Origin: CBDUXP01 sp965371225 [NCBI: uncultured bacterium]
GTDB lineage: Bacteria > Abyssobacteria > SURF-5 > CBDUXP01
Length of the DNA: 64,000 nt
Direction of reading: 5' to 3'
NCBI GenBank assembly: GCA_965371225.1
Contig: CBDUXP010000012.1
Coordinates: 1-64,000 of the forward strand
The notes below the pieces were generated by a model. It was not told the DNA's origin, made no database searches, and was given only the letters and a program-made list of their open reading frames with translations. Both the position numbers and the translations under genes were made by a program. Of the stretch, positions 1-64,000 are shown piece by piece. How positions within the stretch are numbered: the stretch's first letter is position 1; every line of letters starts with the position of its first letter.

Positions 1-347
1 ACCCCCACCACCATCTTGAACATGTCCAGCGGCATGGGGGTGCCGTCCCTGTTGACCGTGCGCATGGCCGCGCCGACGCCCGCGCAATTGATAACCACGT
101 TCAGCTTGCCGAACTTCTGCACGGTCTGATCGATCGCGGCCTGCACGGCCTCTTCGCTGGTCACGTCGGCTGAAGCGAAAATCGCGTTGTCGCTGCCCAG
201 TTCCTGCAGGACCGCCTGGCCGTCGGCCTCGGAGATACGGTCGAGTACCGTCACGGCGCCGCCGCCGGCCAGCAATCGTTCCACGGTCGCCCGGCCCAGG
301 CCGGACGCGCCACCGGTTACCACGGAAACGCTATCGGAAAGTTGCAT
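1..347 (-). CDS. SDR-family dehydrogenase, 3' end cut by window edge
   Basis: The N-terminal 115 residues are visible and the rest lies outside the window. The protein opens with a Rossmann nucleotide-binding motif (VTGGASGLGRAT, about residues 10 to 21). An acidic residue follows at the end of the second beta strand (VLDR), which favours NAD(H). NCAGVG then takes the place of the usual NAG motif. The segment NRDGTPMPLDMF after it resembles the loop of 17-beta-HSD10-type 3-hydroxyacyl-CoA dehydrogenases, so a role in short or branched acyl-CoA oxidation is likely. The ATG at 345-347 is the first start codon in frame and precedes the Rossmann motif directly. The catalytic Tyr and Lys cannot be checked because they are outside the window. 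Confidence 0.85.
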   Translation of the reverse strand, partial: MQLSDSVSVVTGGASGLGRATVERLLAGGGAVTVLDRISEADGQAVLQELGSDNAIFASADVTSEEAVQAAIDQTVQKFGKLNVVINCAGVGAAMRTVNRDGTPMPLDMFKMVVG

Positions 348-468
348 GGGGTACCTCTGCCTCGTTCGGGCAGTCGGGCGGGTTGGTCAGCGGCGCATGC
401 TATCAGAACGCACCGCGTCAATCACCCCCCAGCCCCGGTCCCCGGCGCGGCGGGGCGCCGGCATCCGC

Positions 469-1305
469 TCAGCCGCGCGGGGCGACGGCGCCCTGCAACA
501 GGTCTTGGTCGAAGCCGCCGGGCACGATGCCGTCCCGCGCGTACAGGTACAGCGCCGCTTGGAAGATGGTCTGGAGCGTGGACTGCGTGATCGCCAGGAG
601 CACCAGGCCGACGACGGCGAGCGAGATGCAGGCGATGAGAATCGGGGCGCTCTGCGAGAAGATGCCCAGAAAGATGAGCAGAATCAGCGGGAGGCTAAGC
701 AGCCCGAAGAGCATCCCAAAGCTGAAGTGGCCGATGAACTGCTCGCCCCAGGTCCGCTGCAACAGCCGGGAGGATTCCTTGACCGCGTCGATCGGGCCGA
801 TACGCTCGATGACCAGGATTGGTACGACGAAAAAGCTGACGAGCGACCACGCCATCCCGAGCAGACCGGCGACGATCCGGCCGATAGTGTTCGATCGCTC
901 CTCGATCATGCGCAGGACCATGCCCACCGTCGCGGCGACGAGCGCCCATCCCGCGATGAGCGGCAAGCGGTTGAACGCGGCGCGGAGCCCGTCCCCGACC
1001 GTGGGGTCCCCGCCGGCCATGCGCTTGCACGCGCACGCGACGATTCCCGCGTTGAAGAAGACGATGACGAAGTAGTTGCAGAAATAGAACAAGAACGCGA
1101 GAACGGCGTAAAGGATCTGTTGCGCGGGCTCGGCGCCCTCGGGTGTCTCGAACACCCCGGCGACGAACATGGGCACCGCGAAGGAGGCGAGCACGAGGAA
1201 CTCGCAGGCGGCCGAGAAGACGGGAAAGAGGAGCAGCTCCTTGTCCTGCTTGAGGATGCCCCAGGACGCGCCCATCAGGCGCCACGTGTGCGAGATGCGG
1301 CCCAT
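469..1305 (-). CDS. DUF6159-like polytopic membrane protein
   Basis: This is a 278-residue protein with about six hydrophobic segments. Two occur near residues 25-50, one near 70-90, and others follow around 115-130, 150-175 and 210-245. It begins with a short soluble stretch (W..L..SW.ILK.DKELLLFP) that I associate with the DUF6159 family of bacterial inner-membrane proteins of unknown function. No catalytic motif is visible. The ATG at 1303-1305 has a good ribosome binding site (GGGGAG, about 6 bases upstream). It stands alone on the minus strand between an SDR gene and an aldehyde dehydrogenase, with about 120 bp on its upstream side and 80 bp to the next gene downstream. The family call rests on pattern recognition and the function is unknown. 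Confidence 0.8.
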   Translation of the reverse strand: MGRISHTWRLMGASWGILKQDKELLLFPVFSAACEFLVLASFAVPMFVAGVFETPEGAEPAQQILYAVLAFLFYFCNYFVIVFFNAGIVACACKRMAGGDPTVGDGLRAAFNRLPLIAGWALVAATVGMVLRMIEERSNTIGRIVAGLLGMAWSLVSFFVVPILVIERIGPIDAVKESSRLLQRTWGEQFIGHFSFGMLFGLLSLPLILLIFLGIFSQSAPILIACISLAVVGLVLLAITQSTLQTIFQAALYLYARDGIVPGGFDQDLLQGAVAPRG

Positions 1306-1383
1306 ACGCTCTCCCCTTCCGGCGGTCAGCGCCGACCACTATTGTACATGCGCCGGTACCCGCGCCTGCGGCCCGCTGCCGGT

Positions 1384-2811
1384 TCAGGGCGTGCGTAACA
1401 CCATGAGGCGAATCTCCGTCATGTCGTCCATGGCAAAGCGAATACCTTCGCGCCCGATGCCGCTCTCCTTTACGCCCCCGTACGGCATGTGATCCACGCG
1501 CCAGGACGGCACGTCGCCGATCACCACCCCCCCCACCTCCAGCTCATCCCACGCGCGGTGGGCCTTATAGATGTCGCGCGTGAAGATGCCCGCCTGCAAG
1601 CCGTACTCGCTGTTGTTCACTTCCCGTAGCGCCGCGTCGAAATCCGCAAACGAGGACAGCACGGCGACCGGCCCGAACGCTTCGGTGGCGCAGACGTCTG
1701 CGTCGGGGGGCACGTTCTCCAGCAGCGTCGCGTCCAGCATGGCCCCATCTCGCGTGCCGCCGCAGAGCAGGGTCGCCCCCCCGTTCACCGCGGCCTGCAC
1801 CCACCCGTGCAACCGTTCCGCTTCTCCCTCGGTAATCATCGGGCCGATGAACGTGTCCTCGTCCCCGGGATTGCCCGCCTTCAGCGCCCTTGTTGCGGCG
1901 ACCAGCGCGTCCCGGACCTGGGCGTAGACCCGCTCGTGGACCAGGATCCGTTGCACGCTGATACAGCTCTGGCCGGACTGGTAGAACGCGCCGATGATGA
2001 GACGGTTCACCACGTCATCCAAGTCGGCGTCCTCATCCACGACGCACGCGGCATTGCCCCCCAATTCGAGCACGACCTTCTTCTTCCCCGCCCGTGCCTT
2101 CAAGTCCCAGCCGACACCGGGGGAGCCCGTGAAGCTCAGCAATTTGAACCGATCGTCTTCCGTGAAGAGGCGCGCGCCGTCGCGCCGGCACGGCAAGATG
2201 GAGAAGGCCCCCTCCGGCAGGTCCGTTTCGGCGAGCACCTCACCGATGATCAGGGCGCCGATGGGTGTCCAACTCGCCGGCTTCAGCACGAATGGGCAGC
2301 CCACCGCCAGGGCGGGCGCCACCTTGTGCGCTGCCAGGTTCAGCGGGAAGTTGAACGGCGAGATGAACGAGCACGGTCCGACCGGGACACGCTTCCACAT
2401 GCCCCAATAGGCGCGGGTGCGCGCGCTGATATCCAGGGGCATCACTTCGCCGGTCATGCGCACCGCTTCCTCGGCCGCGATGCGGAAGGTGTCCACCAGC
2501 CGGCTGACCTCGCCGCGGCTGTCTTTGATGGGCTTGCCGGCCTCGATGCACAGGGACTGGGCCAGTTCTTCGGCGCGCTCCGTAAACCGCTGCACGCAGT
2601 GATTCAGCACGGCCTGCCGTTCGTAAGCCGCCATACGGCGCATGGGCTCCGCGGCTTCGACGGCCTTGGTGATGGCCGCATCGATGGCCGCCTCGTCCGC
2701 CAGGGCCACGCGCGTAGCGACTTGACCCGTGTACTTGTCCGTGACCTCGAGGTCCGTATTCGGCTGGTGGGGCGCGTTAGCCAAGTAGTACGGATAGCTG
2801 TCCTTGAGCAT
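1384..2811 (-). CDS. NAD(P)-dependent aldehyde dehydrogenase
   Basis: The protein is 475 residues, a normal length for the ALDH superfamily. It should oxidise an aldehyde to a carboxylate in the cytoplasm. Visible landmarks are the proton-relay motif SPFNFPLNLAAHK, the cofactor contact KPAS, the FTGSPGVG loop, the general base in LELGGNA, and the nucleophilic cysteine in QSGQSCISVQR. The C-terminal substrate and oligomerisation region ends with PYGGVKESGIGREG. The sequence is closest in feel to the succinate-semialdehyde, lactaldehyde and non-phosphorylating glyceraldehyde-3-phosphate groups, and I cannot name the substrate. The ATG at 2809-2811 follows a GAGGT ribosome binding site. The promoter side faces the divergent exonuclease III gene 150 bp away. 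Confidence 0.93.
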   Translation of the reverse strand: MLKDSYPYYLANAPHQPNTDLEVTDKYTGQVATRVALADEAAIDAAITKAVEAAEPMRRMAAYERQAVLNHCVQRFTERAEELAQSLCIEAGKPIKDSRGEVSRLVDTFRIAAEEAVRMTGEVMPLDISARTRAYWGMWKRVPVGPCSFISPFNFPLNLAAHKVAPALAVGCPFVLKPASWTPIGALIIGEVLAETDLPEGAFSILPCRRDGARLFTEDDRFKLLSFTGSPGVGWDLKARAGKKKVVLELGGNAACVVDEDADLDDVVNRLIIGAFYQSGQSCISVQRILVHERVYAQVRDALVAATRALKAGNPGDEDTFIGPMITEGEAERLHGWVQAAVNGGATLLCGGTRDGAMLDATLLENVPPDADVCATEAFGPVAVLSSFADFDAALREVNNSEYGLQAGIFTRDIYKAHRAWDELEVGGVVIGDVPSWRVDHMPYGGVKESGIGREGIRFAMDDMTEIRLMVLRTP

Positions 2812-2963
2812 GAGCTACCTCGATGCGCAGCGCGCGGGACGGGGAGAGGGGCGAGTCGGTGAAACTATAACCTAACGCGTCTCGCATGCCGATGCCATGC
2901 GTAGCGGGTACGTGGTGCGTGATAAGCTGCGCCCCGTCCGTCCAACCCCACTCCCCCTTCCCC

Positions 2964-3779
2964 ATGGCCACGCCGAACCAGCTGCGCGTCACCTCGTGGA
3001 ACGTCAATTCCCTACGCGCCCGCGCCACGCGCGTGTTCGAGTGGATCGACGCCCATCAGCCGGACGTGCTGTGCCTGCAAGAGACGAAGGCGGTCGACGC
3101 GGTCTTCCCGTATGAGGAGTTCGAGCAGCACGGGTACACGGCGGAGGCCTTCGGCCAGAAGACGTACAATGGCGTGGCGCTCGTCGCCAAGCACGGCCTG
3201 AGCCTGCGGGACGTGCAGCGCGGCCTGCCCGACGACGATGCGGACGCGCAGAAGCGCCTCATCGCGGCGGACGTGCGCGGCGTGCGCATCATCAATGTCT
3301 ACGTGCCGAACGGGCAAGCTGTCGGCACCGACAAGTTCGCCTACAAGCTCGCCTGGCTCCGGCGGCTGTGCGCCATGTTTCACGACCGGCACGACCCCGC
3401 ACAGCGGCTGCTCATCTGCGGCGATTTCAACATTGCGCCCGAGGATCGCGACGTGCACGCCCCGGACGCCTGGCGGGGCAAGGTGCTCTTCAGCGATGAG
3501 GAGCACGCGGCGCTAGCCGCCCTCACGGCGTGGGGTCTGGAGGATGCGTTTCGCCTGCACGTCCAGGATGCCGGGCACTACACATGGTGGGACTACCGCA
3601 GCCTGGCGTTTCAGAAGCGGCGCGGCCTGCGCATCGATCTCTTCCTGGTGACGGAGGCGCTAGCCCAGCAGTGCACGGACGTCGCGTGCGACAAGGACGA
3701 ACGGCGCGCGCGTAAGGGGCAACCCGACCTCAAGCCATCCGACCATGCGCCGGTCACGGCCACGTTCGCCCTGGACTAG
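2964..3779 (+). CDS. xthA: Exodeoxyribonuclease III
   Basis: This 271-residue DNA repair enzyme should cut at abasic sites and degrade duplex DNA from 3' ends. It belongs to the endonuclease/exonuclease/phosphatase family. Visible motifs are SWNVNSLRAR near the N-terminus, LCLQETKA with the metal-binding Glu, INVYVPNG, CGDFNIAP, the TWWDYRS segment typical of the ExoIII branch, RIDLFLVT, and the catalytic SDHAPV near the C-terminus. An upstream in-frame ATG at 2886 would add 26 residues of non-conserved sequence. I chose the ATG at 2964 because homology begins immediately after it and the length then matches the family. It converges on pntB 42 bp downstream. Confidence 0.93.
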   Translation: MATPNQLRVTSWNVNSLRARATRVFEWIDAHQPDVLCLQETKAVDAVFPYEEFEQHGYTAEAFGQKTYNGVALVAKHGLSLRDVQRGLPDDDADAQKRLIAADVRGVRIINVYVPNGQAVGTDKFAYKLAWLRRLCAMFHDRHDPAQRLLICGDFNIAPEDRDVHAPDAWRGKVLFSDEEHAALAALTAWGLEDAFRLHVQDAGHYTWWDYRSLAFQKRRGLRIDLFLVTEALAQQCTDVACDKDERRARKGQPDLKPSDHAPVTATFALD

Positions 3780-3821
3780 GGGCCGAGCGCCGGGCGGCGC
3801 CCGCCGGCACTTGGGCCCGGC

Positions 3822-5273
3822 CTAGCCCTCTTTCAGGCTCTCGACCACTTCGGTCATCATCTGCTTGCCGTCGCCGAAGAGCATGATCGTGTTGTCCGCG
3901 GCAAACAACGGGTTCGGGATGCCCGCAAAGCCGGGGCTGAGACTCCGCTTCACGACGACCACGGTGCGGGCCTTGTCCACCTCGATGATGGGCATGCCCG
4001 CGATGGCGCTTTGGGGATCGTCCCGGGCCACCGGATTGACCACGTCGTTCGCGCCGAGCACGATGGCCACATCCACTTCGGCCAGCGTGGCGTTGACATC
4101 GTCCATCTCTCGCAACTTCTCGTACGGCACATCGGACTCGGCCAGCAGCACGTTCATGTGCCCCGGCATGCGACCCGCCACCGGGTGGATCCCGTACTCG
4201 ACCTCCACGCCGTGCTCCTCGAGCGTCCGCTCCAACTGCCGCACGGCGTGCTGCGCCTGCGCGACGGCCATGCCGTAACCCGGCACGATAAGCACACGCC
4301 GCACGTCCTCGAGCAGCATGGCCACCTCTTCGGGGGAGGTCGCCTTGATCTTGCCCGCGTACACCTCGTCCGCGGTCGCGGTCTCCGCCGACGGCCCGAG
4401 CGTGCCGAAGATCACGTTCGCGAGCGAGCGGTTCATGGCTTTGCACATGATGTTCGTCAAGATCAGGCCGGACGCCCCCACGAGTGCCCCGGCGATGATC
4501 AGCATCGTGTTGTTGATCACGAACCCCGCGGCACACGCCGCCAACCCCGAATAGGAATTCAACAGGGAAATTACCACGGGCATGTCCGCGCCGCCGATGG
4601 GCAGCACGAGCAGAATGCCGAGTATCGCGGCCACGATGCACAGGATGAAGTACACGAACCACGCTTGCGGCGTGGTCGCAATGTATGCACCGATCAGGAG
4701 GCAGAGGAGGAACAGGCCCCCGGTCACAAACCTGTTGCCGAGGAGCGGGAACTTCGCGTTCTCGATCGCCCGAAGTTCCTGCAGCTTCCCCGCGGCGACG
4801 AGGCTGCCGAAGAACGTCACGGAGCCGATGAGCCCCGTCGCGGCCGTGGCCACCCCGGCGCGCAACGCTTCCGCCTGCGGAATGTCCGCGAATATGGCCA
4901 TACCCGCCACGAGCATGGAGGCCGCGCCGCCGAACCCGTTGAACAGCCCCACCAACTGCGGCATCTGCGTCATCTTCACGTTGATGGCCAAGAACGCGCC
5001 GCACGCGCCGCCCAGCGCCAGAGCCGCGACCAGCATGGGGAGGGATATGATGCCGCCCCACAGTAGCGTCGCGACCACCGCCAGGAGCATGCCGAGGCCG
5101 CTGATCAGGTTGCCCCGCACCGCGGTGCGGGGATGGGTCAGCCCTTTCAACCCATAGATGAAGAGCGCCGCCGCCACCAGATAGGTCATGCGCCGCGGGG
5201 TATCGGCCCCGCCTGCGGCCGCGGTCTCCAGGAATTCGGGCGTCGTCAGCGCCTCGGTCACCTCCTGAAGCAT
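3822..5273 (-). CDS. pntB: NAD(P) transhydrogenase subunit beta
   Basis: The 483-residue membrane subunit of the proton-translocating Re/Si-specific transhydrogenase has about eight to nine transmembrane helices (roughly residues 30 to 280). The soluble NADP(H)-binding domain III follows, marked by VPGYGMAVAQAQHAVRQL, GIHPVAGRMPGHMNVLLAE and VVVKRSLSPGFAGIPNPLF. With the alpha subunits it transfers hydride from NADH to NADP+ using the proton gradient. The start at 5273 lies 3 bp from the pntAB stop and has an AAAGGG site about 8 bases upstream. A second in-frame ATG at 5189 would give the shorter N-terminus common in the family, so the exact start is uncertain. It is the last gene of the pnt operon. 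Confidence 0.95.
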   Translation of the reverse strand: MLQEVTEALTTPEFLETAAAGGADTPRRMTYLVAAALFIYGLKGLTHPRTAVRGNLISGLGMLLAVVATLLWGGIISLPMLVAALALGGACGAFLAINVKMTQMPQLVGLFNGFGGAASMLVAGMAIFADIPQAEALRAGVATAATGLIGSVTFFGSLVAAGKLQELRAIENAKFPLLGNRFVTGGLFLLCLLIGAYIATTPQAWFVYFILCIVAAILGILLVLPIGGADMPVVISLLNSYSGLAACAAGFVINNTMLIIAGALVGASGLILTNIMCKAMNRSLANVIFGTLGPSAETATADEVYAGKIKATSPEEVAMLLEDVRRVLIVPGYGMAVAQAQHAVRQLERTLEEHGVEVEYGIHPVAGRMPGHMNVLLAESDVPYEKLREMDDVNATLAEVDVAIVLGANDVVNPVARDDPQSAIAGMPIIEVDKARTVVVVKRSLSPGFAGIPNPLFAADNTIMLFGDGKQMMTEVVESLKEG

Positions 5274-5276
5274 CGC

Positions 5277-5546
5277 CTAGCCCTTTCGCCGGAACATGGA
5301 CAGCATCCGGTGCGTCACCATGTACCCGCCCACCACGTTGACGGTCGCCAACACGATCGCCCCGAACCCCAGGACGCGGGCGATCGCAGGATCCGGCCAG
5401 AGCAGGGCCCCCACCACGGTGATGCCGGAGATCGCGTTTGAGCCGGACATCAACGGCGTATGCAGCGTTGGCGGCACTTTCGTGATGATCTCGAACCCGA
5501 TGAAGATTGACAGGACGAAAATAGTCAGCCCGGTCGCGACATCCAT
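5277..5546 (-). CDS. pntAB: NAD(P) transhydrogenase subunit alpha, membrane part
   Basis: The gene encodes 89 residues with three hydrophobic helices, matching the C-terminal membrane segment of the alpha subunit. In many bacteria this segment is a separate polypeptide. Recognisable sequence includes FVLSIFIGFEIITKVPPTLHT and the following SGSNAISGI, both standard for this subunit. Its ATG overlaps the TAA stop of pntAA by one base (TAATG), which implies translational coupling. PntB begins 3 bp after its stop. The three genes therefore form one tightly packed operon in the order pntAA, pntAB, pntB. Confidence 0.95.
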   Translation of the reverse strand: MDVATGLTIFVLSIFIGFEIITKVPPTLHTPLMSGSNAISGITVVGALLWPDPAIARVLGFGAIVLATVNVVGGYMVTHRMLSMFRRKG

Positions 5547-6811
5547 TACGCGTCCTCCTCCGACGAATCATCTGCGCTGTCATCCGCAGATTCGTCGTCG
5601 TTTCCGTCCGCCGAATCGTCGTCGGTCGTCTCCGGTTCCGGTTCGGGCGACGTCAGTGGTTCCAGTTCCAGCAACTCGCGAATCCGTGCGTTGACCACGT
5701 CGCCGTCCCGGGTCACGAGGGTGTCGCGGATAATTTCGTCATCAAGATCGATGTGCAGGTCCCCATCCTTCATCAAGTTGAGGAGGTACGTACTCATGTT
5801 CTTCGCGAACATCTGGCTGGCGTGGAATGGAACGGTCGCCGGGAGATTGAGCGGGCCGATGATCGTCACCCCGTTCACCCGCACGGATTCCCCCGGCGTG
5901 GTCAGCTCGCAATTGCCCCCCCGCTCGGCCGCGAGATCGACAATCACCGACCCGGGCCGCATGCCCCGCGCCATCTCCGCGGTCACGAGAATCGGCGCGC
6001 GCCGCCCCGGGATCGCCGCCGTGGTAATGACCACGTCGCTCTCGGCGATCACCTTCGCCATTAACTCGCGCTGTTTCTGGAGAAACTCATCGCTCTGTTC
6101 CTTCGCGTACCCGCCCTTGTCCTCTGCGCCGCCGGTCTCCAAATCCACTTCCACGAATTTGGCGCCGAGACTTTCCACTTGCTCCTTCACGACGGGCCGC
6201 ACGTCATACGCCTCGACGACGGCTCCCATGCGGCGCGCGCTCGCGATGGCCTGCAGGCCGGCCACCCCGGCGCCCATGATGAAGGCCTTGGCCGCGGTCA
6301 CCGTCCCCGCCGCGGTCATCATCATGGGAAACATCTTCGGCAGCGCATCGGCGGCCAGGAGTACGGCCTTGTACCCGGCGATGGTGGCCATGGAGGAGAG
6401 GATGTCCATACTTTGCGCTCGCGTGATCCGCGGCACCAGCTCCAGCGCAAAGCTCGTGACGCCGCGCGCGGCTTCGTCTTTGGCCGCCTCCGGCGCGCCG
6501 AGCGGGTCCGTGGATCCGATCAGCACTTGGCCGGAGCGCATGCGGTCGAGATCGGCGCGCCCGGCTTCCGGGTTGGCGCCAAGCCCGCGGACCTGGACGA
6601 TGATGTCCGCCTGGGCAAACACGGCATCGCGATCGGCGGCGACCGTGCCGCCGCGCTCCTCGTAGTCCGCGTCCGGAAAGCCGGCTTCGGCCCCCGCGCC
6701 CGGTTCCAACAGGACTTGGAGGCCCGCCTTGGCGAGCGGCGGCAGCGAGGCAGGCACGAGGGCGACGCGGCGCTCTCCGCGAAACGTTTCCTTCGGAATT
6801 CCGACGAGCAT
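5546..6811 (-). CDS. pntAA: NAD(P) transhydrogenase subunit alpha, NAD-binding part
   Basis: This 421-residue soluble subunit carries the NAD(H)-binding domain I. It begins MLVGIPKETFRGERRVALVP, the alanine-dehydrogenase/PNT N-terminal signature. Later come the Rossmann segment GAGVAGLQAIASARRMGA (about residues 175-192) and the mobile-loop region YAKEQSDEFLQKQ. The final 45 residues are an acidic Asp/Glu/Ser-rich tail (many E and D from about residue 375), which is longer than I expect for the family and probably disordered. The ATG at 6811 has an AAGGAAGG ribosome binding site 6 bases upstream. It is the first gene of the pnt operon and is divergent from the UspA gene. Confidence 0.95.
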   Translation of the reverse strand: MLVGIPKETFRGERRVALVPASLPPLAKAGLQVLLEPGAGAEAGFPDADYEERGGTVAADRDAVFAQADIIVQVRGLGANPEAGRADLDRMRSGQVLIGSTDPLGAPEAAKDEAARGVTSFALELVPRITRAQSMDILSSMATIAGYKAVLLAADALPKMFPMMMTAAGTVTAAKAFIMGAGVAGLQAIASARRMGAVVEAYDVRPVVKEQVESLGAKFVEVDLETGGAEDKGGYAKEQSDEFLQKQRELMAKVIAESDVVITTAAIPGRRAPILVTAEMARGMRPGSVIVDLAAERGGNCELTTPGESVRVNGVTIIGPLNLPATVPFHASQMFAKNMSTYLLNLMKDGDLHIDLDDEIIRDTLVTRDGDVVNARIRELLELEPLTSPEPEPETTDDDSADGNDDESADDSADDSSEEDA

Positions 6812-7162
6812 GGCGACCTTCCTTGGACCTTACCGGCCGGGGTGCATCACAAAACGGCCCTAGCATACCCGAAGGCAGCCGCGGGGAGTGCATCGGGCCC
6901 ACCACCCTGGGCCGGCGGCGAGACGGGGCCCGCTGGGATGCGCCGGCGGAACGTCCCAGCGGCGTGTTCACGAACCTGAAAGGCCCTGTACTGGGCCGAT
7001 GTAGCGACGGTGCAGGGCATGCACGTGCGCCGCGGAACCCGCATACTCCAGGGAAGGAGTACACTATTCAGAGGAATTGCCGGTCGCGCGATCACCTGGA
7101 GCGCGGGGGCCGGCGCCCACCTCGGGCCGGGGCCTCGGAGCGCTGCCCGAATGGGAGCGAGC
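6812..7162. other. Divergent intergenic region, pntAA / uspA
   Basis: This 351-bp non-coding stretch separates two divergent genes and should hold promoters for both. The one clear element is a perfect inverted repeat, TACTCC at 7044-7049 and GGAGTA at 7056-7061, separated by AGGGAA. A TACACT hexamer (7060-7065) overlapping its right arm could be a -10 box for the stress protein gene, but no convincing -35 box precedes it. Nothing else recognisable was seen. Confidence 0.4.
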
Positions 7163-7672
7163 ATGGTCAAGCATATCCTCCTGGCCGTGGATGATTCGCC
7201 GGCCAGCGCGCGCGTGGCGGAGTACGTGGGCGGCATGCTCCAGATCGACCCCCACGGGCGGCGGAAGCGGGACAACGTCCGCATCACGATCCTGCACATC
7301 TATCCGCGCACCCTTCAGTCGCAATACGCCACGGGCCAGGCCCTGGCGCACGATCTCCACATGCCGCACTATGAGTACGCGCTCGAGGCGGACCACGACG
7401 TGGCGGTCCACGCGCACAAGATTCGCCGGCCGACGGATGACGCGCGGGAGCAGCTCCTGGAGTTGGGCGTGCCGCACAACGCCATCGACGTCCACCATAA
7501 GCAGGCGGGCCCGGCGGCGGATGTGGCGGCCATGATCATCGCCACCGCGAAAAAATACGGGTGCGACACCATTGCGGTCGGCCGGAACCGGGACCAGCGC
7601 TTCCTGCGCACCCACATCAGCGACGCTGTCATCAAGCGCAGCCAAGACCTCGCCGTCTGGGTCGTCCACTAG
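7163..7672 (+). CDS. Universal stress protein (UspA family)
   Basis: The protein is 169 residues with the single-domain UspA fold: a first beta strand ending in the nucleotide-contacting Asp (ILLAVDDSPAS), a middle region rich in charged residues, and a C-terminal strand (CDTIAVGRN) followed by helix and WVVH. ATP-binding members carry a G-x2-G-x9-G-S/T motif here. This one reads VGRNRDQRFLRTHISDAV and lacks the later glycines, so nucleotide binding may be lost. The region between strands 1 and 2 is longer than usual (about 20 extra residues). I chose the ATG at 7163 because GGGAG lies about 6 bases upstream and the motif begins just after it. Its TAG overlaps the stop of the convergent ATP-grasp gene by two bases. 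Confidence 0.85.
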   Translation: MVKHILLAVDDSPASARVAEYVGGMLQIDPHGRRKRDNVRITILHIYPRTLQSQYATGQALAHDLHMPHYEYALEADHDVAVHAHKIRRPTDDAREQLLELGVPHNAIDVHHKQAGPAADVAAMIIATAKKYGCDTIAVGRNRDQRFLRTHISDAVIKRSQDLAVWVVH

Positions 7673-8925
7673 TCCGCGAGCACGAAGACGAGCGCCTGGT
7701 GCGCGGCGCGGAGCGCGGATTCCACTGCATCGGGCGAATCGGCGCGCGCGAAGATGAAGCCCAGGTACAGCCCACCGTCAGGCAGGGGCGTTACGGTCTG
7801 GCCGGGATGCACGGTGATGACCACGTCTTCCACCCCCGGCACGGCGAACGCCGCGGCGCGCCCACGCACCTCTTGCAACACTCCGGCCCCGGGAATGGGC
7901 AGCATCATCACCCCCGCGGGCTGCTGCTCGCGTTGGTACGACGCAACGTCCAGGCCTATGGCGTGACGGATGATCAGTTCTTCCAACGAGACGCCCACCC
8001 CGAACCGCAGGGTGCGTGAGCAGAGGCCGCCGATGGAGCGCGCTGCCACTTCGATGACGCAGGGCCCCTCAGCCGTCAGGCGCAGCTCCGCGTGGATCGG
8101 ACCCTCGCGCAAGCCCAGCGCTTGCGCCGCCTCCGCCACCGCCGCGGTGACAGCGCGCTGCTGCTCGTCAGACTCCCGGGACGGTGTCACGTAAATCGTC
8201 TCCTCGAAGTACGGCCCCTCGAGCGGGTCCGGCTTGTCGAACAGCGCGAGCGCCAGCAGTTCACCTCGCGCCAACAATCCCTCGAACGCCACCTCCCGGC
8301 CCGGCAGGTAATCCTCCACGAGCACGTGCGCGTCGAGACCGGCGTCCGCGTGAGAGCGCGCCTGCCGAATGATGGTGGCAACCCGCGCGAACGCGGCGGT
8401 GAATTCGGCCGGCTCGTCGGCGCGGATGACCCCCTGGCTGGCGGCCAAGCCCCGCGGCTTGAGCACGCAGGGGTACCGCACCTCCCGCGCGACGGCCACC
8501 GCGTCCGCATCGAGCGGCACGAGCCGGTAGCCCGGGACGCGCACGCCGCCCTCCCGCAGCGCCTCGCGCATGCTGAACTTGTCCCGCGCCGCACGCGCAG
8601 CGCTGACATCCGTATGCGGCAGCCCCAGCGCCGCGGCTACCGCCGCCGCGGCCACGGTCGTCCGATCGTCCACCCCCACCACCCCGCACACGGGATGTTC
8701 CCGCGCGAAGGCCACGGCGGCCGCGGCAGCCTGTTCCGGATGCCGGAAGTCGAGGGTCAGGAAGTCAGCCCCATCACTCGCGGCGAGCGCGCTCGCTTCC
8801 TCCGTCGCCACGGTCACCGCCATGTGGACCTGGACGTTCAGGCGCTTCGCCGCCTGCATGAACGCCTCGGCCCGGTACGTCGTGGTGGGGATAAGGAGCA
8901 GCAGCCGCCCTGGGACGTGCGGCAT
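7669..8925 (-). CDS. ATP-grasp domain ligase-like protein
   Basis: The 418-residue protein has the domain order of ATP-grasp carboxylate-amine ligases. An N-terminal Rossmann-like domain includes GVVGVDDRTTVAAAAVAAALGLPHT. The ATP-grasp core follows, with KFSMREALREGGV, PCVLKPRGLAASQGVI, VEDYLPGREVAFEGLL and a metal-binding GPCVIEVAARSIGG near residue 300. It then has a C-terminal beta-rich segment. It should join a carboxylate to an amine or similar nucleophile with ATP hydrolysis, and the substrate is unknown. Longer readings of the frame add about 139 residues that overlap the NfuA-like gene, so I chose the ATG at 8925. It lies 38 bp downstream of the NfuA-like gene on the same strand, which suggests a shared transcript with it and possibly with the radical SAM gene. 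Confidence 0.85.
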   Translation of the reverse strand: MPHVPGRLLLLIPTTTYRAEAFMQAAKRLNVQVHMAVTVATEEASALAASDGADFLTLDFRHPEQAAAAAVAFAREHPVCGVVGVDDRTTVAAAAVAAALGLPHTDVSAARAARDKFSMREALREGGVRVPGYRLVPLDADAVAVAREVRYPCVLKPRGLAASQGVIRADEPAEFTAAFARVATIIRQARSHADAGLDAHVLVEDYLPGREVAFEGLLARGELLALALFDKPDPLEGPYFEETIYVTPSRESDEQQRAVTAAVAEAAQALGLREGPIHAELRLTAEGPCVIEVAARSIGGLCSRTLRFGVGVSLEELIIRHAIGLDVASYQREQQPAGVMMLPIPGAGVLQEVRGRAAAFAVPGVEDVVITVHPGQTVTPLPDGGLYLGFIFARADSPDAVESALRAAHQALVFVLAD

Positions 8926-8963
8926 AGTGGTCGGTGTTCGGGTGGCGGCCCGCCGCCCCGCGG

Positions 8964-9566
8964 CTACTTCGCCGAGGGGGCGTAGAAGGGGTTCGTGCCC
9001 GCGGCGTGGTCCGTGGTGTCGAGGATGGCGCCCACCTCGGGCACCCCATCGCGAATGGCGCGCTCGACGCCTTGTTTCAGGGTGACGCTCGCCATACCGC
9101 ACCCCTGACAGCCGCCGCCCATCCGGATGTACACCGTGCTGCCCTCGACGTCGAGCAGCTCGATGAAGCCACCGTGCGAGGCGATGCCTGGATTGATCTC
9201 GTTTTCGAGGATGGCTTCGACTTTGGCCCGGATGGCGCCGGAGTCGGCGGCCCGCGTCATGATCTCCTCGGACACGGCGGGCGCACCGGACGCGATGTGC
9301 TCGCGAATCGCGGTACCAATCTGCTTCCCGATGACGGGCCACATCACGTCGGTGGATTTCGTGAGCAGCACCGCGTTCTCGGCAATCTGCACGCTGCCGA
9401 CACCGTCGATGCCGAAGAGGCGCTCGGCCAGGGGCGAGCCCAGCGCGTCGTCATAGCTTGCGAATTGCGCAGAACCACCCTGGAACAACGACCGGTCCAC
9501 GATGAACCGGCAGGCTTGCGGATCCATCTGCGGCTCGCCGGTAATCTTGATGTCCTCTGCGCTCAT
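8964..9566 (-). CDS. NifU/NfuA-like Fe-S cluster protein
   Basis: This 200-residue protein has an N-terminal scaffold-like Nfu_N domain (about residues 10 to 90, including the GIDGVGSVQIAENAVLLTK segment). A C-terminal NifU domain follows, with INPGIASHGGFIELLDVEG and the cluster-binding CxxC (C153, C156, in GGGCQGCGMASVTLKQGVE). It should carry a [4Fe-4S] cluster and deliver it to client enzymes. The ATG at 9566 has a GGAGA ribosome binding site 6 bases upstream. It sits between the radical SAM selenoprotein gene (upstream) and the ATP-grasp gene (downstream) on the same strand. A radical SAM protein is an obvious client, but a direct partnership is inference. Confidence 0.9.
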   Translation of the reverse strand: MSAEDIKITGEPQMDPQACRFIVDRSLFQGGSAQFASYDDALGSPLAERLFGIDGVGSVQIAENAVLLTKSTDVMWPVIGKQIGTAIREHIASGAPAVSEEIMTRAADSGAIRAKVEAILENEINPGIASHGGFIELLDVEGSTVYIRMGGGCQGCGMASVTLKQGVERAIRDGVPEVGAILDTTDHAAGTNPFYAPSAK

Positions 9567-9729
9567 ATCGCTCTCCTTCGACGCAGCCCACCGCCCGCGC
9601 GGCGCCGCCTAGTCAGGCTTCAACCTACATCCAATGTACTAATGTAACGCGCCCATGCTCCACCTCCTAGCACTCCCGGGAAGAGCAGGTTGGAAGTCAT
9701 TGTGGCCACTTACGTTACGGCGCTCTTCC

Positions 9730-11172
9730 CTACGCGGGCACGGCGTCGAGGGGACCCAACTGGTCCTCCGTGGGTTCCGCTCAGCAGAACCAGGATTCGG
9801 TCAGCCGCGGGACCCGCGCCCGGTTGCGGTACACCTCGGGGGAGCTTTCGGTGCGCGCCGGCAGTCCCGCCGCGGCGCGCGCGAGCCGGCGCACGGTCTC
9901 GAAAGTCATCCAGGATTCTTCCCGCGCCGCGGCGGCCACTTCCACCGCCGCAGCAACCTGCCCATGCAGCGCGTCCATGCGCGGGTCCGGGTGGGCCCAG
10001 GCGTAGCTGAACGCCGCCTGGTCCAGCGCACCGAGGTACGGACGGATCGCTTCGTGCGCGAGCAGCGCCGAACCCGGTGGCACCAACAGGCGGATCGCGT
10101 AGTGCACCGGATCCACGGCCGGGATGAGCCCTTCGGCTTCAATGATGTCCAGCATCTGCACGTAGTCGTCCAGGGTCGCCCACGGGGTAAAGGGCACCAG
10201 CGACGGGCGCAAGGTGATCCCCGCTTCGCGGGTGACGGCCAGCGCGGTCGCCACGTCCGCCCGCGTATGGCCCTTCTGCAAGGACGTCAAGACCAGGTCG
10301 CTGAAGGCTTCGACCGCGGATACCACGAAGAGACATCCTGCGTGGGCGAACTCCGTGAAGAGTGCCCGGTGCCGAACGATGTGTTCGATCTTGGCCGTGA
10401 AGTCGAACGTCAGGTCGGGAAATTCCGCGTGCAGGTGCCGCGCGATCTCTCGCGCGTGTCGCGGCCCGTTCAAAAAGTCCGGGTCGCCGAACGTGATGTG
10501 CGTGGCTCCCGCCGCCACCTGCTGCCGGATGTCCTCCAACACGATCGCGCGTGGCACCACGAAGAACCGGCCGTCATACACCGGCGTGACCGGACAGTGC
10601 AGGCAGCGGTGCTTGCACCCGCGGCTCGCTTCCGCGTAGCCCGCCACGGACAGCGTGCCGTCCCGGTCCAGCTTGGCGTACTCCCCGAGCGGGGGCAGGG
10701 CGGCGCGCGCCGGCAGCGCAAAGTCAAGGCGGGCGAGATGGGGAGCCGCAGGCGCGTCGGTCGTCCGCACACCGGGCACGCAGGGAGCCTCGCCCGCGGC
10801 CAATGCCTCCACCAGGGCCACGAGGGGCGCTTCGTACTCACCGCCGATGCACGAGTCCACGCCGTTGGTGAGTAAGTAATCGGCATTCAGGACGGCGTAC
10901 AGGCCATAGAAGCACACGTGGCAGTCGGGGTTCACGGCGCGCACCCGTTCGGCTAATCGCACGCCCAACCGCAACGCCGTGTGCATGGGTACGGCGATAC
11001 CGACGAACCGCGCGTGCGCGACCCAGGCCGGCTCGAAGCAATCCACGGCAATGTCGTGTACCTGGGGCGCGAATCCCGCCCGGGCCAGGAACCCGGCCGG
11101 CCACGCAACGCCCACCGGCTGATGCCCCAGCTCGTAGCAAGACAGGAGCACGACGGCGCCGGGAGCAGTCAT
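9730..11172 (-). CDS. CUAEP-tail radical SAM selenoprotein (in-frame TGA read as Sec)
   Basis: The protein is 480 residues when the TGA at 9781-9783 is read as selenocysteine, or 463 if it is a stop. Residues 1 to 130 form a cobalamin-binding-like Rossmann domain. The radical SAM core begins near residue 175, with the [4Fe-4S] cysteines C186, C190 and C193 in SRGCKHRCLHCP, followed by the ITFGDPDF and FVVSAVEA strands. The tail reads TESWFC-U-AEPTEDQ and ends at TAG (9730-9732). A Cys-Sec-Ala-Glu-Pro tail is the hallmark of a named radical SAM family (CUAEP/CCAEP-tail), in which Cys or Sec occupies the second position. A SECIS-like hairpin follows the TGA. The ATG at 11172 was chosen over an upstream start at 11286 because the added 38 residues look random. 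The reaction is unknown. The nfu-like gene lies 163 bp downstream. Confidence 0.88.
9739..9772 (-). promoter_or_regulatory. Candidate bacterial SECIS hairpin
   Basis: Directly after the TGA of the radical SAM gene the minus strand can fold into a two-part stem. CACGG (9772-9768) pairs with CCGTG (9743-9739). The inner stem GGACC (9766-9762) pairs with GGTCC (9756-9752). The apical loop is AGTTG. The loop starts 19 nucleotides after the TGA and has G at its second position. Both fit the known loose rules for bacterial SECIS elements (apical loop about 16 to 37 nucleotides after UGA, with a G among the first two loop bases). Confidence 0.65.
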
Positions 11173-11348
11173 CGAGGGCGCGGGCACACAAGTAGTAGTC
11201 GGCACAGCGGATCGATCCGGGTTCGTCGTGGGCGAGTGCCCCCTAGTGTGGCAGCCGGCGACCGGTTCGCCTAGCCCGGCCTCCAACGGCAGCGGCGCGG
11301 CGGGTCCACGGGGACCGGCCGCGCCGTCACCTCATCTGTGCTTGGCGA

Positions 11349-13106
11349 TCAGAACGCCAGGAACGGTCCGGTCACCATCACCCGGGTGGCCACGCCGTCC
11401 AGCGCCGCGGGAATCGCCGCGCGGGTCTCGGGCCGCTCCCGGTCCAGGTAGACCTCGATCACGGGCCGGCCCGCCCCATTGCGGCTGATGCCCGTTCCGA
11501 CGACACCGGCGTGGCTGAACAGGCCGGCCTCGTGGCTCGCCTTGACCGCGCTGGCGTGCGCCAGGGCCGATCCCGAGTTGCCGGGTCCACCAGCGCTGTC
11601 GCTGCCGGATGCTCCCGCCCGGCAGTCGGCATCCGGGGTCGGATCGGTGCCTTTATCAAACGAGTTGGCCGGGGTGCTGCCGTCAAACGCCGGTCCACCG
11701 AGGATGGCTGTGACCGTGGTTACGAACTCGCCATAGGGCGCGTTCTTCGCCGTGTAGGCCGCGACACCGGTGCTGCTCGTGATGGCGCCCGTGCCGGTGC
11801 CCCACGGAGCACCGTCCAAGGTCACGGCGATCTGCACCTCGACGCCGCTCACCGGGGCGCCAAACTCATCCACCACCGAGAGACTGATGTTCAGGTGCTT
11901 GTCCCCGTTCTTGCCGCCTTGGGTGGTGTAGGTCACGCAGTCCACGCTGGCCCCCGTGGGCACCACGGTTTCCACCAGCGCAAAATCGGCCACGGTTCCG
12001 GCACCCTCGTCCACGACTGCCGCCTGTTGTTGCGCGTCGTAGCCGGACGCGGAAGCGGACACCGTACGGGTGCCGGTGGGCACGTCAATAATCACGTATG
12101 TTCCATTCGCAGCCGTGGTAGCCGATTGGCCGGTGTCCGTGCTCACCGTGGCCCCGGCGATGGCACTGTCATCCGCCGCGCTGGTCACGAGGCCCTCGAT
12201 CCACCCCACGACCGGCGGCGCCGCGGGCGCTCCGCTGGCCATCGTGACGCCGAGCAGCGCGAGGACGCGATCAATAGGGTTGGCCACCGTGTAGCTCGAT
12301 CCGCCGGCAAACAGCAGGCCCGTGGCCCGCGGCAGGCCATCGGTCGGATCCACACCATCGGCCTCCACGATCAGGGACCCTGAATCGCCGCCGGCGCTGA
12401 AGGAGCCGTCGGTGATGAGGAACTGGTTCACGAAACGCGCTACGTCGATGGCTGAGCTCCCACAGTCCTTCGAGTAGCCCACGTCGAGCGTCACGTCCAC
12501 GGCTGCCACGACACCGAAGGTGCGACCCGTGGTGCGACCGCTCTTCTGCACCACCTGTCCCAGGGATGGGGCGACGGTGCTCGCACTCAGCACCCCAATA
12601 TCGATGATGCTTCCATCGGTGCGTACCGCATTGGGCACCACCTGAGCGATCGCCGCATCCACCTCGTTGAGGGGCACGCTGCGCCCCTTCGCGAAGCGGA
12701 TCTGAACGTAATCGCTCAGGTGGGCCACCGTGTCGTTCGCGTCCTTGTCACAGACCGGACTCTGGTCGATCAGCCCCGGCTGAATGGCCGCCTCGCCGAG
12801 CGACCCTTTGTTCGTCCGGGCCAGGATGTGGTTGTTGCTCAGGATGTACATGCCATTCGCATTCTGCACCAGCGAGCCCAAGGTACCGCCGCAGCAAAAC
12901 GCTGAGCTGTGGAGGTTAATGCTGCCGCCGCTGGTCCCCAACTCGATCGGGGTGCCCTGCGCGGCCCGATGAGCGGCGCCGCCGTCAGCCCACAGCGCGG
13001 GCGGGAGGGCCACGGCACCGCATACACCCAGTAGTGCGATGACCCAATTTGAATGCCCGGCAGCCCACCGACTCCGCCGGGGCCGGCGTTGCGTAGTCCC
13101 TCTCAT
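11349..13106 (-). CDS. Secreted trypsin-like serine protease with Ig-like C-terminal domains
   Basis: The 585-residue protein starts with a basic N-terminus and a hydrophobic signal sequence (about residues 21-40, cleavage near ALWA-DG). The protease domain (about 55-285) has a plausible catalytic triad: H93 in NNHILAR, D150 in NEVDAAIAQ and S242 in AGGDSGS. It is therefore likely an active S1-like, NAL1-type peptidase. Residues 295-370 look like a carboxypeptidase-regulatory (CarbopepD_reg) beta-sandwich and 380-465 like a Big-1 type domain. The Ser/Gly-rich linker after about 475 leads to a short conserved tail resembling C-termini seen in related NAL1-like proteins. The ATG at 13106 was kept because the signal peptide follows at once. 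It is transcribed away from aconitase. Confidence 0.8.
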   Translation of the reverse strand: MRGTTQRRPRRSRWAAGHSNWVIALLGVCGAVALPPALWADGGAAHRAAQGTPIELGTSGGSINLHSSAFCCGGTLGSLVQNANGMYILSNNHILARTNKGSLGEAAIQPGLIDQSPVCDKDANDTVAHLSDYVQIRFAKGRSVPLNEVDAAIAQVVPNAVRTDGSIIDIGVLSASTVAPSLGQVVQKSGRTTGRTFGVVAAVDVTLDVGYSKDCGSSAIDVARFVNQFLITDGSFSAGGDSGSLIVEADGVDPTDGLPRATGLLFAGGSSYTVANPIDRVLALLGVTMASGAPAAPPVVGWIEGLVTSAADDSAIAGATVSTDTGQSATTAANGTYVIIDVPTGTRTVSASASGYDAQQQAAVVDEGAGTVADFALVETVVPTGASVDCVTYTTQGGKNGDKHLNISLSVVDEFGAPVSGVEVQIAVTLDGAPWGTGTGAITSSTGVAAYTAKNAPYGEFVTTVTAILGGPAFDGSTPANSFDKGTDPTPDADCRAGASGSDSAGGPGNSGSALAHASAVKASHEAGLFSHAGVVGTGISRNGAGRPVIEVYLDRERPETRAAIPAALDGVATRVMVTGPFLAF

Positions 13107-13493
13107 AGTGTCCTCGTCCTTCTCCGTCTCCCGGAGAGATTATACCGCTGCCTCCAGCGCGAAAGCTCGCCTACTACCCGCCCGCGCTCCAGAGGTCTAG
13201 ACCTTATCTTAATGTATCGGGCGATACCCGCCGGTCTACAGTGGTGACCCAAAAATAGCATAATTAGCATATTTTGACAATCGGTTGTGTGCAAACACGC
13301 ACACTCACCGCGGCTGTACAATAGGCGCCGTCTGCTGCGGGATGCCCGCGCCGCCTTGCCACGACGGATCAGCGGCAACTCGAGGACCATCGCGGCTGGC
13401 GCCTGAGGATCCCCCGCCCCGGTGCTCTCAGGCAGGGGCAGGTGTAGCGCATCCGATCTGCGGGTCGCAGAATCTAGATATAACGGAGGAGCA
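13107..13493. other. Divergent intergenic region, protease / acnA
   Basis: This 387-bp AT-richer spacer should contain promoters for the protease (minus) and aconitase (plus). Visible elements are a consensus -35-like TTGACA at 13274-13279, a palindrome GTATCG-GG-CGATAC at 13214-13227, and an inverted repeat GTGTGC / GCACAC with a six-base spacer between about 13286 and 13303. A TACAAT hexamer follows around 13316, but its spacing to TTGACA is too long for one promoter. No gene is supported here. Confidence 0.4.
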
Positions 13494-16142
13494 ATGATGA
13501 ACAGCTTCGGCGCCCGTTCCACCCTGACGGTGGGCGGCAAGGACTACGAGATCTACCGCCTGGACGCGCTACAGGCCACGTACAACGTCGGGCGCCTGCC
13601 CTACTCGCTGCGCATCTTGCTGGAAAATTTGCTGCGGACCGAGAACCCTACCTCGGTTCCGGCATCGGACATCGAGGCGCTCGCCCGCTGGGACCCCGCC
13701 CGGAAGCCCACGGAAGAAATCGCGTTCACGCCCGGGCGCGTGCTGCTTCAGGATTTGACCGGCGTGCCCGCCGTCGTGGACCTGGCTGCCATGCGCGACG
13801 CGATGCGCGCCATGGGCGGCGACCCGGCCAAGATCAATCCGCTCCAGCCCGTGGAACTGGTGGTGGATCATTCGGTGCATGTGGACGCCGCGGGCAGCGC
13901 GGACGCCCTGAGCCGGAACGCCGAGCTGGAGTTTCACCGCAACCGGGAACGGTACGAATTTCTGCGCTGGGGCCAGGACACCTTCGATAATTTCCGCGTC
14001 GTGCCACCAGCCACCGGCATCGTCCACCAAGTGAACCTGGAGTACCTGGCGCGCGTCGTCATGACGAAGACGGCCGACGGCGCAACCCAAGCGTATCCAG
14101 ACACGCTGGTTGGCACCGACTCGCACACGACGATGATCAATGGCCTCGGTGTGCTCGGGTGGGGCGTCGGCGGCATCGAAGCTGAAGCCGCCATGCTCGG
14201 TCAGCCCCTCTCCATGCTGATTCCCCAGGTCGTCGGCTTCAAGCTCACCGGGGCGATTCCGGAAGGGACGACGGCCACTGACCTGGTCCTGACCGTTGTG
14301 CAACAGCTCCGCGCCCACGGAGTGGTCGGAAAGTTCGTGGAATTTTTCGGCGACGGTCTTGCCGCGCTGCCCTTGGCCGACCGCGCCACCATTGCGAACA
14401 TGGCGCCGGAGTATGGCGCCACTTGCGGGTTCTTCCCCGTCGGCGAGGAGACCCTGAAATACCTGCGCCTCACGGGCCGCTCCGAGGAGCAGGTGGCGCT
14501 GGTGGAGGCATACACGAAGGAACAGGGGTTGTTCTATGAGGCGGGGGCCCCGCCGCCCGAGTACTCGGCGACGCTGGAGCTGGATATGGGGACCGTCGAG
14601 CCGAGCCTGGCCGGCCCAAAACGGCCGCAGGACCGTATTGCGCTCGGCGGGGCGAAGGCGGCGTTCGCGCAGGTGTTGCGCGAAATGGGCCCGGGGCGTG
14701 AACCGCCGGCGAACGGGGCGGTGTTGGGCGATGGGGCCGTCGTGATTGCCGCGATCACCAGCTGTACGAATACCTCGAATCCCGCCGTCATGTTGGCCGC
14801 CGGGCTGGTAGCGAAGAAGGCGCGTGAACGCGGTCTGGAAAAGAAGCCGTGGGTGAAAGCCAGCCTCGCGCCCGGTTCACAGGTCGTCCCCGCGTACCTG
14901 GCCAAGGCCGGCCTGCAAGCGTATTTGGACGAACTGGGCTTCAACGTCGTGGGCTTCGGCTGCACCACGTGCATCGGCAACTCCGGGCCGTTGCCGGCAG
15001 AGGTGGAAGCGGCCATCCAGGAGCGGGACTTGGTCGTCGCGTCGGTGCTGTCCGGCAACCGGAATTTCGAGGGCCGCATCCACGCCTTGATCAAGACGAA
15101 CTACTTGGCGTCGCCACCGCTCGTGGTGGCCTACGCGCTCGCCGGCTCCATGAACGTGGACCTGGCCACCGAACCCTTGGGCCCCGGCCGCGACGGCCAG
15201 CCCGTGTACCTCCGGGACATCTGGCCGACGCAGCAGGAAGTGCAGGACGCCGTGCACACGGCCGTTGGCGCGGACATGTTCCGCGAGAAGTATCGCGACG
15301 TGTACGCGGGTAATCCGGACTGGAACGCCATCCCCGCGCCCTCGGGCGACTTATTCGCCTGGGGCGAGCATTCCACCTACGTGCAACATCCCCCCTACTT
15401 CACCGGCATGGGGCCGGAACCGGAGCCCGTGCAGGACCTGCACGGCGCGCGCGTGCTGGCGCGCCTGGGCGACAGCGTCACCACGGACCACATCTCCCCC
15501 GCCGGCGCCATCGGGGCCGCCACGCCCGCCGGCGAGTATCTGCTGCATCGCGACGTGGATCAGAAGGACTTCAATTCGCTCGGGTCGCGGCGCGGGAACC
15601 ACGAAGTCATGATGCGCGGCACGTTTGCGAACGTGCGGCTGCGGAATCAGCTTGCGCCGGGGACGGAGGGCGGGTGGACGCAGCACCTGCCGGATGGCAA
15701 AGAGATGACCATCTTCGACGCCGCGATGCAGTACAAGCAGGAAGGGACGCCGCTGGTCGTCATCGCCGGCGCCCAGTATGGCACCGGGTCATCCCGCGAC
15801 TGGGCCGCCAAGGGACCGGCCCTCCTTGGCGTGCGCGCGGTCATCGCCGAAAGCTACGAACGCATCCACCGGTCGAATCTGGTGGGCATGGGCATCTTGC
15901 CACTGCAGTTCGCGGAAGGCGAGGGCGCCGAGAGCCTAGGGCTCACCGGCCGCGAATCCTATGACATCACCGGCCTGGGCGATGGGTCCGCCAAGGAGGT
16001 CACCGTCACCGCCACCGGGACCGACGGGTCGGCGAAGACCTTCAAAGCCACCGTGCGCATCGACACGCCCCAAGAGGTGCTCTACTACCAGCACGGCGGC
16101 ATCCTCCACTACGTGCTCCGGCAGTTGTTGCAGCAAGCCTGA
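13494..16142 (+). CDS. acnA: Aconitate hydratase
   Basis: This is an 882-residue TCA-cycle and glyoxylate-cycle enzyme of the AcnA/IRP type that interconverts citrate and isocitrate. The cluster ligands are C424 (SCTNTSNP), C490 and C493 ([12 protein letters not shown]). Other signatures are [28 protein letters not shown], the swivel-domain motifs [13 protein letters not shown] and [15 protein letters not shown], and [14 protein letters not shown] with the catalytic serine region. The ATG at 13494 (followed by a second ATG) has a near-perfect GGAGGA site 5 bases upstream. An upstream in-frame start at 13422 lacks conservation. The neighbouring GbsR-like regulator lies 150 bp downstream on the same strand but has its own promoter. 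Confidence 0.97.
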
Positions 16143-16219
16143 GGCCGGCCGGGCTGCTGAGGCCTGCGGTGATCGGGCGCAAGCGCAGCCGATCACTAGT
16201 CCCCCTGGTCAGCCAAGGG

Positions 16220-16248
16220 TTGACTTCCTCTGAATATTATGGTATTTC
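16220..16248 (+). promoter_or_regulatory. Candidate promoter of the GbsR-like gene
   Basis: A TTGACT -35 box (16220-16225) is followed after 17 bases by TATTTC (16243-16248), a weak -10 box. The -10 box lies inside the left arm of the palindrome described next, an arrangement expected for autorepression. Confidence 0.5.
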
Positions 16249-16264
16249 TGAAGTGTCAGAAATA
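16243..16264. promoter_or_regulatory. 22-bp perfect palindromic operator candidate
   Basis: The left arm TATTTCTGA (16243-16251) and right arm TCAGAAATA (16256-16264) are exact reverse complements around the spacer AGTG. It overlaps the likely -10 element and ends 28 bp before the GTG start of the GbsR/MarR-type regulator. Winged-helix dimers of that family bind such dyads, so autoregulation is a reasonable inference. Confidence 0.6.
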
Positions 16265-16291
16265 ACTGCATATACGCAAAAAGAGGCCCCT

Positions 16292-16825
16292 GTGCCAAAA
16301 CTTACCCCGATCGTTCAGAAATTTATCCTCCACTGGGGCGAAATGGGATCCCGCTGGGGGGTCAATCGGACCATGGCGCAGATTCATGCCCTGCTGTACC
16401 TGTCCGACCGCCCGCTGCATGCCGAGGAGATTGCCGAGACCCTGTCCGTGGCCCGGTCCAACGTGAGTACGAGTCTCCGCGAGCTGCAGAACTGGGGGGT
16501 GATCCACGTGGTCCACACGCTGGGGGATCGCCGGGACCACTTTGAGTCCATGCAGGACGTCTGGGAACTGTTTCGGCACATCCTCCGAGAGCGCAAGCGA
16601 CGCGAAGTCGATCCCACGGTGGTGGTTCTGCGAGAGTGCGTGCGCGAGGCAAAGAAGAATGCGGGCGAGGGTCACAGCGTCGAAAGGATCCAGGATTTGC
16701 TGGAGTTTCTCGAAACCATGACTACCTGGTACGAACGCCTGGATGCGCTGCCCACGGAAGCCATCCTGCCAATTGTCCAGATGGGCGAGGCCCTCTTGAA
16801 CACCGCATCCGGGGGGGGCGAGTGA
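16292..16825 (+). CDS. GbsR/MarR-family transcriptional regulator
   Basis: The 177-residue protein has a winged helix-turn-helix (about residues 25 to 95: NRTMAQIHALLYLSDRPLHAEEI, then AETLSVARSNVSTSLRELQNWGVI, then a DRRDHF wing) and a helical C-terminal dimerisation region. The DNA-binding part matches the GbsR subgroup of MarR-like regulators, known for choline/betaine and osmostress control. The ligand here is unknown. I chose GTG at 16292 because AAGAGG lies 5 bases upstream and the conserved region starts right after it. The only earlier ATG (16169) would lie upstream of the promoter. It is directly followed, 109 bp on, by a four-gene membrane/lipid operon that may be its target. Confidence 0.88.
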   Translation: MPKLTPIVQKFILHWGEMGSRWGVNRTMAQIHALLYLSDRPLHAEEIAETLSVARSNVSTSLRELQNWGVIHVVHTLGDRRDHFESMQDVWELFRHILRERKRREVDPTVVVLRECVREAKKNAGEGHSVERIQDLLEFLETMTTWYERLDALPTEAILPIVQMGEALLNTASGGGE

Positions 16826-16872
16826 TGCGAGACCGCAAGGCGTTCTCTTTTTCCCCCGTTTATTCAGTCTAT

Positions 16873-16886
16873 ACAGAACTATCTGT
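16873..16886. promoter_or_regulatory. Second short palindrome before the lipid operon
   Basis: ACAGA (16873-16877) and TCTGT (16882-16886) are inverted around ACTA, giving the same 4-bp spacer as the dyad on the regulator promoter. They overlap a TATACA hexamer (16870-16875) that could be a -10 box for the operon starting at 16935. The arms are shorter and differ in sequence from the first dyad, so shared recognition is only a suggestion. Confidence 0.3.
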
Positions 16887-16934
16887 TTATTTAGATCTTA
16901 GGAAATCACGGGCGAGGATGAAAGGACCGTGCAC

Positions 16935-18245
16935 ATGACTGCCATGGACTCCCCCAGCCCGCGCTGGTCGCAGCGCCAGCGGGTCGCCGCTGCCGGCATC
17001 TTTGGTGCCGGGCTCCTGCGCCTCCTCGTGGCCATGTGGCCTCATGCGGAGGCGGATGTGGTGTCCGCCGTGGCGGTCACGGCCGCCACCCCGATCGCCC
17101 TCGCCCTCGTGCTGTGGCGCTGGCCGGCACACCGGGGCTGGCGCGTCGCGCGGGTAGTCGGCCTGCTCATGGCCTGCACAGTCATGCTCGGCCAGCCCGG
17201 GGAATCCTTGGTGCATGGCTTCCTCCTCCAAGTTTGGGGGGCTGCGTTTATCGCAATCGTCGTCTTGATGGCGCCGACGGGCGTGGGGCTCGTCCTGGCG
17301 CAGGTGGTGCAGGGAGTCCGCCGGTTCATCACGCGCCGCCGCACCGTGGGAAGGAGTGCCGCGCCCAACCGCGCGCAGTGGACTCTCGCGGCGCTGATCT
17401 TCGCCCTGGGGATCGGCGCGCTCGCCTACCACTGGCTCAATGCAGAGCAGCTCGAACAGACCGCCGCCCTGTTCATCGGCCTCCCGGCCCTGCTCGCCAT
17501 ACTCCTGGCGCTGACGCCGGGCGCGAAGAGTCCCACGGGAATGGTGATGAAAGGCATGACCATCGCGCTGCTCTCGTCCGGCGTGCTCTTGGGCGAGGGA
17601 ATCGTGTGCATTCTGATGGCGTCCCCGCTGTTCTACCTGGTCGGCCTGCTCGTCGGTTTCATCATCGAAACGACCAAGCGCCGGCGGCGGCGGACCGTGC
17701 AAGCCCTGCTCTTGATTCCATTGCTTCCCATGAGTCTGGAGGGCGTCGTGCCGGGCGCGTCCTTCCCACGCGACACAGTGGTCCACGTGGAGCGGACGGT
17801 CCAGCTTCCGGACGTGGCCATCGAGCAACTGTTGGGCGCCGTGTATCCGACCGCTTATCCGGCACCAGCTTTCCTGCGACTAGGCTTCCCCCGTCCGGTG
17901 AGCGTGCGCGCCGAGGGTTTGCGCATCGGCGACTGCCGTGAGATTCAGTTCGTGAATCGCGCCGGCGTGCAAAGCGGGGTTCGACTGAAAGTCGTGAACC
18001 GTTCCCCCGGCTATGCGCGGTTCGCGGTGCTGGCCGATACCACGCACATAGCGCACTGGTTGGCGTGGGAGTGGGCCGAGGTGCGGTGGACGAAGCGGGC
18101 GGACGGGGCCGTGCGGGTGGAGTGGAGTGTGGGCTATCGGCGGCTCCTGGACCCGGCCTGGTACTTCGGGCCCCTCGAGCGGTACGGAGTCGCGCAGTGT
18201 GTGGGCTACCTCATGGATGCCGCACTGGAGGCACACGGTGGGTGA
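16935..18245 (+). CDS. Polytopic membrane protein with C-terminal lipocalin/START-like soluble domain, unknown function
   Basis: I do not recognise this 436-residue protein by name. Residues 15 to about 270 contain some eight to nine hydrophobic helices separated by Arg-rich loops (RRFITRRRTVGR, TTKRRRRRT). Residues 285-435 are a soluble beta-rich domain (DTVVHVERTVQLPDVAIEQLLG to GVAQCVGYLMDAALEAH) that resembles polyketide-cyclase/START-like ligand-binding proteins in pattern. The ATG at 16935 is preceded by AAAGGA at 8 bases, and an in-frame GTG at 16929 is an alternative. Its last 8 bases overlap the next gene, so the two are translationally coupled. Position in an operon with a methyltransferase and a desaturase suggests a role in membrane lipid or pigment modification. 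Confidence 0.75.
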   Translation: MTAMDSPSPRWSQRQRVAAAGIFGAGLLRLLVAMWPHAEADVVSAVAVTAATPIALALVLWRWPAHRGWRVARVVGLLMACTVMLGQPGESLVHGFLLQVWGAAFIAIVVLMAPTGVGLVLAQVVQGVRRFITRRRTVGRSAAPNRAQWTLAALIFALGIGALAYHWLNAEQLEQTAALFIGLPALLAILLALTPGAKSPTGMVMKGMTIALLSSGVLLGEGIVCILMASPLFYLVGLLVGFIIETTKRRRRRTVQALLLIPLLPMSLEGVVPGASFPRDTVVHVERTVQLPDVAIEQLLGAVYPTAYPAPAFLRLGFPRPVSVRAEGLRIGDCREIQFVNRAGVQSGVRLKVVNRSPGYARFAVLADTTHIAHWLAWEWAEVRWTKRADGAVRVEWSVGYRRLLDPAWYFGPLERYGVAQCVGYLMDAALEAHGG

Positions 18246-19602
18246 CGCGGGCCTGGTGCGGGCGCTCTCGCTGTTCCTGCCCATCGCCGTGGCGGGCGGC
18301 CTGTGCCTGGTGCGCAGGCCGAATCGGCGGCAAGCAACGGCCCTGGGGCTGGCCGCGGCCTGGAATTTCGCCACCCTTCTGCCGCTCAACGTCCTCGCGA
18401 CTCGGCTGGGATGGTGGCGCTTCGAGGCGCAGGGGGGCAGCATCGCGGGCGTTCCCGTCGACCTGCTGCTCGGTTGGGTTCTTATGTGGGGGCCGGTCGC
18501 GGCGCTGGCGCTGGACCGGGTGCCGCTCTTCTTCGCGGCGGGAATCGCGTTATGGATCGACGTTCTGTTCATGCCCCTGGCGGCGCCCGTCGTACACCTG
18601 GGCCACGGCTGGCTAGTCGGCGACGGGGTTGCGGTGTTCATCGCATTCGTTCCCGGTCAGCTCTTGGCCCGCTGGACGGCCAAGGGACAGCACCTGCCCC
18701 GCCGAGTCGCGCTTCAAGCGATCGGCTATTCAGCGTTGTTCCTCTGGGGCTTGCCGACTGTCATCGTCGACATTACGGGTGGCAGTTGGCAGCCGCTGTT
18801 GACCCGGCCGGTGGCCAGCCTCGCCGTCTTCGTACAACTGCTCGCCTTGCCGGCCATCCTGGGCCTGAGTGCGGCGCAGGAGTTTGCACAGCGGGGCGGC
18901 GGCACGCCCCTGCCCTACGATCCCCCGCAACGCTTGGTGGCGAGCGGAGTGTACGCGTACGTGGCCAATCCCATGCAACTGGCCACGAGCACGCTGCTGG
19001 TCGGGTTGGGATGGGTGCTACAGAGCGGTTGGGTCGCCGCTGCGGGTGTCATGGCAGTCGTCTACGGTGCGGGGCTGGCCGGTTGGCACGAGGACGCCCA
19101 ACTCACCGAGCGGTTCGGCGCACGGTGGCGGCGGTACCGCCAGGCCGTGCACACGTGGCTGCCCCGGTGGCGACCATGGCCGGGGGCGCCGGCGCGGTTG
19201 TACGTGGCGCGGGGATGCGGCGCGTGTGAGCGAGTGGGGCGGTGGATTCAGGAGCGGCATCCGGTAGCGCTCACCCTCGTGCCCGCGCAGCAGCATCCCG
19301 CACGGGACCTGACGCGCCTGACCTATGCGCCGGGAGACGGTGGGCCGGAGGAGAGCGGGGTGGCGGCACTCGCGCGCGCGCTCGAACACGTGCACCTGGG
19401 CTGGGCGGTGATTGGTTGGACGGTGCGACTGCCCGGGCTACTACCCTGCATCCAATTACTCACCGATGCGGTGGGGGGCGGCCCGCGGCTGGTGCCACGC
19501 GATGCGCCGGACTCTGGTGTGCGGGGTGCGCGCCTAGCTCCGCACGGTGCCGGCGCCGTGACCACGCCGGTCCCGTTCGCCGAGAAACGGATCGAACTGT
19601 GA
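18238..19602 (+). CDS. Membrane methyltransferase (ICMT/PEMT-like) fused to a DCC thioredoxin-like domain
   Basis: The protein is 454 residues. The N-terminal half has about six hydrophobic helices of unknown type. Residues about 235-320 carry the isoprenylcysteine/phospholipid methyltransferase pattern: GVYAYVANPMQLATS, a helix pair, then GWHEDAQLTERFGARWRRYRQAV and a following WLPRW. Its NP in place of RHP is a variant of the core motif. Residues about 325-430 resemble the DUF393/DCC thiol-oxidoreductase domain, with RGCGACERVGRWI supplying a CxxC pair. I am not aware of this three-part fusion as a standard architecture. The GTG start at 18238 overlaps the previous stop by 8 bases. Function is inferred: membrane-embedded methylation linked to redox chemistry. 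Confidence 0.72.
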   Translation: MGDAGLVRALSLFLPIAVAGGLCLVRRPNRRQATALGLAAAWNFATLLPLNVLATRLGWWRFEAQGGSIAGVPVDLLLGWVLMWGPVAALALDRVPLFFAAGIALWIDVLFMPLAAPVVHLGHGWLVGDGVAVFIAFVPGQLLARWTAKGQHLPRRVALQAIGYSALFLWGLPTVIVDITGGSWQPLLTRPVASLAVFVQLLALPAILGLSAAQEFAQRGGGTPLPYDPPQRLVASGVYAYVANPMQLATSTLLVGLGWVLQSGWVAAAGVMAVVYGAGLAGWHEDAQLTERFGARWRRYRQAVHTWLPRWRPWPGAPARLYVARGCGACERVGRWIQERHPVALTLVPAQQHPARDLTRLTYAPGDGGPEESGVAALARALEHVHLGWAVIGWTVRLPGLLPCIQLLTDAVGGGPRLVPRDAPDSGVRGARLAPHGAGAVTTPVPFAEKRIEL

Positions 19603-19677
19603 CGCCGGGCACGGGCCAGGTAACGAGCCCAAGTGGGCACCCTTGAACCAGGGGAGCTGCGAGAGAAGGTGGTAACC

Positions 19678-20289
19678 ATGCGAGTCTCGCCTGCCGAATA
19701 CCAACGCCTGCCCCTGCGCGCCCACGGGTTTCTCGCTGACGTGCCCCTGCACGACGTGTGGGCCTTCCACCTGCGCGGCGGCGGCACGGGGCGGACGCTG
19801 CGGGATTTTCTGGAACTCCTCTGGGCGAACGACATAACGCGCACGAATGCGTTGGTCGCCGGGCTCTTCCGTCTGCGGCGCACATTGGGCCGCGTCTTCG
19901 GGTGGGACGCCGACCGGCACGACGATCCACGCGCGTCGTATATGCGTCGCTTAACCGCGGCGGACGTGACACGCTCCCGGGAGGAACCGGGCAGCGGCCA
20001 GGGCCCGTTTCGGCTGCTCTACCATTTCGAGAACGAATCGCTCAGCGAGCTGCGCAACGGGACGGTGCACGCGTTCTCGGCCATGGCCATGACGCCGAGC
20101 ACGGACGGCTACACCGTCTACTGGGCGATCTACGTGAAACGCACGAGCTGGCGGACACCGCTGTACATGGCCGCGATCGATCCCTTCCGGCGCCGCGCGG
20201 TGTATCCGGCCGTCATTCGGCGCCTGGAGGCCACGTGGAGCGATGCCGCCGGCGGCGCCGAGGCCTCCATCGCGCCTGCGGATACGTGA
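19678..20289 (+). CDS. DUF2867-like protein
   Basis: The 203-residue protein is without signal peptide or transmembrane segments. The pattern of an early AD..LHD.W stretch, a central FRLLYHFENES and a late YTVYWAIYVKRTSWRTPLYMAAIDPFRRRAVYPAVIRRLE resembles the DUF2867 family. Members are often found beside SDR or desaturase-type genes and look like lipocalin/START-like ligand binders. The ATG at 19678 has AAGGTGG 6 bases upstream, and an earlier ATG at 19633 lacks one. It is the third gene of the operon, 75 bp after the methyltransferase fusion and 9 bp before the desaturase. The biochemical role is unknown. Confidence 0.75.
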   Translation: MRVSPAEYQRLPLRAHGFLADVPLHDVWAFHLRGGGTGRTLRDFLELLWANDITRTNALVAGLFRLRRTLGRVFGWDADRHDDPRASYMRRLTAADVTRSREEPGSGQGPFRLLYHFENESLSELRNGTVHAFSAMAMTPSTDGYTVYWAIYVKRTSWRTPLYMAAIDPFRRRAVYPAVIRRLEATWSDAAGGAEASIAPADT

Positions 20290-20298
20290 GGCGCGAGC

Positions 20299-21096
20299 AT
20301 GCACCCCCCACTTCATTTCGACCCCGCGATTCGGACCGTGCCCTGGCATGACCTCGTCCCCGTAAGCCGCCGCGAGGTGGTGGCCGAGCTGGCGCTGTCC
20401 GCGCCGTGGCTGGCGGCGGCGTGGGTCCTGGCGTACGAGGGGAGCCTCATCCCGGCGTTCGCCTGTTCCTTCCTGTTCTTCCTCACCGCGCTCCGCCAAG
20501 TCCACAACGCCTTCCACGGCGCGCTCGGGATTCCGTGCCGCGCGACGGAATGGGTGATTTTCGCACTCAGCGTCTTGATGCTGGGGTCAAACCACGTGGT
20601 GAAGTTCCAGCACCTGCGGCACCACCGCTTCTGTTTGGAAGCCGATGACCTGGAGGCGGACAGTGCGCGCGGGTCCGGCCTGCGCGTCCTCCTCTGCGGC
20701 CCCCTCTATCCCCTGCGGTTGTACGCGCACGCGCTCCGGACTGCTGACGCGCCAACGCGCCGGTGGATCGTGGCGGAACTCGCGGCGTCGGTGATATGGG
20801 TGTGTGTCGTGTTCGGCGTGCTGGAGGTTTCCGTGCTGCGTTACCACGTGGCGGCCATGGCGATCGGCCAGTGGCTCGCGCCGTTCTTCTGCGTCTGGAC
20901 GGTGCACCACCACTGTGACCGTGCGGGCATGTTCGCGCGGACGGAGCGCCGGAGGTGGCTGAACCTCGTGACGTACAACATGTTCCTGCACTTGGAGCAC
21001 CATCTCTTCCCCGCCGTCCCGACACGCCATCTCGGACCACTGGCCGCGCGTCTCGACGCGGCGCGGCCGGATGTCCCCTGGACACCGGTGCTCTGA
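20299..21096 (+). CDS. Fatty acid desaturase-family membrane enzyme
   Basis: This 265-residue diiron membrane enzyme has the three histidine regions of the family: HNAFHG (about residues 69-74), HLRHHRF (about 106-112), and the C-terminal pair HHHCDR (about 206-211) and HLEHHLFPAVP (about 235-245). Four hydrophobic segments flank these boxes. It should use O2 and an electron donor to desaturate or hydroxylate a lipid or carotenoid-like substrate. It is smaller than typical acyl-CoA desaturases and closer in length to beta-carotene ketolase/hydroxylase-like members. It closes the four-gene operon, starting 9 bp after the DUF2867-like gene. The substrate cannot be named from sequence. Confidence 0.88.
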   Translation: MHPPLHFDPAIRTVPWHDLVPVSRREVVAELALSAPWLAAAWVLAYEGSLIPAFACSFLFFLTALRQVHNAFHGALGIPCRATEWVIFALSVLMLGSNHVVKFQHLRHHRFCLEADDLEADSARGSGLRVLLCGPLYPLRLYAHALRTADAPTRRWIVAELAASVIWVCVVFGVLEVSVLRYHVAAMAIGQWLAPFFCVWTVHHHCDRAGMFARTERRRWLNLVTYNMFLHLEHHLFPAVPTRHLGPLAARLDAARPDVPWTPVL

Positions 21097-21160
21097 AAGG
21101 GCACGCGCCTCCGGCCGCGCGGCGCCGCGCGATCCTCGCGTGCGCGGCGGCATGGGCGCA

Positions 21161-21166
21161 TATAAT
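21161..21166 (+). promoter_or_regulatory. Consensus -10 box of the CmcI-like gene
   Basis: TATAAT lies 20 bases before the ATG at 21187, so transcription would begin close to 21173 and give a very short leader. No recognisable -35 box is present, since the upstream 20 bases are GC-rich. Confidence 0.5.
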
Positions 21167-21186
21167 GCGCGCGAAAGGTGCGCCCC

Positions 21187-21891
21187 ATGTCCCAATCCCC
21201 CCTCTCTCCAAACCAGCCGCCGGGTTTCGCTTCACCCCGCACGGTGGCGGAGTACCGCAAGCTCTACGAGATGAGCCTGAAGGATTGGCTCGTTTACCAC
21301 CAGCAGCAGATCGTGTTCTTCCAATGTTCCTGGATGGGGGTCAAGGCCCTGAAGAACCCCATGGACGCGTGGATCTATCAGGAATTAATCCATGAAGTGC
21401 AGCCGGATATCTTCGTGGAGATCGGTAGTGCACACGGCGGGAGTACCCTGTACTTTGCGCATCTGTTCGACCACCTCGGCAAGGGCACCGTCGTATCCAT
21501 CGATCTGTCCCGGGAGAACTTCGAGGCGCGCCATCCGCGCATCGTGACGCTAACGGGGGATAGCTCGAGCCGCGAGGTGCTTGACCGGGTGGCCAACCTC
21601 TGCGCGGGCAAGCGGACGATGGTGTTGCATGATGGCGATCACACGAAGGACGCGGTGCTGCGCGAGTTGCGCACGTACAGCCCCTTCGTCAGTGTGGGCA
21701 GCTACTTCATCGTCGAGGACGGCATCGTGGACCTGTTCGAGGCGGACGAAGGGATGGGGTTCGAGGGGGAAGGCCCCATGCGCGCCGTGGAAGAGTTTCT
21801 GCGCGAGAACTCCAACTTCCAAGTGGACGACCGCTGCGAGCGCTACCTGCTGACGTACAATCCCATGGGATTCTTGAAACGCGTGCGGTAA
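21187..21891 (+). CDS. CmcI-type (cephalosporin hydroxylase family) SAM-dependent methyltransferase-fold protein
   Basis: The 234-residue protein is related to CmcI and rhamnosyl O-methyltransferase. The class I SAM-binding motif is IFVEIGSAHGGSTLYFA (about residues 73-89), followed by an acidic strand end (VVSIDLS). A metal/active-site segment HDGDHTKDAVLRELRTYSPFV comes next, then YFIVEDGIVD. It may O-methylate a sugar or secondary metabolite, and no biosynthetic partner lies next to it. The ATG at 21187 is used. A GTG at 21178 is in frame and would be nearly leaderless. It converges with the SDR gene 58 bp downstream. Confidence 0.85.
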   Translation: MSQSPLSPNQPPGFASPRTVAEYRKLYEMSLKDWLVYHQQQIVFFQCSWMGVKALKNPMDAWIYQELIHEVQPDIFVEIGSAHGGSTLYFAHLFDHLGKGTVVSIDLSRENFEARHPRIVTLTGDSSSREVLDRVANLCAGKRTMVLHDGDHTKDAVLRELRTYSPFVSVGSYFIVEDGIVDLFEADEGMGFEGEGPMRAVEEFLRENSNFQVDDRCERYLLTYNPMGFLKRVR

Positions 21892-21949
21892 CCCGCCAGC
21901 CCGCCACAGGCAACCGGCCGAGTCACTCCGCGCATCCGGAAGCCGACTC

Positions 21950-22720
21950 TCAGAACCCGCCGCGGGAGCGCAAAATCTGGCCGGTGATCCACTGCGCCTG
22001 AGTCGACGCCAGGAAACAGATCAGCCGCGCCGCATCCTCGGGCTGGCCCACGCGGCCCAGCGGGGTCTGGTCCGCGATGGACTGGCGGAGGGCGTCGGAC
22101 ATCCAACCCGTATCGGTCGGGCCGGGATCCACCGCGTTCACCGTGATCCCCTTGGCGGCGGCCGCCGGAGCAAGACTCATCGTGAACGCATCGATGGCGC
22201 CCTTGGTCGCCGCATACACCAGGTCCGTCGGCATGGGCGTCAGTCCCTGCCCGGAGGTCAGGCTCACAATTCGCCCGCCGGGCCGCCCGTCATGCCGGCG
22301 CAGGAATTCCGCGCAGAGGAGCAGCGTGCCGCGCACGTTCACGCGGTAGTGCGCATCGAGCGCGTCGGCAGTCACGCCCGCCGCGTCCACATCCCCACTG
22401 TGCGTCGCGTTGTTCACCAGAATGTCCACCGGGCCGAGCGCTTCCTCCGCCCGGTCGAACACGCTGCTCGGCGTCGGTGGTTCCCCCAGGTCCGCCTCCA
22501 TGCCGGCGGCGCGGCGCCCCGCGCGGCGGACCCCATCCAGAATCGCGTCGGCTTCCCCGGGACCGCCCGGCAACGCGTGCGCCGCATCGTACGGGCGGTA
22601 GTAGGTGGTGAACACATCGCAGCCGGCGTCGGCCAAAGCCTGTACGATCGCGGCACCGATGCCCCGGTGCCGACTGACCCCCGTCACCAGCGCGATCTTG
22701 CCAGTCAGGTCGTAGTCCAC
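21950..22720 (-). CDS. SDR-family oxidoreductase
   Basis: The protein is 256 residues with a modified glycine motif (VTGVSRHRGIGAAI), an insertion-containing cofactor region (TYYRPYDAAHALPGG), the NNATHSG motif, a catalytic Ser in VSLTSGQG, YAATKGA with Tyr and Lys present, and VDPGPTDTGWM after it. The VSRxxGIG form of the first motif is typical of 3-ketoacyl-ACP-reductase-like SDRs of the FabI-like or aminoglycoside-modification branches. The substrate is unknown. GTG at 22720 was chosen because GGGGA lies about 5 bases upstream and the Rossmann strand begins 8 residues later. The longer reading to 23074 overlaps the next gene. It is 20 bp downstream of the beta-propeller gene, probably in one transcript. 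Confidence 0.87.
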   Translation of the reverse strand: MDYDLTGKIALVTGVSRHRGIGAAIVQALADAGCDVFTTYYRPYDAAHALPGGPGEADAILDGVRRAGRRAAGMEADLGEPPTPSSVFDRAEEALGPVDILVNNATHSGDVDAAGVTADALDAHYRVNVRGTLLLCAEFLRRHDGRPGGRIVSLTSGQGLTPMPTDLVYAATKGAIDAFTMSLAPAAAAKGITVNAVDPGPTDTGWMSDALRQSIADQTPLGRVGQPEDAARLICFLASTQAQWITGQILRSRGGF

Positions 22721-22740
22721 GGTGTTCCCCGCCGCCGGAC

Positions 22741-24447
22741 CTATTGCGGCGTCAGCCGCACGACTTGGTTCGTGCGATCGCAGCTCACGTAGATCACCCC
22801 GTTCGCATCCACCGCGACATCGGAGAAGTAATGCGACGGCGCAAAGCCGGGGATACCTTCGACACCGGTGCCCAGGGCCCCGGCCACCAACGAGACGGCG
22901 CCGGAGCCTGGGTCGATGCGTGAGAGCCGGCCCGCGCCGGCTTCGACTACGAGCAGGCTGCCGTCCGGCGCCACGGTCAACCCCTCCGGTTGCGCGAGAC
23001 CGGTCGCCACCTCGCGTGCGTCGGCAAGCACCGTGCCGTCGGCAACGATCTGCAGCACCCGCCCGCTCGTCCACTCGGCTACCCAGAGATCGTCCGACGT
23101 CGCGGCCAGGCCGGTGGGCACGGGCAACCCGCTCGCAATGGTGGTGCGCTCCCCGGTCGCGGCGGCGCGGCGGACCACGCTGCTCGAGCCCAATTCGGCC
23201 ACCACGAGGTCGCCCTGGAAGCGGATGGCATTCAGGGGGACCTGAAAATCGTGAAAGGCTTCCACCACGCGCTTCGCGGCAGGGTCATAGACCTCCACCG
23301 CGTTGTCGAACCACGATGACAGGAGCAGGCGATTTCCGTCCGGAGCGACGGTCACCGCGGAGTGAATGGTGGCAATGCCGGAACGATTAAACGTATACGT
23401 GCGCCCTTCCGGCAGCGGGGGGGCGCTAAACGTCGCGTGTGCCGCGGCCGTCTGGCGCCGGGTAGCCACATCGAACTCCCGCACGCTCCAGAAGTCCGCC
23501 AGGTACAGCTTGGTGCCGCCCGCGCCCGGCTGGAGGGCGAGCCCACTCGGCGGCAGAATGCCACCGCGCAGTAAATGCCGGATCGTCCCGTCCGCCAGTA
23601 TCTCGACCAGACTCCCGTTCCGGCTATTGGAGACGAAGAGGCGATCCTGTGAATCGATCGCGAGGTTGTCGAGACCGGTTTCGAGGGTCGCGAGTGTCGT
23701 CTTCGTGCCGGTAGCGGGATCGATGCGCAGGACGGTCCCACGGAGGAGTTCGCAGACCACCATGCGGCCCTGCGAATCGAACTTCAGCGCCACGGGAAAC
23801 TCCAGGCCATCCGCTACCGTCTCAGTGGTACCCGCCGCCAAGTCCCATCGCACAATCTCCCCGTACAGGTTCAGCGGGCTGTACAGCCGGCCGTCGGGGC
23901 CGAAGGCCATGCTGTTGGGCCAGCCGACGTTCTCGGCAACCAACCGCGGCTCCGCCCCGCCGGCGAGATCGATGGCGTACAGCGCGTCCCCCAGAATCGC
24001 CTTGCTCACGTACAAGGTCATCCCGTCGGGCGATACTCGCACGGCGTTCACGCCCAGGCCGAGGTCCGCCACGGTACTCGTGGTGCCGTCCGGCGCGCGC
24101 CGGCCGACGGTGCCCGCCACGATGTTCGTCCAGTAGATGGACCCGTCCGGTCCGACCGCCACGTCGTCAGGTGTGTCTACTCCCTGTTCGACACCGTAGG
24201 TCGCCAGAACGTTTCCCGTCGTGGTGTCCAGTACTTTCAAGTCGCGGGCGAGGTTACTAGCGATGAGCAGACGATCCTCGGCGTCGCAGACCAGTCCGTT
24301 CATCCCCCCATAGCGCGAGCCCTGAATGAACACGTCGCGCGCGTAAGCCGACGGGGCCGGCTCGACGAATCCGGGCAGGGCCAGGGCCACCCCTGACAGG
24401 AAGACCATGCCCAGCCCGGCTCCGCCTAACAGCTTGTGCAATCCCAT
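22741..24447 (-). CDS. Secreted NHL/SMP-30-like beta-propeller protein
   Basis: The 568-residue protein has an N-terminal signal peptide (about residues 1-25, hydrophobic core LLGGAGLGMVFLSGVALAL). The rest consists of roughly twelve repeating strands of the type DGSIYWTNIVAGTVGRRAPDGT, LDNLAIDSQDRLFVSNSRNGSLVEI and LTVAPDGSLLVVEAGAGRLSRI. These fit two linked six-bladed propellers of the NHL/SMP-30/gluconolactonase class. Such proteins are exported binding scaffolds or lactonases. No metal ligand set could be assigned by eye, so catalysis is uncertain. It starts at 24447 and is followed 20 bp later by an SDR gene. Confidence 0.82.
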   Translation of the reverse strand: MGLHKLLGGAGLGMVFLSGVALALPGFVEPAPSAYARDVFIQGSRYGGMNGLVCDAEDRLLIASNLARDLKVLDTTTGNVLATYGVEQGVDTPDDVAVGPDGSIYWTNIVAGTVGRRAPDGTTSTVADLGLGVNAVRVSPDGMTLYVSKAILGDALYAIDLAGGAEPRLVAENVGWPNSMAFGPDGRLYSPLNLYGEIVRWDLAAGTTETVADGLEFPVALKFDSQGRMVVCELLRGTVLRIDPATGTKTTLATLETGLDNLAIDSQDRLFVSNSRNGSLVEILADGTIRHLLRGGILPPSGLALQPGAGGTKLYLADFWSVREFDVATRRQTAAAHATFSAPPLPEGRTYTFNRSGIATIHSAVTVAPDGNRLLLSSWFDNAVEVYDPAAKRVVEAFHDFQVPLNAIRFQGDLVVAELGSSSVVRRAAATGERTTIASGLPVPTGLAATSDDLWVAEWTSGRVLQIVADGTVLADAREVATGLAQPEGLTVAPDGSLLVVEAGAGRLSRIDPGSGAVSLVAGALGTGVEGIPGFAPSHYFSDVAVDANGVIYVSCDRTNQVVRLTPQ

Positions 24448-24488
24448 GTGTGCTCTTTTGTCGACCGCGCTCTGCAGTTTGCTCGCGC

Positions 24489-25454
24489 CTAGGGGGACGT
24501 CATGGGCGCAGGCATCTCGTTGCGCAGCGGTTCCCCGCGGGTGTACCGCTTGAGATTCTCCACGAAAATTTCCGCCGCGCGGGTGGCATTACCCGGTGTG
24601 CTCCCACAGTTGTGCGGGGTCACAATCACGTTCGGCATCTCCCACAGCGGACTGCTCGCCGGCAGTGGCTCCTCTTCGAACACGTCCAAGGCGGCACCCG
24701 CCAGGCGGCCCTCCTGAAGCGCCGCGACCAACGCCGGCTCGTCGATCACCTCGCCCCGGCCCACGTTGATTGTGAACGCGGTCGGCTTCATGCGCGCCAA
24801 CGCCGCCGCGTCGATCAGGTGCCGCGATTCCGGGTTGAGCGCCGTGGCAAGCACCAGGTAATCCGCACAACCGAGCAATTCGTGGAAGCGCGTCAGGGGC
24901 CACGTTTCGCACGGTTCATCGCCGCGTGGGCTGCGGCGCATGCCGATAACCCGCATGCGCAACGCCGCACCCAGCCGGGCCACTTCCGCACCGATGTGAC
25001 CGAGTCCGATGATGCCGAGCACACAGTCGGGCAATTCCTGGACGCGATGGCGCTCCCAACCCTTCGCCCGCTGATTGGCCGCCCACGCGGCGGCGTTGCG
25101 CGAGAGGGCGAGGATGAACATGGCGACGGTCTGTGCGATGGGAATCGCCGCCGCGCCGGCCGAATGGGAGAGGCGGACGCCGCGGTCTTGCAACGCGAGA
25201 AACGCCGGGTGGTCGACGCCGGCACTGAAGCTGTGCAGCCAGCGCAAGTTCGCGCACTGGCTCACGGCACGCATACCTTGGGCCGCACGTTCCGGAAAGA
25301 GGTCGCCGGAGAAGAACGCTGCCTCCACTTCGGCAAGGTCGCCGCTGGGTCCATCGGGCTCGAGGACCACCCGCGGCGCGTCGGGCGCCGCTTGGCTCAG
25401 CGCATCGGCGTAGTGCGCTTCAATGTAATCGGATACCAGTATGGAACCGGTCAC
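24489..25454 (-). CDS. D-2-hydroxyacid dehydrogenase (NAD)
   Basis: The protein is 321 residues. It has the NAD-binding motif VLGIIGLGHIGAEVARLGAAL (about residues 139-159). The catalytic set comprises Arg in TINVGRGEVIDEPAL, Glu in ALDVFEEEPLP, and His in VIVTPHNCGSTPGN. The N-terminal substrate domain is short and lacks the canonical pre-motif of GyaR-type enzymes, resembling the GhrA-like group. It should reduce a 2-ketoacid such as glyoxylate or hydroxypyruvate. GTG at 25454 is used because a CAGGAGA site precedes it. The open frame continues to 25655 but has no conserved residues. Its start region overlaps the 5' flank of the divergent glyoxalase gene. Confidence 0.9.
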   Translation of the reverse strand: MTGSILVSDYIEAHYADALSQAAPDAPRVVLEPDGPSGDLAEVEAAFFSGDLFPERAAQGMRAVSQCANLRWLHSFSAGVDHPAFLALQDRGVRLSHSAGAAAIPIAQTVAMFILALSRNAAAWAANQRAKGWERHRVQELPDCVLGIIGLGHIGAEVARLGAALRMRVIGMRRSPRGDEPCETWPLTRFHELLGCADYLVLATALNPESRHLIDAAALARMKPTAFTINVGRGEVIDEPALVAALQEGRLAGAALDVFEEEPLPASSPLWEMPNVIVTPHNCGSTPGNATRAAEIFVENLKRYTRGEPLRNEMPAPMTSP

Positions 25455-25653
25455 CAGCGTCTCCTGCCGCGGGCGCTTCCCCCACGACGTTGCCGGGCGG
25501 GCGGCTGTTGCGGGCGGCACTATATGCGACGGGAGCCGGGGATTCCAGGCGGGTGGGGAAGCGCGCACACGCTTTACCCGCCGGCCAACTTCTGCTACAA
25601 GTAGCTTGCGACAACGGCGCGCGCCCGGCGCCCGCCAGCCGGAGGGAGACCCC

Positions 25654-26064
25654 ATGAGTCCAGGCCGCGCCCATCACATTTCCTTTCCCGTGACGGACCT
25701 GGCGCGCTCGCGCGCCTTCTACGAGTCCGTGCTCGGTTTGCAGACGATCCCCCGTCCCAGTTTTCCCGTGGACGGCATCTGGTACCAGGCGGGCGAGGTG
25801 CAGGTTCATCTCATCGTCACGCCGGACGGCATGGACGTCGGTTCGCCTGCGCCCGCGCTGAACCCAGTGGCGCGTCATGCCGCGTTTACCATCGACGACT
25901 ACGCCACGACGCTCGACCGTCTGCAGGCGCAGGGGATGGAGGTGTTCGAGACGAGCCCCGAGGCGGGGCAGATGTGGGTGCGCGATCCCGACGGCCACAT
26001 CATCGAGCTGATCGTCGAAGCCGCGATGGCCGCCCGCATCGCACAGGAGCATAGCGGCGGGTAA
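25654..26064 (+). CDS. VOC-family (glyoxalase-like) protein
   Basis: The 136-residue single VOC protein has two beta-alpha-beta-beta-beta modules. The first starts HHISFPVTDLARSRAFYESVLGL with the N-terminal metal ligand His. The second starts HAAFTIDDYATTLDRLQAQG and ends VRDPDGHIIELI with the metal-binding Glu. It may be a glyoxalase-type lyase, a dioxygenase-like enzyme or a fosfomycin-type resistance protein, and the sequence does not decide among these. The ATG at 25654 follows GGAGGGAG. It converges with the acyl-CoA ligase gene 20 bp downstream. Confidence 0.88.
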   Translation: MSPGRAHHISFPVTDLARSRAFYESVLGLQTIPRPSFPVDGIWYQAGEVQVHLIVTPDGMDVGSPAPALNPVARHAAFTIDDYATTLDRLQAQGMEVFETSPEAGQMWVRDPDGHIIELIVEAAMAARIAQEHSGG

Positions 26065-26084
26065 GCGGCCCGCCCGCGCCGCCG

Positions 26085-27683
26085 CTAGGGCGTGTAGACG
26101 CCGGGCGCGCCGTCCAGCAACGCCTCACGCAGGAAACGCTCCTGCGGTTTCTCGGAGGCGGTTTTCGGGATTTCCTCCACTACTTGTAGGTAGGACGGGA
26201 CGAAGTTCGCCTCGAGACCCTCGCGGCAAACGGCGAACACCGAGGGGGGATCGATGGTCCGGCCGGGCGCAGGCACCACCACGGCGACCACATCCTTCTC
26301 CCCCGGGGCGCCGGACTTCGCGGGCACACCGTAGACGAAGACATCGGACACGTCCGGGTGCTCCGCGACCACTTTCTCGACGTAACTGGGATTCACGAAA
26401 TCGCCATTGTGTCGAATGCCGCCGCCCTTGCGATAGTCGAAGTAGAACCAACCCCCGTCGTCCGTGTGCGCCATGTCGCCGCTGCGGAGCCACCCGCCGC
26501 GGGTTTTCGCCTTCGACGCCTTCTCGTTGCCGTAGTATTCGACTTCGGCCCGGCCGGATTCCGGGCGCGAACAGATCTCACCCACCCCACCGGGCGGGCA
26601 TTCGTTGTCGTCCTCGTCGAGAATCTTCATCTCCTGACCGGGAACGGATTTGCCGAACGACCCGAGGGGGCCGACACCGATGGGGTTGAACGCGATCCCG
26701 CCTTCCACGGCGCCGTACCACTCGAGGATCTTGATGTTGTAGCGCGTTTCGTACGCCTCCCAGATGGCGGGCGGCATGCCCGCACTGACCACGAACCGCA
26801 CAGGATTGTCCCCGTCGTTTGGTTTTTCCGGCTCGCTGTAGATCGCCGTGGCCATACCCCCCAGAAGGGAAAAGGTCGTGCAGCCGTGTTTGCGGCAAAT
26901 GTCCCAGAGCCGGGATTTGGTGAAACGGCGGCTGATCACGCCGCGAATTTCCATGGCCAACGCGCTCGCCAGTGTGACCGCTTGCGCGTTACCGTGCGTG
27001 AGCGACAGCCCGGTGTACACGCAATCCTGCTCGGTGTACCCGAAGATCATGCGGCCGACGGCCGTGAACGCGCCAAACCGGCCGTTGGTCATGACCACGC
27101 CCTTCGGATCGCCCGTGGTTCCGGAGGTATAGATGATCTGCAAGGGATCCATCGGCGATTCGACGAGCACGTCCGGCGTGGGGACCGGCGCGTCCAGCAC
27201 TGCGGTGAGCGACTCGGCGCCCGGATAATGGTCGAGCGCCGGCGGATTGTCCTCACCGGACTCCAGCGCGAGCACCACGGCCACCTTGGGCACCTGCGCA
27301 CGGACCGCCTCGAACTGTTCCAGGTTGTAATCCGCCAGCACGAGCGCCTTGCACTCGGAATTGTTCAGGGTGTACGCCAGCTTCTCCCCCTTGGTTCGCG
27401 GATCGATCGGGACGAAGACGGTGCCCGTCGTGGACGCCGCGATCATGGTCTCCACAAACTCGGGATGATTGCGCATCATGAGCCCGAAGCGGTCGCCCCG
27501 CTGCAACCCCCGCGCAATGAGGGCGGCCGCCAGCCGGTTCGCCCGCTCGTGCAATTCCGCGAACGTCCGCGTCTCGTCAGGCTTGCCCGCGCACTCGAAC
27601 GTCAACACCGGAAAATCCGGATTGCGTTCGGCACGTATCGCGATGATATCGGTCAAGATCATTTCGTTCCGCTCACGAGTCAT
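26085..27683 (-). CDS. AMP-forming acyl-CoA synthetase (CaiC/FadD-like)
   Basis: The 532-residue ANL-superfamily ligase should activate a carboxylic acid to its CoA thioester through an acyl-adenylate. Motifs are the phosphate loop IIYTSGTTGDPKGVVMTN (about residues 177-194), ILEWYGAVEGGIAFN, the hinge GGWLRSGDMAHTDDGGWFYF, and a modified C-terminal loop. The catalytic lysine region is KTASEKPQERFLR. The GAVEGG motif is the form found in crotonobetaine/carnitine-CoA ligases, so carnitine-like or short branched acids are possible substrates. The ATG at 27683 gives the usual length. The upstream gene is a small protein 36 bp away, and the three minus-strand genes from 28850 down may be co-transcribed. 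Confidence 0.92.
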   Translation of the reverse strand: MTRERNEMILTDIIAIRAERNPDFPVLTFECAGKPDETRTFAELHERANRLAAALIARGLQRGDRFGLMMRNHPEFVETMIAASTTGTVFVPIDPRTKGEKLAYTLNNSECKALVLADYNLEQFEAVRAQVPKVAVVLALESGEDNPPALDHYPGAESLTAVLDAPVPTPDVLVESPMDPLQIIYTSGTTGDPKGVVMTNGRFGAFTAVGRMIFGYTEQDCVYTGLSLTHGNAQAVTLASALAMEIRGVISRRFTKSRLWDICRKHGCTTFSLLGGMATAIYSEPEKPNDGDNPVRFVVSAGMPPAIWEAYETRYNIKILEWYGAVEGGIAFNPIGVGPLGSFGKSVPGQEMKILDEDDNECPPGGVGEICSRPESGRAEVEYYGNEKASKAKTRGGWLRSGDMAHTDDGGWFYFDYRKGGGIRHNGDFVNPSYVEKVVAEHPDVSDVFVYGVPAKSGAPGEKDVVAVVVPAPGRTIDPPSVFAVCREGLEANFVPSYLQVVEEIPKTASEKPQERFLREALLDGAPGVYTP

Positions 27684-27719
27684 ACTGAACTCCCTCCGTC
27701 ACGCGCATGGTCGTTCCGC

Positions 27720-28070
27720 TCACACAGCCTGAATGTGAACGCCGTTGTGGATCAAAAACGACAGCACCGCGCTCTGCCATCGCCGCGCGGCGAGCCCCAC
27801 CAGTGCATGCGCCGCCTGGTACTCGCGAATCCGTTCCAGCACGGCCGCCCGGCGTTTCACGCTGGCAAACCGGTCGCCCGTCGAGCGCTTGCGCAGGAAG
27901 CAGAACGCCACCAGCTCATCCGGATCCTGATTCACGTGCGCGCAGAACGCCTGCAACGCATCGAGCTTCTCCGGATCCTCGGCCAGGGGATCGCCGCCCC
28001 ATTGCTGGTGCAGGCCGGCGGCCCACTTCACCACCGCGGCAAACTCCGCGATCGCTTTGCTCGCGGCCAC
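27720..28070 (-). CDS. Small conserved-looking hypothetical protein
   Basis: I do not recognise this 116-residue soluble, all-helical protein. It reads like a helical bundle rich in Ala, Arg and Leu (LDALQAFCAHVNQDPDELVAFCFLRKRS, then RRAAVLERIREYQAAHALVGLAARRWQSAVLSFLIHNG). The LxAFCxxV and LSFLIHNG pattern recalls the N-terminal core-binding fold of tyrosine recombinases but no catalytic domain is present. It starts 3 bp after the nitroreductase stop and ends 36 bp before the CoA ligase. Codon use looks normal. Operon placement supports a real gene. Confidence 0.6.
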   Translation of the reverse strand: MAASKAIAEFAAVVKWAAGLHQQWGGDPLAEDPEKLDALQAFCAHVNQDPDELVAFCFLRKRSTGDRFASVKRRAAVLERIREYQAAHALVGLAARRWQSAVLSFLIHNGVHIQAV

Positions 28071-28073
28071 ACC

Positions 28074-28850
28074 CTACTCCGGCAGGCCGAGCCGGCGCGA
28101 CAGGTCCCGCACTTCGGTCTTCCGGTCGGGCAGCGGCGCGGGCGCAGTGAAGAACTTCGCCCCTTCCAATTCCTGCACCACGGCCGGATCCCGGCGGAAC
28201 GGGGTATCGCAATTCCCCTCGAAGTACAGCTCTTCGAAGGGCGGCCGCTGCCCACCGGCCTCCCGGGATTCCAGCGGATAGCCCACGTTCATCATATAGA
28301 GCGGTATCCAGTCGTCCGGCACCCCGAACGCCTCCTTCACCGCGTCCGCATTGAAATTCGTCCAGCACGCGCCCAATCCTTCGTCGATGGCCATCAGCAG
28401 CCCTTGCGTCCCCGCGCCGCCGCAATCGAAACTCGCGGCGACCGGGTAAGCTGCCGCCTGGGAGAGGGGCTGGAGCAGTTGCGGGTAAACCACCTCGTCG
28501 ACGAACGCGTGACTCCAGCCGTGCGACGGGTTGAGGGCGCCGACGTCCACCAGCTCCTTGAGCCGCGTCCCCTTGACGCGTTCGACAACGCCCAGGTCAC
28601 AGTAACAGTAGATGTGCACCGGAGCCAGCTCTTGAATGACGGCAGCCACGGGGGTCTTGAGCGATCCCAGCACCTTCGGGTCCAACTCCGCCCGATTGAT
28701 CACGACTCCCCGCAGCCAGTGGGCGTTCACCGCGCACGAGGCGATGCGCATGGCCTCCAGAATCTTCTGCACCTTCTCCCGCTCCACGGGCCGGTCGGGA
28801 TCGAAATACCGGATCGACCGGCGAATGCCCAGCAGTTCTTTCAGCTCCAT
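28074..28850 (-). CDS. Nitroreductase-family flavoprotein
   Basis: The protein is 258 residues. The N-terminal RRSIRYFDPDRPVEREKVQKILEAMRIASCAVNAHWLRGVVI is the FMN phosphate-binding pattern of the nitroreductase fold. GVPDDWIPLYMMNVGYPLES near residues 180-200 is the typical second half. It likely uses FMN and NAD(P)H to reduce nitro compounds, quinones or an enoate. The central segment between residues 70 and 150 is longer and less conserved than in NfsB. The ATG at 28850 opens the conserved helix. It is the first of three closely spaced minus-strand genes. Confidence 0.88.
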   Translation of the reverse strand: MELKELLGIRRSIRYFDPDRPVEREKVQKILEAMRIASCAVNAHWLRGVVINRAELDPKVLGSLKTPVAAVIQELAPVHIYCYCDLGVVERVKGTRLKELVDVGALNPSHGWSHAFVDEVVYPQLLQPLSQAAAYPVAASFDCGGAGTQGLLMAIDEGLGACWTNFNADAVKEAFGVPDDWIPLYMMNVGYPLESREAGGQRPPFEELYFEGNCDTPFRRDPAVVQELEGAKFFTAPAPLPDRKTEVRDLSRRLGLPE

Positions 28851-29135
28851 GCTCCCCCCCGTCCGGGTTTCACCGTTCCGGAAGCGCGCCCACCCGCGGC
28901 GACCCCACCCCCGTGCGGCGCTCTATGTTACACCGCGGCCCCTCCCGCGGTACGACCTCCAGATATGTGGGGCCCGCACCACCGTGGTAGGCTGGCGCCG
29001 CCGTGCTGCGAGTCCTAAGGATGCCCAACGCATGCCACCTTCCCGCGCGTGGGATACGCCGGGTCCCTGCCGCCACGGGTAACGACCCGGTCCCCGCGCG
29101 GGTGAGCCGCGCGCGCGCGAGGTAAGGGGCACGAG

Positions 29136-30551
29136 ATGGCGGAGCAGCCGACGCAAGTGGCCGTCATCGGCGCGGGACCCGGCGGGTACGCGGCCGCGTT
29201 CCGGGCCGCCGACTTGGGCTTACGGACCACGCTTATCGACGAGGCGCCCAATCCCGGAGGGGTCTGTCTCTACCGGGGGTGCATCCCTTCCAAGGCGCTG
29301 CTGCACGTGGCTAAGGTCATGCGGGACGCCCGGGACGCGGCGGAATGGGGCGTGAAGTTTGGCGAGCCGGCCATCGACCTGGAGGCGTTGCGCGCGTGGA
29401 AAGATCGCGTGGTGCAGAAGATGACCGGCGGCCTGGGAAGCCTGACGCGCGCGCGCAAGATCACGTACGTGCAAGGCCGCGCCACGTTCGCCGATCCCCA
29501 CACGCTTCGGATTGCCCGCGACGGCGGAGTGGACGAGGCGCTGCCGTTCGACCAGGCCATTCTCGCGACCGGGTCGCGGCCCGCGGCGGTGCCCGGCCTC
29601 CCCGCGGACTCGCCGCGTGTGATGGATTCGACGCGGGCGTTGGAAATTCCGGATGTGCCCCCCACCCTGCTGGTCATCGGGGGCGGGTACATCGGCCTGG
29701 AAATGGCGACCGTGTACGCCGCGCTCGGCAGCCACGTCACCGTGGTCGAGATGACGCGGAGCCTTCTGCCCGGCGCCGACCGCGATCTGGTCAAGACGTT
29801 GAGCAAGGAGGTAGCGCCGCACCTACACGCGATCTTGCTGGAAACGAAGGTTGCGAACATGCGCGAGGCCGCAGACGGCATGCACGTCACCTTTGAAGGT
29901 GCAGCCGCACCGGACGCGGAACAGACCTTCGATCGCGTGCTCGTTGCGGTCGGCCGTGCGCCGAACTCGGCGGGGCTCGGGCTCGAGCACACTGCCGTGG
30001 CGCTCGACGAACGCGGGTTCGTGCACGTTGACGCCCAACGCCGCACGGCCGAACCCTCCATTTTTGCGATTGGGGACGTGGCCGGCGATCCCATGCTGGC
30101 GCACAAGGCCACCCACGAAGGGCTCACGGCGGCGGAAACCATCGCCGGACATCAGGTGGCGTTCGCACCCCAGGCGATTCCCGCCGTGGTCTTCACCGAT
30201 CCGGAAGTCGCGTGGTGCGGACTGATGGAAACCGATGCGAAAGCCGCCGGCCGGAAAGTGAAAGTTGCGCGCTTCCCATGGTCTGCGTCCGGCCGAGCGA
30301 CCACCCTCGGGCGCGAGAACGGTCTGACCAAGCTCGTGCTGGATCCGGAGAGCGAAGCAGTGCTGGGCGTTGGCATCGTCGGCCCCGGCGCGGGGGACCT
30401 CATCGCCGAAGGCGTATTGGCGGTGGAGATGGGGGCCACTGCCAAAGACATCGCCCTGACCATCCACCCGCATCCGACCCTCAGCGAGACGATCATGGAA
30501 TCGGCCGACGTGTTCTTCGGCCAGAGCATCCATCTCTTCCGGCCCCGGTGA
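29136..30551 (+). CDS. lpdA: Dihydrolipoyl dehydrogenase
   Basis: The 471-residue flavoprotein disulphide reductase (E3) reoxidises the lipoyl groups of 2-oxoacid dehydrogenase or glycine-cleavage complexes. Visible features are FAD-binding GAGPGGYAAAFRAADLG (12-28), the redox pair C44 and C49 in GGVCLYRGCIPSK, the NAD-binding VIGGGYIGLEMATVYAALG, FAIGDVAGDPMLAHKATHEG, and the C-terminal catalytic HPHPTLSE. The redox motif has LYRG instead of the usual LNVG between the cysteines. This LYRG or LFRG form occurs in archaeal and deep-branching E3-like proteins. No E1/E2 genes are nearby. The ATG at 29136 has AAGGGG upstream. It converges on the CoA-transferase. Confidence 0.93.
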   Translation: MAEQPTQVAVIGAGPGGYAAAFRAADLGLRTTLIDEAPNPGGVCLYRGCIPSKALLHVAKVMRDARDAAEWGVKFGEPAIDLEALRAWKDRVVQKMTGGLGSLTRARKITYVQGRATFADPHTLRIARDGGVDEALPFDQAILATGSRPAAVPGLPADSPRVMDSTRALEIPDVPPTLLVIGGGYIGLEMATVYAALGSHVTVVEMTRSLLPGADRDLVKTLSKEVAPHLHAILLETKVANMREAADGMHVTFEGAAAPDAEQTFDRVLVAVGRAPNSAGLGLEHTAVALDERGFVHVDAQRRTAEPSIFAIGDVAGDPMLAHKATHEGLTAAETIAGHQVAFAPQAIPAVVFTDPEVAWCGLMETDAKAAGRKVKVARFPWSASGRATTLGRENGLTKLVLDPESEAVLGVGIVGPGAGDLIAEGVLAVEMGATAKDIALTIHPHPTLSETIMESADVFFGQSIHLFRPR

Positions 30552-30587
30552 CCGATGCCCCGCGTGGTGCGCGGGCGAACTGCCGGA

Positions 30588-31760
30588 TCAGTCCAGGTAT
30601 TCGTCGAGAATGGCCGCGCGGTCGGCGTCCAGGTCGGGGGCCGGCGCGCGGGTGGGCGGATCGGCGAAGTCCGAGAACTTGATCGGATTGCCGGCCATCC
30701 GCAGCGGGCCGGCGGCCGCATCCTCGGCGCGCACGATCATGTTGCGCGCCGCCACCTGCGGATCGTTCAGTACGTCTGCGACCGAGTTGATAGGTCCGCA
30801 GGGCACCCCCGCGTCCGCGAGCACGCGCAGCCACTCGGGCCCGTCGCGCGTTTGCAGTGCGGATTCCAGTTCGTGCTTGAGCGCGTCCGCACCACGCGTG
30901 CGCAAGGCGTTTGTGGCAAAGTCCGGATGCGTGGCCAAGTCCGGCCGCCCCACCGCCGCACACAGTTTCCCGAACAGGTCATCATTGCCCGCGGCGATGA
31001 TGATCGCGCCGTCGCGCGCGCGAAACGCGTCGAACGGGGTAATCGACGGGTGCCGCGCCCCCAGCGGTCCGGGGACGGCGCCTGTCGCAAGGTACCGGGC
31101 AATCGCGTTTTCCAGCACGGCCACCTGACAGTCCAGCATGGCCACGTCGATCATCATGCCTGCGCCGGTCCGCGCACGATGATGGAGCGCGGCATTCACG
31201 CCGATCGCCGTGAAGAGCCCCGCAATGATGTCCCCCACCGAACTGCCTACGCGCGTCGGCGGTCCGCCCGGTTGCCCCGTCAGGCTCATGATCCCGCCCA
31301 TCCCTTGCACGACCACGTCGTAGGCCGGACGCCCCGCGTACGGGCCCGTGTGGCCGAAACCGGAGGTGGCCGCATAGATCAGCGCCGGGTAGCGCGCGTG
31401 CAGCGTCGCCCACCCGTACCCGAACCGTTCCATGGCGCCGGGACTGAAGTTTTCCACGAGCACGTCCGCGCCCGCCAGCAAGCTCTCGAAAATCCCCCGG
31501 TCGGCCGCCGCCTTGAGATCCAGCGCGATGCTTTCTTTCCCCCGGTTCAGGGACATGAAGTAGGCGGACTTCGACCCGATGAACGGCCCGTATGCCCGCG
31601 CATCGTCGCCGTCCCCGGGCCGCTCGACCTTGATCACCCGTGCGCCCAGATCGGCCAGCACCATCGTGCAATACGGGCCGGCGAGCACGCGCGTCAGGTC
31701 GATGACGGTGATGCCCGCCAAGGGGCCCGGTTGCGCCGACCGTGTCTGTTCCGCGTGCAT
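30588..31760 (-). CDS. CaiB/BaiF (class III) CoA-transferase
   Basis: The protein is 390 residues, typical of family III CoA-transferases. It begins GPLAGITVIDLTRVLAGPYCTMVLADLGARVIKVERPGDGDDAR, which is the family signature. The catalytic aspartate should be the one in MIDVAMLDCQVAVLEN, where D occupies the expected position. It transfers CoA between organic acids such as formate/oxalate, carnitine, succinate or 2-methylmalate-type acids. It may work with the acyl-CoA ligase 3 kb away, but that is inference. The ATG at 31760 gives the full family N-terminus. Confidence 0.92.
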   Translation of the reverse strand: MHAEQTRSAQPGPLAGITVIDLTRVLAGPYCTMVLADLGARVIKVERPGDGDDARAYGPFIGSKSAYFMSLNRGKESIALDLKAAADRGIFESLLAGADVLVENFSPGAMERFGYGWATLHARYPALIYAATSGFGHTGPYAGRPAYDVVVQGMGGIMSLTGQPGGPPTRVGSSVGDIIAGLFTAIGVNAALHHRARTGAGMMIDVAMLDCQVAVLENAIARYLATGAVPGPLGARHPSITPFDAFRARDGAIIIAAGNDDLFGKLCAAVGRPDLATHPDFATNALRTRGADALKHELESALQTRDGPEWLRVLADAGVPCGPINSVADVLNDPQVAARNMIVRAEDAAAGPLRMAGNPIKFSDFADPPTRAPAPDLDADRAAILDEYLD

Positions 31761-31891
31761 CGCGTTTAAAAAAGTGCGGGGTCGGGCGAGCTGGTATTAA
31801 CGTCCCTCAGCCGAGGGAGGCAACCGGATCCACCCCGGACCCGTCCGACCCGGCCAAGTGTACTCCGTCGCAGCCCGGTGCCTCATCCGTA

Positions 31892-32842
31892 TTACTCCTC
31901 GCGGAAGATGGCCACGTGCGCGTCTCCATCCGCCCTCACCCACGCGCGATACATGCCTGCCGTATTGAAGGGCAGCGCCACCCGGCCGGCGGCATCCACC
32001 GCGATGCAGCCCCCGCGCCCGTCCACGGCGGCCACCCGGTCGAGCGCCCGCTCGCACGCTGCCGCCACGTCCAGGCCGCCGAGGCGGAGCAGTGCGTCGA
32101 CCTCGTGGGCGAACGCCGTACGGATGAACGCTTCCCCCTGCCCCGTGGCAGAAACCGCGCATGTGGCATCGTCCGCCCACGTCCCGGCGCCGATCAGGGC
32201 GCTATCGCTGGCGCGTCCCGGCCGGGCGTTCGTCATTCCTCCCGTCGACGTCGCCGCGGCAAGATGGCCGTGGGTGTCGCGGGCGACGGCCCCGACCGTG
32301 CCGCCCACATCGTGGTCGAGGCGGACCTCGCCCTCCCGACGCGCGGCGGTGAGTTGCGCGCGACGCGCGGCGGTGACGAAGTACGCTTCATCCGCCAGGG
32401 CCAGTCCGCGCTCCCGCGCGAACTGCTCGGCCCCGTCTCCGCTGAGCAGCACGTGCGGCGTGTGGTCCATGACCTCGCGCGCGGCGAGGATGGGGTTGCG
32501 AATTGTGCGCGCGCCCGACACCGCGCCTGCGCGGCGGGCGTGCCCGTCCATGACCGCCGCGTCCAACTGGACGCCTCCCGCCGCCGTGAGGACCGCCCCG
32601 CGCCCCGCGTTGAAGAGTTCGCAGTCTTCAAGCACGACCACCACCCGCGCGACGGCTTCCACTGCGGACCCACCGGCCCCGAGCACTGCGCGGCCCGCGT
32701 CCAACGCGCCCAGCAGGGCGGTCCGGCACGCCGCCTCCCGCGTGGGATCCACCGAGACGCGTGTCAGCGGTCCGGCGCCCGCGTGAATGGCCAGGGCGTG
32801 GCCGGGCGCGGCGACAGCCGAGGCGCCGTGCGTGCTCGCCAT
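31892..32842 (-). CDS. Isoaspartyl peptidase / plant-type L-asparaginase
   Basis: The 316-residue Ntn-hydrolase begins with the family start LAIHAGAG. The autocleavage nucleophile is the Thr in GGTVGAVARD (about residue 175). HLAAATSTGGMTN and GRASDSALIGAGTWAD follow and form the substrate pocket. It cleaves isoaspartyl dipeptides or asparagine after self-processing into alpha and beta chains. The residue before the nucleophile is Gly as in active members. An alternative GTG start lies 3 bp upstream at 32845. No clear ribosome binding site precedes either. Confidence 0.9.
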   Translation of the reverse strand: MASTHGASAVAAPGHALAIHAGAGPLTRVSVDPTREAACRTALLGALDAGRAVLGAGGSAVEAVARVVVVLEDCELFNAGRGAVLTAAGGVQLDAAVMDGHARRAGAVSGARTIRNPILAAREVMDHTPHVLLSGDGAEQFARERGLALADEAYFVTAARRAQLTAARREGEVRLDHDVGGTVGAVARDTHGHLAAATSTGGMTNARPGRASDSALIGAGTWADDATCAVSATGQGEAFIRTAFAHEVDALLRLGGLDVAAACERALDRVAAVDGRGGCIAVDAAGRVALPFNTAGMYRAWVRADGDAHVAIFREE

Positions 32843-33054
32843 CACCAGTCAAGCAGCGACGCGGATGCGAGGCCGGTGAAGGGTTGCGTGGAACTGGACC
32901 AACTTGATCCGCATCATCCCATTCTACGGTGATGTGGCCACGGTGCCGCGATTCGTGAAAGGCGCAAAAATATTGATATTTCCGGGTGTTTTATTGGCAG
33001 AAATGGTATTATATTGCCCGCAGCGTGGGTGAGAAACGAAAGGAGTAATCGAGC

Positions 33055-33465
33055 ATGGCTCTTGATCCAGCGGTATTACGGGAGAGCTTCAAGGCGATCA
33101 GCCACAAGGCCGAAGAGCTTTCTATTACGTTTTACGACACCCTATTCACACGATATCCTGCGGTGCGTCCCCTGTTTGACGAAACGCGCATGCCCGAACA
33201 GCGCCGGAAACTTATCCGGAGCATCGCCATGGTCCTGCGGAACTTGGAAGCGCCGGAGAAGCTGGCGCCCTACCTGCAAGGCCTCGGGCGGATGCACGTC
33301 GCTTACGGCGCGGTCCCGGACCACTACCCGGCCGTCGGCGAGTGTCTGCTCGCGGCCCTGGCTGAAACGGCGGGTCCCGCGTGGAACGATGATCTCAATT
33401 CGGCGTGGGCCGAGGCTTACGGCGCCATCTCTGACCTGATGCTCGCCGGGGCCAATCAAGGCTAA
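33055..33465 (+). CDS. Single-domain globin
   Basis: This 136-residue haem protein has the 3-over-3 fold pattern of the flavohaemoglobin/single-domain globin family and no reductase domain. The proximal (F8) ligand is H81 in GRMHVAYGAVPDHYPAV, the B10 tyrosine is Y27 in ITFYDTLFTRYPAVRPLF, and the E7 position is probably Q49. The Tyr-B10/Gln-E7 pair is typical of NO-dioxygenase-type pockets. It probably binds O2 or NO in the cytoplasm. The ATG at 33055 has AAAGGAG 8 bases upstream. The leader is distinctly AT-rich, with TATTAT at 33007 as a possible -10 box. Confidence 0.92.
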   Translation: MALDPAVLRESFKAISHKAEELSITFYDTLFTRYPAVRPLFDETRMPEQRRKLIRSIAMVLRNLEAPEKLAPYLQGLGRMHVAYGAVPDHYPAVGECLLAALAETAGPAWNDDLNSAWAEAYGAISDLMLAGANQG

Positions 33466-33491
33466 GCAGCCAGCACACGTGTAGACCCGGT

Positions 33492-33527
33492 GCATCACGG
33501 TCGCCACGGGGCTGGCGGCCGTGGTGC
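33492..33527. terminator. Strong 14-bp hairpin between convergent genes
   Basis: Bases 33492-33505 pair with 33514-33527 over 14 positions, two of them G-T wobbles, around an 8-base loop. No U-tract follows on either strand. It lies 27 bp after the globin stop and 170 bp before the stop of the convergent MCP gene, so it may end transcription from one or both sides. Confidence 0.45.
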
Positions 33528-33696
33528 GGGCTCACGATTCGCCGACAGCCCTCCACCGCTCGATTCCCACACGACCGGTGTAAACGCCGACCCCGGCATT
33601 TTCCCCCCGTACGTGTACGCCGCGCTAGCCGTGGAATGGTGCGCGAACTCGCGCTCTGTGCCTGCCCCGTCGGTCCACGCGCGGGGCTCCCGCCAC

Positions 33697-35751
33697 TTAG
33701 AAGTCCCGAAAATCCTCTTCTTCGAGCGGGATCGCTGAGGCCGGGGTGAGGGGGGCCGGTGGGCTCAGAGCGGGCGGCAGGGCCCCAATCGCCGCGGAGG
33801 ACATCGCCTCCCGGCGCCCCAGCCCGCTATCGTCGCCGGTCCACATATGGGTGGTACGCATGGCTGCATTGCCGTTGATGAGTTGTGAGAGGCTGCGCAC
33901 CATGCCCATCATGCGCTCGGCCTGCGAATTCAACTGCTCCCCGGCGGCGGCGGACTCTTCGGCATTGGCGGCGTTGCTCTGGGTCACCTGACTCATCAGG
34001 TTCATCGACTCATCCACCTGGCCGGCGCCGCCGGCCTGCTCTTGGGAGGCCGCCGCGATCTCATTGACGATCGTGGCTACCTTCAGCACCCCCGTCCGGA
34101 TTTCCTCGAGTTTCCCGCCCACCTCCTGAGCCGTGCGCGCGCCGCGCTCGGCATTGTTGGTGGACTCTTCAATGAGGTTGCTCGTCTCCTTGGCCGCTTG
34201 GGCACTGCGCTGCGCCAGGTTGCGCACCTCCTCGGCCACGACGGCGAACCCCTTGCCGTGTTCTCCGGCGCGCGCCGCCTCCACCGCGGCGTTCAAGGCC
34301 AGCAAGTTGGTCTGGAACGCGATCTCGTCAATCACCTTGATGATCTTCGACGTTTCGGACGCGGATTGCTGAATTTCCGCCATGGCTTCCTGCATCTGCG
34401 ACATGCTCTCGCTGCCCCCTTCGACGGACTGCTGCGCCGTGCCCATGAGCGTCCCGGCTTCTTGCGCTTGGTCGGCGTTCTGCTGGGTCGACTGCGCGAT
34501 CTCGGATACGGCGGACGAGGTCTGCTCCAAGCTGGCCGCCTGAGTCGTCGTCCCTTCCGCGAGGGATTGGCTGGAGGAAGACACCTGGTTCGAGGCGGCC
34601 TTCACCTGTTCCGCCCCGGCGAGCAACCCGGAAATGATGTCGGTGATCGGATTCGTAATGGACCGCACCAACCACAGGGAGAGGCCCAACCCCAGGAACA
34701 CGATGACGGTTCCGCCCAGAACGAGGAAACGCGCGGCGGTGCCTTCGTAACTGGCGGCGGCTTCGGCTACCTGGGTGGTCCGGAAGGCTTGCCGCGCCAG
34801 GAGGACATCGACCGCTTGTGCCAACTCCGCCTCGGCGTCATCCACGTGTGCTTCCAGTAGGCGCGCCTGGGTGAGCTTCCGCGCTTGCAGCAGCTCAAAC
34901 ATCGCCTCGGCCAGGGAATCGAAATCGTCGTGCTGGGCCTTAAGCCGGGCAAGGCCATTCATGATCCGGGCCATATCCCTTGCATCCTCTTCCGTGTTCG
35001 CCGGCATTTCTCGCAGGAGACTTATGGTCGCCTGCAGCCGCGCATCCACTTGCGTGGCCAGAGCCTCAAAGGATTTCGTCTCCCGGGCGAACTGGTCCCG
35101 GGCTTTGGCCCCATCGTCCAAGCCGAACCGGATCGCCCGCTGCAGCGTGCTGGACTGCGCGAGCATAGGCGACTCGATAGTGGCAACGGCTTCCGTCAGC
35201 GGAATGATCTCTTCGGCGAGGCGGGCCACCTCGTCCCCAATGCCGTTCATGGACCGCAGTGCGAACATGACCGTCCCGGTAAGAAACACCAGCAGCAGGG
35301 AAAAACCACCGACCAACCGCGCCCCGAGGGTCCATTGCAGCCCGGTCCGGCCTCGATGGTCCTTCACGCGAGCGTGGAACACGGTCAAGCCCACCGCTAC
35401 CGCCGCGATGAGCAGCCCAGCGGCGTATCTGGCGCCATTGCCGAACCCGGACCGCGTCACGGCTTTATCGTGATCGGCGGCTGCGCGATGCCGTTCCACC
35501 TGCCGGAGCAGCGCATCGACCGCCTCTCGGTCAGCGCCAGCTGTGCTTCCCGGCACCGCCTCCCCCACGGCGGCCAGCGCCCCGCTGGGATCCGACTCGG
35601 CGCTGGCGAGCACCAGAATGTCCGCGATGTCGGCGTCGGATAGCCGTTCCGCGGCCGCGCTGTGCGCCAGGAGCCCCAGGCAGCCGAAGAGAAGACTCGC
35701 CAGGGCGAGGCGAGCAGTAATCGTCTGAATCGTCTGAAGGCTCCGGATCAT
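33697..35751 (-). CDS. Methyl-accepting chemotaxis protein
   Basis: The protein is 684 residues. An N-terminal signal anchor (about residues 10-35) is followed by a short periplasmic stretch and a second helix. A further helix at about residues 135-155 opens a large sensory region of four-helix-bundle type, which runs to about residue 330. A membrane helix and HAMP segment ([15 protein letters not shown]) come next, then the cytoplasmic coiled coil with the hairpin tip [23 protein letters not shown] that contacts CheA and CheW. The C-terminal tail is Pro/Ala-rich and ends EEEDFRDF, which is not the NWETF pentapeptide. I chose the ATG at 35751 because the signal anchor begins there. A longer frame to 35823 lacks conservation. 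No other chemotaxis gene is in the window. Confidence 0.92.
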
Positions 35752-36397
35752 GTGTCCCACTCCGTGCAACTGGCGCGTAGCGGCGCCAGGGTCTCTATTT
35801 CCGCGTGCGACGCGTGCGACCATGGTCCCGACAACTGTCGGACTCGCCTCATGGCCAGTCGGTCGCCGCGTGCGCGAGATCTATCGCGTCAGGCTTTGGG
35901 GCGGGGCCCGTCTCCTCTCCTGAGCGTGCGTTTTGCCATCGCGGACCCAGACAGACCCACGAAAGCCACGGCCCAGTATACTGAAAAAAGCTGATATTCT
36001 CTATATCGATGTTATAGCCCAGCAGAAATTGCGGCATGAGAGATGCGCATACAACATAAGCTCCCATTATCGGCATAGGAAAATTGTTGGAGCACTCCTA
36101 GTCAAGTGGCCCGACACCAACAGCGGCGTACATCGCCAGCGAGGGTCCGAGCGAGCCCAGCAGCGCCGACGGGATCGGCTGTCCGCGGTCTGGTCCCAGC
36201 ACCCCCTCCCTCTTCGGGGGGTCGAGGCATCGGTGGGTCGTGCGGCGCGGCGTTGACCTGGGCTGGTGGCCGGGCTATACTAAAGAAGATAAAGTAGTCT
36301 TGTATCCGGTTCCTGGGCCGGTCCCGGGCAGGTGGATGCGCGAGGGCCGGAAACCCCCCGCCCACCACCATCACACGCGTAGTGCGGAGGTGCCCCC
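35752..36397. other. 646-bp non-coding region with promoter elements
   Basis: No convincing gene is present. The stretch from about 35980 to 36090 is clearly AT-rich compared with its surroundings and probably carries the minus-strand promoter of the chemoreceptor (a TATACT-like hexamer near 35979). A C-run/G-run hairpin of six pairs lies near 36200-36226. The plus-strand promoter at 36253 is annotated separately. The several open frames here have no recognisable domain. Confidence 0.4.
36253..36281 (+). promoter_or_regulatory. Near-consensus sigma70-type promoter
   Basis: TTGACC (36253-36258) and TATACT (36276-36281) are separated by exactly 17 bases. This is the best primary-sigma promoter seen in the window. 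It would start a transcript near 36288 with a leader of about 110 nucleotides before the small membrane protein at 36398. The leader is very GC-rich. Confidence 0.65.
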
Positions 36398-36691
36398 ATG
36401 ACTGAACAGATGCTCGCTCCCCCTTCATCCCCCCGAGCCCCCGCGGCCCCGAGCGCGCCGGCGCTGGCCGAGGTGGCGCCCGCCGTCACTGGCGCGCCAG
36501 CGATCCTGCGGCACCCGGTGGTGCTCATGGGCAGTGTGTTCGCCTTCGCGGTGTTCGGCCTCTGCTACAGCATGTTCCAGGTGGCGACCCCCCAACTCAT
36601 TGGCATGAGCGCGTGGGTCGTGCCTCCGCTGCTCATCCTCCTGGCGATCTGCGTCGCGCTCTTCATCGAGGGCCGGCCCCGGCACTCATAG
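36398..36691 (+). CDS. Small two-helix membrane protein
   Basis: I do not recognise this 97-residue protein. The first 37 residues are a Pro/Ala-rich flexible segment (PSSPRAPAAPSAPA). Two hydrophobic helices follow at about 42-62 and 70-90, joined by a short loop, with a basic end (GRPRHS). The ATG at 36398 is preceded by CGGAGG, a good ribosome binding site. A near-consensus promoter lies 117 bp upstream and a hairpin lies 29 bp downstream, so it forms a complete single-gene unit. Confidence 0.7.
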   Translation: MTEQMLAPPSSPRAPAAPSAPALAEVAPAVTGAPAILRHPVVLMGSVFAFAVFGLCYSMFQVATPQLIGMSAWVVPPLLILLAICVALFIEGRPRHS

Positions 36692-36719
36692 CGCCCCCCG
36701 CTCTCCGCCGCAAAGGACA

Positions 36720-36749
36720 AGCGCCCAAACGTAAAAGCGTTCGGGCGCT
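36720..36749. terminator. Bidirectional hairpin between convergent genes
   Basis: AGCGCCC (36720-36726) pairs with GGGCGCT (36743-36749). After one mismatch, AACG pairs with CGTT, closing the loop TAAAAG. It sits between the small membrane gene (plus) and the RRM gene (minus). No long U-tract follows. Confidence 0.55.
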
Positions 36750-36794
36750 GGGATGCCGACCGCCGGACGGTTGGCGCCTACGTGAAGATCGCGC

Positions 36795-37082
36795 CTACCA
36801 CTGATCGCGGCGTGGTGGGCCGCCACCCCCACCCCGATCGTCTCTCGGCCGCGCTTCGTTCACGCGAAGCGGCCGCCCATCGAAGTCCGTCCCATCCAAC
36901 GCGGAAATCGCCGCGCGTGCGTGCTCGTCGTTGGGCATTTCGACGAATCCAAACCCGCGGGACCGGCCGGTTTCGCGGTCGGTAATGATCTTGGCGGATG
37001 ATACATCACCATGGGCCTCGAACGTGGAACGCATGCTGTCCTCGGTCGAGCTATAGCTCAAGTTGCCAACGAAGATGTTCAT
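36795..37082 (-). CDS. RRM-type RNA-binding protein
   Basis: This 95-residue single RNA recognition motif protein has RNP2 at residues 3-8 (IFVGNL) and RNP1 as SRGFGFVEM (about residues 41-49). Both carry the aromatic residues that stack on RNA. The last 20 residues are a Gly/Arg-rich tail (RDDRGGGGGPPRRDQW). This is the bacterial/cyanobacterial Rbp-type architecture, often cold-induced. The ATG at 37082 is preceded by GGAGGTTC, a strong ribosome binding site. It forms a single-gene unit ending at the hairpin at 36720. Confidence 0.94.
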   Translation of the reverse strand: MNIFVGNLSYSSTEDSMRSTFEAHGDVSSAKIITDRETGRSRGFGFVEMPNDEHARAAISALDGTDFDGRPLRVNEARPRDDRGGGGGPPRRDQW

Positions 37083-37337
37083 TTCAGAACCTCCCAGTCG
37101 CTAGTCCGGTCTCTCTTCCCTGCACCATCGCAACTGGGAAATCCTCCGGATGACGACCCTAATCATAGCCGGATTCCAAGCCTTGGGCCATTGGAATGCC
37201 CCGTGCGGGGCCGGATCGCGGGACGAGCCCCCGGCCAAAAGACGCTCCGCCGGCGCAGCTATGGCCACCGGGGAGACTTCCATCTCACACTTCCCCGCGT
37301 CCCTCGCAGGACAGCTCGGAGTACGCCGCCTCCAGGT

Positions 37338-39065
37338 TTACGGGCCGTCCGAAAGCGAAAGCTGAATGGTCCCCAGCAACTGGACAGCGTCGCCGCCGGC
37401 CGGGAGCGCGAAAGCGCGGAGGGTCGTACCCGGCTCGGCTCGCGCGAAACCCAACCACCCGCACTGCACGCCGCGCGACCACGGGCGGGCGCTCCGGGGC
37501 TGCGGGCACGCGAGGGTCGTGGTCGCGAAACCGCAGATGAGGTCGGCATCATTCACGAGCACCACACGTTCCGCAGCCTCATGGCGAACGGTCTCCCACG
37601 CCCAACCTTGAACGCGCCAGCCGCGGCCGCGGAGCCCCGCCCCCTCCGGCTCCTGCACGAGTTCCGCGGCCTCGATGCCGCCCTCCCACGTGTGGTGCAG
37701 CGCGACCGGGTAGTGGAGGACCAGGCGCTGGCCGAGAAAATGGGGCCAGTCGGCGGCAAAGACGCTCAGCCGGTGGGCCTTGAGCACCGGCCCCAGCATG
37801 GGGACGATTGCCGGGTAGTACGACAGATGCTCCAAGGCCGCTAGATCCCACACCCCCGCGATCACAGCCAGGGCGCCTTGCTCCCGCGTGTCGTGGATGC
37901 GCCGCGCCATCCGGCCAGCGGCAAGGTGCGTCGGCAACAGGAACAGGATCATAGCGAGGGCCACGCCGACGACGACCGCCCGGTGCGCCACTGGACGCTG
38001 CCGCACCTGCTGCGCCTGCACCACGAGGAGCGAAACCAGGCTGGCCCAATAGTAGAGGGCGGTGGTGGTGTAATAGTGTCCCAAGCCGACGGCCAGCGGT
38101 AGCATAACTCGGTGCAGCGCGACCGCGCCCGCTGATGCCAGCGTGAACCACAGGATCAAGAGGTGAATGTACTGGAAGCGTCCTAATGCGCGGTACCGCC
38201 ATCCGGCGTGTACGGTGACCGCCACACCGAGGACCAGGCCGACCGCACCAAAGACGCTCGCGACGGTCGGCGAGACGAAGAACGGCAGGCCCAATTCCCG
38301 CAGCAGAAATGCACTCCACTGGGGCGCCCAGAGAAACACGTAGGCGAACGACAGCGTGGCCGTATTGAGCGTGTTCCACCACAGGGCCACGAGGCTGCCG
38401 ATCACAAGTAGGAGCAGTATTTCCCACCAGCGCGCGCGGAAGAGCGCCGCCTCGCAGACCATCAGGGGCCAGACGACCACCCCGTTGCTCATGGAAAAGG
38501 TCGCCACCACCGCGGCACCAATGGCGAGGCCGCCCCAGAGCCAGCGGCGACGCGTCGCCCTCGCGCCCGTCAGGAACGCGGCCAGCGAGATGATGCCGGC
38601 GGTTGCCGCGGCGTAGACCAGGACGAACGCCATCTGGAAACCCCAGAGCAGGTTTTCGATCTGTGTAGACGACAGCAGCAGCATGGGGTAGACGCCGACC
38701 AGAAACAGGGCCGTCCCGTGATCCGGTGGGCATTCCCGCCAGGCTTCGCGCACGTACAGGGCGCACGCAAACGCCTGGGTGAGCAGGATGGAAGGTATCA
38801 GCAGTAGGTTGCGCCCGCCGAGCAGGAAGAGATCCGCCCAGTAGAACAGCCGCGGGAAGAAGACGACGTGGCTCATCCGCATGGGGCCGAAGCTCGCCAG
38901 GTCCGCTTGCCCGGCGTAGTACTTCCCCACCGTCACCACCTCCATCCACTGGTCTTGATAGAGCGCGGGCGAATAGCCGATCGCGACAAACACCACCGTG
39001 CTGAGGACCACGAAAGCGGCCAGACCCCACCATAGAGACAGAAGAACCCGCGTGGTACTCGTCAT
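37338..39065 (-). CDS. Large polytopic membrane protein, possible glycosyltransferase-like
   Basis: The 575-residue protein has about eleven to twelve hydrophobic helices between residues 8 and 405 and a soluble C-terminal domain of about 160 residues. The large loop after helix 1 holds YSPALYQDQWMEVVTVGKYYAG. An aspartate after the first helix is a feature of GT-C glycosyltransferases, and the whole pattern (many helices, acidic first loop, soluble tail) fits that class, but no specific family is recognised. The ATG at 39065 is used. An upstream ATG at 39116 adds 17 residues. It follows the amidohydrolase gene by 57 bp on the same strand. Confidence 0.72.
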   Translation of the reverse strand: MTSTTRVLLSLWWGLAAFVVLSTVVFVAIGYSPALYQDQWMEVVTVGKYYAGQADLASFGPMRMSHVVFFPRLFYWADLFLLGGRNLLLIPSILLTQAFACALYVREAWRECPPDHGTALFLVGVYPMLLLSSTQIENLLWGFQMAFVLVYAAATAGIISLAAFLTGARATRRRWLWGGLAIGAAVVATFSMSNGVVVWPLMVCEAALFRARWWEILLLLVIGSLVALWWNTLNTATLSFAYVFLWAPQWSAFLLRELGLPFFVSPTVASVFGAVGLVLGVAVTVHAGWRYRALGRFQYIHLLILWFTLASAGAVALHRVMLPLAVGLGHYYTTTALYYWASLVSLLVVQAQQVRQRPVAHRAVVVGVALAMILFLLPTHLAAGRMARRIHDTREQGALAVIAGVWDLAALEHLSYYPAIVPMLGPVLKAHRLSVFAADWPHFLGQRLVLHYPVALHHTWEGGIEAAELVQEPEGAGLRGRGWRVQGWAWETVRHEAAERVVLVNDADLICGFATTTLACPQPRSARPWSRGVQCGWLGFARAEPGTTLRAFALPAGGDAVQLLGTIQLSLSDGP

Positions 39066-39122
39066 GCTCGCGCGCGCCTGGCGGTGCGCCGGGGCGGTGA
39101 GCCGCGCGGCGGCCACCCGGGC

Positions 39123-40808
39123 TCAGCCGCGGCCGTGCCGCAGGAGCCGGCCGGCCAGCGTCCCCTCGGGATCCACCGCATCCACCCCGTTCCGTCGCAA
39201 GAGGCTGCCGTTCACGATCACGGCGTCGATCCCCTCGGGGTCGGTCACCACGCGGTCCGCCCCGGCCGGCAGGTCCCACACGCGCCGCAGCGGACTGTGG
39301 CCAATCGTGACGGGGTCGAATACGACCACGTCGGCCGGGGCGCCTTCGGCCAGCCGGCCGCGGTCCGTGAGGCCGAAGATCTGTGCCGGACGGTGGGTGA
39401 TCATGTGCACGGCCTGCTCCAGGGAGAGCACCTCGCGCTCGCGCACCCACGTGCCCAGCAGATTGGTGCCGTAACACGCATCGTTGAGTTCGTCGGCGTG
39501 CGCGCCCGCATCCGACAGGCCGACCATAGTGTACGGACTGGTCAACAACTCCCCGATGGCGGATTCATTGTGGTTGAACGTGGCCGTTCGGAATCGTGCT
39601 TGGAGGTCGGATTCGAGCCCGAGGTCGAATGCCAGATCCTGAGGATGGACTCCACGCTCGGCCGCAACTTCCGACAAGGGGCGTTCTTCCAGGCTCGGAT
39701 CGGAGGGACACACGGAAATGACGGCGCGCGTCCACCAACCAGCCAGGTGAGGCCCCGACCCGGGCGCCAGGTGGGCCTTCACGTCGGCCCGGAACGCCGG
39801 ATCGGCGTACACGCGCTTCTTTGTCTCGTGGTCGCCCGCCGTAATGGGTTTGAAAAAGTCAAACCCCGCAAAGGGAAAGGGCTCGGCCCAGCGGAAATCG
39901 TGCACGATGGGGAGGGCGCTCACCTGGGGGTAGATCTGCAAGCCACGCGCCTGCAGCGCGCCCACCTGTTCGAGCACACCCAGATGGCTGCCCGGGCCGA
40001 GCATGTCCGTGAACAAGGCGGTCCAACTGATGGGACGGCCGGTTTCCTGCGCGATGACCTCGAACTGGTCGAGGAACATGCCCGGGCCGATGGTCACCTC
40101 GATGGTGCCCCGCCCCACCTCGCCCAACACGCCACAGAGGGCGCGCACTTCGTCCAGACTCGCCGCGCGGCTGGGCACGGGCTTGCCTTGCGCCCCCACG
40201 TGCGTGAACGCCTTCGATGTGGCGAAGCCGACGGCCCCCGCCTCCATCGCGTCGTGCACCAAGGCGCGCATCTGGTCGATCTCGTCCGCAGTCGCCTCCC
40301 GTTCCGCGGCGTCCTCCCCCATCACGTAGATGCGGATCGGGGTATGGCCCGCGAGCACGGCCACGTTGATGGCCGGAGCGCGCTGCTCCACGACATCCAG
40401 GTACTCGGCGAACGATTCGAACGGCCAATCTTCTCCGATGCCCGCTTTGAGCGCGTCGTAGCTCATGCCCTCGACCTTTTCCAGGGTGCGGAGGATCAAT
40501 TCGCGGTGCTGCGGGCGCGTCGGCGCCACCCCGAAACCACAGTTGCCCATGACCACGGTCGTTGCCCCGTGCCACGGGGAAATGGTCATCATGCGATCCC
40601 ACAAGATCTGGGCGTCGTAATGCGTGTGAATGTCGACGAAGCCGGGACAGACCACGCGGCCGTGCGCATCGATCGTGTCGTGCGCAGTGCCGGGAGCATC
40701 GCCCAGGGCGACGATGCGGCCGTCGCGGATGCCCACGTCGCCCCGCTGTCCTGGCGCGCCGGTTCCGTCTACGATGGTTCCGCCGGTGATCTTCAGCGCG
40801 TAGTCCAT
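39123..40808 (-). CDS. N-acyl-D-amino-acid deacylase-family amidohydrolase
   Basis: The 561-residue metal-dependent hydrolase has the D-aminoacylase layout. The N-terminal beta-sandwich is LKITGGTIVDGTGAPGQRGDVGIRDGRIVALGD. Metal-binding VVCPGFVDIHTHYDAQ (about residues 52-67) and GNCGFGVAPT follow, with later HDFRWAEPF and a C-terminal LSDAGAHADELND that supplies the catalytic aspartate region. The closing segment GRLAEGAPADVVVFDP completes the composite sandwich. It is expected to deacylate N-acyl-D-amino acids or a related amide. The ATG at 40808 opens the conserved N-terminus. A structured RNA element lies about 110 to 200 bp upstream on the same strand. Confidence 0.92.
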   Translation of the reverse strand: MDYALKITGGTIVDGTGAPGQRGDVGIRDGRIVALGDAPGTAHDTIDAHGRVVCPGFVDIHTHYDAQILWDRMMTISPWHGATTVVMGNCGFGVAPTRPQHRELILRTLEKVEGMSYDALKAGIGEDWPFESFAEYLDVVEQRAPAINVAVLAGHTPIRIYVMGEDAAEREATADEIDQMRALVHDAMEAGAVGFATSKAFTHVGAQGKPVPSRAASLDEVRALCGVLGEVGRGTIEVTIGPGMFLDQFEVIAQETGRPISWTALFTDMLGPGSHLGVLEQVGALQARGLQIYPQVSALPIVHDFRWAEPFPFAGFDFFKPITAGDHETKKRVYADPAFRADVKAHLAPGSGPHLAGWWTRAVISVCPSDPSLEERPLSEVAAERGVHPQDLAFDLGLESDLQARFRTATFNHNESAIGELLTSPYTMVGLSDAGAHADELNDACYGTNLLGTWVREREVLSLEQAVHMITHRPAQIFGLTDRGRLAEGAPADVVVFDPVTIGHSPLRRVWDLPAGADRVVTDPEGIDAVIVNGSLLRRNGVDAVDPEGTLAGRLLRHGRG

Positions 40809-40917
40809 GCTCCCAGCCTTCCCCCATCCGCTGGACCGGACGGCGCGAGCATCTTATCACCCGACGTGACGGCGCTCGGCCCAGGCGCGACGACCGCCCC
40901 GCCGCACGCCACGCCGG

Positions 40918-41010
40918 AAAAAACGCCGCGCCCCGACCAGCCTAGGAGCCATTGGCGAAAAGATTCGCCAGGGAGAGGAAAGAGGGCTAGCGCGGGGCGC
41001 GGACACTGTA
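40918..41010 (-). ncRNA. Structured leader RNA or small RNA with intrinsic terminator
   Basis: On the minus strand a perfect 10-bp outer stem joins 41002-40993 (CCGCGCCCCG) with 40935-40926 (CGGGGCGCGG), and a run of six U residues follows at 40923-40918. Inside it a 4-bp helix (AGCC with GGCT) and a perfect 7-bp hairpin TGGCGAA-TCTT-TTCGCCA (40970-40953) are possible. A TATATA hexamer lies at 41022-41017, placing a transcript start near 41010. The element ends about 110 bp before the ATG of the amidohydrolase. It could be a riboswitch or attenuator, or an independent small RNA of about 90 nucleotides. It does not match a class I can name. Confidence 0.5.
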
Positions 41011-41022
41011 AGTGCTTATATA

Positions 41023-41453
41023 GGACAAGGCTACCGCCGGATGTTTCGGGCGCGCGTACCAGAATTGGCGTCCCCAGCGAGCACAGGAGCGGGCGCTGCA
41101 CCGCGTGCCCGCGGGGGATCCGACCCGGCAGGGGTATCACACGTAAGCGCTGTGTTAATAACTACTTCTGGCTCACGTCTCTGACAGAGAATCACCGCCC
41201 GAACGACGCCAGGGTGTGCGGGTCGCCGGTTGGTGGCTCGCCAGCAGCCGCTCACGCGTCGCGACCCGCGCCCGACCGGCCCCCGTTCTGTCGCCGCCCC
41301 GGGCGGTGACGCGGGTGGGGGATGACATATGATGATGCGCCCGATCGACGCGCAAAGGATCCCCTCTGACTCAATGTCCAAGCTATGGCCGCCGATCTCC
41401 CGGCTCCGGTGCTGATCGCGCGGCGGGCCACTGGCGCAGGACCCGGGTCTGCA
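41023..41453. other. Upstream spacer between the RNA element and the tesA-like gene
   Basis: This region of about 430 bp has no supported gene. Short open frames on the minus strand lack ribosome binding sites and recognisable sequence. GC content drops around 41150-41180 (TTAATAACTA). I see no repeat or hairpin of note. Confidence 0.35.
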
Positions 41454-42161
41454 CTACTCCGCGGGGTTGTCGACCTTCAGGAGCGGGATCAGGTACGGCA
41501 CGATACGCTCGACGATGACGGCGACTCCGGTGCGGTTGGGATGGATCCCGTCCGGTTGGTTCAACTCCGGCTCAAGCGCCACGCCGTCCAAGAAAAAGGG
41601 ATACAAAGCGACTGCATGCTTGCGTGCCAGTTCCGGATAGATGCGATTGAATTCCTCTTCGTACTGCGTCCCCAGATTGCGCGGGGCGTACATGCCGGCG
41701 AGCAAGACTTTCCTCTCCCCGTTCACCAGCCTTTCGAGGATGGCGTCGAGATTGCGGCGCGTGGCCTCCGGCACAATGGCACGTAGACTGTCGTTCCCGC
41801 CGAGCGCGACGATGATGACGTCCGGTTGGTCTTGCAAGGACCACTCAAGCCGCGCCAGTCCACCCGCGGTGGTATCCCCAGAGACCCCGGCATTGATTAC
41901 GCGCACGTTCCGGCCCTGGGCCCGCAGGGCCGCCTCCAACTGGGTGGGGAACGTCGCATCCTGGGGGAGGCCTTGGCCCGCCGTCAGGCTGTCGCCCAGC
42001 GCGAGGATGCGAAGGGGTTCGTCGGCCCACCCGCTCAGCGGACGCAGGCACAGAATCGCCACGACACCCACGACACCGAGTCGCCTGACGCGAACGGTCG
42101 GCGCCTGTGGGTGAGCGCGCGGGGCGATGCGTATGAGTGAGACCGGTAACGCGGATACCAT
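41454..42161 (-). CDS. tesA: SGNH-type arylesterase / thioesterase I
   Basis: This SGNH hydrolase of about 235 residues has the complete set of blocks: LALGDSLTAGQG with the catalytic Ser, GVSGDTTAGGL with Gly, ALGGNDSLR with Asn, and DGIHPN with the Asp-His pair. It probably acts in the periplasm, because a hydrophobic signal-like segment (GVVGVVAILCLRPLSGWA) precedes the catalytic domain. The start is unresolved. I list the second of two adjacent ATGs (42161), but any ATG start overlaps the first bases of the divergent ABC gene, so a GTG within the signal region is also possible. Divergent arrangement with ybbA-ybbP is the same as in enterobacteria, which supports the tesA name. Confidence 0.87.
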   Translation of the reverse strand: MVSALPVSLIRIAPRAHPQAPTVRVRRLGVVGVVAILCLRPLSGWADEPLRILALGDSLTAGQGLPQDATFPTQLEAALRAQGRNVRVINAGVSGDTTAGGLARLEWSLQDQPDVIIVALGGNDSLRAIVPEATRRNLDAILERLVNGERKVLLAGMYAPRNLGTQYEEEFNRIYPELARKHAVALYPFFLDGVALEPELNQPDGIHPNRTGVAVIVERIVPYLIPLLKVDNPAE

Positions 42162-42822
42162 CATTCGGCTCCGTGACGTGCATCTTACCCTGCCGAGCAT
42201 GGCCGGTGAGGTTCATATCCTCCGTGGCCTGAACCTGGAAGTCGCCCAAGGCGAGACGCTCGGGGTGGTCGGCCCTAGTGGGTCCGGCAAGACGAGCATG
42301 CTGATGGTGCTCGCGGGGCTCGAGCGTTCGACGCGGGGTGTCGTGCAGGTGGCCGGCACCGACCTGGTCGGGCAGAGCGAGGATGAGCTGGCGCTGTTCC
42401 GCCGCGAGAACGTCGGCATTGTCTTTCAAGCGTTCCATCTGTTGCCGACCATGACCGCCATGGAAAATGTGGCCGTGCCGTTGGAGTTTGCGCATCGTGC
42501 GGACGCCTTCACCGAAGCCGGCGCCTGCCTGGAACGCGTGGGCTTGGGCCATCGCCTGACTCACTACCCGAGCCAACTGTCTGGTGGCGAGCAGCAGCGG
42601 GTGGCGCTGGCGCGGGCGTTCGTCACCCGGCCGCATCTGCTCTTAGCCGACGAGCCCACCGGTAACCTCGACGGCGACACGGGGCAGCTGGTCATTGACC
42701 TCATGTTCGAGCTGTCGGAGCAGAACGGCACGACGCTCCTGCTCATCACGCATGACTTGACGGTGGTGCAGCGATGCGAACGCGTGGTGCGCCTGGTGGA
42801 CGGAACGATTCTCGAAGCGTGA
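42133..42822 (+). CDS. ybbA: ABC transporter ATP-binding protein (YbbA-like)
   Basis: The 229-residue ATPase of the LolD/MacB type has Walker A GPSGSGKTS (about residues 47-55), Q-loop VFQAFHLLPTM, signature LSGGEQQRVALARAF, Walker B LLLADEPTGNLD, and the switch His in LLITHDLTV. It powers the FtsX-type permease that begins 13 bp downstream. An in-frame ATG at 42127 adds two residues and cannot be excluded. The pair probably exports or remodels lipoproteins or envelope lipids. Confidence 0.94.
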   Translation: MSETGNADTIIRLRDVHLTLPSMAGEVHILRGLNLEVAQGETLGVVGPSGSGKTSMLMVLAGLERSTRGVVQVAGTDLVGQSEDELALFRRENVGIVFQAFHLLPTMTAMENVAVPLEFAHRADAFTEAGACLERVGLGHRLTHYPSQLSGGEQQRVALARAFVTRPHLLLADEPTGNLDGDTGQLVIDLMFELSEQNGTTLLLITHDLTVVQRCERVVRLVDGTILEA

Positions 42823-42835
42823 GGGGGAGCGAACC

Positions 42836-45373
42836 GTGACGCGGTCCCTGGAGACTTTCGGTCTGGCATTTCGGCTTGCCCGCCGCGAACTGCGGGGAGG
42901 CCTGCGGGGGCTGCGCGTCTTCTGGCTGTGCCTGACGCTGGGGGTGGCGATCATCGCCGCGGTGGGGTCGGTCTCGGCATCGGTGGTACGCGGGCTCAAC
43001 GCGGATGCGCGCGCCTTGCTCGGCGGCGACGTGAACGTCGCGCTCAACCATCGCGAGGCGACCGCGGCGCAGCGCGCGCACCTGGCGGCGGGGGGGGCCG
43101 TCTCCGCCGTCCTCGACACCCGGACTATGGTGCGCACTCCGGACAATGCGGCGCGCCAACTTGCCGAACTCAAGGGGGTGGATCATGCGTATCCCCTGTA
43201 CGGCGCATTGGAACTCGATCCGCCCCAGCCAGCGGGGCAGGCGCTAGGGCAGGGCGCGGACGGCCGGTGGGGCGTGGCCCTGGACAAGCGGCTGCTCACG
43301 GCGCTGGGCCTGGCCGTGGGCGACACGCTCCACATAGGCGAAGCCGCCTACGAGGTACGCGCCACCATTGTCCGAGAACCGGACCGCACCGGGCGCAGCC
43401 TGCTGTTGGGCGGGACGGCCCTGGTGGGCTGGGACAGCCTCCCGGCCACAAACCTCATCAAACCCGGCAGTCTGGTGCGCTACCACTACCGGGTCAGGCT
43501 CCTCCCCGAGACGGACGTGGCCGCGTGGGTCGCGAACTTGCACGCCGCGTTCCCGACCGCGGGGTGGCGGGTGCGCACCTTCGACAACGCCACCCCGAGC
43601 GTGGAGCGTTTCGTGCGCAATCTCACGGACTTCCTTCAACTCGTCGGCCTGACCGCCCTGCTGGTAGGCGGCGTCGGGGTGGGCAACGCGGTGGCGACCT
43701 ACCTGCGGGGGAAGGCGCGCACCATCGCCACGCTCAAGTGCCTCGGCGGGCCCCAAACACTGGTGTTTCAGATGTACCTCCTCCAGACTTTGATGCTCGC
43801 CGCCACCGGTGTGGTGGCCGGCCTCGCTTTGGGCGCCCTGGCCCCTGTCCTCTTTGCCCGTATTCTCGGCGGGACGCTGCCGGTCCCCCTGCGGATGGGC
43901 ATCTATCCCGGTCCCCTGGGGCTCGCTGCGGCTTACGGATTCCTCACAACCCTCGTGTTCTCCATCTGGCCGCTTGCGCGCGTGCGGGACGTGCCGGCGG
44001 CGGGGATGTTCCGCAGCTTGGTGGTACACGTCCCGGGTTTGCCCCCACGGCGATTCATCGTCGCGACCGGGCTGGGAATCCTCGCACTCGCAGGGCTGGC
44101 GCTGGTCAGCAGTGAACAGACCCTGAACGCCCTCTGGTTCATCGGCGGGGCGTTCGCCACCCTGGCGCTCTTTTACGGGGCCGGGCGCGGGGCGGCCGCC
44201 GCTGCACGCGCCTTCGGACGTCCCAAGCGCGCGGATGTCCGCCTGGCGATCACCAATCTGTACCGGCCCGGCGCGCCCACGGCGAGTGTGGTGGTCTCGC
44301 TCGGACTGGGACTGACCGTGCTGGTCGCTATCGCGCTCGTGGAAGGCAACCTGACGCGGCAAGTGAATGACACCCTGCCCGCACAAGCGCCGAACTTCTT
44401 TTTCATCGACATCCAACCGGACCAAGTCGAGGGATTCGAACGAATCGTGCATGCGACGAGCGCGACCGCGGCATTGGAGCGCGTGCCGATGCTCCGGGGG
44501 CGCATTACGGCCATCAACGGCGTGCCCGCCGAACAGGCGTCCGTAGGTGAAGGCTCGGAGTGGGCGGTGCGGGGAGACCGCCAGCTCACGTGGGCGGCCA
44601 CCCTGCCGACCGAGAGCACGATCGTGGCCGGCGAGTGGTGGCCGGAAACGTACGCGGGGCCCCCGCTGATTTCACTGGAACAGGACGTGGCCAAGGACTT
44701 CGGGGTCGGGGTGGGCGATACGCTGACCTTCAATATTCTCGGCCGCGAGATCACCACCCCCATTGCGAATGTGCGGGCCGTCAACTGGGAGAGCATGGGG
44801 ATCAATTTCGCGGTGGTCTTCGCCCCGGGCTTTTTCGCGCGGGTCCCGCACTCCCACATGGCCACGGTCAAGCTGGATCCACAGGACGAGGCCGCCCTCG
44901 AACGCGCCATCCTGGACAGGTTCCCGAACATCTCCGCGATCCGGATTCAGGAGCTGATCGGCGCCGTGACCGACGTGCTCCGGCAAATCGGCCTCGCGGT
45001 GCGACTGGTGGCGGGGGTCGCGATCTTGACGGGCATCCTCGTGCTCGGCGGCGCCGTCGCGACCGAGCACCGCCGGCGCGTGTACGATGCGGTGGTTCTG
45101 AAAGTGCTCGGCGCCACGCGGGCGGATATCATGCGCGCCTACTGTATCGAGTACGGGCTGTTGGGGTTGCTGACCGCGGCGGTGGCCGCCGCCGTCGGCA
45201 GCGGCGTCTCCTACGCGGTCATGCGGTGGGTCATGCGCGCCGACTGGGTTGCGCTGCCGCGGACGCTGGTGCTGACCGCGCTCGGCAGCATGCTGCTGAC
45301 CCTGACGGCGGGGCTCATCGGCACCTGGCGCGCCCTCGGGCAGCGCGCGAGCGCCACTCTGCGCAACGAATAG
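42836..45373 (+). CDS. ybbP: ABC transporter permease, FtsX/YbbP family
   Basis: The 845-residue permease has the long YbbP layout. It has an N-terminal helix (FWLCLTLGVAIIAAVGSVSASVVRGLN), a periplasmic MacB-like domain, and a first FtsX domain of helices around residues 265-400 (GLTALLVGGVGVGNAVATYLRGKARTIATLKCLG). Central helices and a second periplasmic domain follow, then a final FtsX block (about 715-840, with HRRRVYDAVVLKVLGATRADIMRAY). The duplicated FtsX blocks mark the YbbP/LolE-like group. It works with the ATPase just upstream. The ATG-less start is GTG at 42836, with GGGGGAGC upstream. Confidence 0.93.
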   Translation: MTRSLETFGLAFRLARRELRGGLRGLRVFWLCLTLGVAIIAAVGSVSASVVRGLNADARALLGGDVNVALNHREATAAQRAHLAAGGAVSAVLDTRTMVRTPDNAARQLAELKGVDHAYPLYGALELDPPQPAGQALGQGADGRWGVALDKRLLTALGLAVGDTLHIGEAAYEVRATIVREPDRTGRSLLLGGTALVGWDSLPATNLIKPGSLVRYHYRVRLLPETDVAAWVANLHAAFPTAGWRVRTFDNATPSVERFVRNLTDFLQLVGLTALLVGGVGVGNAVATYLRGKARTIATLKCLGGPQTLVFQMYLLQTLMLAATGVVAGLALGALAPVLFARILGGTLPVPLRMGIYPGPLGLAAAYGFLTTLVFSIWPLARVRDVPAAGMFRSLVVHVPGLPPRRFIVATGLGILALAGLALVSSEQTLNALWFIGGAFATLALFYGAGRGAAAAARAFGRPKRADVRLAITNLYRPGAPTASVVVSLGLGLTVLVAIALVEGNLTRQVNDTLPAQAPNFFFIDIQPDQVEGFERIVHATSATAALERVPMLRGRITAINGVPAEQASVGEGSEWAVRGDRQLTWAATLPTESTIVAGEWWPETYAGPPLISLEQDVAKDFGVGVGDTLTFNILGREITTPIANVRAVNWESMGINFAVVFAPGFFARVPHSHMATVKLDPQDEAALERAILDRFPNISAIRIQELIGAVTDVLRQIGLAVRLVAGVAILTGILVLGGAVATEHRRRVYDAVVLKVLGATRADIMRAYCIEYGLLGLLTAAVAAAVGSGVSYAVMRWVMRADWVALPRTLVLTALGSMLLTLTAGLIGTWRALGQRASATLRNE

Positions 45374-45424
45374 CGCCGGAGCGCATCCGGCACCGTGCCG
45401 GCGGAGTGAGAACGCGGAGGCAGG

Positions 45425-46072
45425 GCTCCCCGTGCAAATAAGTGACCGCGGAACCTCTCTGTTTCTCCATTTCGGTGTCCGCTTTGTCCGGCCATTCTGG
45501 AGAAGGATCGCTCTAACTCATTACGATAGCGTAAGTTCTGCCTGTCCGGTCGCCGAAAGGCGGACATCCGAAATCAGTAGCTGGTCCAGCAATTCTTGTT
45601 CTATCGCTCTCGCCTCGCTACCTTATATAGGGAACGCGCCACTCGCGCCGCACGAACCCATCCGCGATGGGCCGATCCGCCGCGATTCCCGCCTCGGCGG
45701 ACTCTTGAATCACTATTACCGCGAAGCCGCGTAGCAACGACTACAGTGAGGGCTGCCCGTGAGGCACCCACGGGAATGGTCTGTCTGCGCGTGGGGTCGG
45801 TGCGTACGTTGAGGCTGGGCGCCGCAGCACGGATCGGATAGGATGCGCCCATCATACTCGTGCGCACCCGAATACCCTTCCGCTCAATCCTCCGACACAC
45901 TCCGCCCGCTCCGGCGCCCCGCTGAAACGGGCCCCTCCAGGGCCCGATCTTAATATTTGTACACCCCTGACGGCCCGCGATCGGGCGCCGCACTTAGCTC
46001 CAGGCCGGATTTCGGTCACAACTGCCCGTCATGACTCGGCTTCACCGCCGTCGGTCTTTTTGCACGGGTACG
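45425..46072 (+). mobile_element. Internally deleted insertion sequence, copy A
   Basis: The left end (GCTCCCCGTGCAAATAAG, from 45425) runs to TTATATAGGG at 45632 and is about 208 bp long. It is shared with copy B at 47624. The sequence then continues with the 3' end of a transposase gene (to TAG at 45734) and a right-end region of about 335 bp that is also present in copies B and C. The right end reads CTTTTTGCACGGGT, the imperfect inverse of the left end. Most of the transposase is missing, so this is a non-autonomous remnant. Confidence 0.75.
45629..45734 (+). pseudogene. Transposase 3' fragment (DDE integrase core, last 35 residues)
   Basis: The reading frame ending at 45734 gives IGNAPLAPHEPIRDGPIRR, then SRLGGLLNHYYREAA. 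This is nearly identical to the end of the longer fragment at 57485-57814. Only the last 35 residues remain, joined in frame to left-end sequence of the element. It cannot make an active transposase. Confidence 0.75.
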
Positions 46073-46081
46073 CGCTGGTCT

Positions 46082-46609
46082 TCAAATTTGGCCTCGACCT
46101 TCAAACACGTCCCATATCTGAAAGACACACAGCATTGTTGCATAGAATCCGTAAACGTCGGTCAAATACAAACGATGGTTACCTATCCGTGTCCACTGAA
46201 CTCGTGCTTCAAGTTCCGCATGATGTGGATACATCTCCCGAACGCAGAGAGTACAAATTGGAATAAGGATCGCTCCTGCACCTGCCATCGGGAAGATGAG
46301 AGCGTGATAAGCCGCAGGTTCTACCTCAAAAGCATCCCGAAGGAGACGCGGGAGCAGGCCAGAAATAAACCAAAACATCGTCATCGCGATCATAAAGTGG
46401 AGGTACCCTCGGCGTGTCATCGGGAGCCATAAAACAGCATTTCCCCGTTCTGTAGCTCGGGCATCCAATTCCTTTGGCAGACGGCGCCAGCCAATCCAGG
46501 TAATACACAAGAGTAGAACATACAAGGCCACGGTGAGATAGTAATAGCGAAACACGAAGAGTGAGGTATCAGAGTTAGCGATTTCTGCCACAAGCCACGC
46601 CTTTTCCAC
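46082..46609 (-). CDS. Three-helix membrane protein, candidate Rhs immunity protein
   Basis: The 175-residue protein has hydrophobic helices at about residues 23-42, 70-92 and 105-120, plus a hydrophilic C-terminus with many aromatic residues (RVQWTRIGNHRLYLTDVYGFYATML). I do not recognise the family. It begins 44 bp after the stop of the truncated Rhs C-terminus and is transcribed in the same direction, the position where Rhs immunity genes are found. A membrane immunity protein would fit the hydrophobic tip of that Rhs fragment. The assignment is positional. The region is lower in GC than the core genes. Confidence 0.65.
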   Translation of the reverse strand: MEKAWLVAEIANSDTSLFVFRYYYLTVALYVLLLCITWIGWRRLPKELDARATERGNAVLWLPMTRRGYLHFMIAMTMFWFISGLLPRLLRDAFEVEPAAYHALIFPMAGAGAILIPICTLCVREMYPHHAELEARVQWTRIGNHRLYLTDVYGFYATMLCVFQIWDVFEGRGQI

Positions 46610-46653
46610 CCAGAGTTCTTCCAGCTATAGATCCTGCGGACGCTTATTCTCTA

Positions 46654-47555
46654 TTATGGACAACCGCCGCATCCTCCTGCATCTTGCTTATCCTTAGCGG
46701 CTCCATTACAAATCCCATAAGCAGCAAGGTAAGATGCTATGCATAATCCAAAGAAAGGACCACACGCGGCGACACAGCCAAGTCCACACACGACAGCGTA
46801 TCCTGCTGCCTCATTCGCTCGATCACACTTGCAATCCTCAGCATCGTCCAATCCGAATAGAGCCCCCAGCATCCCACACGCCAAAATAGCCAGGGGACAC
46901 AGCGGCGTTACAAACGCACCAGTCGGATCGGTCGCAATTAGTGGGTCATTTGCAACGTAAATGTAAAGATTTACTCCATCCATATTCTCCGCTGGCTCAA
47001 TAATCTGCGCCACTGCATCACGCTGAAGGAAACGGCCGAGGGCGGTGTCGTAGTGCCGGGCGCGGTAGTAATGCAGCTCAGTCGCGGCATCCCATTCCCG
47101 GCCCGTGTACGTGTAGGGGTTCACTAGCGCACCGGTTTGACTGTTCATCTCTCCGAACGGCCCATACGTGTATGTTCGCACCGTCGCCTGTACAGTATCC
47201 GTAATCCCCCATACGCTGCCGAGATAGTCAACGTGGTAGTAATACACTGACCCACTGCGCACCTGCGCCAGCGGCCGGTCGAAGTCCGCTAGTGACGGAG
47301 TATTCCGCTGCACCAACTGCCCCGCCAGCGGATCCCACACCTGCACGTCCGGCTGCGTCAGGTCGTACTGTGCGGGCTCCACAGCGTAGACCGCTTGCAC
47401 GACACCACCGCTGTCCAGCTCCACAATCGGATTGCCCGTCTGGTCATAGACGTAGTGCGTCGTGGAAGCCCCGGGGGCGTACGTCACCCGGCGGCCCAGG
47501 GCGTCGTAGGTCATGGTGGTCGTTACACCGCCAACCGTGGCGCTAGAAAAGCTCT
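46654..47555 (-). pseudogene. Orphan Rhs C-terminal module, 5'-truncated
   Basis: The open part (ATG at 47514) encodes 286 residues. It has a last YD repeat (YDALGRRVTY, HYVYDQTGNPIVELD), the Rhs-associated core (YYYHVDYLGSVWGITDT, YYRARHYDTALGRFLQRD, NLYIYVANDPLIATDPTG), and then a divergent tip of about 85 residues. In-frame YD-type sequence (SSATVGGVTTT) continues upstream of the ATG to a stop near 47558, where IS copy B follows. It is therefore a displaced 3' fragment without the N-terminal Rhs shell. The tip is rich in Gly, Ala and Cys with hydrophobic runs (CPLAILACGMLGALFG; VVCGLGCVAACGPFFGLCIASYLAAYG), suggesting a membrane-active toxin. Confidence 0.82.
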
Positions 47556-47623
47556 AAGCCCGCGAGCAATTGCCTCGCGGGATGCGTGCATGAAACTGGA
47601 CGTGTACCATTACGACACTAGCA

Positions 47624-48306
47624 GCTCCCCGTGCAAATAAGTGACCGCGGAACCTCTCTGAATTTCAGTTCCTGTGTCCGTTTTGTCCGGCCATTCCAGA
47701 GCCGAATCGTTCTAAATCATTTCGCTAATGTAACTTCCGACTGTCCGGTCGCGTGGAGGCGGACATTGGAATCCAGTGGCCAGTTCAGCAATTACACAAT
47801 CTCGCTAGCGGCAAGCCTCATTATATAGGGGACTGTTGAGCAGGGTCCCCGAAGATTCCCAGGCAGATCGCCCGGCCCCAAGCTGTCCGTCCGGAACAAT
47901 CTTTCCGAAGCACACAGATCCCCATCCCCTTTTGAGGGGTAGGGGGGGCATATAGGTAGCAGGGTCTTGAAGTTGGGCGTTATTGGGAATACTGCCATAT
48001 CATGGGCAATTGGGTCGCGGCACTGGGGCATTGGAGCCATTGCGGCTATTCGTCGCAGGGAAGATCGGATAGAGCGCGCCGACTAATGCTCGTACGCGGC
48101 GAATTGCCCGTCTGGACAGCCGCGCGCCGCATGCACTCGTTACGGGGCCACGCTGAAAGGCAGCTCTCCGGAACTCGATCCCAATATTTGTACCCCGCTG
48201 ACGGCCCGAGCTTCGGCGGAGCACGTAGTTTCAAGCGAGATATCCGTCAGACCTTCCCGTCCCCACTCGGCTTCATGACGTTCCGGGCTCTTGTACAGGT
48301 GGGAGT
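47624..48306 (+). mobile_element. Internally deleted insertion sequence, copy B
   Basis: The left end is 207 bp (47624-47830, GCTCCCCGTGCAAATAAG to TTATATAGGG) and is clearly the same sequence as the left end of copy A. No transposase coding sequence is recognisable after it. The right-end region (about 48040-48306) aligns with the other copies through blocks such as GATCGGATAG, CCAATATTTGTA and CTCGGCTTCA, but is more diverged. It lies just upstream of the orphan Rhs fragment and converges with the end of the subtilase gene, so it separates the two. Confidence 0.65.
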
Positions 48307-48321
48307 TGCACCGACGCCCTT

Positions 48322-49884
48322 TTAGGTCGGGACCAGCGCTAGCGCCCTCTGCGCGGCTTCATACGCGTTGAGCCGACCGTAGCCATACTGAGGATGATGC
48401 CCATTGGCATCGTAGACCACACGACCGTCTTGCTGGCCAACCTTGTCGCAGGTGTCGCGCATAATCTGCCGCACTTCCTGCCAGGTCAGGTCTGGGGCAC
48501 TTTGCAGGATGAGGGCTGCGATGCCCGCGGCGCACGGGGCTGCAAAGCTCGTTCCCGTCACACTGAGGTAGTTTCCCCAGCGGGGTGATCCGCCAGAGAC
48601 CGTCGTGTGTACCTCGACCCCCGGGGCGACGAAGTCCAGCTCCGCCCCGTGGGCTGATGCCTCCACCACGTCCCAGGCGTTCGTTTTCCCCACGGCGATG
48701 GTACTGGGATAGGACAGCACCCGGTCGCCGGTGATGGAGTCCCATACATTGCTGACCGACCAGAAAATTGGGGTGCCTTTCCCGCCACGGCCGTGTGTCA
48801 CCGCGAAGTCTATGGCGTCCTGTAACCAGATTGAGAGTGGCCAGGCCGCGGCATTGGGACCGAGGCTGACTGAGACTATGTCTGCCCCAATCGTGGGGCC
48901 CTGATCGGCTGGTTCCTGGCTGGAATCGGCCGCATAGCGGATCGCGCGGGCCAGGGTCACCTGGGAATCCAAGCCATAGTGCACAGTCGCCACCGGAATC
49001 AGGCTCGCCTCGTACGCAATGCCGCGAACACCGATACTGTTGCTCCGGGCAAGCGCCATCCCCGCACAGGCGGTACCATGCGGGCTAGGCGGGAACTGGT
49101 CCAGCCCGGGCTCAAAGCCCACAATGCCGTTCGCGTCGTACGTGTAGTAACCCCCGCGCAGAATTCCGTTTACATCGCGATAGAGCGCCCCACTGAGGTC
49201 GGGATGCTCGACATCCATGCCAGAATCAATGACCGCGAGTCTGATGCCCTGGCCCGTGGCATGGTTCCACGCGCTCGGGGCCTTCACATCTGCCCCCTGC
49301 TGACTGTGCGGCACCTGGTCACCCGTGTTGTTCCACTGCCATTGCCGGCGGTAACGGAGATCATCGGGCTGCTGTCGATGCGATACGCACTCCAACATCT
49401 CGGGTTCAACATGCACGACCCCCGGGATGTTGCGCATCTGCTCTGCTGCGGCCAGCGGGTCCACGTCGTCACCTAGCTGGACGTTGTAGAGGGACGGTGC
49501 AAATGACTGTACCGACTCAGGCGTGAGCGGGAGATCACATCGGTCGCAGAGACATCTCTTCAAGTCGGCGCTGGGTTCGCTGATCTGAACGATTGCCTCG
49601 TCAAAGCGTACGGCCAGCCTGCCGGAAAATATACTGAGGCGTCCATCCCCATGCTGGTAGATGCGCTTCAGGGCGTTAGGGGCCACAGTCCCCTTTACAT
49701 CCTTGAGGTAGACGAACCGCCACCCGGCCCCCTCGAAGACAATCTCTTCGCTCCGATCCCTAAAGATTCGCTCTCGTACGAGCCACTGCGAGTCGACCGC
49801 GATACTCGCCCCAGGCGCGATAGCGCGGATTTCTCGCAACTCTTTCACTTCAACCACGTCGTCTCCGCAACAGTACTGTTCCAT
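48322..49884 (-). CDS. Cytoplasmic subtilisin-like (S8) serine protease
   Basis: The protein is 520 residues. The catalytic triad is D220 (LAVIDSGMD), H269 (SPHGTACAGMA) and S446 (TGTSFAAP), with oxyanion Asn N379 (WSVSN). All are present, so it should be active. There is no signal peptide. Residues 1-105 are a unique beta-rich N-terminal domain. A CxC-x2-C cluster (residues 111-116) follows, then an inhibitor_I9-like propeptide (LYNVQLGDDVDPLAAAEQMRNIPGVVHVEPEML, 132-164). It is the third gene of a minus-strand set after the kinase-cyclase-STAND protein and a 147-residue protein, with gaps near 50 bp. It could be an effector or maturation protease for its neighbours. Confidence 0.9.
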   Translation of the reverse strand: MEQYCCGDDVVEVKELREIRAIAPGASIAVDSQWLVRERIFRDRSEEIVFEGAGWRFVYLKDVKGTVAPNALKRIYQHGDGRLSIFSGRLAVRFDEAIVQISEPSADLKRCLCDRCDLPLTPESVQSFAPSLYNVQLGDDVDPLAAAEQMRNIPGVVHVEPEMLECVSHRQQPDDLRYRRQWQWNNTGDQVPHSQQGADVKAPSAWNHATGQGIRLAVIDSGMDVEHPDLSGALYRDVNGILRGGYYTYDANGIVGFEPGLDQFPPSPHGTACAGMALARSNSIGVRGIAYEASLIPVATVHYGLDSQVTLARAIRYAADSSQEPADQGPTIGADIVSVSLGPNAAAWPLSIWLQDAIDFAVTHGRGGKGTPIFWSVSNVWDSITGDRVLSYPSTIAVGKTNAWDVVEASAHGAELDFVAPGVEVHTTVSGGSPRWGNYLSVTGTSFAAPCAAGIAALILQSAPDLTWQEVRQIMRDTCDKVGQQDGRVVYDANGHHPQYGYGRLNAYEAAQRALALVPT

Positions 49885-49935
49885 CTTGCTCTCCTCCCGC
49901 GGCCGTTGAGACCGCCCGTCTTACTGCTTGCGGTT

Positions 49936-50379
49936 CTACGGCCAAATGGGATCGCCGGTCAGCGCATCCCACGGGTAGTAGACTTTGATCTGCACCAAGT
50001 CATCCGCGTGACTCACTGTCAGTTCGAGCTTCCAGTCCTGGCCGTCATCAACCGTATTCACGCGGTGAATGTCCGCAATGCGCAGGTGAATACCCTCGCA
50101 ACTCGTGTACTGGACCATGGTCCCCCGAAGCCACCGCAACTGATCCTCTGGCCAATTGAGAACGACCTGTTCAAACTCGGCTGGGGGCGGGCCACCGCGA
50201 AAGGTCTGCCAGTACACTTGCAATGCCTTCCACGTGCCAGCCCCAATGCCGCTGCCTTCGGGAATGTTGCGCCACACGTCCGCGCATAGTTGCGCGTTCA
50301 CCGCCGATTCGTTGGCGCACCGGGCGATTGATGTCACGTGCGATTGTGTTTCCGGTTCGATCATTGCCTGCTCTGGCAT
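49936..50379 (-). CDS. 147-residue protein of unknown function in kinase/protease cassette
   Basis: The protein is soluble and acidic, with no recognised domain. It has an N-terminal helical half (residues 10-80) and a beta-rich C-terminal half (IHLRIADIHRVNTVDDGQDWKLELTVSHADDLVQIKVYYPWD). It also contains three cysteines. The ATG at 50379 has a strong GGGAGGAGG ribosome binding site. It lies 49 bp downstream of the kinase gene and 51 bp upstream of the protease gene, so the three are probably co-expressed. It could be the protease substrate, an adaptor or an inhibitor. This is inferred from position only. Confidence 0.7.
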   Translation of the reverse strand: MPEQAMIEPETQSHVTSIARCANESAVNAQLCADVWRNIPEGSGIGAGTWKALQVYWQTFRGGPPPAEFEQVVLNWPEDQLRWLRGTMVQYTSCEGIHLRIADIHRVNTVDDGQDWKLELTVSHADDLVQIKVYYPWDALTGDPIWP

Positions 50380-50428
50380 AAATGCCTCCTCCCTCTAGTG
50401 GGCGCACCGCTGGCGCGCCCTCCCTATG

Positions 50429-53400
50429 TCAATGATCCCGCAGCTCCCCGACGCGTTCCAGATAGGGCTGCATCTGTAGAGCCGCGAATATCTGTGCGGC
50501 CTCTGCCCGCGCCTCCCGGGCCCTCCGGCGGTCTCCGGAGCGATTCCGAGTCGTATACATGTGCGCCTTCTCGAATAGGGCAACTGCCAAAAGTGGTCGC
50601 AGGCCCTCGCGCCGACAAAGGCGCGTGCAATGGCTGAAATCTGCCAGTGCCTGCTGCCACCATCCGTTGGCGGCGGCTGCCCGGGCGCGCTCAAGCGTAG
50701 TGCTAGTTAGGTACAGAGTGCGTCTATACGGCGCGAGGGCTGCATGCCAGGTCGCACCCCTTGCTGCCTCACCGACATTCACCCAGCCTGCCGTCAGAGC
50801 CTGGGCCGCGATCAGCCACATGAGACCGTCTCCATTGCCGGGCACACGCGCGCTCACCGCTCCGAGCATGCCAACAGATTCTGGGCCTCGCTCCTCTGAG
50901 AAACGAAGCGCCGTCGAGGCCATTACGGGGACTTCCGTCAGGGGCATATCCTCGTAGTTCTTCCGGGCCGAGGGCACGTTCAGCGACTCGTGACCGCGCC
51001 ACAGATCCGTCCGCACTCTCGCCCAAATCAACAAGCCGAGACGCTTGGTGCCCGGGACGCGCCCCATGTGGGGCTTCAGGTCTTCCCACTCCTGATCTAC
51101 CTGGTCCCACGCGCCCCGGAAACAGTGGCAGATAGCGCGGACAGCGCGATTGTCGAGGAGTTCGTAATGTGTACCGATGTTCTCAGCTAGGGCAATCGCT
51201 TCCTCGCAGGTGGCTAGCGCCTTCGTGACCTGTCCGGTAAGAAACTGAAAAAACGCAAGGTCTCCGAGCTCCCGACACAAGAACCACCGATCCTGCTTTC
51301 GTCTGTAGTAGGACACCAGGTGTTCGGACAGGCTAATCACGCGATCTAGTTCCCTGGTATGGTTCAGATACCACAAGCGCTCAACGGCCAGTGCGCGCGA
51401 GGCCAAAACAGTGTCGTTAAGCTCTTGTGCCATATCCTTGAGATCCTGGGCGCACGCCAGCATGCGACCAGGCTGATCGGAGTAATCCAGGGCCACGGCA
51501 TACTGCAGCAGCGCGACGGCATGGAGATGGCTCGGGCTCTGTTTTGCCTTTGCTGCCACGGACTCGAAGTAAGGCAAGGCCCCTCGCTGGCGCGCCTGCC
51601 GACGCAGAATCAGACCGATCTCGACGCGTGCTTCATCGGCGAGTTGGTCCTCCATAGCGTCTTCAAACGTCTGTATAACAGCGTTTGCGAGTTCACGGGC
51701 TCGTTCAACGTCGCCTTCGTGGCCGATGGCTCCAAACAGTTTGCGTTGTGTATAGGCTCGATCCATGTCAGAGGCGCCATCTGATCGCGCCTGTGTAGCG
51801 TCCACCACCTCAAGGAAGCGCGCGGCCTCACGGAAGGCGTATCGCGCCAGGGCTGCGTCGCCCGCGGCTGTGCCGTAACGGACCATGGCCTCGGGCGGTG
51901 CCATGGTTCCAGCTTGCAGCAGGTGCTGCGCCACTTCCGTGGAGTGATCCAGCACTGCGGCGCCATAGACCGTTTCCAGTGCGCGGGCGATCCGCACATG
52001 GGTCCGCTGACGGCGGACGATGCTGCCTTCATCCGCGAGCACTTCTTGAGCTAACCCATGCTCAAATGCATAGTAGACTGCGTCCCCTTCGGCCCATTCC
52101 CGAATCACTCGCGCCGCCATCGCCTCTTCCAACGCATCGATCGTTTCTTCTTCCGTACATCCGGTCGCATACCGCAGCGCATCAAATCGGAGCCGGAGAC
52201 CCATAAGCCCAGCGACCTGCAGGACGTCGCGGCAGCGCGCACTTAAGCGGAGGAGTCGCTGGTGAATGACATCACGCACTCGTGTGGCGACAAGCCATTC
52301 CTCCTGAAACTCCAACTGCCGATCCGCCTGATCGGGATCGAGTAACGACTGCTCGGCCAAGTCGCGATAAATCTCCTCGACGAAGTACGGATTGCCCTCA
52401 CTCCGTCGAAATACGAATGCGACGAGCTGTTCATACGGCGGTCCATCGTAGAGATCGTGGAGCATTGTCTTGACATCCCCGGCGCCGAGGCCCCGCACAG
52501 GGATTCGAGTGAGCAGGTGATCGTGTTCCAGGTCCGTCCAGAGCTCGTTCAGTGGGTGGTCGGGCGACAAGGCAGTTTCGCGGCAGGTGACAATCACGAA
52601 GATGCGGGCGCTATGCCCATTCAAATCGGGCGTAAGCCGCCTGCCCAAATGCCGCAGAAATTCGACCGTGTTTTCGTCGGCCCAGTGGAGATCATCAATG
52701 ACCAGGGTAATAGCTTCCCTGCGCGCCCAGTAAATCAAGAGACCAGCTAGCGCACCAAGCAGCCGTTGTCGCTCTTCCTGAGGCTCTCGCCGGGAACCGG
52801 ATTGCTGACCCGCGGCTATGTCCTGGCGCAACTCCGGTACCAGGTCTGCCAGTGGGGCGAGATCCGTTGCGAGCACGTCCGGCACGTTCCACCCCGCCGG
52901 ATCGTGCAACAACCCACGCACGCATTCGATGATTGGCTGCCAGGCTTCCGTGAGATGCTCAACACATCGGCCCGCGGCGGTGGCCACCGACCGAGGTCCC
53001 AGAAATTGCAGGAACTCGCGCGCGAGTCGAGACTTGCCGATTCCGGGGTCGCCATCCAGCACGACGAAGTGGCCCTGGCCATGCTCGACGATGTTGAGAC
53101 ACCGCTCCAACTCCCGCAGCTCCACCTCTCGGCCGACGAAGGGGGATTCCGCGTCCGCCGCAACAGGAAGTACCGCTTTGGGCACAGTCGGTGCGACGTC
53201 CGGACCCCAGATCACCTCAAACAGGCGAATGCTCTCGGATAAGCCCTTCAGGTGGAACAGGCCGCGGTCAAAGAGATCGACGGAGGACTGCTCCGATAGC
53301 TGCTCCCGCAGGCGTTCACCGATGAAGATACGGCCCGGGCGCGCTCCCGCTGCGATTCGCGATGCGATGGTGACTGTCTGACCAAGGAGATCCCCCCCGT

Positions 53401-54535
53401 CGCGTAACACACGCCCGTAATCCATCCCGATTCGCACAGCCAGCGCGCGATCCGCTGGCGTTCCCGACACTTCCAGAGCCTGTTGAATCGCGACGGCGCA
53501 TTCCAGACCGTGGTCCACATCGCCAAAGGCGACCAAGAAACCGTCCCTCAGGGTCTTGATTTCCTCGCCACCGAACCGGGAGACCTGTTCTCGCACAATC
53601 TCCTCATGGCGTCGTAGCAGGCGCCGCACTTTCGTGTCACCCAGCGAGGCATGGAGGGCCGTGGATTCTTCCACGTCAGTACACAGAATCGCGAGTGGCA
53701 TCTCATCGACCGGTACACTGCCTCTGAGTGTCCTGGCGAGTGCTGCCGCGTTCTCGAAACGTTCACTCGGGCGCTTGGCGAGGAGCTGGGCCACAATCGG
53801 CCAGAGTGTGGGCGCGCGGCTGGGAATAGCGGGAGGCGGTTCGTGCAAGTGTTGATGGTAGAGGTCCCCTCTATGGAATGGTGGCCTGCCTGTGAGGAGC
53901 TCATACGCGGTTACGCCAAGGGCATAGAGATCGCTCCGTTCGTCGCAGTGTTTGCCGCTTAGGAGTTCCGGCGACATGTAGGGCAGTGTGCCGGAGGTGA
54001 CCTCGCCCGTGGTACGCGTCTGGGTGTCGAGCAGCACGCGCGCGACCCCAAAATCCGTAATTTTGAGCGTGTCGTCCGGCGCGAGCAACAGATTGCTCGG
54101 CTTGATATCAAGATGAATCACGCCATGGCGGTGGGCGTCCGCCAGGCCTGCACAAACCTGGAGTAGCCAAGCGCACACCTGGTCTTCCTGCTGCGGACCC
54201 CGCTCCGCCAGTACGTGCGCCAACGACGGCCCATTCACCAGTTCCATTTCGAGGAACGAAACATCAGGCTCCGCATGGAAGTGCAAGAGGCGCACGATAT
54301 TTGGATGCGCAAGCCGGATTGCCGCTTGCGCCTCGCGTCGCAAGTGCTGTTCTGCTCCCGGCTCGTGGGCGAGGGTGGGCGGCATGAACTTCAGCGCCAC
54401 CTCCACGTCGAGTTCATGATCGCGGGCGGCCCAGACCCGACCCACGCCTCCGCGACCGAGTTCCCGGCAGAGTTCGTACCGGTCCCGCAGCCATTGGCCT
54501 GGTTCTGGCGCTTCAGGCACGAAGGATGGACGCAT
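50429..54535 (-). CDS. Ser/Thr kinase - class III cyclase - STAND ATPase - TPR multidomain protein
   Basis: The 1368-residue signalling protein has a protein kinase domain at residues 20-275 (P-loop GRGGVG 27-32, K49, catalytic D143 in HLDIKPSN, DFG 161-163). The catalytic loop is HLD, not HRD. A class III nucleotidyl cyclase domain spans about 280-430, with metal Asp in CTDVEEST. The transition-state Asn position reads T in GQTVTIASRI, so activity is doubtful. An AAA_16/STAND NTPase follows from about 465 (FVGREVELREL, Walker A GDPGIGKS near 495-502, Walker B LVIDDLHWAD near 613). From about 850 it has TPR-like helical repeats. I chose the ATG at 54535 because the upstream 66 residues to 54733 look random. 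It heads a three-gene set ending with a protease. Confidence 0.9.
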   Translation of the reverse strand: MRPSFVPEAPEPGQWLRDRYELCRELGRGGVGRVWAARDHELDVEVALKFMPPTLAHEPGAEQHLRREAQAAIRLAHPNIVRLLHFHAEPDVSFLEMELVNGPSLAHVLAERGPQQEDQVCAWLLQVCAGLADAHRHGVIHLDIKPSNLLLAPDDTLKITDFGVARVLLDTQTRTTGEVTSGTLPYMSPELLSGKHCDERSDLYALGVTAYELLTGRPPFHRGDLYHQHLHEPPPAIPSRAPTLWPIVAQLLAKRPSERFENAAALARTLRGSVPVDEMPLAILCTDVEESTALHASLGDTKVRRLLRRHEEIVREQVSRFGGEEIKTLRDGFLVAFGDVDHGLECAVAIQQALEVSGTPADRALAVRIGMDYGRVLRDGGDLLGQTVTIASRIAAGARPGRIFIGERLREQLSEQSSVDLFDRGLFHLKGLSESIRLFEVIWGPDVAPTVPKAVLPVAADAESPFVGREVELRELERCLNIVEHGQGHFVVLDGDPGIGKSRLAREFLQFLGPRSVATAAGRCVEHLTEAWQPIIECVRGLLHDPAGWNVPDVLATDLAPLADLVPELRQDIAAGQQSGSRREPQEERQRLLGALAGLLIYWARREAITLVIDDLHWADENTVEFLRHLGRRLTPDLNGHSARIFVIVTCRETALSPDHPLNELWTDLEHDHLLTRIPVRGLGAGDVKTMLHDLYDGPPYEQLVAFVFRRSEGNPYFVEEIYRDLAEQSLLDPDQADRQLEFQEEWLVATRVRDVIHQRLLRLSARCRDVLQVAGLMGLRLRFDALRYATGCTEEETIDALEEAMAARVIREWAEGDAVYYAFEHGLAQEVLADEGSIVRRQRTHVRIARALETVYGAAVLDHSTEVAQHLLQAGTMAPPEAMVRYGTAAGDAALARYAFREAARFLEVVDATQARSDGASDMDRAYTQRKLFGAIGHEGDVERARELANAVIQTFEDAMEDQLADEARVEIGLILRRQARQRGALPYFESVAAKAKQSPSHLHAVALLQYAVALDYSDQPGRMLACAQDLKDMAQELNDTVLASRALAVERLWYLNHTRELDRVISLSEHLVSYYRRKQDRWFLCRELGDLAFFQFLTGQVTKALATCEEAIALAENIGTHYELLDNRAVRAICHCFRGAWDQVDQEWEDLKPHMGRVPGTKRLGLLIWARVRTDLWRGHESLNVPSARKNYEDMPLTEVPVMASTALRFSEERGPESVGMLGAVSARVPGNGDGLMWLIAAQALTAGWVNVGEAARGATWHAALAPYRRTLYLTSTTLERARAAAANGWWQQALADFSHCTRLCRREGLRPLLAVALFEKAHMYTTRNRSGDRRRAREARAEAAQIFAALQMQPYLERVGELRDH

Positions 54536-55084
54536 GCTCAACCAGGGCCCATCCACGCCACAGGTAGCTCTCGCCTGCCTGTCTCTGTCAGATATCCGAC
54601 CCAGGAGACCACCAGTGATGGGTCGGCGTAGACGTGCGTGGGCACGGTGATGATGGTGAGAGCCCTCCCTCGCGTCTCCCCAATCAGGCGCGAACGGTGA
54701 TCTTACCTCACTCTTGGTCTCAGGCAGCATCATGGGTCAAATTACCACACGTATGGGTCCGCTCTATCCAGCCGGTGGAAGAGCCTGATTTCCCTCTGTG
54801 GACAGCCCGGCACCCCAGCAGTCGCTCATACGCTACCGCCCCTCAATTACACGTGTACTGAGGCAGCCAGGTTCTTCCAAAATGGGAGGGCATGAGGCCA
54901 AAATGACTAAGCCTCGCAGTGGTCGTACGCCTCGGTATAGCAGGCGGAGATATTCACGGCGCACGCCATCCCCCGACTGACGGGTACCACCCTGCAAGGC
55001 GGGCCAGTTCATGTCTGCCCGCGGAACTAATGGCAAAAGAGATTCCAACGGGCGTACCAACTCGCTAAGGCTAGCGCCACGAGA
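54536..55084. other. Intergenic region upstream of the kinase gene
   Basis: This stretch of about 550 bp contains the presumed minus-strand promoter of the kinase cassette. An alternative in-frame start for the kinase lies at 54733 but has no ribosome binding site. The remaining open frames show no domain or codon bias, and no repeat or strong hairpin was seen. Confidence 0.35.
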
Positions 55085-55456
55085 TTAGGGCGCATTCGAA
55101 GGCTGAGGGAGTCCGTGCTGCATGCTCCAGTCGATGACGCGATTGTTTCCGGTGTCGTCCACGCCGAGGTCCGACAGAATCTCCCCCTGGGGGTTGAACA
55201 CCGCCATGTAGCCTCCGTACTCTTCGGCGGAAACCCCCGAAAGTACGCGTCCATCCGAATTTGCGATGCTCAGCACACCGCCCTCGGGCCCGGCGAAGGC
55301 CGCAATGACGACCACGCCCTCGTCGTTAATGATTTCGAGACGCCGGGCTCTGGTGAGCGACATCATTCCACGACGGCCAGTGCGCACGAGTGCTGTGATA
55401 CTCAGCCCCAGCGAGACGAAAACAAGCAAGCCTAAGATCGGTTCCATCTTGCCCAC
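55085..55456 (-). CDS. Small membrane-anchored protein with WD/NHL-like repeat strands
   Basis: The 123-residue protein has one N-terminal transmembrane helix (about residues 5-24) followed by basic residues, then about 90 residues of short beta strands in a repeating pattern (RLEIINDEGVVVIAAFAGPEGG, LSIANSDGRVLSGVS, YMAVFNPQGEILSDLGVDD). The pattern is seen in small periplasmic or cytoplasmic anchored proteins of unknown function in several phyla. The start at 55456 is not supported by a strong ribosome binding site, and the Met at codon 4 is an alternative. It is isolated, with about 550 bp to the kinase gene on one side. Confidence 0.6.
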   Translation of the reverse strand: MGKMEPILGLLVFVSLGLSITALVRTGRRGMMSLTRARRLEIINDEGVVVIAAFAGPEGGVLSIANSDGRVLSGVSAEEYGGYMAVFNPQGEILSDLGVDDTGNNRVIDWSMQHGLPQPSNAP

Positions 55457-55781
55457 GCTTTCCCGCGGTGACCCCGATGCGGACGGGAGTCACCGGCTAT
55501 ATGAACGGTTTGGTGATTTTGTGAAGGATAAACCTGTCCCCATCGCCACCCCGCGGTTCCTTCCCCCTGATGGCAAATGCAACGGTCGGATTCGCTCCAC
55601 AACGAGACCGTAGCACTTTGCTATACTAACACAAGTATATCACTAGTGGCGAACATTGGGTAGCGATACGCGCAAATAAGTTGGTTAATCGGCCCTATCC
55701 GAGCCTCATCTATAACCAAACAGTTAGCCATGCGAACTGCTATGCTATGGTATTGTAGTCACCAGGGTGGAGGTTCATGGT
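55457..55781. other. Intergenic region upstream of the XRE/S24-like regulator
   Basis: This 325-bp AT-rich spacer is between divergent genes. The palindrome TATACT-AACACA-AGTATA at 55622-55639 is annotated separately. Several TATnnT hexamers lie just before the regulator (55741-55757) and could serve as -10 boxes, but no -35 box is clear. No other gene is seen. Confidence 0.4.
55622..55639. promoter_or_regulatory. 18-bp dyad, candidate regulator operator
   Basis: TATACT (55622-55627) and AGTATA (55634-55639) are exact reverse complements around AACACA. The site lies about 140 bp before the XRE-type regulator, in the shared upstream region with a divergent gene. A helix-turn-helix dimer of the CI/XRE type would be a natural ligand. 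Confidence 0.4.
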
Positions 55782-56435
55782 ATGGCGTCCAAACTTGATA
55801 GCGCCGAAACGTTTCCCCTCCTGCTGACGCGGTATCGCGAGCAGCAGAGCCTGTCCAAAGCGAAGCTCGCCCGCCTACTTGGGGTCAGCGCAGGGTACGT
55901 CTACCTGCTTGAAAAGGGGAAAAGCTCTCCACCTACGCTGGCGCGGGTTGAACAGTTGGTTGAGCTACTGCAGCTCTCGCCCGAAGAAACGGAGGCGTTC
56001 ACGGTGGCTGCGGCCGCAGGCCGGACTGGCGCAGCAGAGGCGAAAGTCCTGCGGCAAACAGGACCACGGCAGGTCGTGTTCCCAGCGCAAGCGATGGAGT
56101 CCGAGGGGCCGGCAGGATTTCAAGATCGCATCGACCTCCGCGACTGTGTTGCGATACCAGTTCAAACGGATGCGATGGCGCCGGTCTTATGCGCGGGTCA
56201 ACTGGCCATTTGCGCGCGCACATGCAAGCCGACCGCGGGGGACCTCGTGATCGCGACGCTCCAGAATGGTCAGGTTCACATAGGCCAGTACTACCCGTCC
56301 GAGGACGAAGTGCTGTTGACGGCACTGCGGCCGGAGGAGAGCTCCGCAACCCCAAGTGTCGCGCGGAGCAGCATTCGTGAGTTGCTGCCGGTCATCGGGA
56401 TCCTATTTAAGCGGGATCTCTCCCTCAAGGAGTAG
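55782..56435 (+). CDS. XRE-family regulator with catalytically dead S24/LexA-like domain
   Basis: The protein is 217 residues. Residues 10-70 form a Cro/CI-type helix-turn-helix (LTRYREQQSLSKAKLARLLGVSAGYVYLLEKGKSSPPT). Residues 120-215 follow the S24 sensor-peptidase pattern (DCVAIPVQTDAMAPVLCAGQLAICARTCKPTAGDLVIATLQNGQVHIGQYY). In active LexA/CI proteins the motif is GdSM with a later catalytic Lys. Here residue 131 is Ala (DAMAP) and the Lys position reads as Ile or Gly, so autocleavage is not expected. It may sense a ligand or simply dimerise. The ATG at 55782 has GGAGG 8 bases upstream. It is divergent from the small membrane protein and convergent with an SDR gene. Confidence 0.85.
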   Translation: MASKLDSAETFPLLLTRYREQQSLSKAKLARLLGVSAGYVYLLEKGKSSPPTLARVEQLVELLQLSPEETEAFTVAAAAGRTGAAEAKVLRQTGPRQVVFPAQAMESEGPAGFQDRIDLRDCVAIPVQTDAMAPVLCAGQLAICARTCKPTAGDLVIATLQNGQVHIGQYYPSEDEVLLTALRPEESSATPSVARSSIRELLPVIGILFKRDLSLKE

Positions 56436-56504
56436 CTAGACCGCGGGCGGGGAACACGAAAACCGGAGAAATCTATCGTACTGTCCGTTCAGCGCCTGGC
56501 TCGA

Positions 56505-57314
56505 TTACGGGGCCCCGCTCGTGCTGAATTTGCTATGCGGGGTGCTGCCGAACGTCAGCCCGGTCACAGCCCCTGCCCGATCAGAGGCCAGGAAGGCCAC
56601 CGCGGCTACGACCGCTTCCGGCATCTCTATCGGCCCGAGTGCGTATCCCTCGCCGGGCGGCACCGCTCTCCAGTCTCGCTCTGCGTCCAGTAACGTATCG
56701 ACCGCATCTAACACCTGACGTGCATCGAAATCTTGCGGTGCACCGGCAGCCGGAGTGCAGATCGTATTTACGAGGATCTCCTCCTTCGCAACCTCCGCAG
56801 CGGCAGATTGCATCAGCGCGATCACGGCGGCCTGCGATGCAGCAAAAAGAGAGCGATTGGCCTGGCCTTCCCGCGCGGCCGAGGACACCACTGAGATTAT
56901 CCGTCCGCCGCTTCCCTGCTCCAACAAGGCGTTCAGGAAGGCTCTCATACACAAAAAAGGGCCCCGAACATTGACAGCCAAGACGCGATCGATTTCCGAT
57001 GCTCGACTGCGGGCAACGGGCAATCCGCGACTGGGTACCATCACACAGTTGACCAGCACATCCAGTTGACCAGCCCACTCGGTCGCCTTGGCTATTAGGT
57101 TGGCCACATCATGGCTCTGGGAAATATCCGCCCGGACGGCAATGGCTTGTCCGTCGGCGTTGGTAATCACGCGTCGCGTTGCGTCCGCCGCGTGTTGGAA
57201 CTGATCCGCGATCACGACCCGCGCGCCGCATTCACCGAGCGTCCGGGCAACCAGTCCCCCAAGCCCAGCCGCCCCACCTGTGACGATGATGCCTCTATTT
57301 CTTAGGGATTCCAC
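56505..57314 (-). CDS. SDR-fold protein lacking the YxxxK active site
   Basis: The 269-residue Rossmann protein has an intact cofactor motif (VTGGAAGLGG, residues 11-20), an acidic second-strand end (VVIADQ) and the Ser of the active site (S144/S145). At the Tyr-x3-Lys position it reads F157-A-A-S-Q161, so both catalytic residues are replaced. NNAG is likewise changed to NCVM. It may have lost dehydrogenase activity and act as a binding or regulatory protein, or be a decaying gene within the accessory island. The start is GTG at 57314, and the ribosome binding site is weak. Confidence 0.8.
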   Translation of the reverse strand: MESLRNRGIIVTGGAAGLGGLVARTLGECGARVVIADQFQHAADATRRVITNADGQAIAVRADISQSHDVANLIAKATEWAGQLDVLVNCVMVPSRGLPVARSRASEIDRVLAVNVRGPFLCMRAFLNALLEQGSGGRIISVVSSAAREGQANRSLFAASQAAVIALMQSAAAEVAKEEILVNTICTPAAGAPQDFDARQVLDAVDTLLDAERDWRAVPPGEGYALGPIEMPEAVVAAVAFLASDRAGAVTGLTFGSTPHSKFSTSGAP

Positions 57315-57374
57315 TCGTCAAATATAACCCAGCACACCGTAGAGGGACAATCGGGGAGGCCTCTTGGGAGCGGC

Positions 57375-57445
57375 GGGACCGGGCAGGACTCAACCGCTAC
57401 GCCACTGGGAACGCGGCTGTCATCCGGGGTCCTGCCCGTGGTCCC
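57375..57445. repeat. 15-bp inverted repeat upstream of the SDR gene
   Basis: GGGACCGGGCAGGAC (57375-57389) is matched by GTCCTGCCCG-TG-GTCCC (57429-57445), a reverse complement apart from a two-base insertion. The loop is 39 bases. It lies between the SDR start and the transposase fragment of IS copy C. The minus-strand sequence of the right part resembles the T-arm region of a tRNA (GTTGAGTCC), but no cloverleaf can be drawn. Confidence 0.45.
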
Positions 57446-57484
57446 ACGCTTTATAGACGGAGCCGGCGGGATTTCCTTCCCTGA

Positions 57485-57814
57485 GTGCCCCCGAACACCT
57501 GTCTGCCGGACGAGACGGCCACTCCACGCGAACATGACGTTAGCCTTACATGGGCCGCTCCGAACCTCGATGCCTATTGCGAATCCTGGATCGGCAGCCT
57601 CAAACGGGAGTGCCTGAGCCACTTCATCTGCTTTGGACAGACGCACCTCGACTACGTGCTCCGGGAGTATGTGGACTACTACAACACGGTTCGGCCACAC
57701 TCGGCCATAGGGAATGCGCCACTCGCCCCGCACGAGCCGATCCGTGACGGGCCAATCCGCCGCGCCTCCCGCCTCGGCGGACTCTTGAATCACTATTACC
57801 GCGAAGCCGCGTAG
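57485..57814 (+). pseudogene. Transposase 3' fragment (DDE integrase core)
   Basis: From about 57550 the frame encodes the end of an IS3/IS481-like integrase core: NLDAYCESWIGSLKRECLSHFICFGQTHLDYVLREYVDYYNTVRPHSAIG. The Glu in YCESW corresponds to the last acidic residue of the DDE triad. The two Asp residues and the N-terminal DNA-binding domain are missing. The first 20 residues of the open frame are unrelated sequence, so the gene is truncated at its 5' end. Confidence 0.82.
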
Positions 57815-58146
57815 CACTGATCACAGTGGCCCTTGGGCGGGCCACAAGAGATGTGTGTCTGGGCATGGCCTCGGTGCGTACTTTGAGGCTGTTCGCCGCA
57901 GCACGGATCGGATAGGATGCGCCCATCATGCTCGTGCGCACTCGAATACCCTCCCGCTCAGTCCTCCGACACACTCCGCCCGCGCCGGCGGCCCGTTAGA
58001 ACGCGCCCCTCCAGGGCCCGATCCTAATATTTGTACACCCCTGACCGCCCCCAATTGGGCGCCGCACTTAGTTCCGGCCCGGGTTTCGCTCACAACTCCC
58101 CGTCACGGCTCGGCTTGACTGCACTCGAACTTTTTGCACAGGGAGT
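57485..58146 (+). mobile_element. Insertion sequence remnant, copy C (3' half)
   Basis: The left end found in copies A and B is absent. It holds the longest transposase fragment (to TAG at 57814) followed by the right-end region, about 88 percent identical by eye to that of copy A. Shared blocks are GCACGGATCGGATAGGATGC, TCCTCCGACACACTCCGCCC and AATATTTGTACACCCCTGAC. The right end reads CTTTTTGCACAGGGAG. A second, weaker copy of the end sequence (CTTTGTACAGGTAG) follows at about 58205-58220. Confidence 0.72.
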
Positions 58147-58177
58147 TTTTGCACATGTAGCCCGTCACCATCCCCCG

Positions 58178-59617
58178 TCAGGACCGGGCTTCACCCCGGT
58201 CCGGACTTTGTACAGGTAGACATCTAGTCACGAAGCTTATGTCGTCGGACACGCCAACCAGGGTTTCAGTCTTCTGCGTGGGCAGCACTCCAACTCCGCG
58301 GCCTGCATCATCGCGACCGTTCAATCCGCGGGAATAAACGATCAGCTTTTGCCCCTCCAGAACTACGCGAATGTCCTTCTCCTGTACAAAGGGGTCGGTT
58401 CGCAGGCTCGCGGGCACTCCATCGACCGCCTCTTTCAGCTGAGCACCCCTACGACATTCCGCCGCAATCTGACACCCAGCGCTAGCGACGCGCAGGGTGG
58501 TAACGTTACGCCAGTGCGCCTGAAACATCTCTCTGAATATTGCTAGGGACTCACCATAGGCGGCTCCATATATCAGTCTTCCACCGCCATCCTCGTCAGC
58601 CGCAAACGCCGGCGCTGCCTCCAAGTATGTCTGCTTTGCGGCGTCTATCAACACATTCAGCTTTTGAAGAGCGCGCCAGGTTCGGTAGTTCCGTAGCGGC
58701 CTTCTGAGCCGCAAAGCAACGCGCCCATACACACTGGTGTTCACATTCATTGTTTCACTCTCTCGCTCAGATCTCACTAGATAGCTCTCTATCAAAAGGA
58801 TCCGTTCGGCTCTTAATACTGCGGCCAACCCGCGCTCAGCCGCCTCAGCTTCCTTCGCAAACGCTTCCGCGAATGCGGCAAGCTGGGCGGGCGATAGAGA
58901 GTAGGAAGAGGACAACCGTTCCACGATCTGTATTGCAAGGCCGTACATTGCGAAGCGTGTGAGATGGGGGGTCGCGAAAGGCAATCCGTCGAGGGCCCTG
59001 CCGATGCCGAGAAGACGTCTGCAGTCAGCGTATGCTCCATCCATGTCACCAGTGCCGGCTCTTGCATAAGCTCTTACCGTGAAATGACGGGCCAACTCGC
59101 GGATGGCACGCATCCGCCCCGACGCACGCACAGCGACCGCAAGCGCCCCCCCACCCCCGACCTCTGGTTGAATCCGACATACCGGCTCTCTTAACGCTGC
59201 TTCCGCAAGAGCGAGGGGAGCTAGACGCGCCGTTAGTGTTTCTAATGCAGCTGGCGCGTGCTCCTCCAAAAGAGCGCTCTCACCGCCAGTGCGCGCAAAA
59301 GCCCAAATCGCGGCCCAGGGTTCCTGGGTATCCTGTGGGGCGCCGTTCGTGCCCGATGTGATTCGTCGTGTGAGCGTGCGTAGTTCGAGGGCAGACGCCC
59401 AGAGTAGCTCACCGCTGTTCGAAACGGCGTCGTCCTGCGGTATCAGATCCGGCAAACGCAAAGGTTCGCCCCGAACGCGCAAATCGGCAATCTCCCTTTC
59501 AAGGCGCTTGGCCGATTGTGAATCTGCGATCCACCAAAACGCCGAGAGCAGGATCGCACATGAGAGGAGAACTGCTACAGCAGTGTTAGCAGTCCGTGAT
59601 CTGAACACGCCGTTCAA
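58178..59617 (-). CDS. Signal-anchored protein downstream of Rhs, unknown function
   Basis: The protein is 479 residues. A single N-terminal hydrophobic helix (about 12-32) anchors or exports it, and the remainder is a mostly helical soluble domain (Ala/Arg/Glu-rich, with TARLAPLALAEAAL and LSPAQLAAFAEAFAKEAEAAERGL). I recognise no family. It starts 53 bp after the stop of the main Rhs gene and is transcribed in the same direction, the place expected for an immunity or accessory gene, but its size is unusual for an immunity protein. Its last 15 or so codons run into right-end sequence of IS copy C, so the natural C-terminus may have been replaced. Confidence 0.65.
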   Translation of the reverse strand: MNGVFRSRTANTAVAVLLSCAILLSAFWWIADSQSAKRLEREIADLRVRGEPLRLPDLIPQDDAVSNSGELLWASALELRTLTRRITSGTNGAPQDTQEPWAAIWAFARTGGESALLEEHAPAALETLTARLAPLALAEAALREPVCRIQPEVGGGGALAVAVRASGRMRAIRELARHFTVRAYARAGTGDMDGAYADCRRLLGIGRALDGLPFATPHLTRFAMYGLAIQIVERLSSSYSLSPAQLAAFAEAFAKEAEAAERGLAAVLRAERILLIESYLVRSERESETMNVNTSVYGRVALRLRRPLRNYRTWRALQKLNVLIDAAKQTYLEAAPAFAADEDGGGRLIYGAAYGESLAIFREMFQAHWRNVTTLRVASAGCQIAAECRRGAQLKEAVDGVPASLRTDPFVQEKDIRVVLEGQKLIVYSRGLNGRDDAGRGVGVLPTQKTETLVGVSDDISFVTRCLPVQSPDRGEARS

Positions 59618-59670
59618 TGCGCTACCCGCGCAGCACTGTATTCAGTGATCGGAAAACCCAGATGCATACA

Positions 59671-62600
59671 TCAATGAAAGCCTACCCAGATGCATGCATC
59701 AATGCCCGCTCGTCCGTCATTCGTGCCAAGCCCGTCGCAGCATAGGTTACATCTAAACGCCTGCTGTTGAACTCTCTTGACACATATCGGGGATGTACAA
59801 TCTCGGCCGGCTAGACAAGCTTCATGGTCACAATGGTCCATACAGCAGCTTCTGAGTTCGGACGTATCACATGTGGGAGCAGTCGCGTCGCAATCAATAA
59901 AGGGGTTGCGAAATTGGCACGGAGTAGGCTCCGGGAGGAGTCCGGTCGGGTCGGTCCGAATCAACGGATTGTTTCCAACGTAGGCATAGAGATTGGTGCT
60001 CGCGTCTTGACCCAGAGGATCGCGCTGTACAAAGGTGCCACTATCTGGATCCATATGGCGGGCGCGGTAGTAGAACAAGCTAGCGCTGTCAACCCATTGC
60101 CGACCAGTAAAGTAATACAGGTTCTCTAGCGTACCGCTTTCGGAACCGAGTTGACCAAAGGCATCATACGTGTATGTTTTGCTGAGCGATTGCGCTGTGT
60201 CAGTTATAGCCCAAACACTACCTAACAGATCTTTATGATAGTAGTAGGTTTCGCCCGAGTTCTTTTGAGCCACTGGCGTATCAAACTTTCCGAGTATCAT
60301 GACATAGGCGGTGGTCACAGCGCCGCTCGAGGCCAGTTCCCCTATAGGGTTCCCGGACCTGTCGTAGATTAGATGTTTGATCGTTCCAGCGCTATCGATA
60401 GTGACGAGGCGATCCAAGGCATCATAGGTAAATATCGTGCTGATCCCGCCAACCGTTGTCGTGGTCAGCCGGTTCTCGGCATCGTAGAGGTATGTGTCCG
60501 TGACCGCGCCATGTACTTTGCTGGTCCGATTCCCGGCGCCGTCGTAGGCATACGTCGTTGTGCCATCGATCGAGTGGACCGTCTGCGTGACCTGGTTCCC
60601 CCCGTTGATCGTGGCCGTCTCAATCGGCCCGCCACCGCTCACGGTCGTCGTCACACGGTTCTGCGCGCCGTCGTACGTGTACATCATGGTCGCGCTCCCG
60701 TCATCCACGCTAGTCAACTGATTGCGTCCGTCGTATCCGTACGTGAACGTTCCAGTGCCCACGCCTGCCCGCGTCCAGGACGTGATATTCCCGGCTGGAT
60801 CGTATGCGTAATCGTGGCTGCTGATTGTGCTACCTCCCGAAGTGGTGTGCGCGATATTTGTCACCCGGCCCCGTCCGTCATGGGCATAGTCCGTCTTCGC
60901 CGCCGACGGATACGCCACTCGCGTCAGCTGGCTGTTGCCATCGTAGGCATACGCGACCGTGCCTGTTCCGCCGATCGTAATGCCCGTTAGCCGGTACGTG
61001 GCATCGTATTCGTACGTTGTCGTAAGTGCTGCTGCCGTGACCTGTGTCAGCTCCCCGCGCCCATCATAAGCATATTGAATAGTCTGCGCAGGTAAAAACC
61101 CGATCTGCTGGGTCTCAGTTGTCAACTGACCGTTCCCGTCGTACGCGCGCGTCAAGTTTGTAGTCGTTGCACCGTTCTCCACCGTGCTTGCCGCCGTTAT
61201 TCGCCCCCAGGCATCGTATATTGTGGAAACGTAGTTGTTCGTTCCTGGCAGGTTCCGCCGCGTCTGCCGGCCCATAATATCATATTCATGGGTAACGACC
61301 GCCCCCGATCCGGTCGTCCACTCCGTCCGCCGGCCACTCACGTCGTACGCGAAACTCTCGCTGCCCGTTCCGCCGGGATAGGTGATCTGGGTCCGCCGCC
61401 GCAGGGGACCGTAGGCGAAGGTGGTCGTGCCGTTCCCATCCGCCAGGCTCGTGCGCACACCGCCGGCGCTGAAGCCCGCGGTCACCGCATCGCCGTTGCC
61501 GAATGTGCCGATCGTCACGCGCCCCGCCGCGTCGTACACCCGCGTTATAACGTTCCCGTTCTCGTCCGTGCCCTGCGTCACCCGGTCCGCTCCGTCATAC
61601 GCACGTTGCGTATAGCCGCCGTCCGGATTAGTTTTTCGTGTCACGCGCCCCACACCGTCAAACGCCCAGGTTGTAGTGCCTCGGGTAGTGTCCAGGCGAC
61701 CGGTCCGACGGCCATAGTCGTCATACAGGTGCCGGATCGCCCGCCCATCGGGCCACGTCATCTCGCTGAGTTGAAACGTTGTCGGATCGTACAAGAAATC
61801 CATGACGCTCCCCCGCGCACTGGTACTGCGGGTGATGTTGCCCGCAAGATCGTATTCTTCCGTCGTGATGAGGCCATTTGGCAATGTCGTCTGTGTGAGT
61901 CGCTGTACCGCGTCGTGAGCAAATTCCGTCGTAGACGTGGCGCCCGCACGAACCTCGTGGATGGCTGTCAGGCGCCCAACTGCGTCGTACTCCGACAGCG
62001 ATTCTGAGGCGTCTGCCCTTACTACACGAGTCACGAGATCGGACGCGTCGCGATGCAACTCTGTGTCAAATCCTAGGACATCACGCTGGTTGGTCAACCG
62101 CCCAGCCTGGTCATAGAAGAGGCGCTCTACTCCTCCATCCGGGTAGTCGTAGCGGGTAGGCGCGCTCCCGCTGCCGCCGCACCCGCACCCGATTCCGTAC
62201 TCGTAGGAGATGGTCGTTGTGCCATCGGCTGGATGGACTATCTGCGTCCGGTTGCCTGCTGCGTCATAGGTCCAATTGACCGTGTCCCCGGAGGGCCGCG
62301 TCTGCGACGTCAATCGCCCATCGTTGTCGTAGGCGGTAGTAACCGGGTTCTGGCCCGGCCGGGCCACGCTCGTTGCGCGTCCGCTGCGGTCGTAGGTCCA
62401 CTGATATGTGGCACCGCTGGGCCTCACGGCGCTGGTAGCCCGCCCCTCCCCGTCATAGGCCCACGTCTCGGCGGGAATGGCCGGATCGCCCCGCTGCCGC
62501 GACGTGCGGTTCCCATACGCATCGTACAACTCAGACGTGGTGAGGCCTCCGGGCTCAATCGTCTTGGTGCGGTGGCTGTAGGCATCGTACTCATACGCCA

Positions 62601-64000
62601 ATGTGCGCCCCCCCGGAAGCGTTTTCTGTGTCAGGAGCATATTTGTGTCGTAGGCGTACGCCGTATCGCGGCTCGCCTCATCGGTTCGCAGCGTGAGCAA
62701 CCCCGCAGCATCATAGAAGAGGTCCAACTGCCCCCCCACCGCGTTCAGCCGGCCATTTGGCAACCCGGTTGTCGGATCGTAGCTATAGGTGGTGCTGTTG
62801 CCCAACGGATCCACTTTTTCCGTGAAATTCCCGTTCGCATCGTAAATGTACGTGAAGGCGCTTCCGAGCGGATCCTCGGACCGTGTCAGGCGGCCGATGC
62901 TGTCGTAAAAGAACAATTCCGCGGCGCCGTTGGAGTCCACCCGCTTCGTAATAAGCAGGTTCGCGTCCCAGTGCGACTCGAGCGACCGTCCCAACACGTC
63001 CGCCACCGTGGCCATGTTTGTGCCGTAAGTGATCGTGTCATACGTGCCATTGGGATATGTCACTTGCGTGACTTTGGCATTTTCATCGTATGCCCACTGT
63101 GTCGTCTCTCCCGTAGGAAGCACCCGTGCCGTCACGAGGTTCACCGCATCATACTGGAACTGGAGGGTTCCCCCGTTTGGAAAGGTAGTCCCCGTCAGAT
63201 TGTTCGCGGCATCGTACGCATAGTCGATCACGTCGCCGCTGGGCAATGTGGCCCGAGTAATTTGATTGCTCAAGTCATAGGCAAAGGACAGTATCTCGCC
63301 ACCGGGGCCCGTCAATTGCGAGACAACCCCGCTTGCCCAGGTCAGGCTAATCGTATTGCCGAACCGGTCTCGCACTTCTTTTAGGCCACCCCAGAAGGGC
63401 ATCACTGCGCCTTGCGGGTGGAACTCATATACAACGCCGCTCGTGGCTGTGATCGTGTACGAATTATCCACGTTCTTCACGAGCTTCTCGTAGCGACTTG
63501 GATCGAGCGGATCACCGCTCGCCAACGAAAAATCCAGATACTCCGACCAGGGGGCGCGCCAGCTCACAAGGGTCCCGCTGTCCTGGACATAGGTGGCCCA
63601 GTTCAGGGTCCACTGTTGGCCGAACCACGGGTTGTCGGGCATCCGTGTACCTAGGCTTGAGACATAGTGCCGCCAAAGCTTGAAAGCCAGCTGTGTTCGT
63701 CCAAGCGGAATGTAGGCATCCATCCCCTGCAGCACAAGGGATCCCGTGGGCAGAAATACCGGGTCCGACGCCAGTTGTGAGGCGCCGCGCAATCCCGTCC
63801 CGAGCCTTGCCGAGTTGGCTTCCGCAAAGTTTACCGGCGCGGCCACCGCCTCCCCGAGTCCAGATGCCAATGGCCGCCCCGAATCCAGCGCGGCCTGCAA
63901 TCGGGCTTCGATCTTTTGCATTTCTCGTGCGGGGGAGTACCCGCGCGCGCTCACCAGCACGGGCGGAAGGGCGGACGACTCACGTCGTGCCGGAGTGGGT
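59671..64000 (-). CDS. Rhs/YD-repeat protein, 5' end beyond the window
   Basis: More than 1440 residues are visible and the frame is still open at the window edge. After an N-terminal domain with GRTQLAFKLWRHYVSSLGTRMPDNPWFG (DUF6531-like), about 45 YD-type repeats of roughly 20 residues follow (for example YDAANNLTGTTFPNGGTLQFQ). The Rhs-associated core comes next (YYYHKDLLGSVWAITDT, YYRARHMDPDSGTFVQRDPLGQD, NPLIRTDPTG). The tip after DPTG is about 90 residues with some 17 cysteines (CQFRNPFIDCDATAPTC; RSCCMDHCDHEACLAGRDC) and is the variable, presumably toxic, part. Such shells encapsulate and deliver toxins in competition. A downstream gene at 59617 may protect the producer. Confidence 0.92.
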   Translation of the reverse strand, partial: PTPARRESSALPPVLVSARGYSPAREMQKIEARLQAALDSGRPLASGLGEAVAAPVNFAEANSARLGTGLRGASQLASDPVFLPTGSLVLQGMDAYIPLGRTQLAFKLWRHYVSSLGTRMPDNPWFGQQWTLNWATYVQDSGTLVSWRAPWSEYLDFSLASGDPLDPSRYEKLVKNVDNSYTITATSGVVYEFHPQGAVMPFWGGLKEVRDRFGNTISLTWASGVVSQLTGPGGEILSFAYDLSNQITRATLPSGDVIDYAYDAANNLTGTTFPNGGTLQFQYDAVNLVTARVLPTGETTQWAYDENAKVTQVTYPNGTYDTITYGTNMATVADVLGRSLESHWDANLLITKRVDSNGAAELFFYDSIGRLTRSEDPLGSAFTYIYDANGNFTEKVDPLGNSTTYSYDPTTGLPNGRLNAVGGQLDLFYDAAGLLTLRTDEASRDTAYAYDTNMLLTQKTLPGGRTLAYEYDAYSHRTKTIEPGGLTTSELYDAYGNRTSRQRGDPAIPAETWAYDGEGRATSAVRPSGATYQWTYDRSGRATSVARPGQNPVTTAYDNDGRLTSQTRPSGDTVNWTYDAAGNRTQIVHPADGTTTISYEYGIGCGCGGSGSAPTRYDYPDGGVERLFYDQAGRLTNQRDVLGFDTELHRDASDLVTRVVRADASESLSEYDAVGRLTAIHEVRAGATSTTEFAHDAVQRLTQTTLPNGLITTEEYDLAGNITRSTSARGSVMDFLYDPTTFQLSEMTWPDGRAIRHLYDDYGRRTGRLDTTRGTTTWAFDGVGRVTRKTNPDGGYTQRAYDGADRVTQGTDENGNVITRVYDAAGRVTIGTFGNGDAVTAGFSAGGVRTSLADGNGTTTFAYGPLRRRTQITYPGGTGSESFAYDVSGRRTEWTTGSGAVVTHEYDIMGRQTRRNLPGTNNYVSTIYDAWGRITAASTVENGATTTNLTRAYDGNGQLTTETQQIGFLPAQTIQYAYDGRGELTQVTAAALTTTYEYDATYRLTGITIGGTGTVAYAYDGNSQLTRVAYPSAAKTDYAHDGRGRVTNIAHTTSGGSTISSHDYAYDPAGNITSWTRAGVGTGTFTYGYDGRNQLTSVDDGSATMMYTYDGAQNRVTTTVSGGGPIETATINGGNQVTQTVHSIDGTTTYAYDGAGNRTSKVHGAVTDTYLYDAENRLTTTTVGGISTIFTYDALDRLVTIDSAGTIKHLIYDRSGNPIGELASSGAVTTAYVMILGKFDTPVAQKNSGETYYYHKDLLGSVWAITDTAQSLSKTYTYDAFGQLGSESGTLENLYYFTGRQWVDSASLFYYRARHMDPDSGTFVQRDPLGQDASTNLYAYVGNNPLIRTDPTGLLPEPTPCQFRNPFIDCDATAPTCDTSELRSCCMDHCDHEACLAGRDCTSPICVKRVQQQAFRCNLCCDGLGTNDGRAGIDACIWVGFH

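What the first reader, a model, noticed from the sequence alone, without database searches (positions are those of the whole stretch)
9730..9783. Probable selenoprotein: radical SAM enzyme with Cys-Sec-Ala-Glu-Pro tail
Seen directly: the frame reads WFC, then TGA, then AEP and 13 more codons to a TAG. The peptide C-U-A-E-P matches exactly the tail that defines the CUAEP/CCAEP radical SAM family, where Cys replaces Sec in some species. A hairpin with loop AGTTG begins 19 nt after the TGA, within the bacterial SECIS range. Treating TGA as a stop would remove the conserved tail. The reaction and substrate of this family are, to my knowledge, not established.
Basis: partly seen in the sequence, partly recalled or inferred. 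Interest (0 to 1): 0.92.

Follow-up and report, generated by a model that had tools for sequence, protein, structure and literature searches.

The report
Selenoprotein gene of a radical-SAM enzyme
A bacterial gene for a radical-chemistry enzyme seems to use the UGA stop signal near its end to insert selenocysteine; it belongs to a family that NCBI has already named, so it is real but not new, and what the enzyme makes is still unknown.

Summary
On the minus strand an open frame (11172..9784, 463 aa, CX3CX2C motif) ends ...TESWFC, followed by TGA (9783-9781), GCG GAA CCC, 13 more codons and TAG (9732-9730). NCBIfam NF040546, "CUAEP/CCAEP-tail radical SAM (seleno)protein", scores 689.8 bits (cut-off 500). 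Of 65 relatives, 63 reach the codon: 40 have TGA, 23 have TGC or TGT. In the 61 read without a pattern filter, Ala-Glu-Pro codons always follow. The TGA genes carry a hairpin, mostly 19-20 nt after the TGA with an AGUU-type loop and varied paired stems; the Cys genes mostly lack it. At least one of SelA, SelB or a strong tRNA-Sec is present in 39 of 39 TGA-form genomes and 3 of 23 Cys-form genomes. I judge the codon to be selenocysteine (about 0.95); the host genome is not held, no protein was seen, and few codon swaps are independent. The sister family is ArsL (arsinothricin, tail RCCLKC). Nfu-like and ATP-grasp ligase genes follow, as in many relatives. My guess is an ArsL-like maker of an unusual amino acid, with Cys-Sec as ligand or redox tail. 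The member is new; the kind is known.

The parts
9784..11172 (-). Open frame of the radical SAM protein up to the in-frame TGA, 463 aa, ATG at 11172-11170 (start chosen by me), last residues TESWFC
10594..10617 (-). CX3CX2C motif (Cys186, Cys190, Cys193), expected ligands of the radical SAM [4Fe-4S] cluster
   Evidence: sequence; Radical_SAM PF04055 match 183-322
9781..9783 (-). In-frame TGA, the probable selenocysteine codon; TGC or TGT in 23 of the 63 relatives that reach it
9733..9780 (-). 16 codons after the TGA, beginning GCG GAA CCC (Ala Glu Pro codons)
9730..9732 (-). TAG, next in-frame stop
9750..9769 (-). SECIS-like hairpin: GGACC / AGUUG loop / GGUCC plus two outer pairs; loop begins 19 nt after the TGA; -10.9 kcal/mol for the 23-nt piece 9747-9769
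8964..9566 (-). Nfu/NifU-like Fe-S carrier (Nfu_N + NifU), 200 aa
   Evidence: relatives in 29 of 65 loci
7669..8925 (-). ATP-grasp ligase with LAL_C2 domain, 418 aa, resembling L-amino acid ligases
   Evidence: relatives in 44 of 65 loci

Best explanation
The gene encodes a radical SAM selenoprotein of the NCBIfam CUAEP/CCAEP-tail family. UGA at 9783-9781 is most likely decoded as selenocysteine with the help of the hairpin just behind it, giving a C-terminal tail with neighbouring Cys and Sec. Supported by comparison: family, codon swap, hairpin, link with the Sec machinery. Inferred: the actual decoding in this host. Weaker inference (about 0.3): the enzyme works like its sister family ArsL. 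[quoted passage not shown] The Nfu-like protein next door would supply the Fe-S cluster, and the ATP-grasp ligase would couple the resulting amino acid to another one. The confidence given below is for the selenoprotein part.
For: NF040546 689.8 bits, cut-off 500. In 63 of 65 relatives the codon is TGA 40, TGC 17, TGT 6; L024 and L058 do not reach it. Without the pattern filter, 61 of 65 can be read (TGA 40, TGC 16, TGT 5) and all 61 continue GCN GAR CCN; these three codons vary only at third positions. At codon +7 (CAG in the window) the third base differs from the commonest in 2% of 41 TGA genes and 48% of 23 Cys genes, so it seems held at RNA level where TGA stands. Hairpin: mean fold energy of +9 to +45 is -14.1 against -5.5 kcal/mol, p 2e-9; stem length p 1e-10 (kinship ignored). 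Stem pairs 1-7 each show several pair types. SelB over cut-off 35 of 39 TGA genomes against 2 of 23 Cys genomes; SelA 35 of 39 against 3 of 23; tRNA-Sec at 60 bits or more 29 of 39 against 3 of 23; any of the three 39 of 39 against 3 of 23 (Fisher tests). TGA ends 8 of the 21 other genes checked in the window, so TGA is an ordinary stop there (Pfam support). Function: ArsL is the next family (313 bits); two ArsL proteins end in KRCCLKC, and both of the two ArsL clusters that I opened, of 16 ArsL-type plasmid hits, also carry an ATP-grasp gene.
Against: The host genome is not held, so its Sec machinery is unknown. Folded alone, the window's hairpin is not clearly better than its shuffles (z from -1.51 to 0.05). 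Some hairpins are weak when cut short (L042 piece -6.6 kcal/mol), and a few Cys genes fold as well or have a stem (L018 -14.3 kcal/mol; L001 stem of 5). Few independent codon swaps exist: 5 changes on the tree, only 2 pairs on well-supported branches (5 on all), too few for a test. Four of 39 TGA genomes have no SelB over cut-off and four no SelA over cut-off (incomplete assemblies are likely but unproven). At Rfam's own tRNA-Sec cut-off the first 50 genomes give 21 of 27 TGA and 6 of 23 Cys, a weaker contrast; that cut-off also passes 5 of 14 controls. The Thermomicrobium plasmid with a TGA gene has no selA or selB match; its chromosome was not searched. For the function: no arsenic gene among the 25 families shown in either neighbour census (lists cut at 25 of 105 and 641), and the window's ATP-grasp is only 22-24% identical to those of the two ArsL clusters.
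Confidence: 0.92

Rival explanations
1. The TGA is an ordinary stop: the protein ends at ...WFC with a C-terminal Cys, and what follows is untranslated.
For: The Thermomicrobium record's gene table ends the gene at its TGA; TGA ends 8 of 21 other genes checked in the window; host machinery unknown; the window's hairpin alone is unremarkable.
Against: Behind the TGA, Ala-Glu-Pro codons with third-position changes only in all 40 TGA relatives and the window, matching the sense codons of the Cys relatives; 39 of 39 TGA genomes hold at least one Sec marker.
Confidence: 0.04
2. The TGA is a sequencing error or a decayed Cys codon in one genome.
For: One sequence of unknown source; TGC and TGA differ by one base.
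Against: TGA at the same place in 40 loci of 39 other genomes and in a named strain, with the hairpin found mostly in them.
Confidence: 0.01
3. The selenoprotein reading is right, but the enzyme is an ordinary class B radical SAM enzyme (methylase or dehydratase type) and the Cys-Sec tail is a redox relay for the active site, unrelated to metalloids. This concerns the chemistry only and is compatible with the best explanation's first part.
For: The model of an intact Cys relative is closest in fold to OxsB, AprD4, TsrM and MgmA; no arsenic genes among the neighbour families shown.
Against: By sequence the sister family is ArsL; B12-binding Pfam domain below cut-off (25.9 against 32.1). The fold evidence does not separate the two, as no ArsL structure was among the 50 rows shown.
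Confidence: 0.45

Closest known systems
NCBIfam NF040546, CUAEP/CCAEP-tail radical SAM (seleno)protein (e.g. Thermomicrobium roseum DSM 5159, WP_012643191.1)
   Same: Family score well over cut-off; tail codons TGY TGA GCN GAR CCN; 58% identity to the Thermomicrobium protein
   Different: Host phylum of the window not placed; the Thermomicrobium gene has no ATP-grasp or Nfu gene listed within 8 kb (that gene table is incomplete)
ArsL (NF040542, RCCLKC-tail radical SAM protein), arsinothricin biosynthesis
   Same: CX3CX2C motif and similar core; an intact Cys relative (L006) is 38% identical to two ArsL; two neighbouring Cys near the C terminus; ATP-grasp gene nearby in two ArsL clusters
   Different: Score below the ArsL cut-off (313 of 450); tail motif and linker differ; arsenic genes as near ArsL were not seen here
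Radical SAM selenoproteins TIGR04167 and TrsS (NF045646) in the 2026 inventory PMC13188914
   Same: Radical SAM proteins with predicted Sec (passages; first of three parts of section 7)
   Different: Neither family was among the 11 NCBIfam matches of the window protein at E up to 0.001

Membership tests
NF040546 CUAEP/CCAEP-tail radical SAM (seleno)protein | Whole-protein score over the curated cut-off | tested here: met
   689.8 bits, cut-off 500, piece cut at the TGA
NF040546 CUAEP/CCAEP-tail radical SAM (seleno)protein | Tail of Cys, then Cys or TGA, then Ala-Glu-Pro codons (from the family name) | tested here: met
   TGC TGA GCG GAA CCC
Bacterial selenoprotein (bSECIS rules as given in PMC13188914, passages) | G in the first two loop positions, loop 3-9 nt, stem 4-16 bp, spacing 16-37 nt | tested here: met
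   Loop AGUUG, 5-bp upper stem, spacing 19 nt
Bacterial selenoprotein (bSECIS rules as given in PMC13188914, passages) | Hairpin energy at or below -7.5 kcal/mol | tested here: met
   -10.9 kcal/mol; 18 of 200 shuffles fold at least as well
Bacterial selenoprotein | Cys homologues at the TGA position | tested here: met
   23 of 63 relatives TGC/TGT
Bacterial selenoprotein | selA, selB, selC, selD in the host genome | not testable with these tools
   No genome held for the window; SelA, SelB and tRNA-Sec tested in relatives only; SelD not searched
Bacterial selenoprotein | Selenium in the protein | not testable with these tools
   Needs biochemistry
ArsL (NF040542) | Score over cut-off 450 | tested here: not met
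   313.1 bits
ArsL (NF040542) | C-terminal RCCLKC (from the family name) | tested here: not met
   Open frame ends WFC before TGA; two ArsL examples end KRCCLKC
ArsL (NF040542) | Arsenic genes beside it | tested here: inconclusive
   Window neighbours scanned are not ars genes; neighbour census of relatives shows only 25 families
B12-dependent class B radical SAM | B12-binding domain over cut-off | tested here: not met
   PF02310 25.9 bits, cut-off 32.1; fold of a Cys relative is of this class

The most novel reading that the evidence does not exclude
CUAEP enzymes are selenium-dependent cousins of ArsL: the Cys-Sec tail binds a metalloid (arsenic, or selenium itself), the radical SAM core joins it to the aminocarboxypropyl part of SAM, and the neighbouring L-amino acid ligase couples the product into a dipeptide. 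This would be an undescribed class of organometalloid natural products in Rokubacteria, Nitrospirota, Acidobacteria, Planctomycetes and others (record titles).
Probability: 0.2. Interest if true: 0.8.

Novelty: new member of a known kind. Interest (0 to 1): 0.45.

Why it matters
The 2026 inventory of prokaryotic selenoproteins names two radical SAM families, and this one was not found in it by its names nor in the paper library; two papers that may describe it were not held. The Thermomicrobium record ends the gene at the TGA, so the proposed Sec is lost from that annotation. The kinship with ArsL and the recurring ligase neighbour point to a testable product class.

Tried and rejected
Whole-region folding of the window's downstream stretch as a stand-alone SECIS test: uninformative (z -1.06 to 0.05). 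Rfam scan of the window: 0 matches; ARAGORN: 0 tRNA or tmRNA genes. Placing the host by its PntB (29 genomes) and aconitase (30 genomes) proteins among relatives' genomes: best 64% and 67%, both on partial stretches, so the host was not placed. Phages: no match. Solved structures by sequence: none for the rSAM at E 0.01; L-amino acid ligases for the ATP-grasp. tRNA-Sec at Rfam's cut-off was not specific (5 of 14 control genomes over it), so I used 60 bits, chosen after seeing the gap in the list; one search also scored fewer candidates per genome (67) than (150), so it may have missed some. A reading with TGA reassigned throughout was rejected because TGA ends other genes in the window. Haft and Gwadz 2023 and Haft and Tolstoy 2025, cited in the review, were not held, so a description of the family there cannot be excluded. 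My hairpin scan counted no stem for L065 (loop GGC, no GT) and took another stem for L064; the greedy scan took other stems for L017, L055 and L064, and these enter its pair counts.

Full report
What is there. The minus strand carries an open frame from ATG 11172 to 9784 (463 aa) ending TESWFC, then TGA 9783-9781, then 16 codons starting GCG GAA CCC, then TAG 9732-9730. The pattern TGY TGA GCN GAR CCN occurs once in the window, expected 0.01. The protein, cut at the TGA, matches NCBIfam NF040546 'CUAEP/CCAEP-tail radical SAM (seleno)protein' at 689.8 bits (cut-off 500); second is ArsL NF040542 at 313.1 (cut-off 450). Pfam gives Radical_SAM over its cut-off and B12-binding below it.

Relatives. 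One scan of genome contigs gave 65 loci. Two (L024, L058) do not reach the codon. Of the other 63, 40 have TGA, 17 TGC and 6 TGT directly after a Cys codon; in two of these, L044 and L052, the gene is split between frames. The pattern used requires GC at the next codon. Without it, 61 of 65 loci can be read straight from the match end: TGA 40, TGC 16, TGT 5, and all 61 continue GCN GAR CCN. All variation in these three codons is at third positions, as expected of translated sequence. The window and the 40 TGA relatives have 10 to 26 codons to the next in-frame stop. A named strain, Thermomicrobium roseum DSM 5159, has TGT TGA GCG GAG CCG on its plasmid NC_011961.1 and the gene is annotated there as CUAEP/CCAEP-tail radical SAM protein.

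Hairpin. In one search's scan, 40 of 41 TGA genes (window included) have a stem of 5 to 8 pairs with GT in the loop, in 39 of them with the loop at nearly the same place (for L064 the scan took another stem; for L065, whose loop is GGC, it counted none). The 23 Cys genes average 1.7 pairs, longest 5 (p 1e-10). Mean fold energy of +9 to +45 is -14.1 against -5.5 kcal/mol (p 2e-9), though single Cys genes fold well (L018 -14.3). These p-values ignore kinship. The stem letters vary while pairing is kept: for example pair 3 is G-C 29, A-T 6, C-G 4, T-A 2 (pairing was required by the scan, so the variety of pairs is the evidence, and three rows use other stems). The Gln codon at the loop hardly varies at its third base in TGA genes (2% differ) but does in Cys genes (48%). 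The window's hairpin has a 5-bp upper stem, loop AGUUG and a spacing of 19 nt, and meets the bacterial SECIS rules quoted in PMC13188914 (passages); its energy is -10.9 kcal/mol. Taken alone it is not clearly better than shuffles.

Machinery. I sent 63 loci (40 TGA, 23 Cys; 39 and 23 genomes, as L041 and L047 share one). SelB over cut-off: 35 of 39 TGA genomes, 2 of 23 Cys genomes. SelA: 35 of 39 and 3 of 23. tRNA-Sec at 60 bits or more: 29 of 39 and 3 of 23. At least one of the three: 39 of 39 and 3 of 23, Fisher p 2e-13. At Rfam's own cut-off the first 50 genomes give 21 of 27 and 6 of 23, but 5 of 14 controls pass too. SelD was not searched. Kinship weakens the link: the tree needs only 5 changes of codon (shuffles 17.0, none of 500 as low), and only 2 independent pairs lie on well-supported branches, too few for a test. 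The window's host is not held. The Thermomicrobium plasmid has no selA or selB match; its chromosome was not in that record.

Neighbours. Behind the gene lie an Nfu-like protein (9566..8964) and an ATP-grasp protein with LAL_C2 (8925..7669), whose nearest solved relative by sequence is the L-amino acid ligase BL00235 (3vot, E 8.5e-36). Relatives of the ATP-grasp lie in 44 of 65 loci and of the Nfu in 29 of 65 (some loci are cut by contig ends). DUF169 was found in 9 of 102 neighbour frames scanned, chosen from 187 listed. Five other window neighbours (PntA, PntB, Usp, a 585-aa protein, aconitase) have a match in 0 of 65 loci at E 1e-8.

Function. ArsL is proposed to join arsenite to the aminocarboxypropyl group of SAM (PMC8552651, passages). 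An intact Cys relative (L006) is 38% identical to two ArsL proteins, which end in KRCCLKC. Of 17 plasmid hits, 16 are of the ArsL/RCCLKC type; I opened two (Priestia, Alicyclobacillus), and both also carry an ATP-grasp gene, with arsenic genes around. Those ligases are only 22-24% identical to the window's, so this is a parallel, not proof of one pathway. A structure model of L006 with 18 other intact Cys genes (pLDDT 88.8) is nearest to OxsB, AprD4, TsrM and MgmA. I had no coordinates to measure, so whether the tail reaches the active site is open. The ArsL-like chemistry is therefore a lead (about 0.3), not a finding.

Known or new. The family is named in NCBIfam and in a plasmid record. The library held no paper with CUAEP, NF040546 or RCCLKC, and 5 papers with the letters CCAEP whose listed titles and abstract openings are unrelated. 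The main text of the 2026 inventory PMC13188914 gave 0 occurrences of CUAEP, CCAEP or NF040546 at word starts (first of three parts of section 7 read). Two papers by Haft and co-workers that might describe it were not held.

Noticed in passing
L010:4989-7220: The Cys-form gene runs on without a stop into a DUF169 domain (PF02596, 92.1 bits; 266 residues after the CCAEP motif), while L040 and L046 have DUF169 as a separate gene; real fusion or frame error not decided.
   Followed up: partly
L044 about 5001-6429 and L052 about 4071-5479: Two Cys-form genes are split between frames; broken genes or assembly errors. Described only.
   Followed up: no
G010 (L012), G014 (L035), G016 (L044): Three Cys-form genomes hold selA and a strong tRNA-Sec (G010 and G014 also SelB over cut-off), so the Cys form also occurs beside a Sec system.
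   Followed up: no
L018: A Nitrospinota genome carries the Cys form and groups inside a Cys clade of Nitrospirota, while two other Nitrospinota (L026, L064) carry TGA forms: possible gene transfer.
   Followed up: partly
window 11349-13106 (-): 585-aa protein with CarboxypepD_reg and a Big_1 match below cut-off; secreted by the look of its start (by eye); no match in the 65 loci.
   Followed up: no
window 3822-6811 (-): NAD(P) transhydrogenase set: PntA, PNTB_4TM small subunit, PntB; best PntB identity 64% partial, 62% near full length, in 29 genomes searched.
   Followed up: partly
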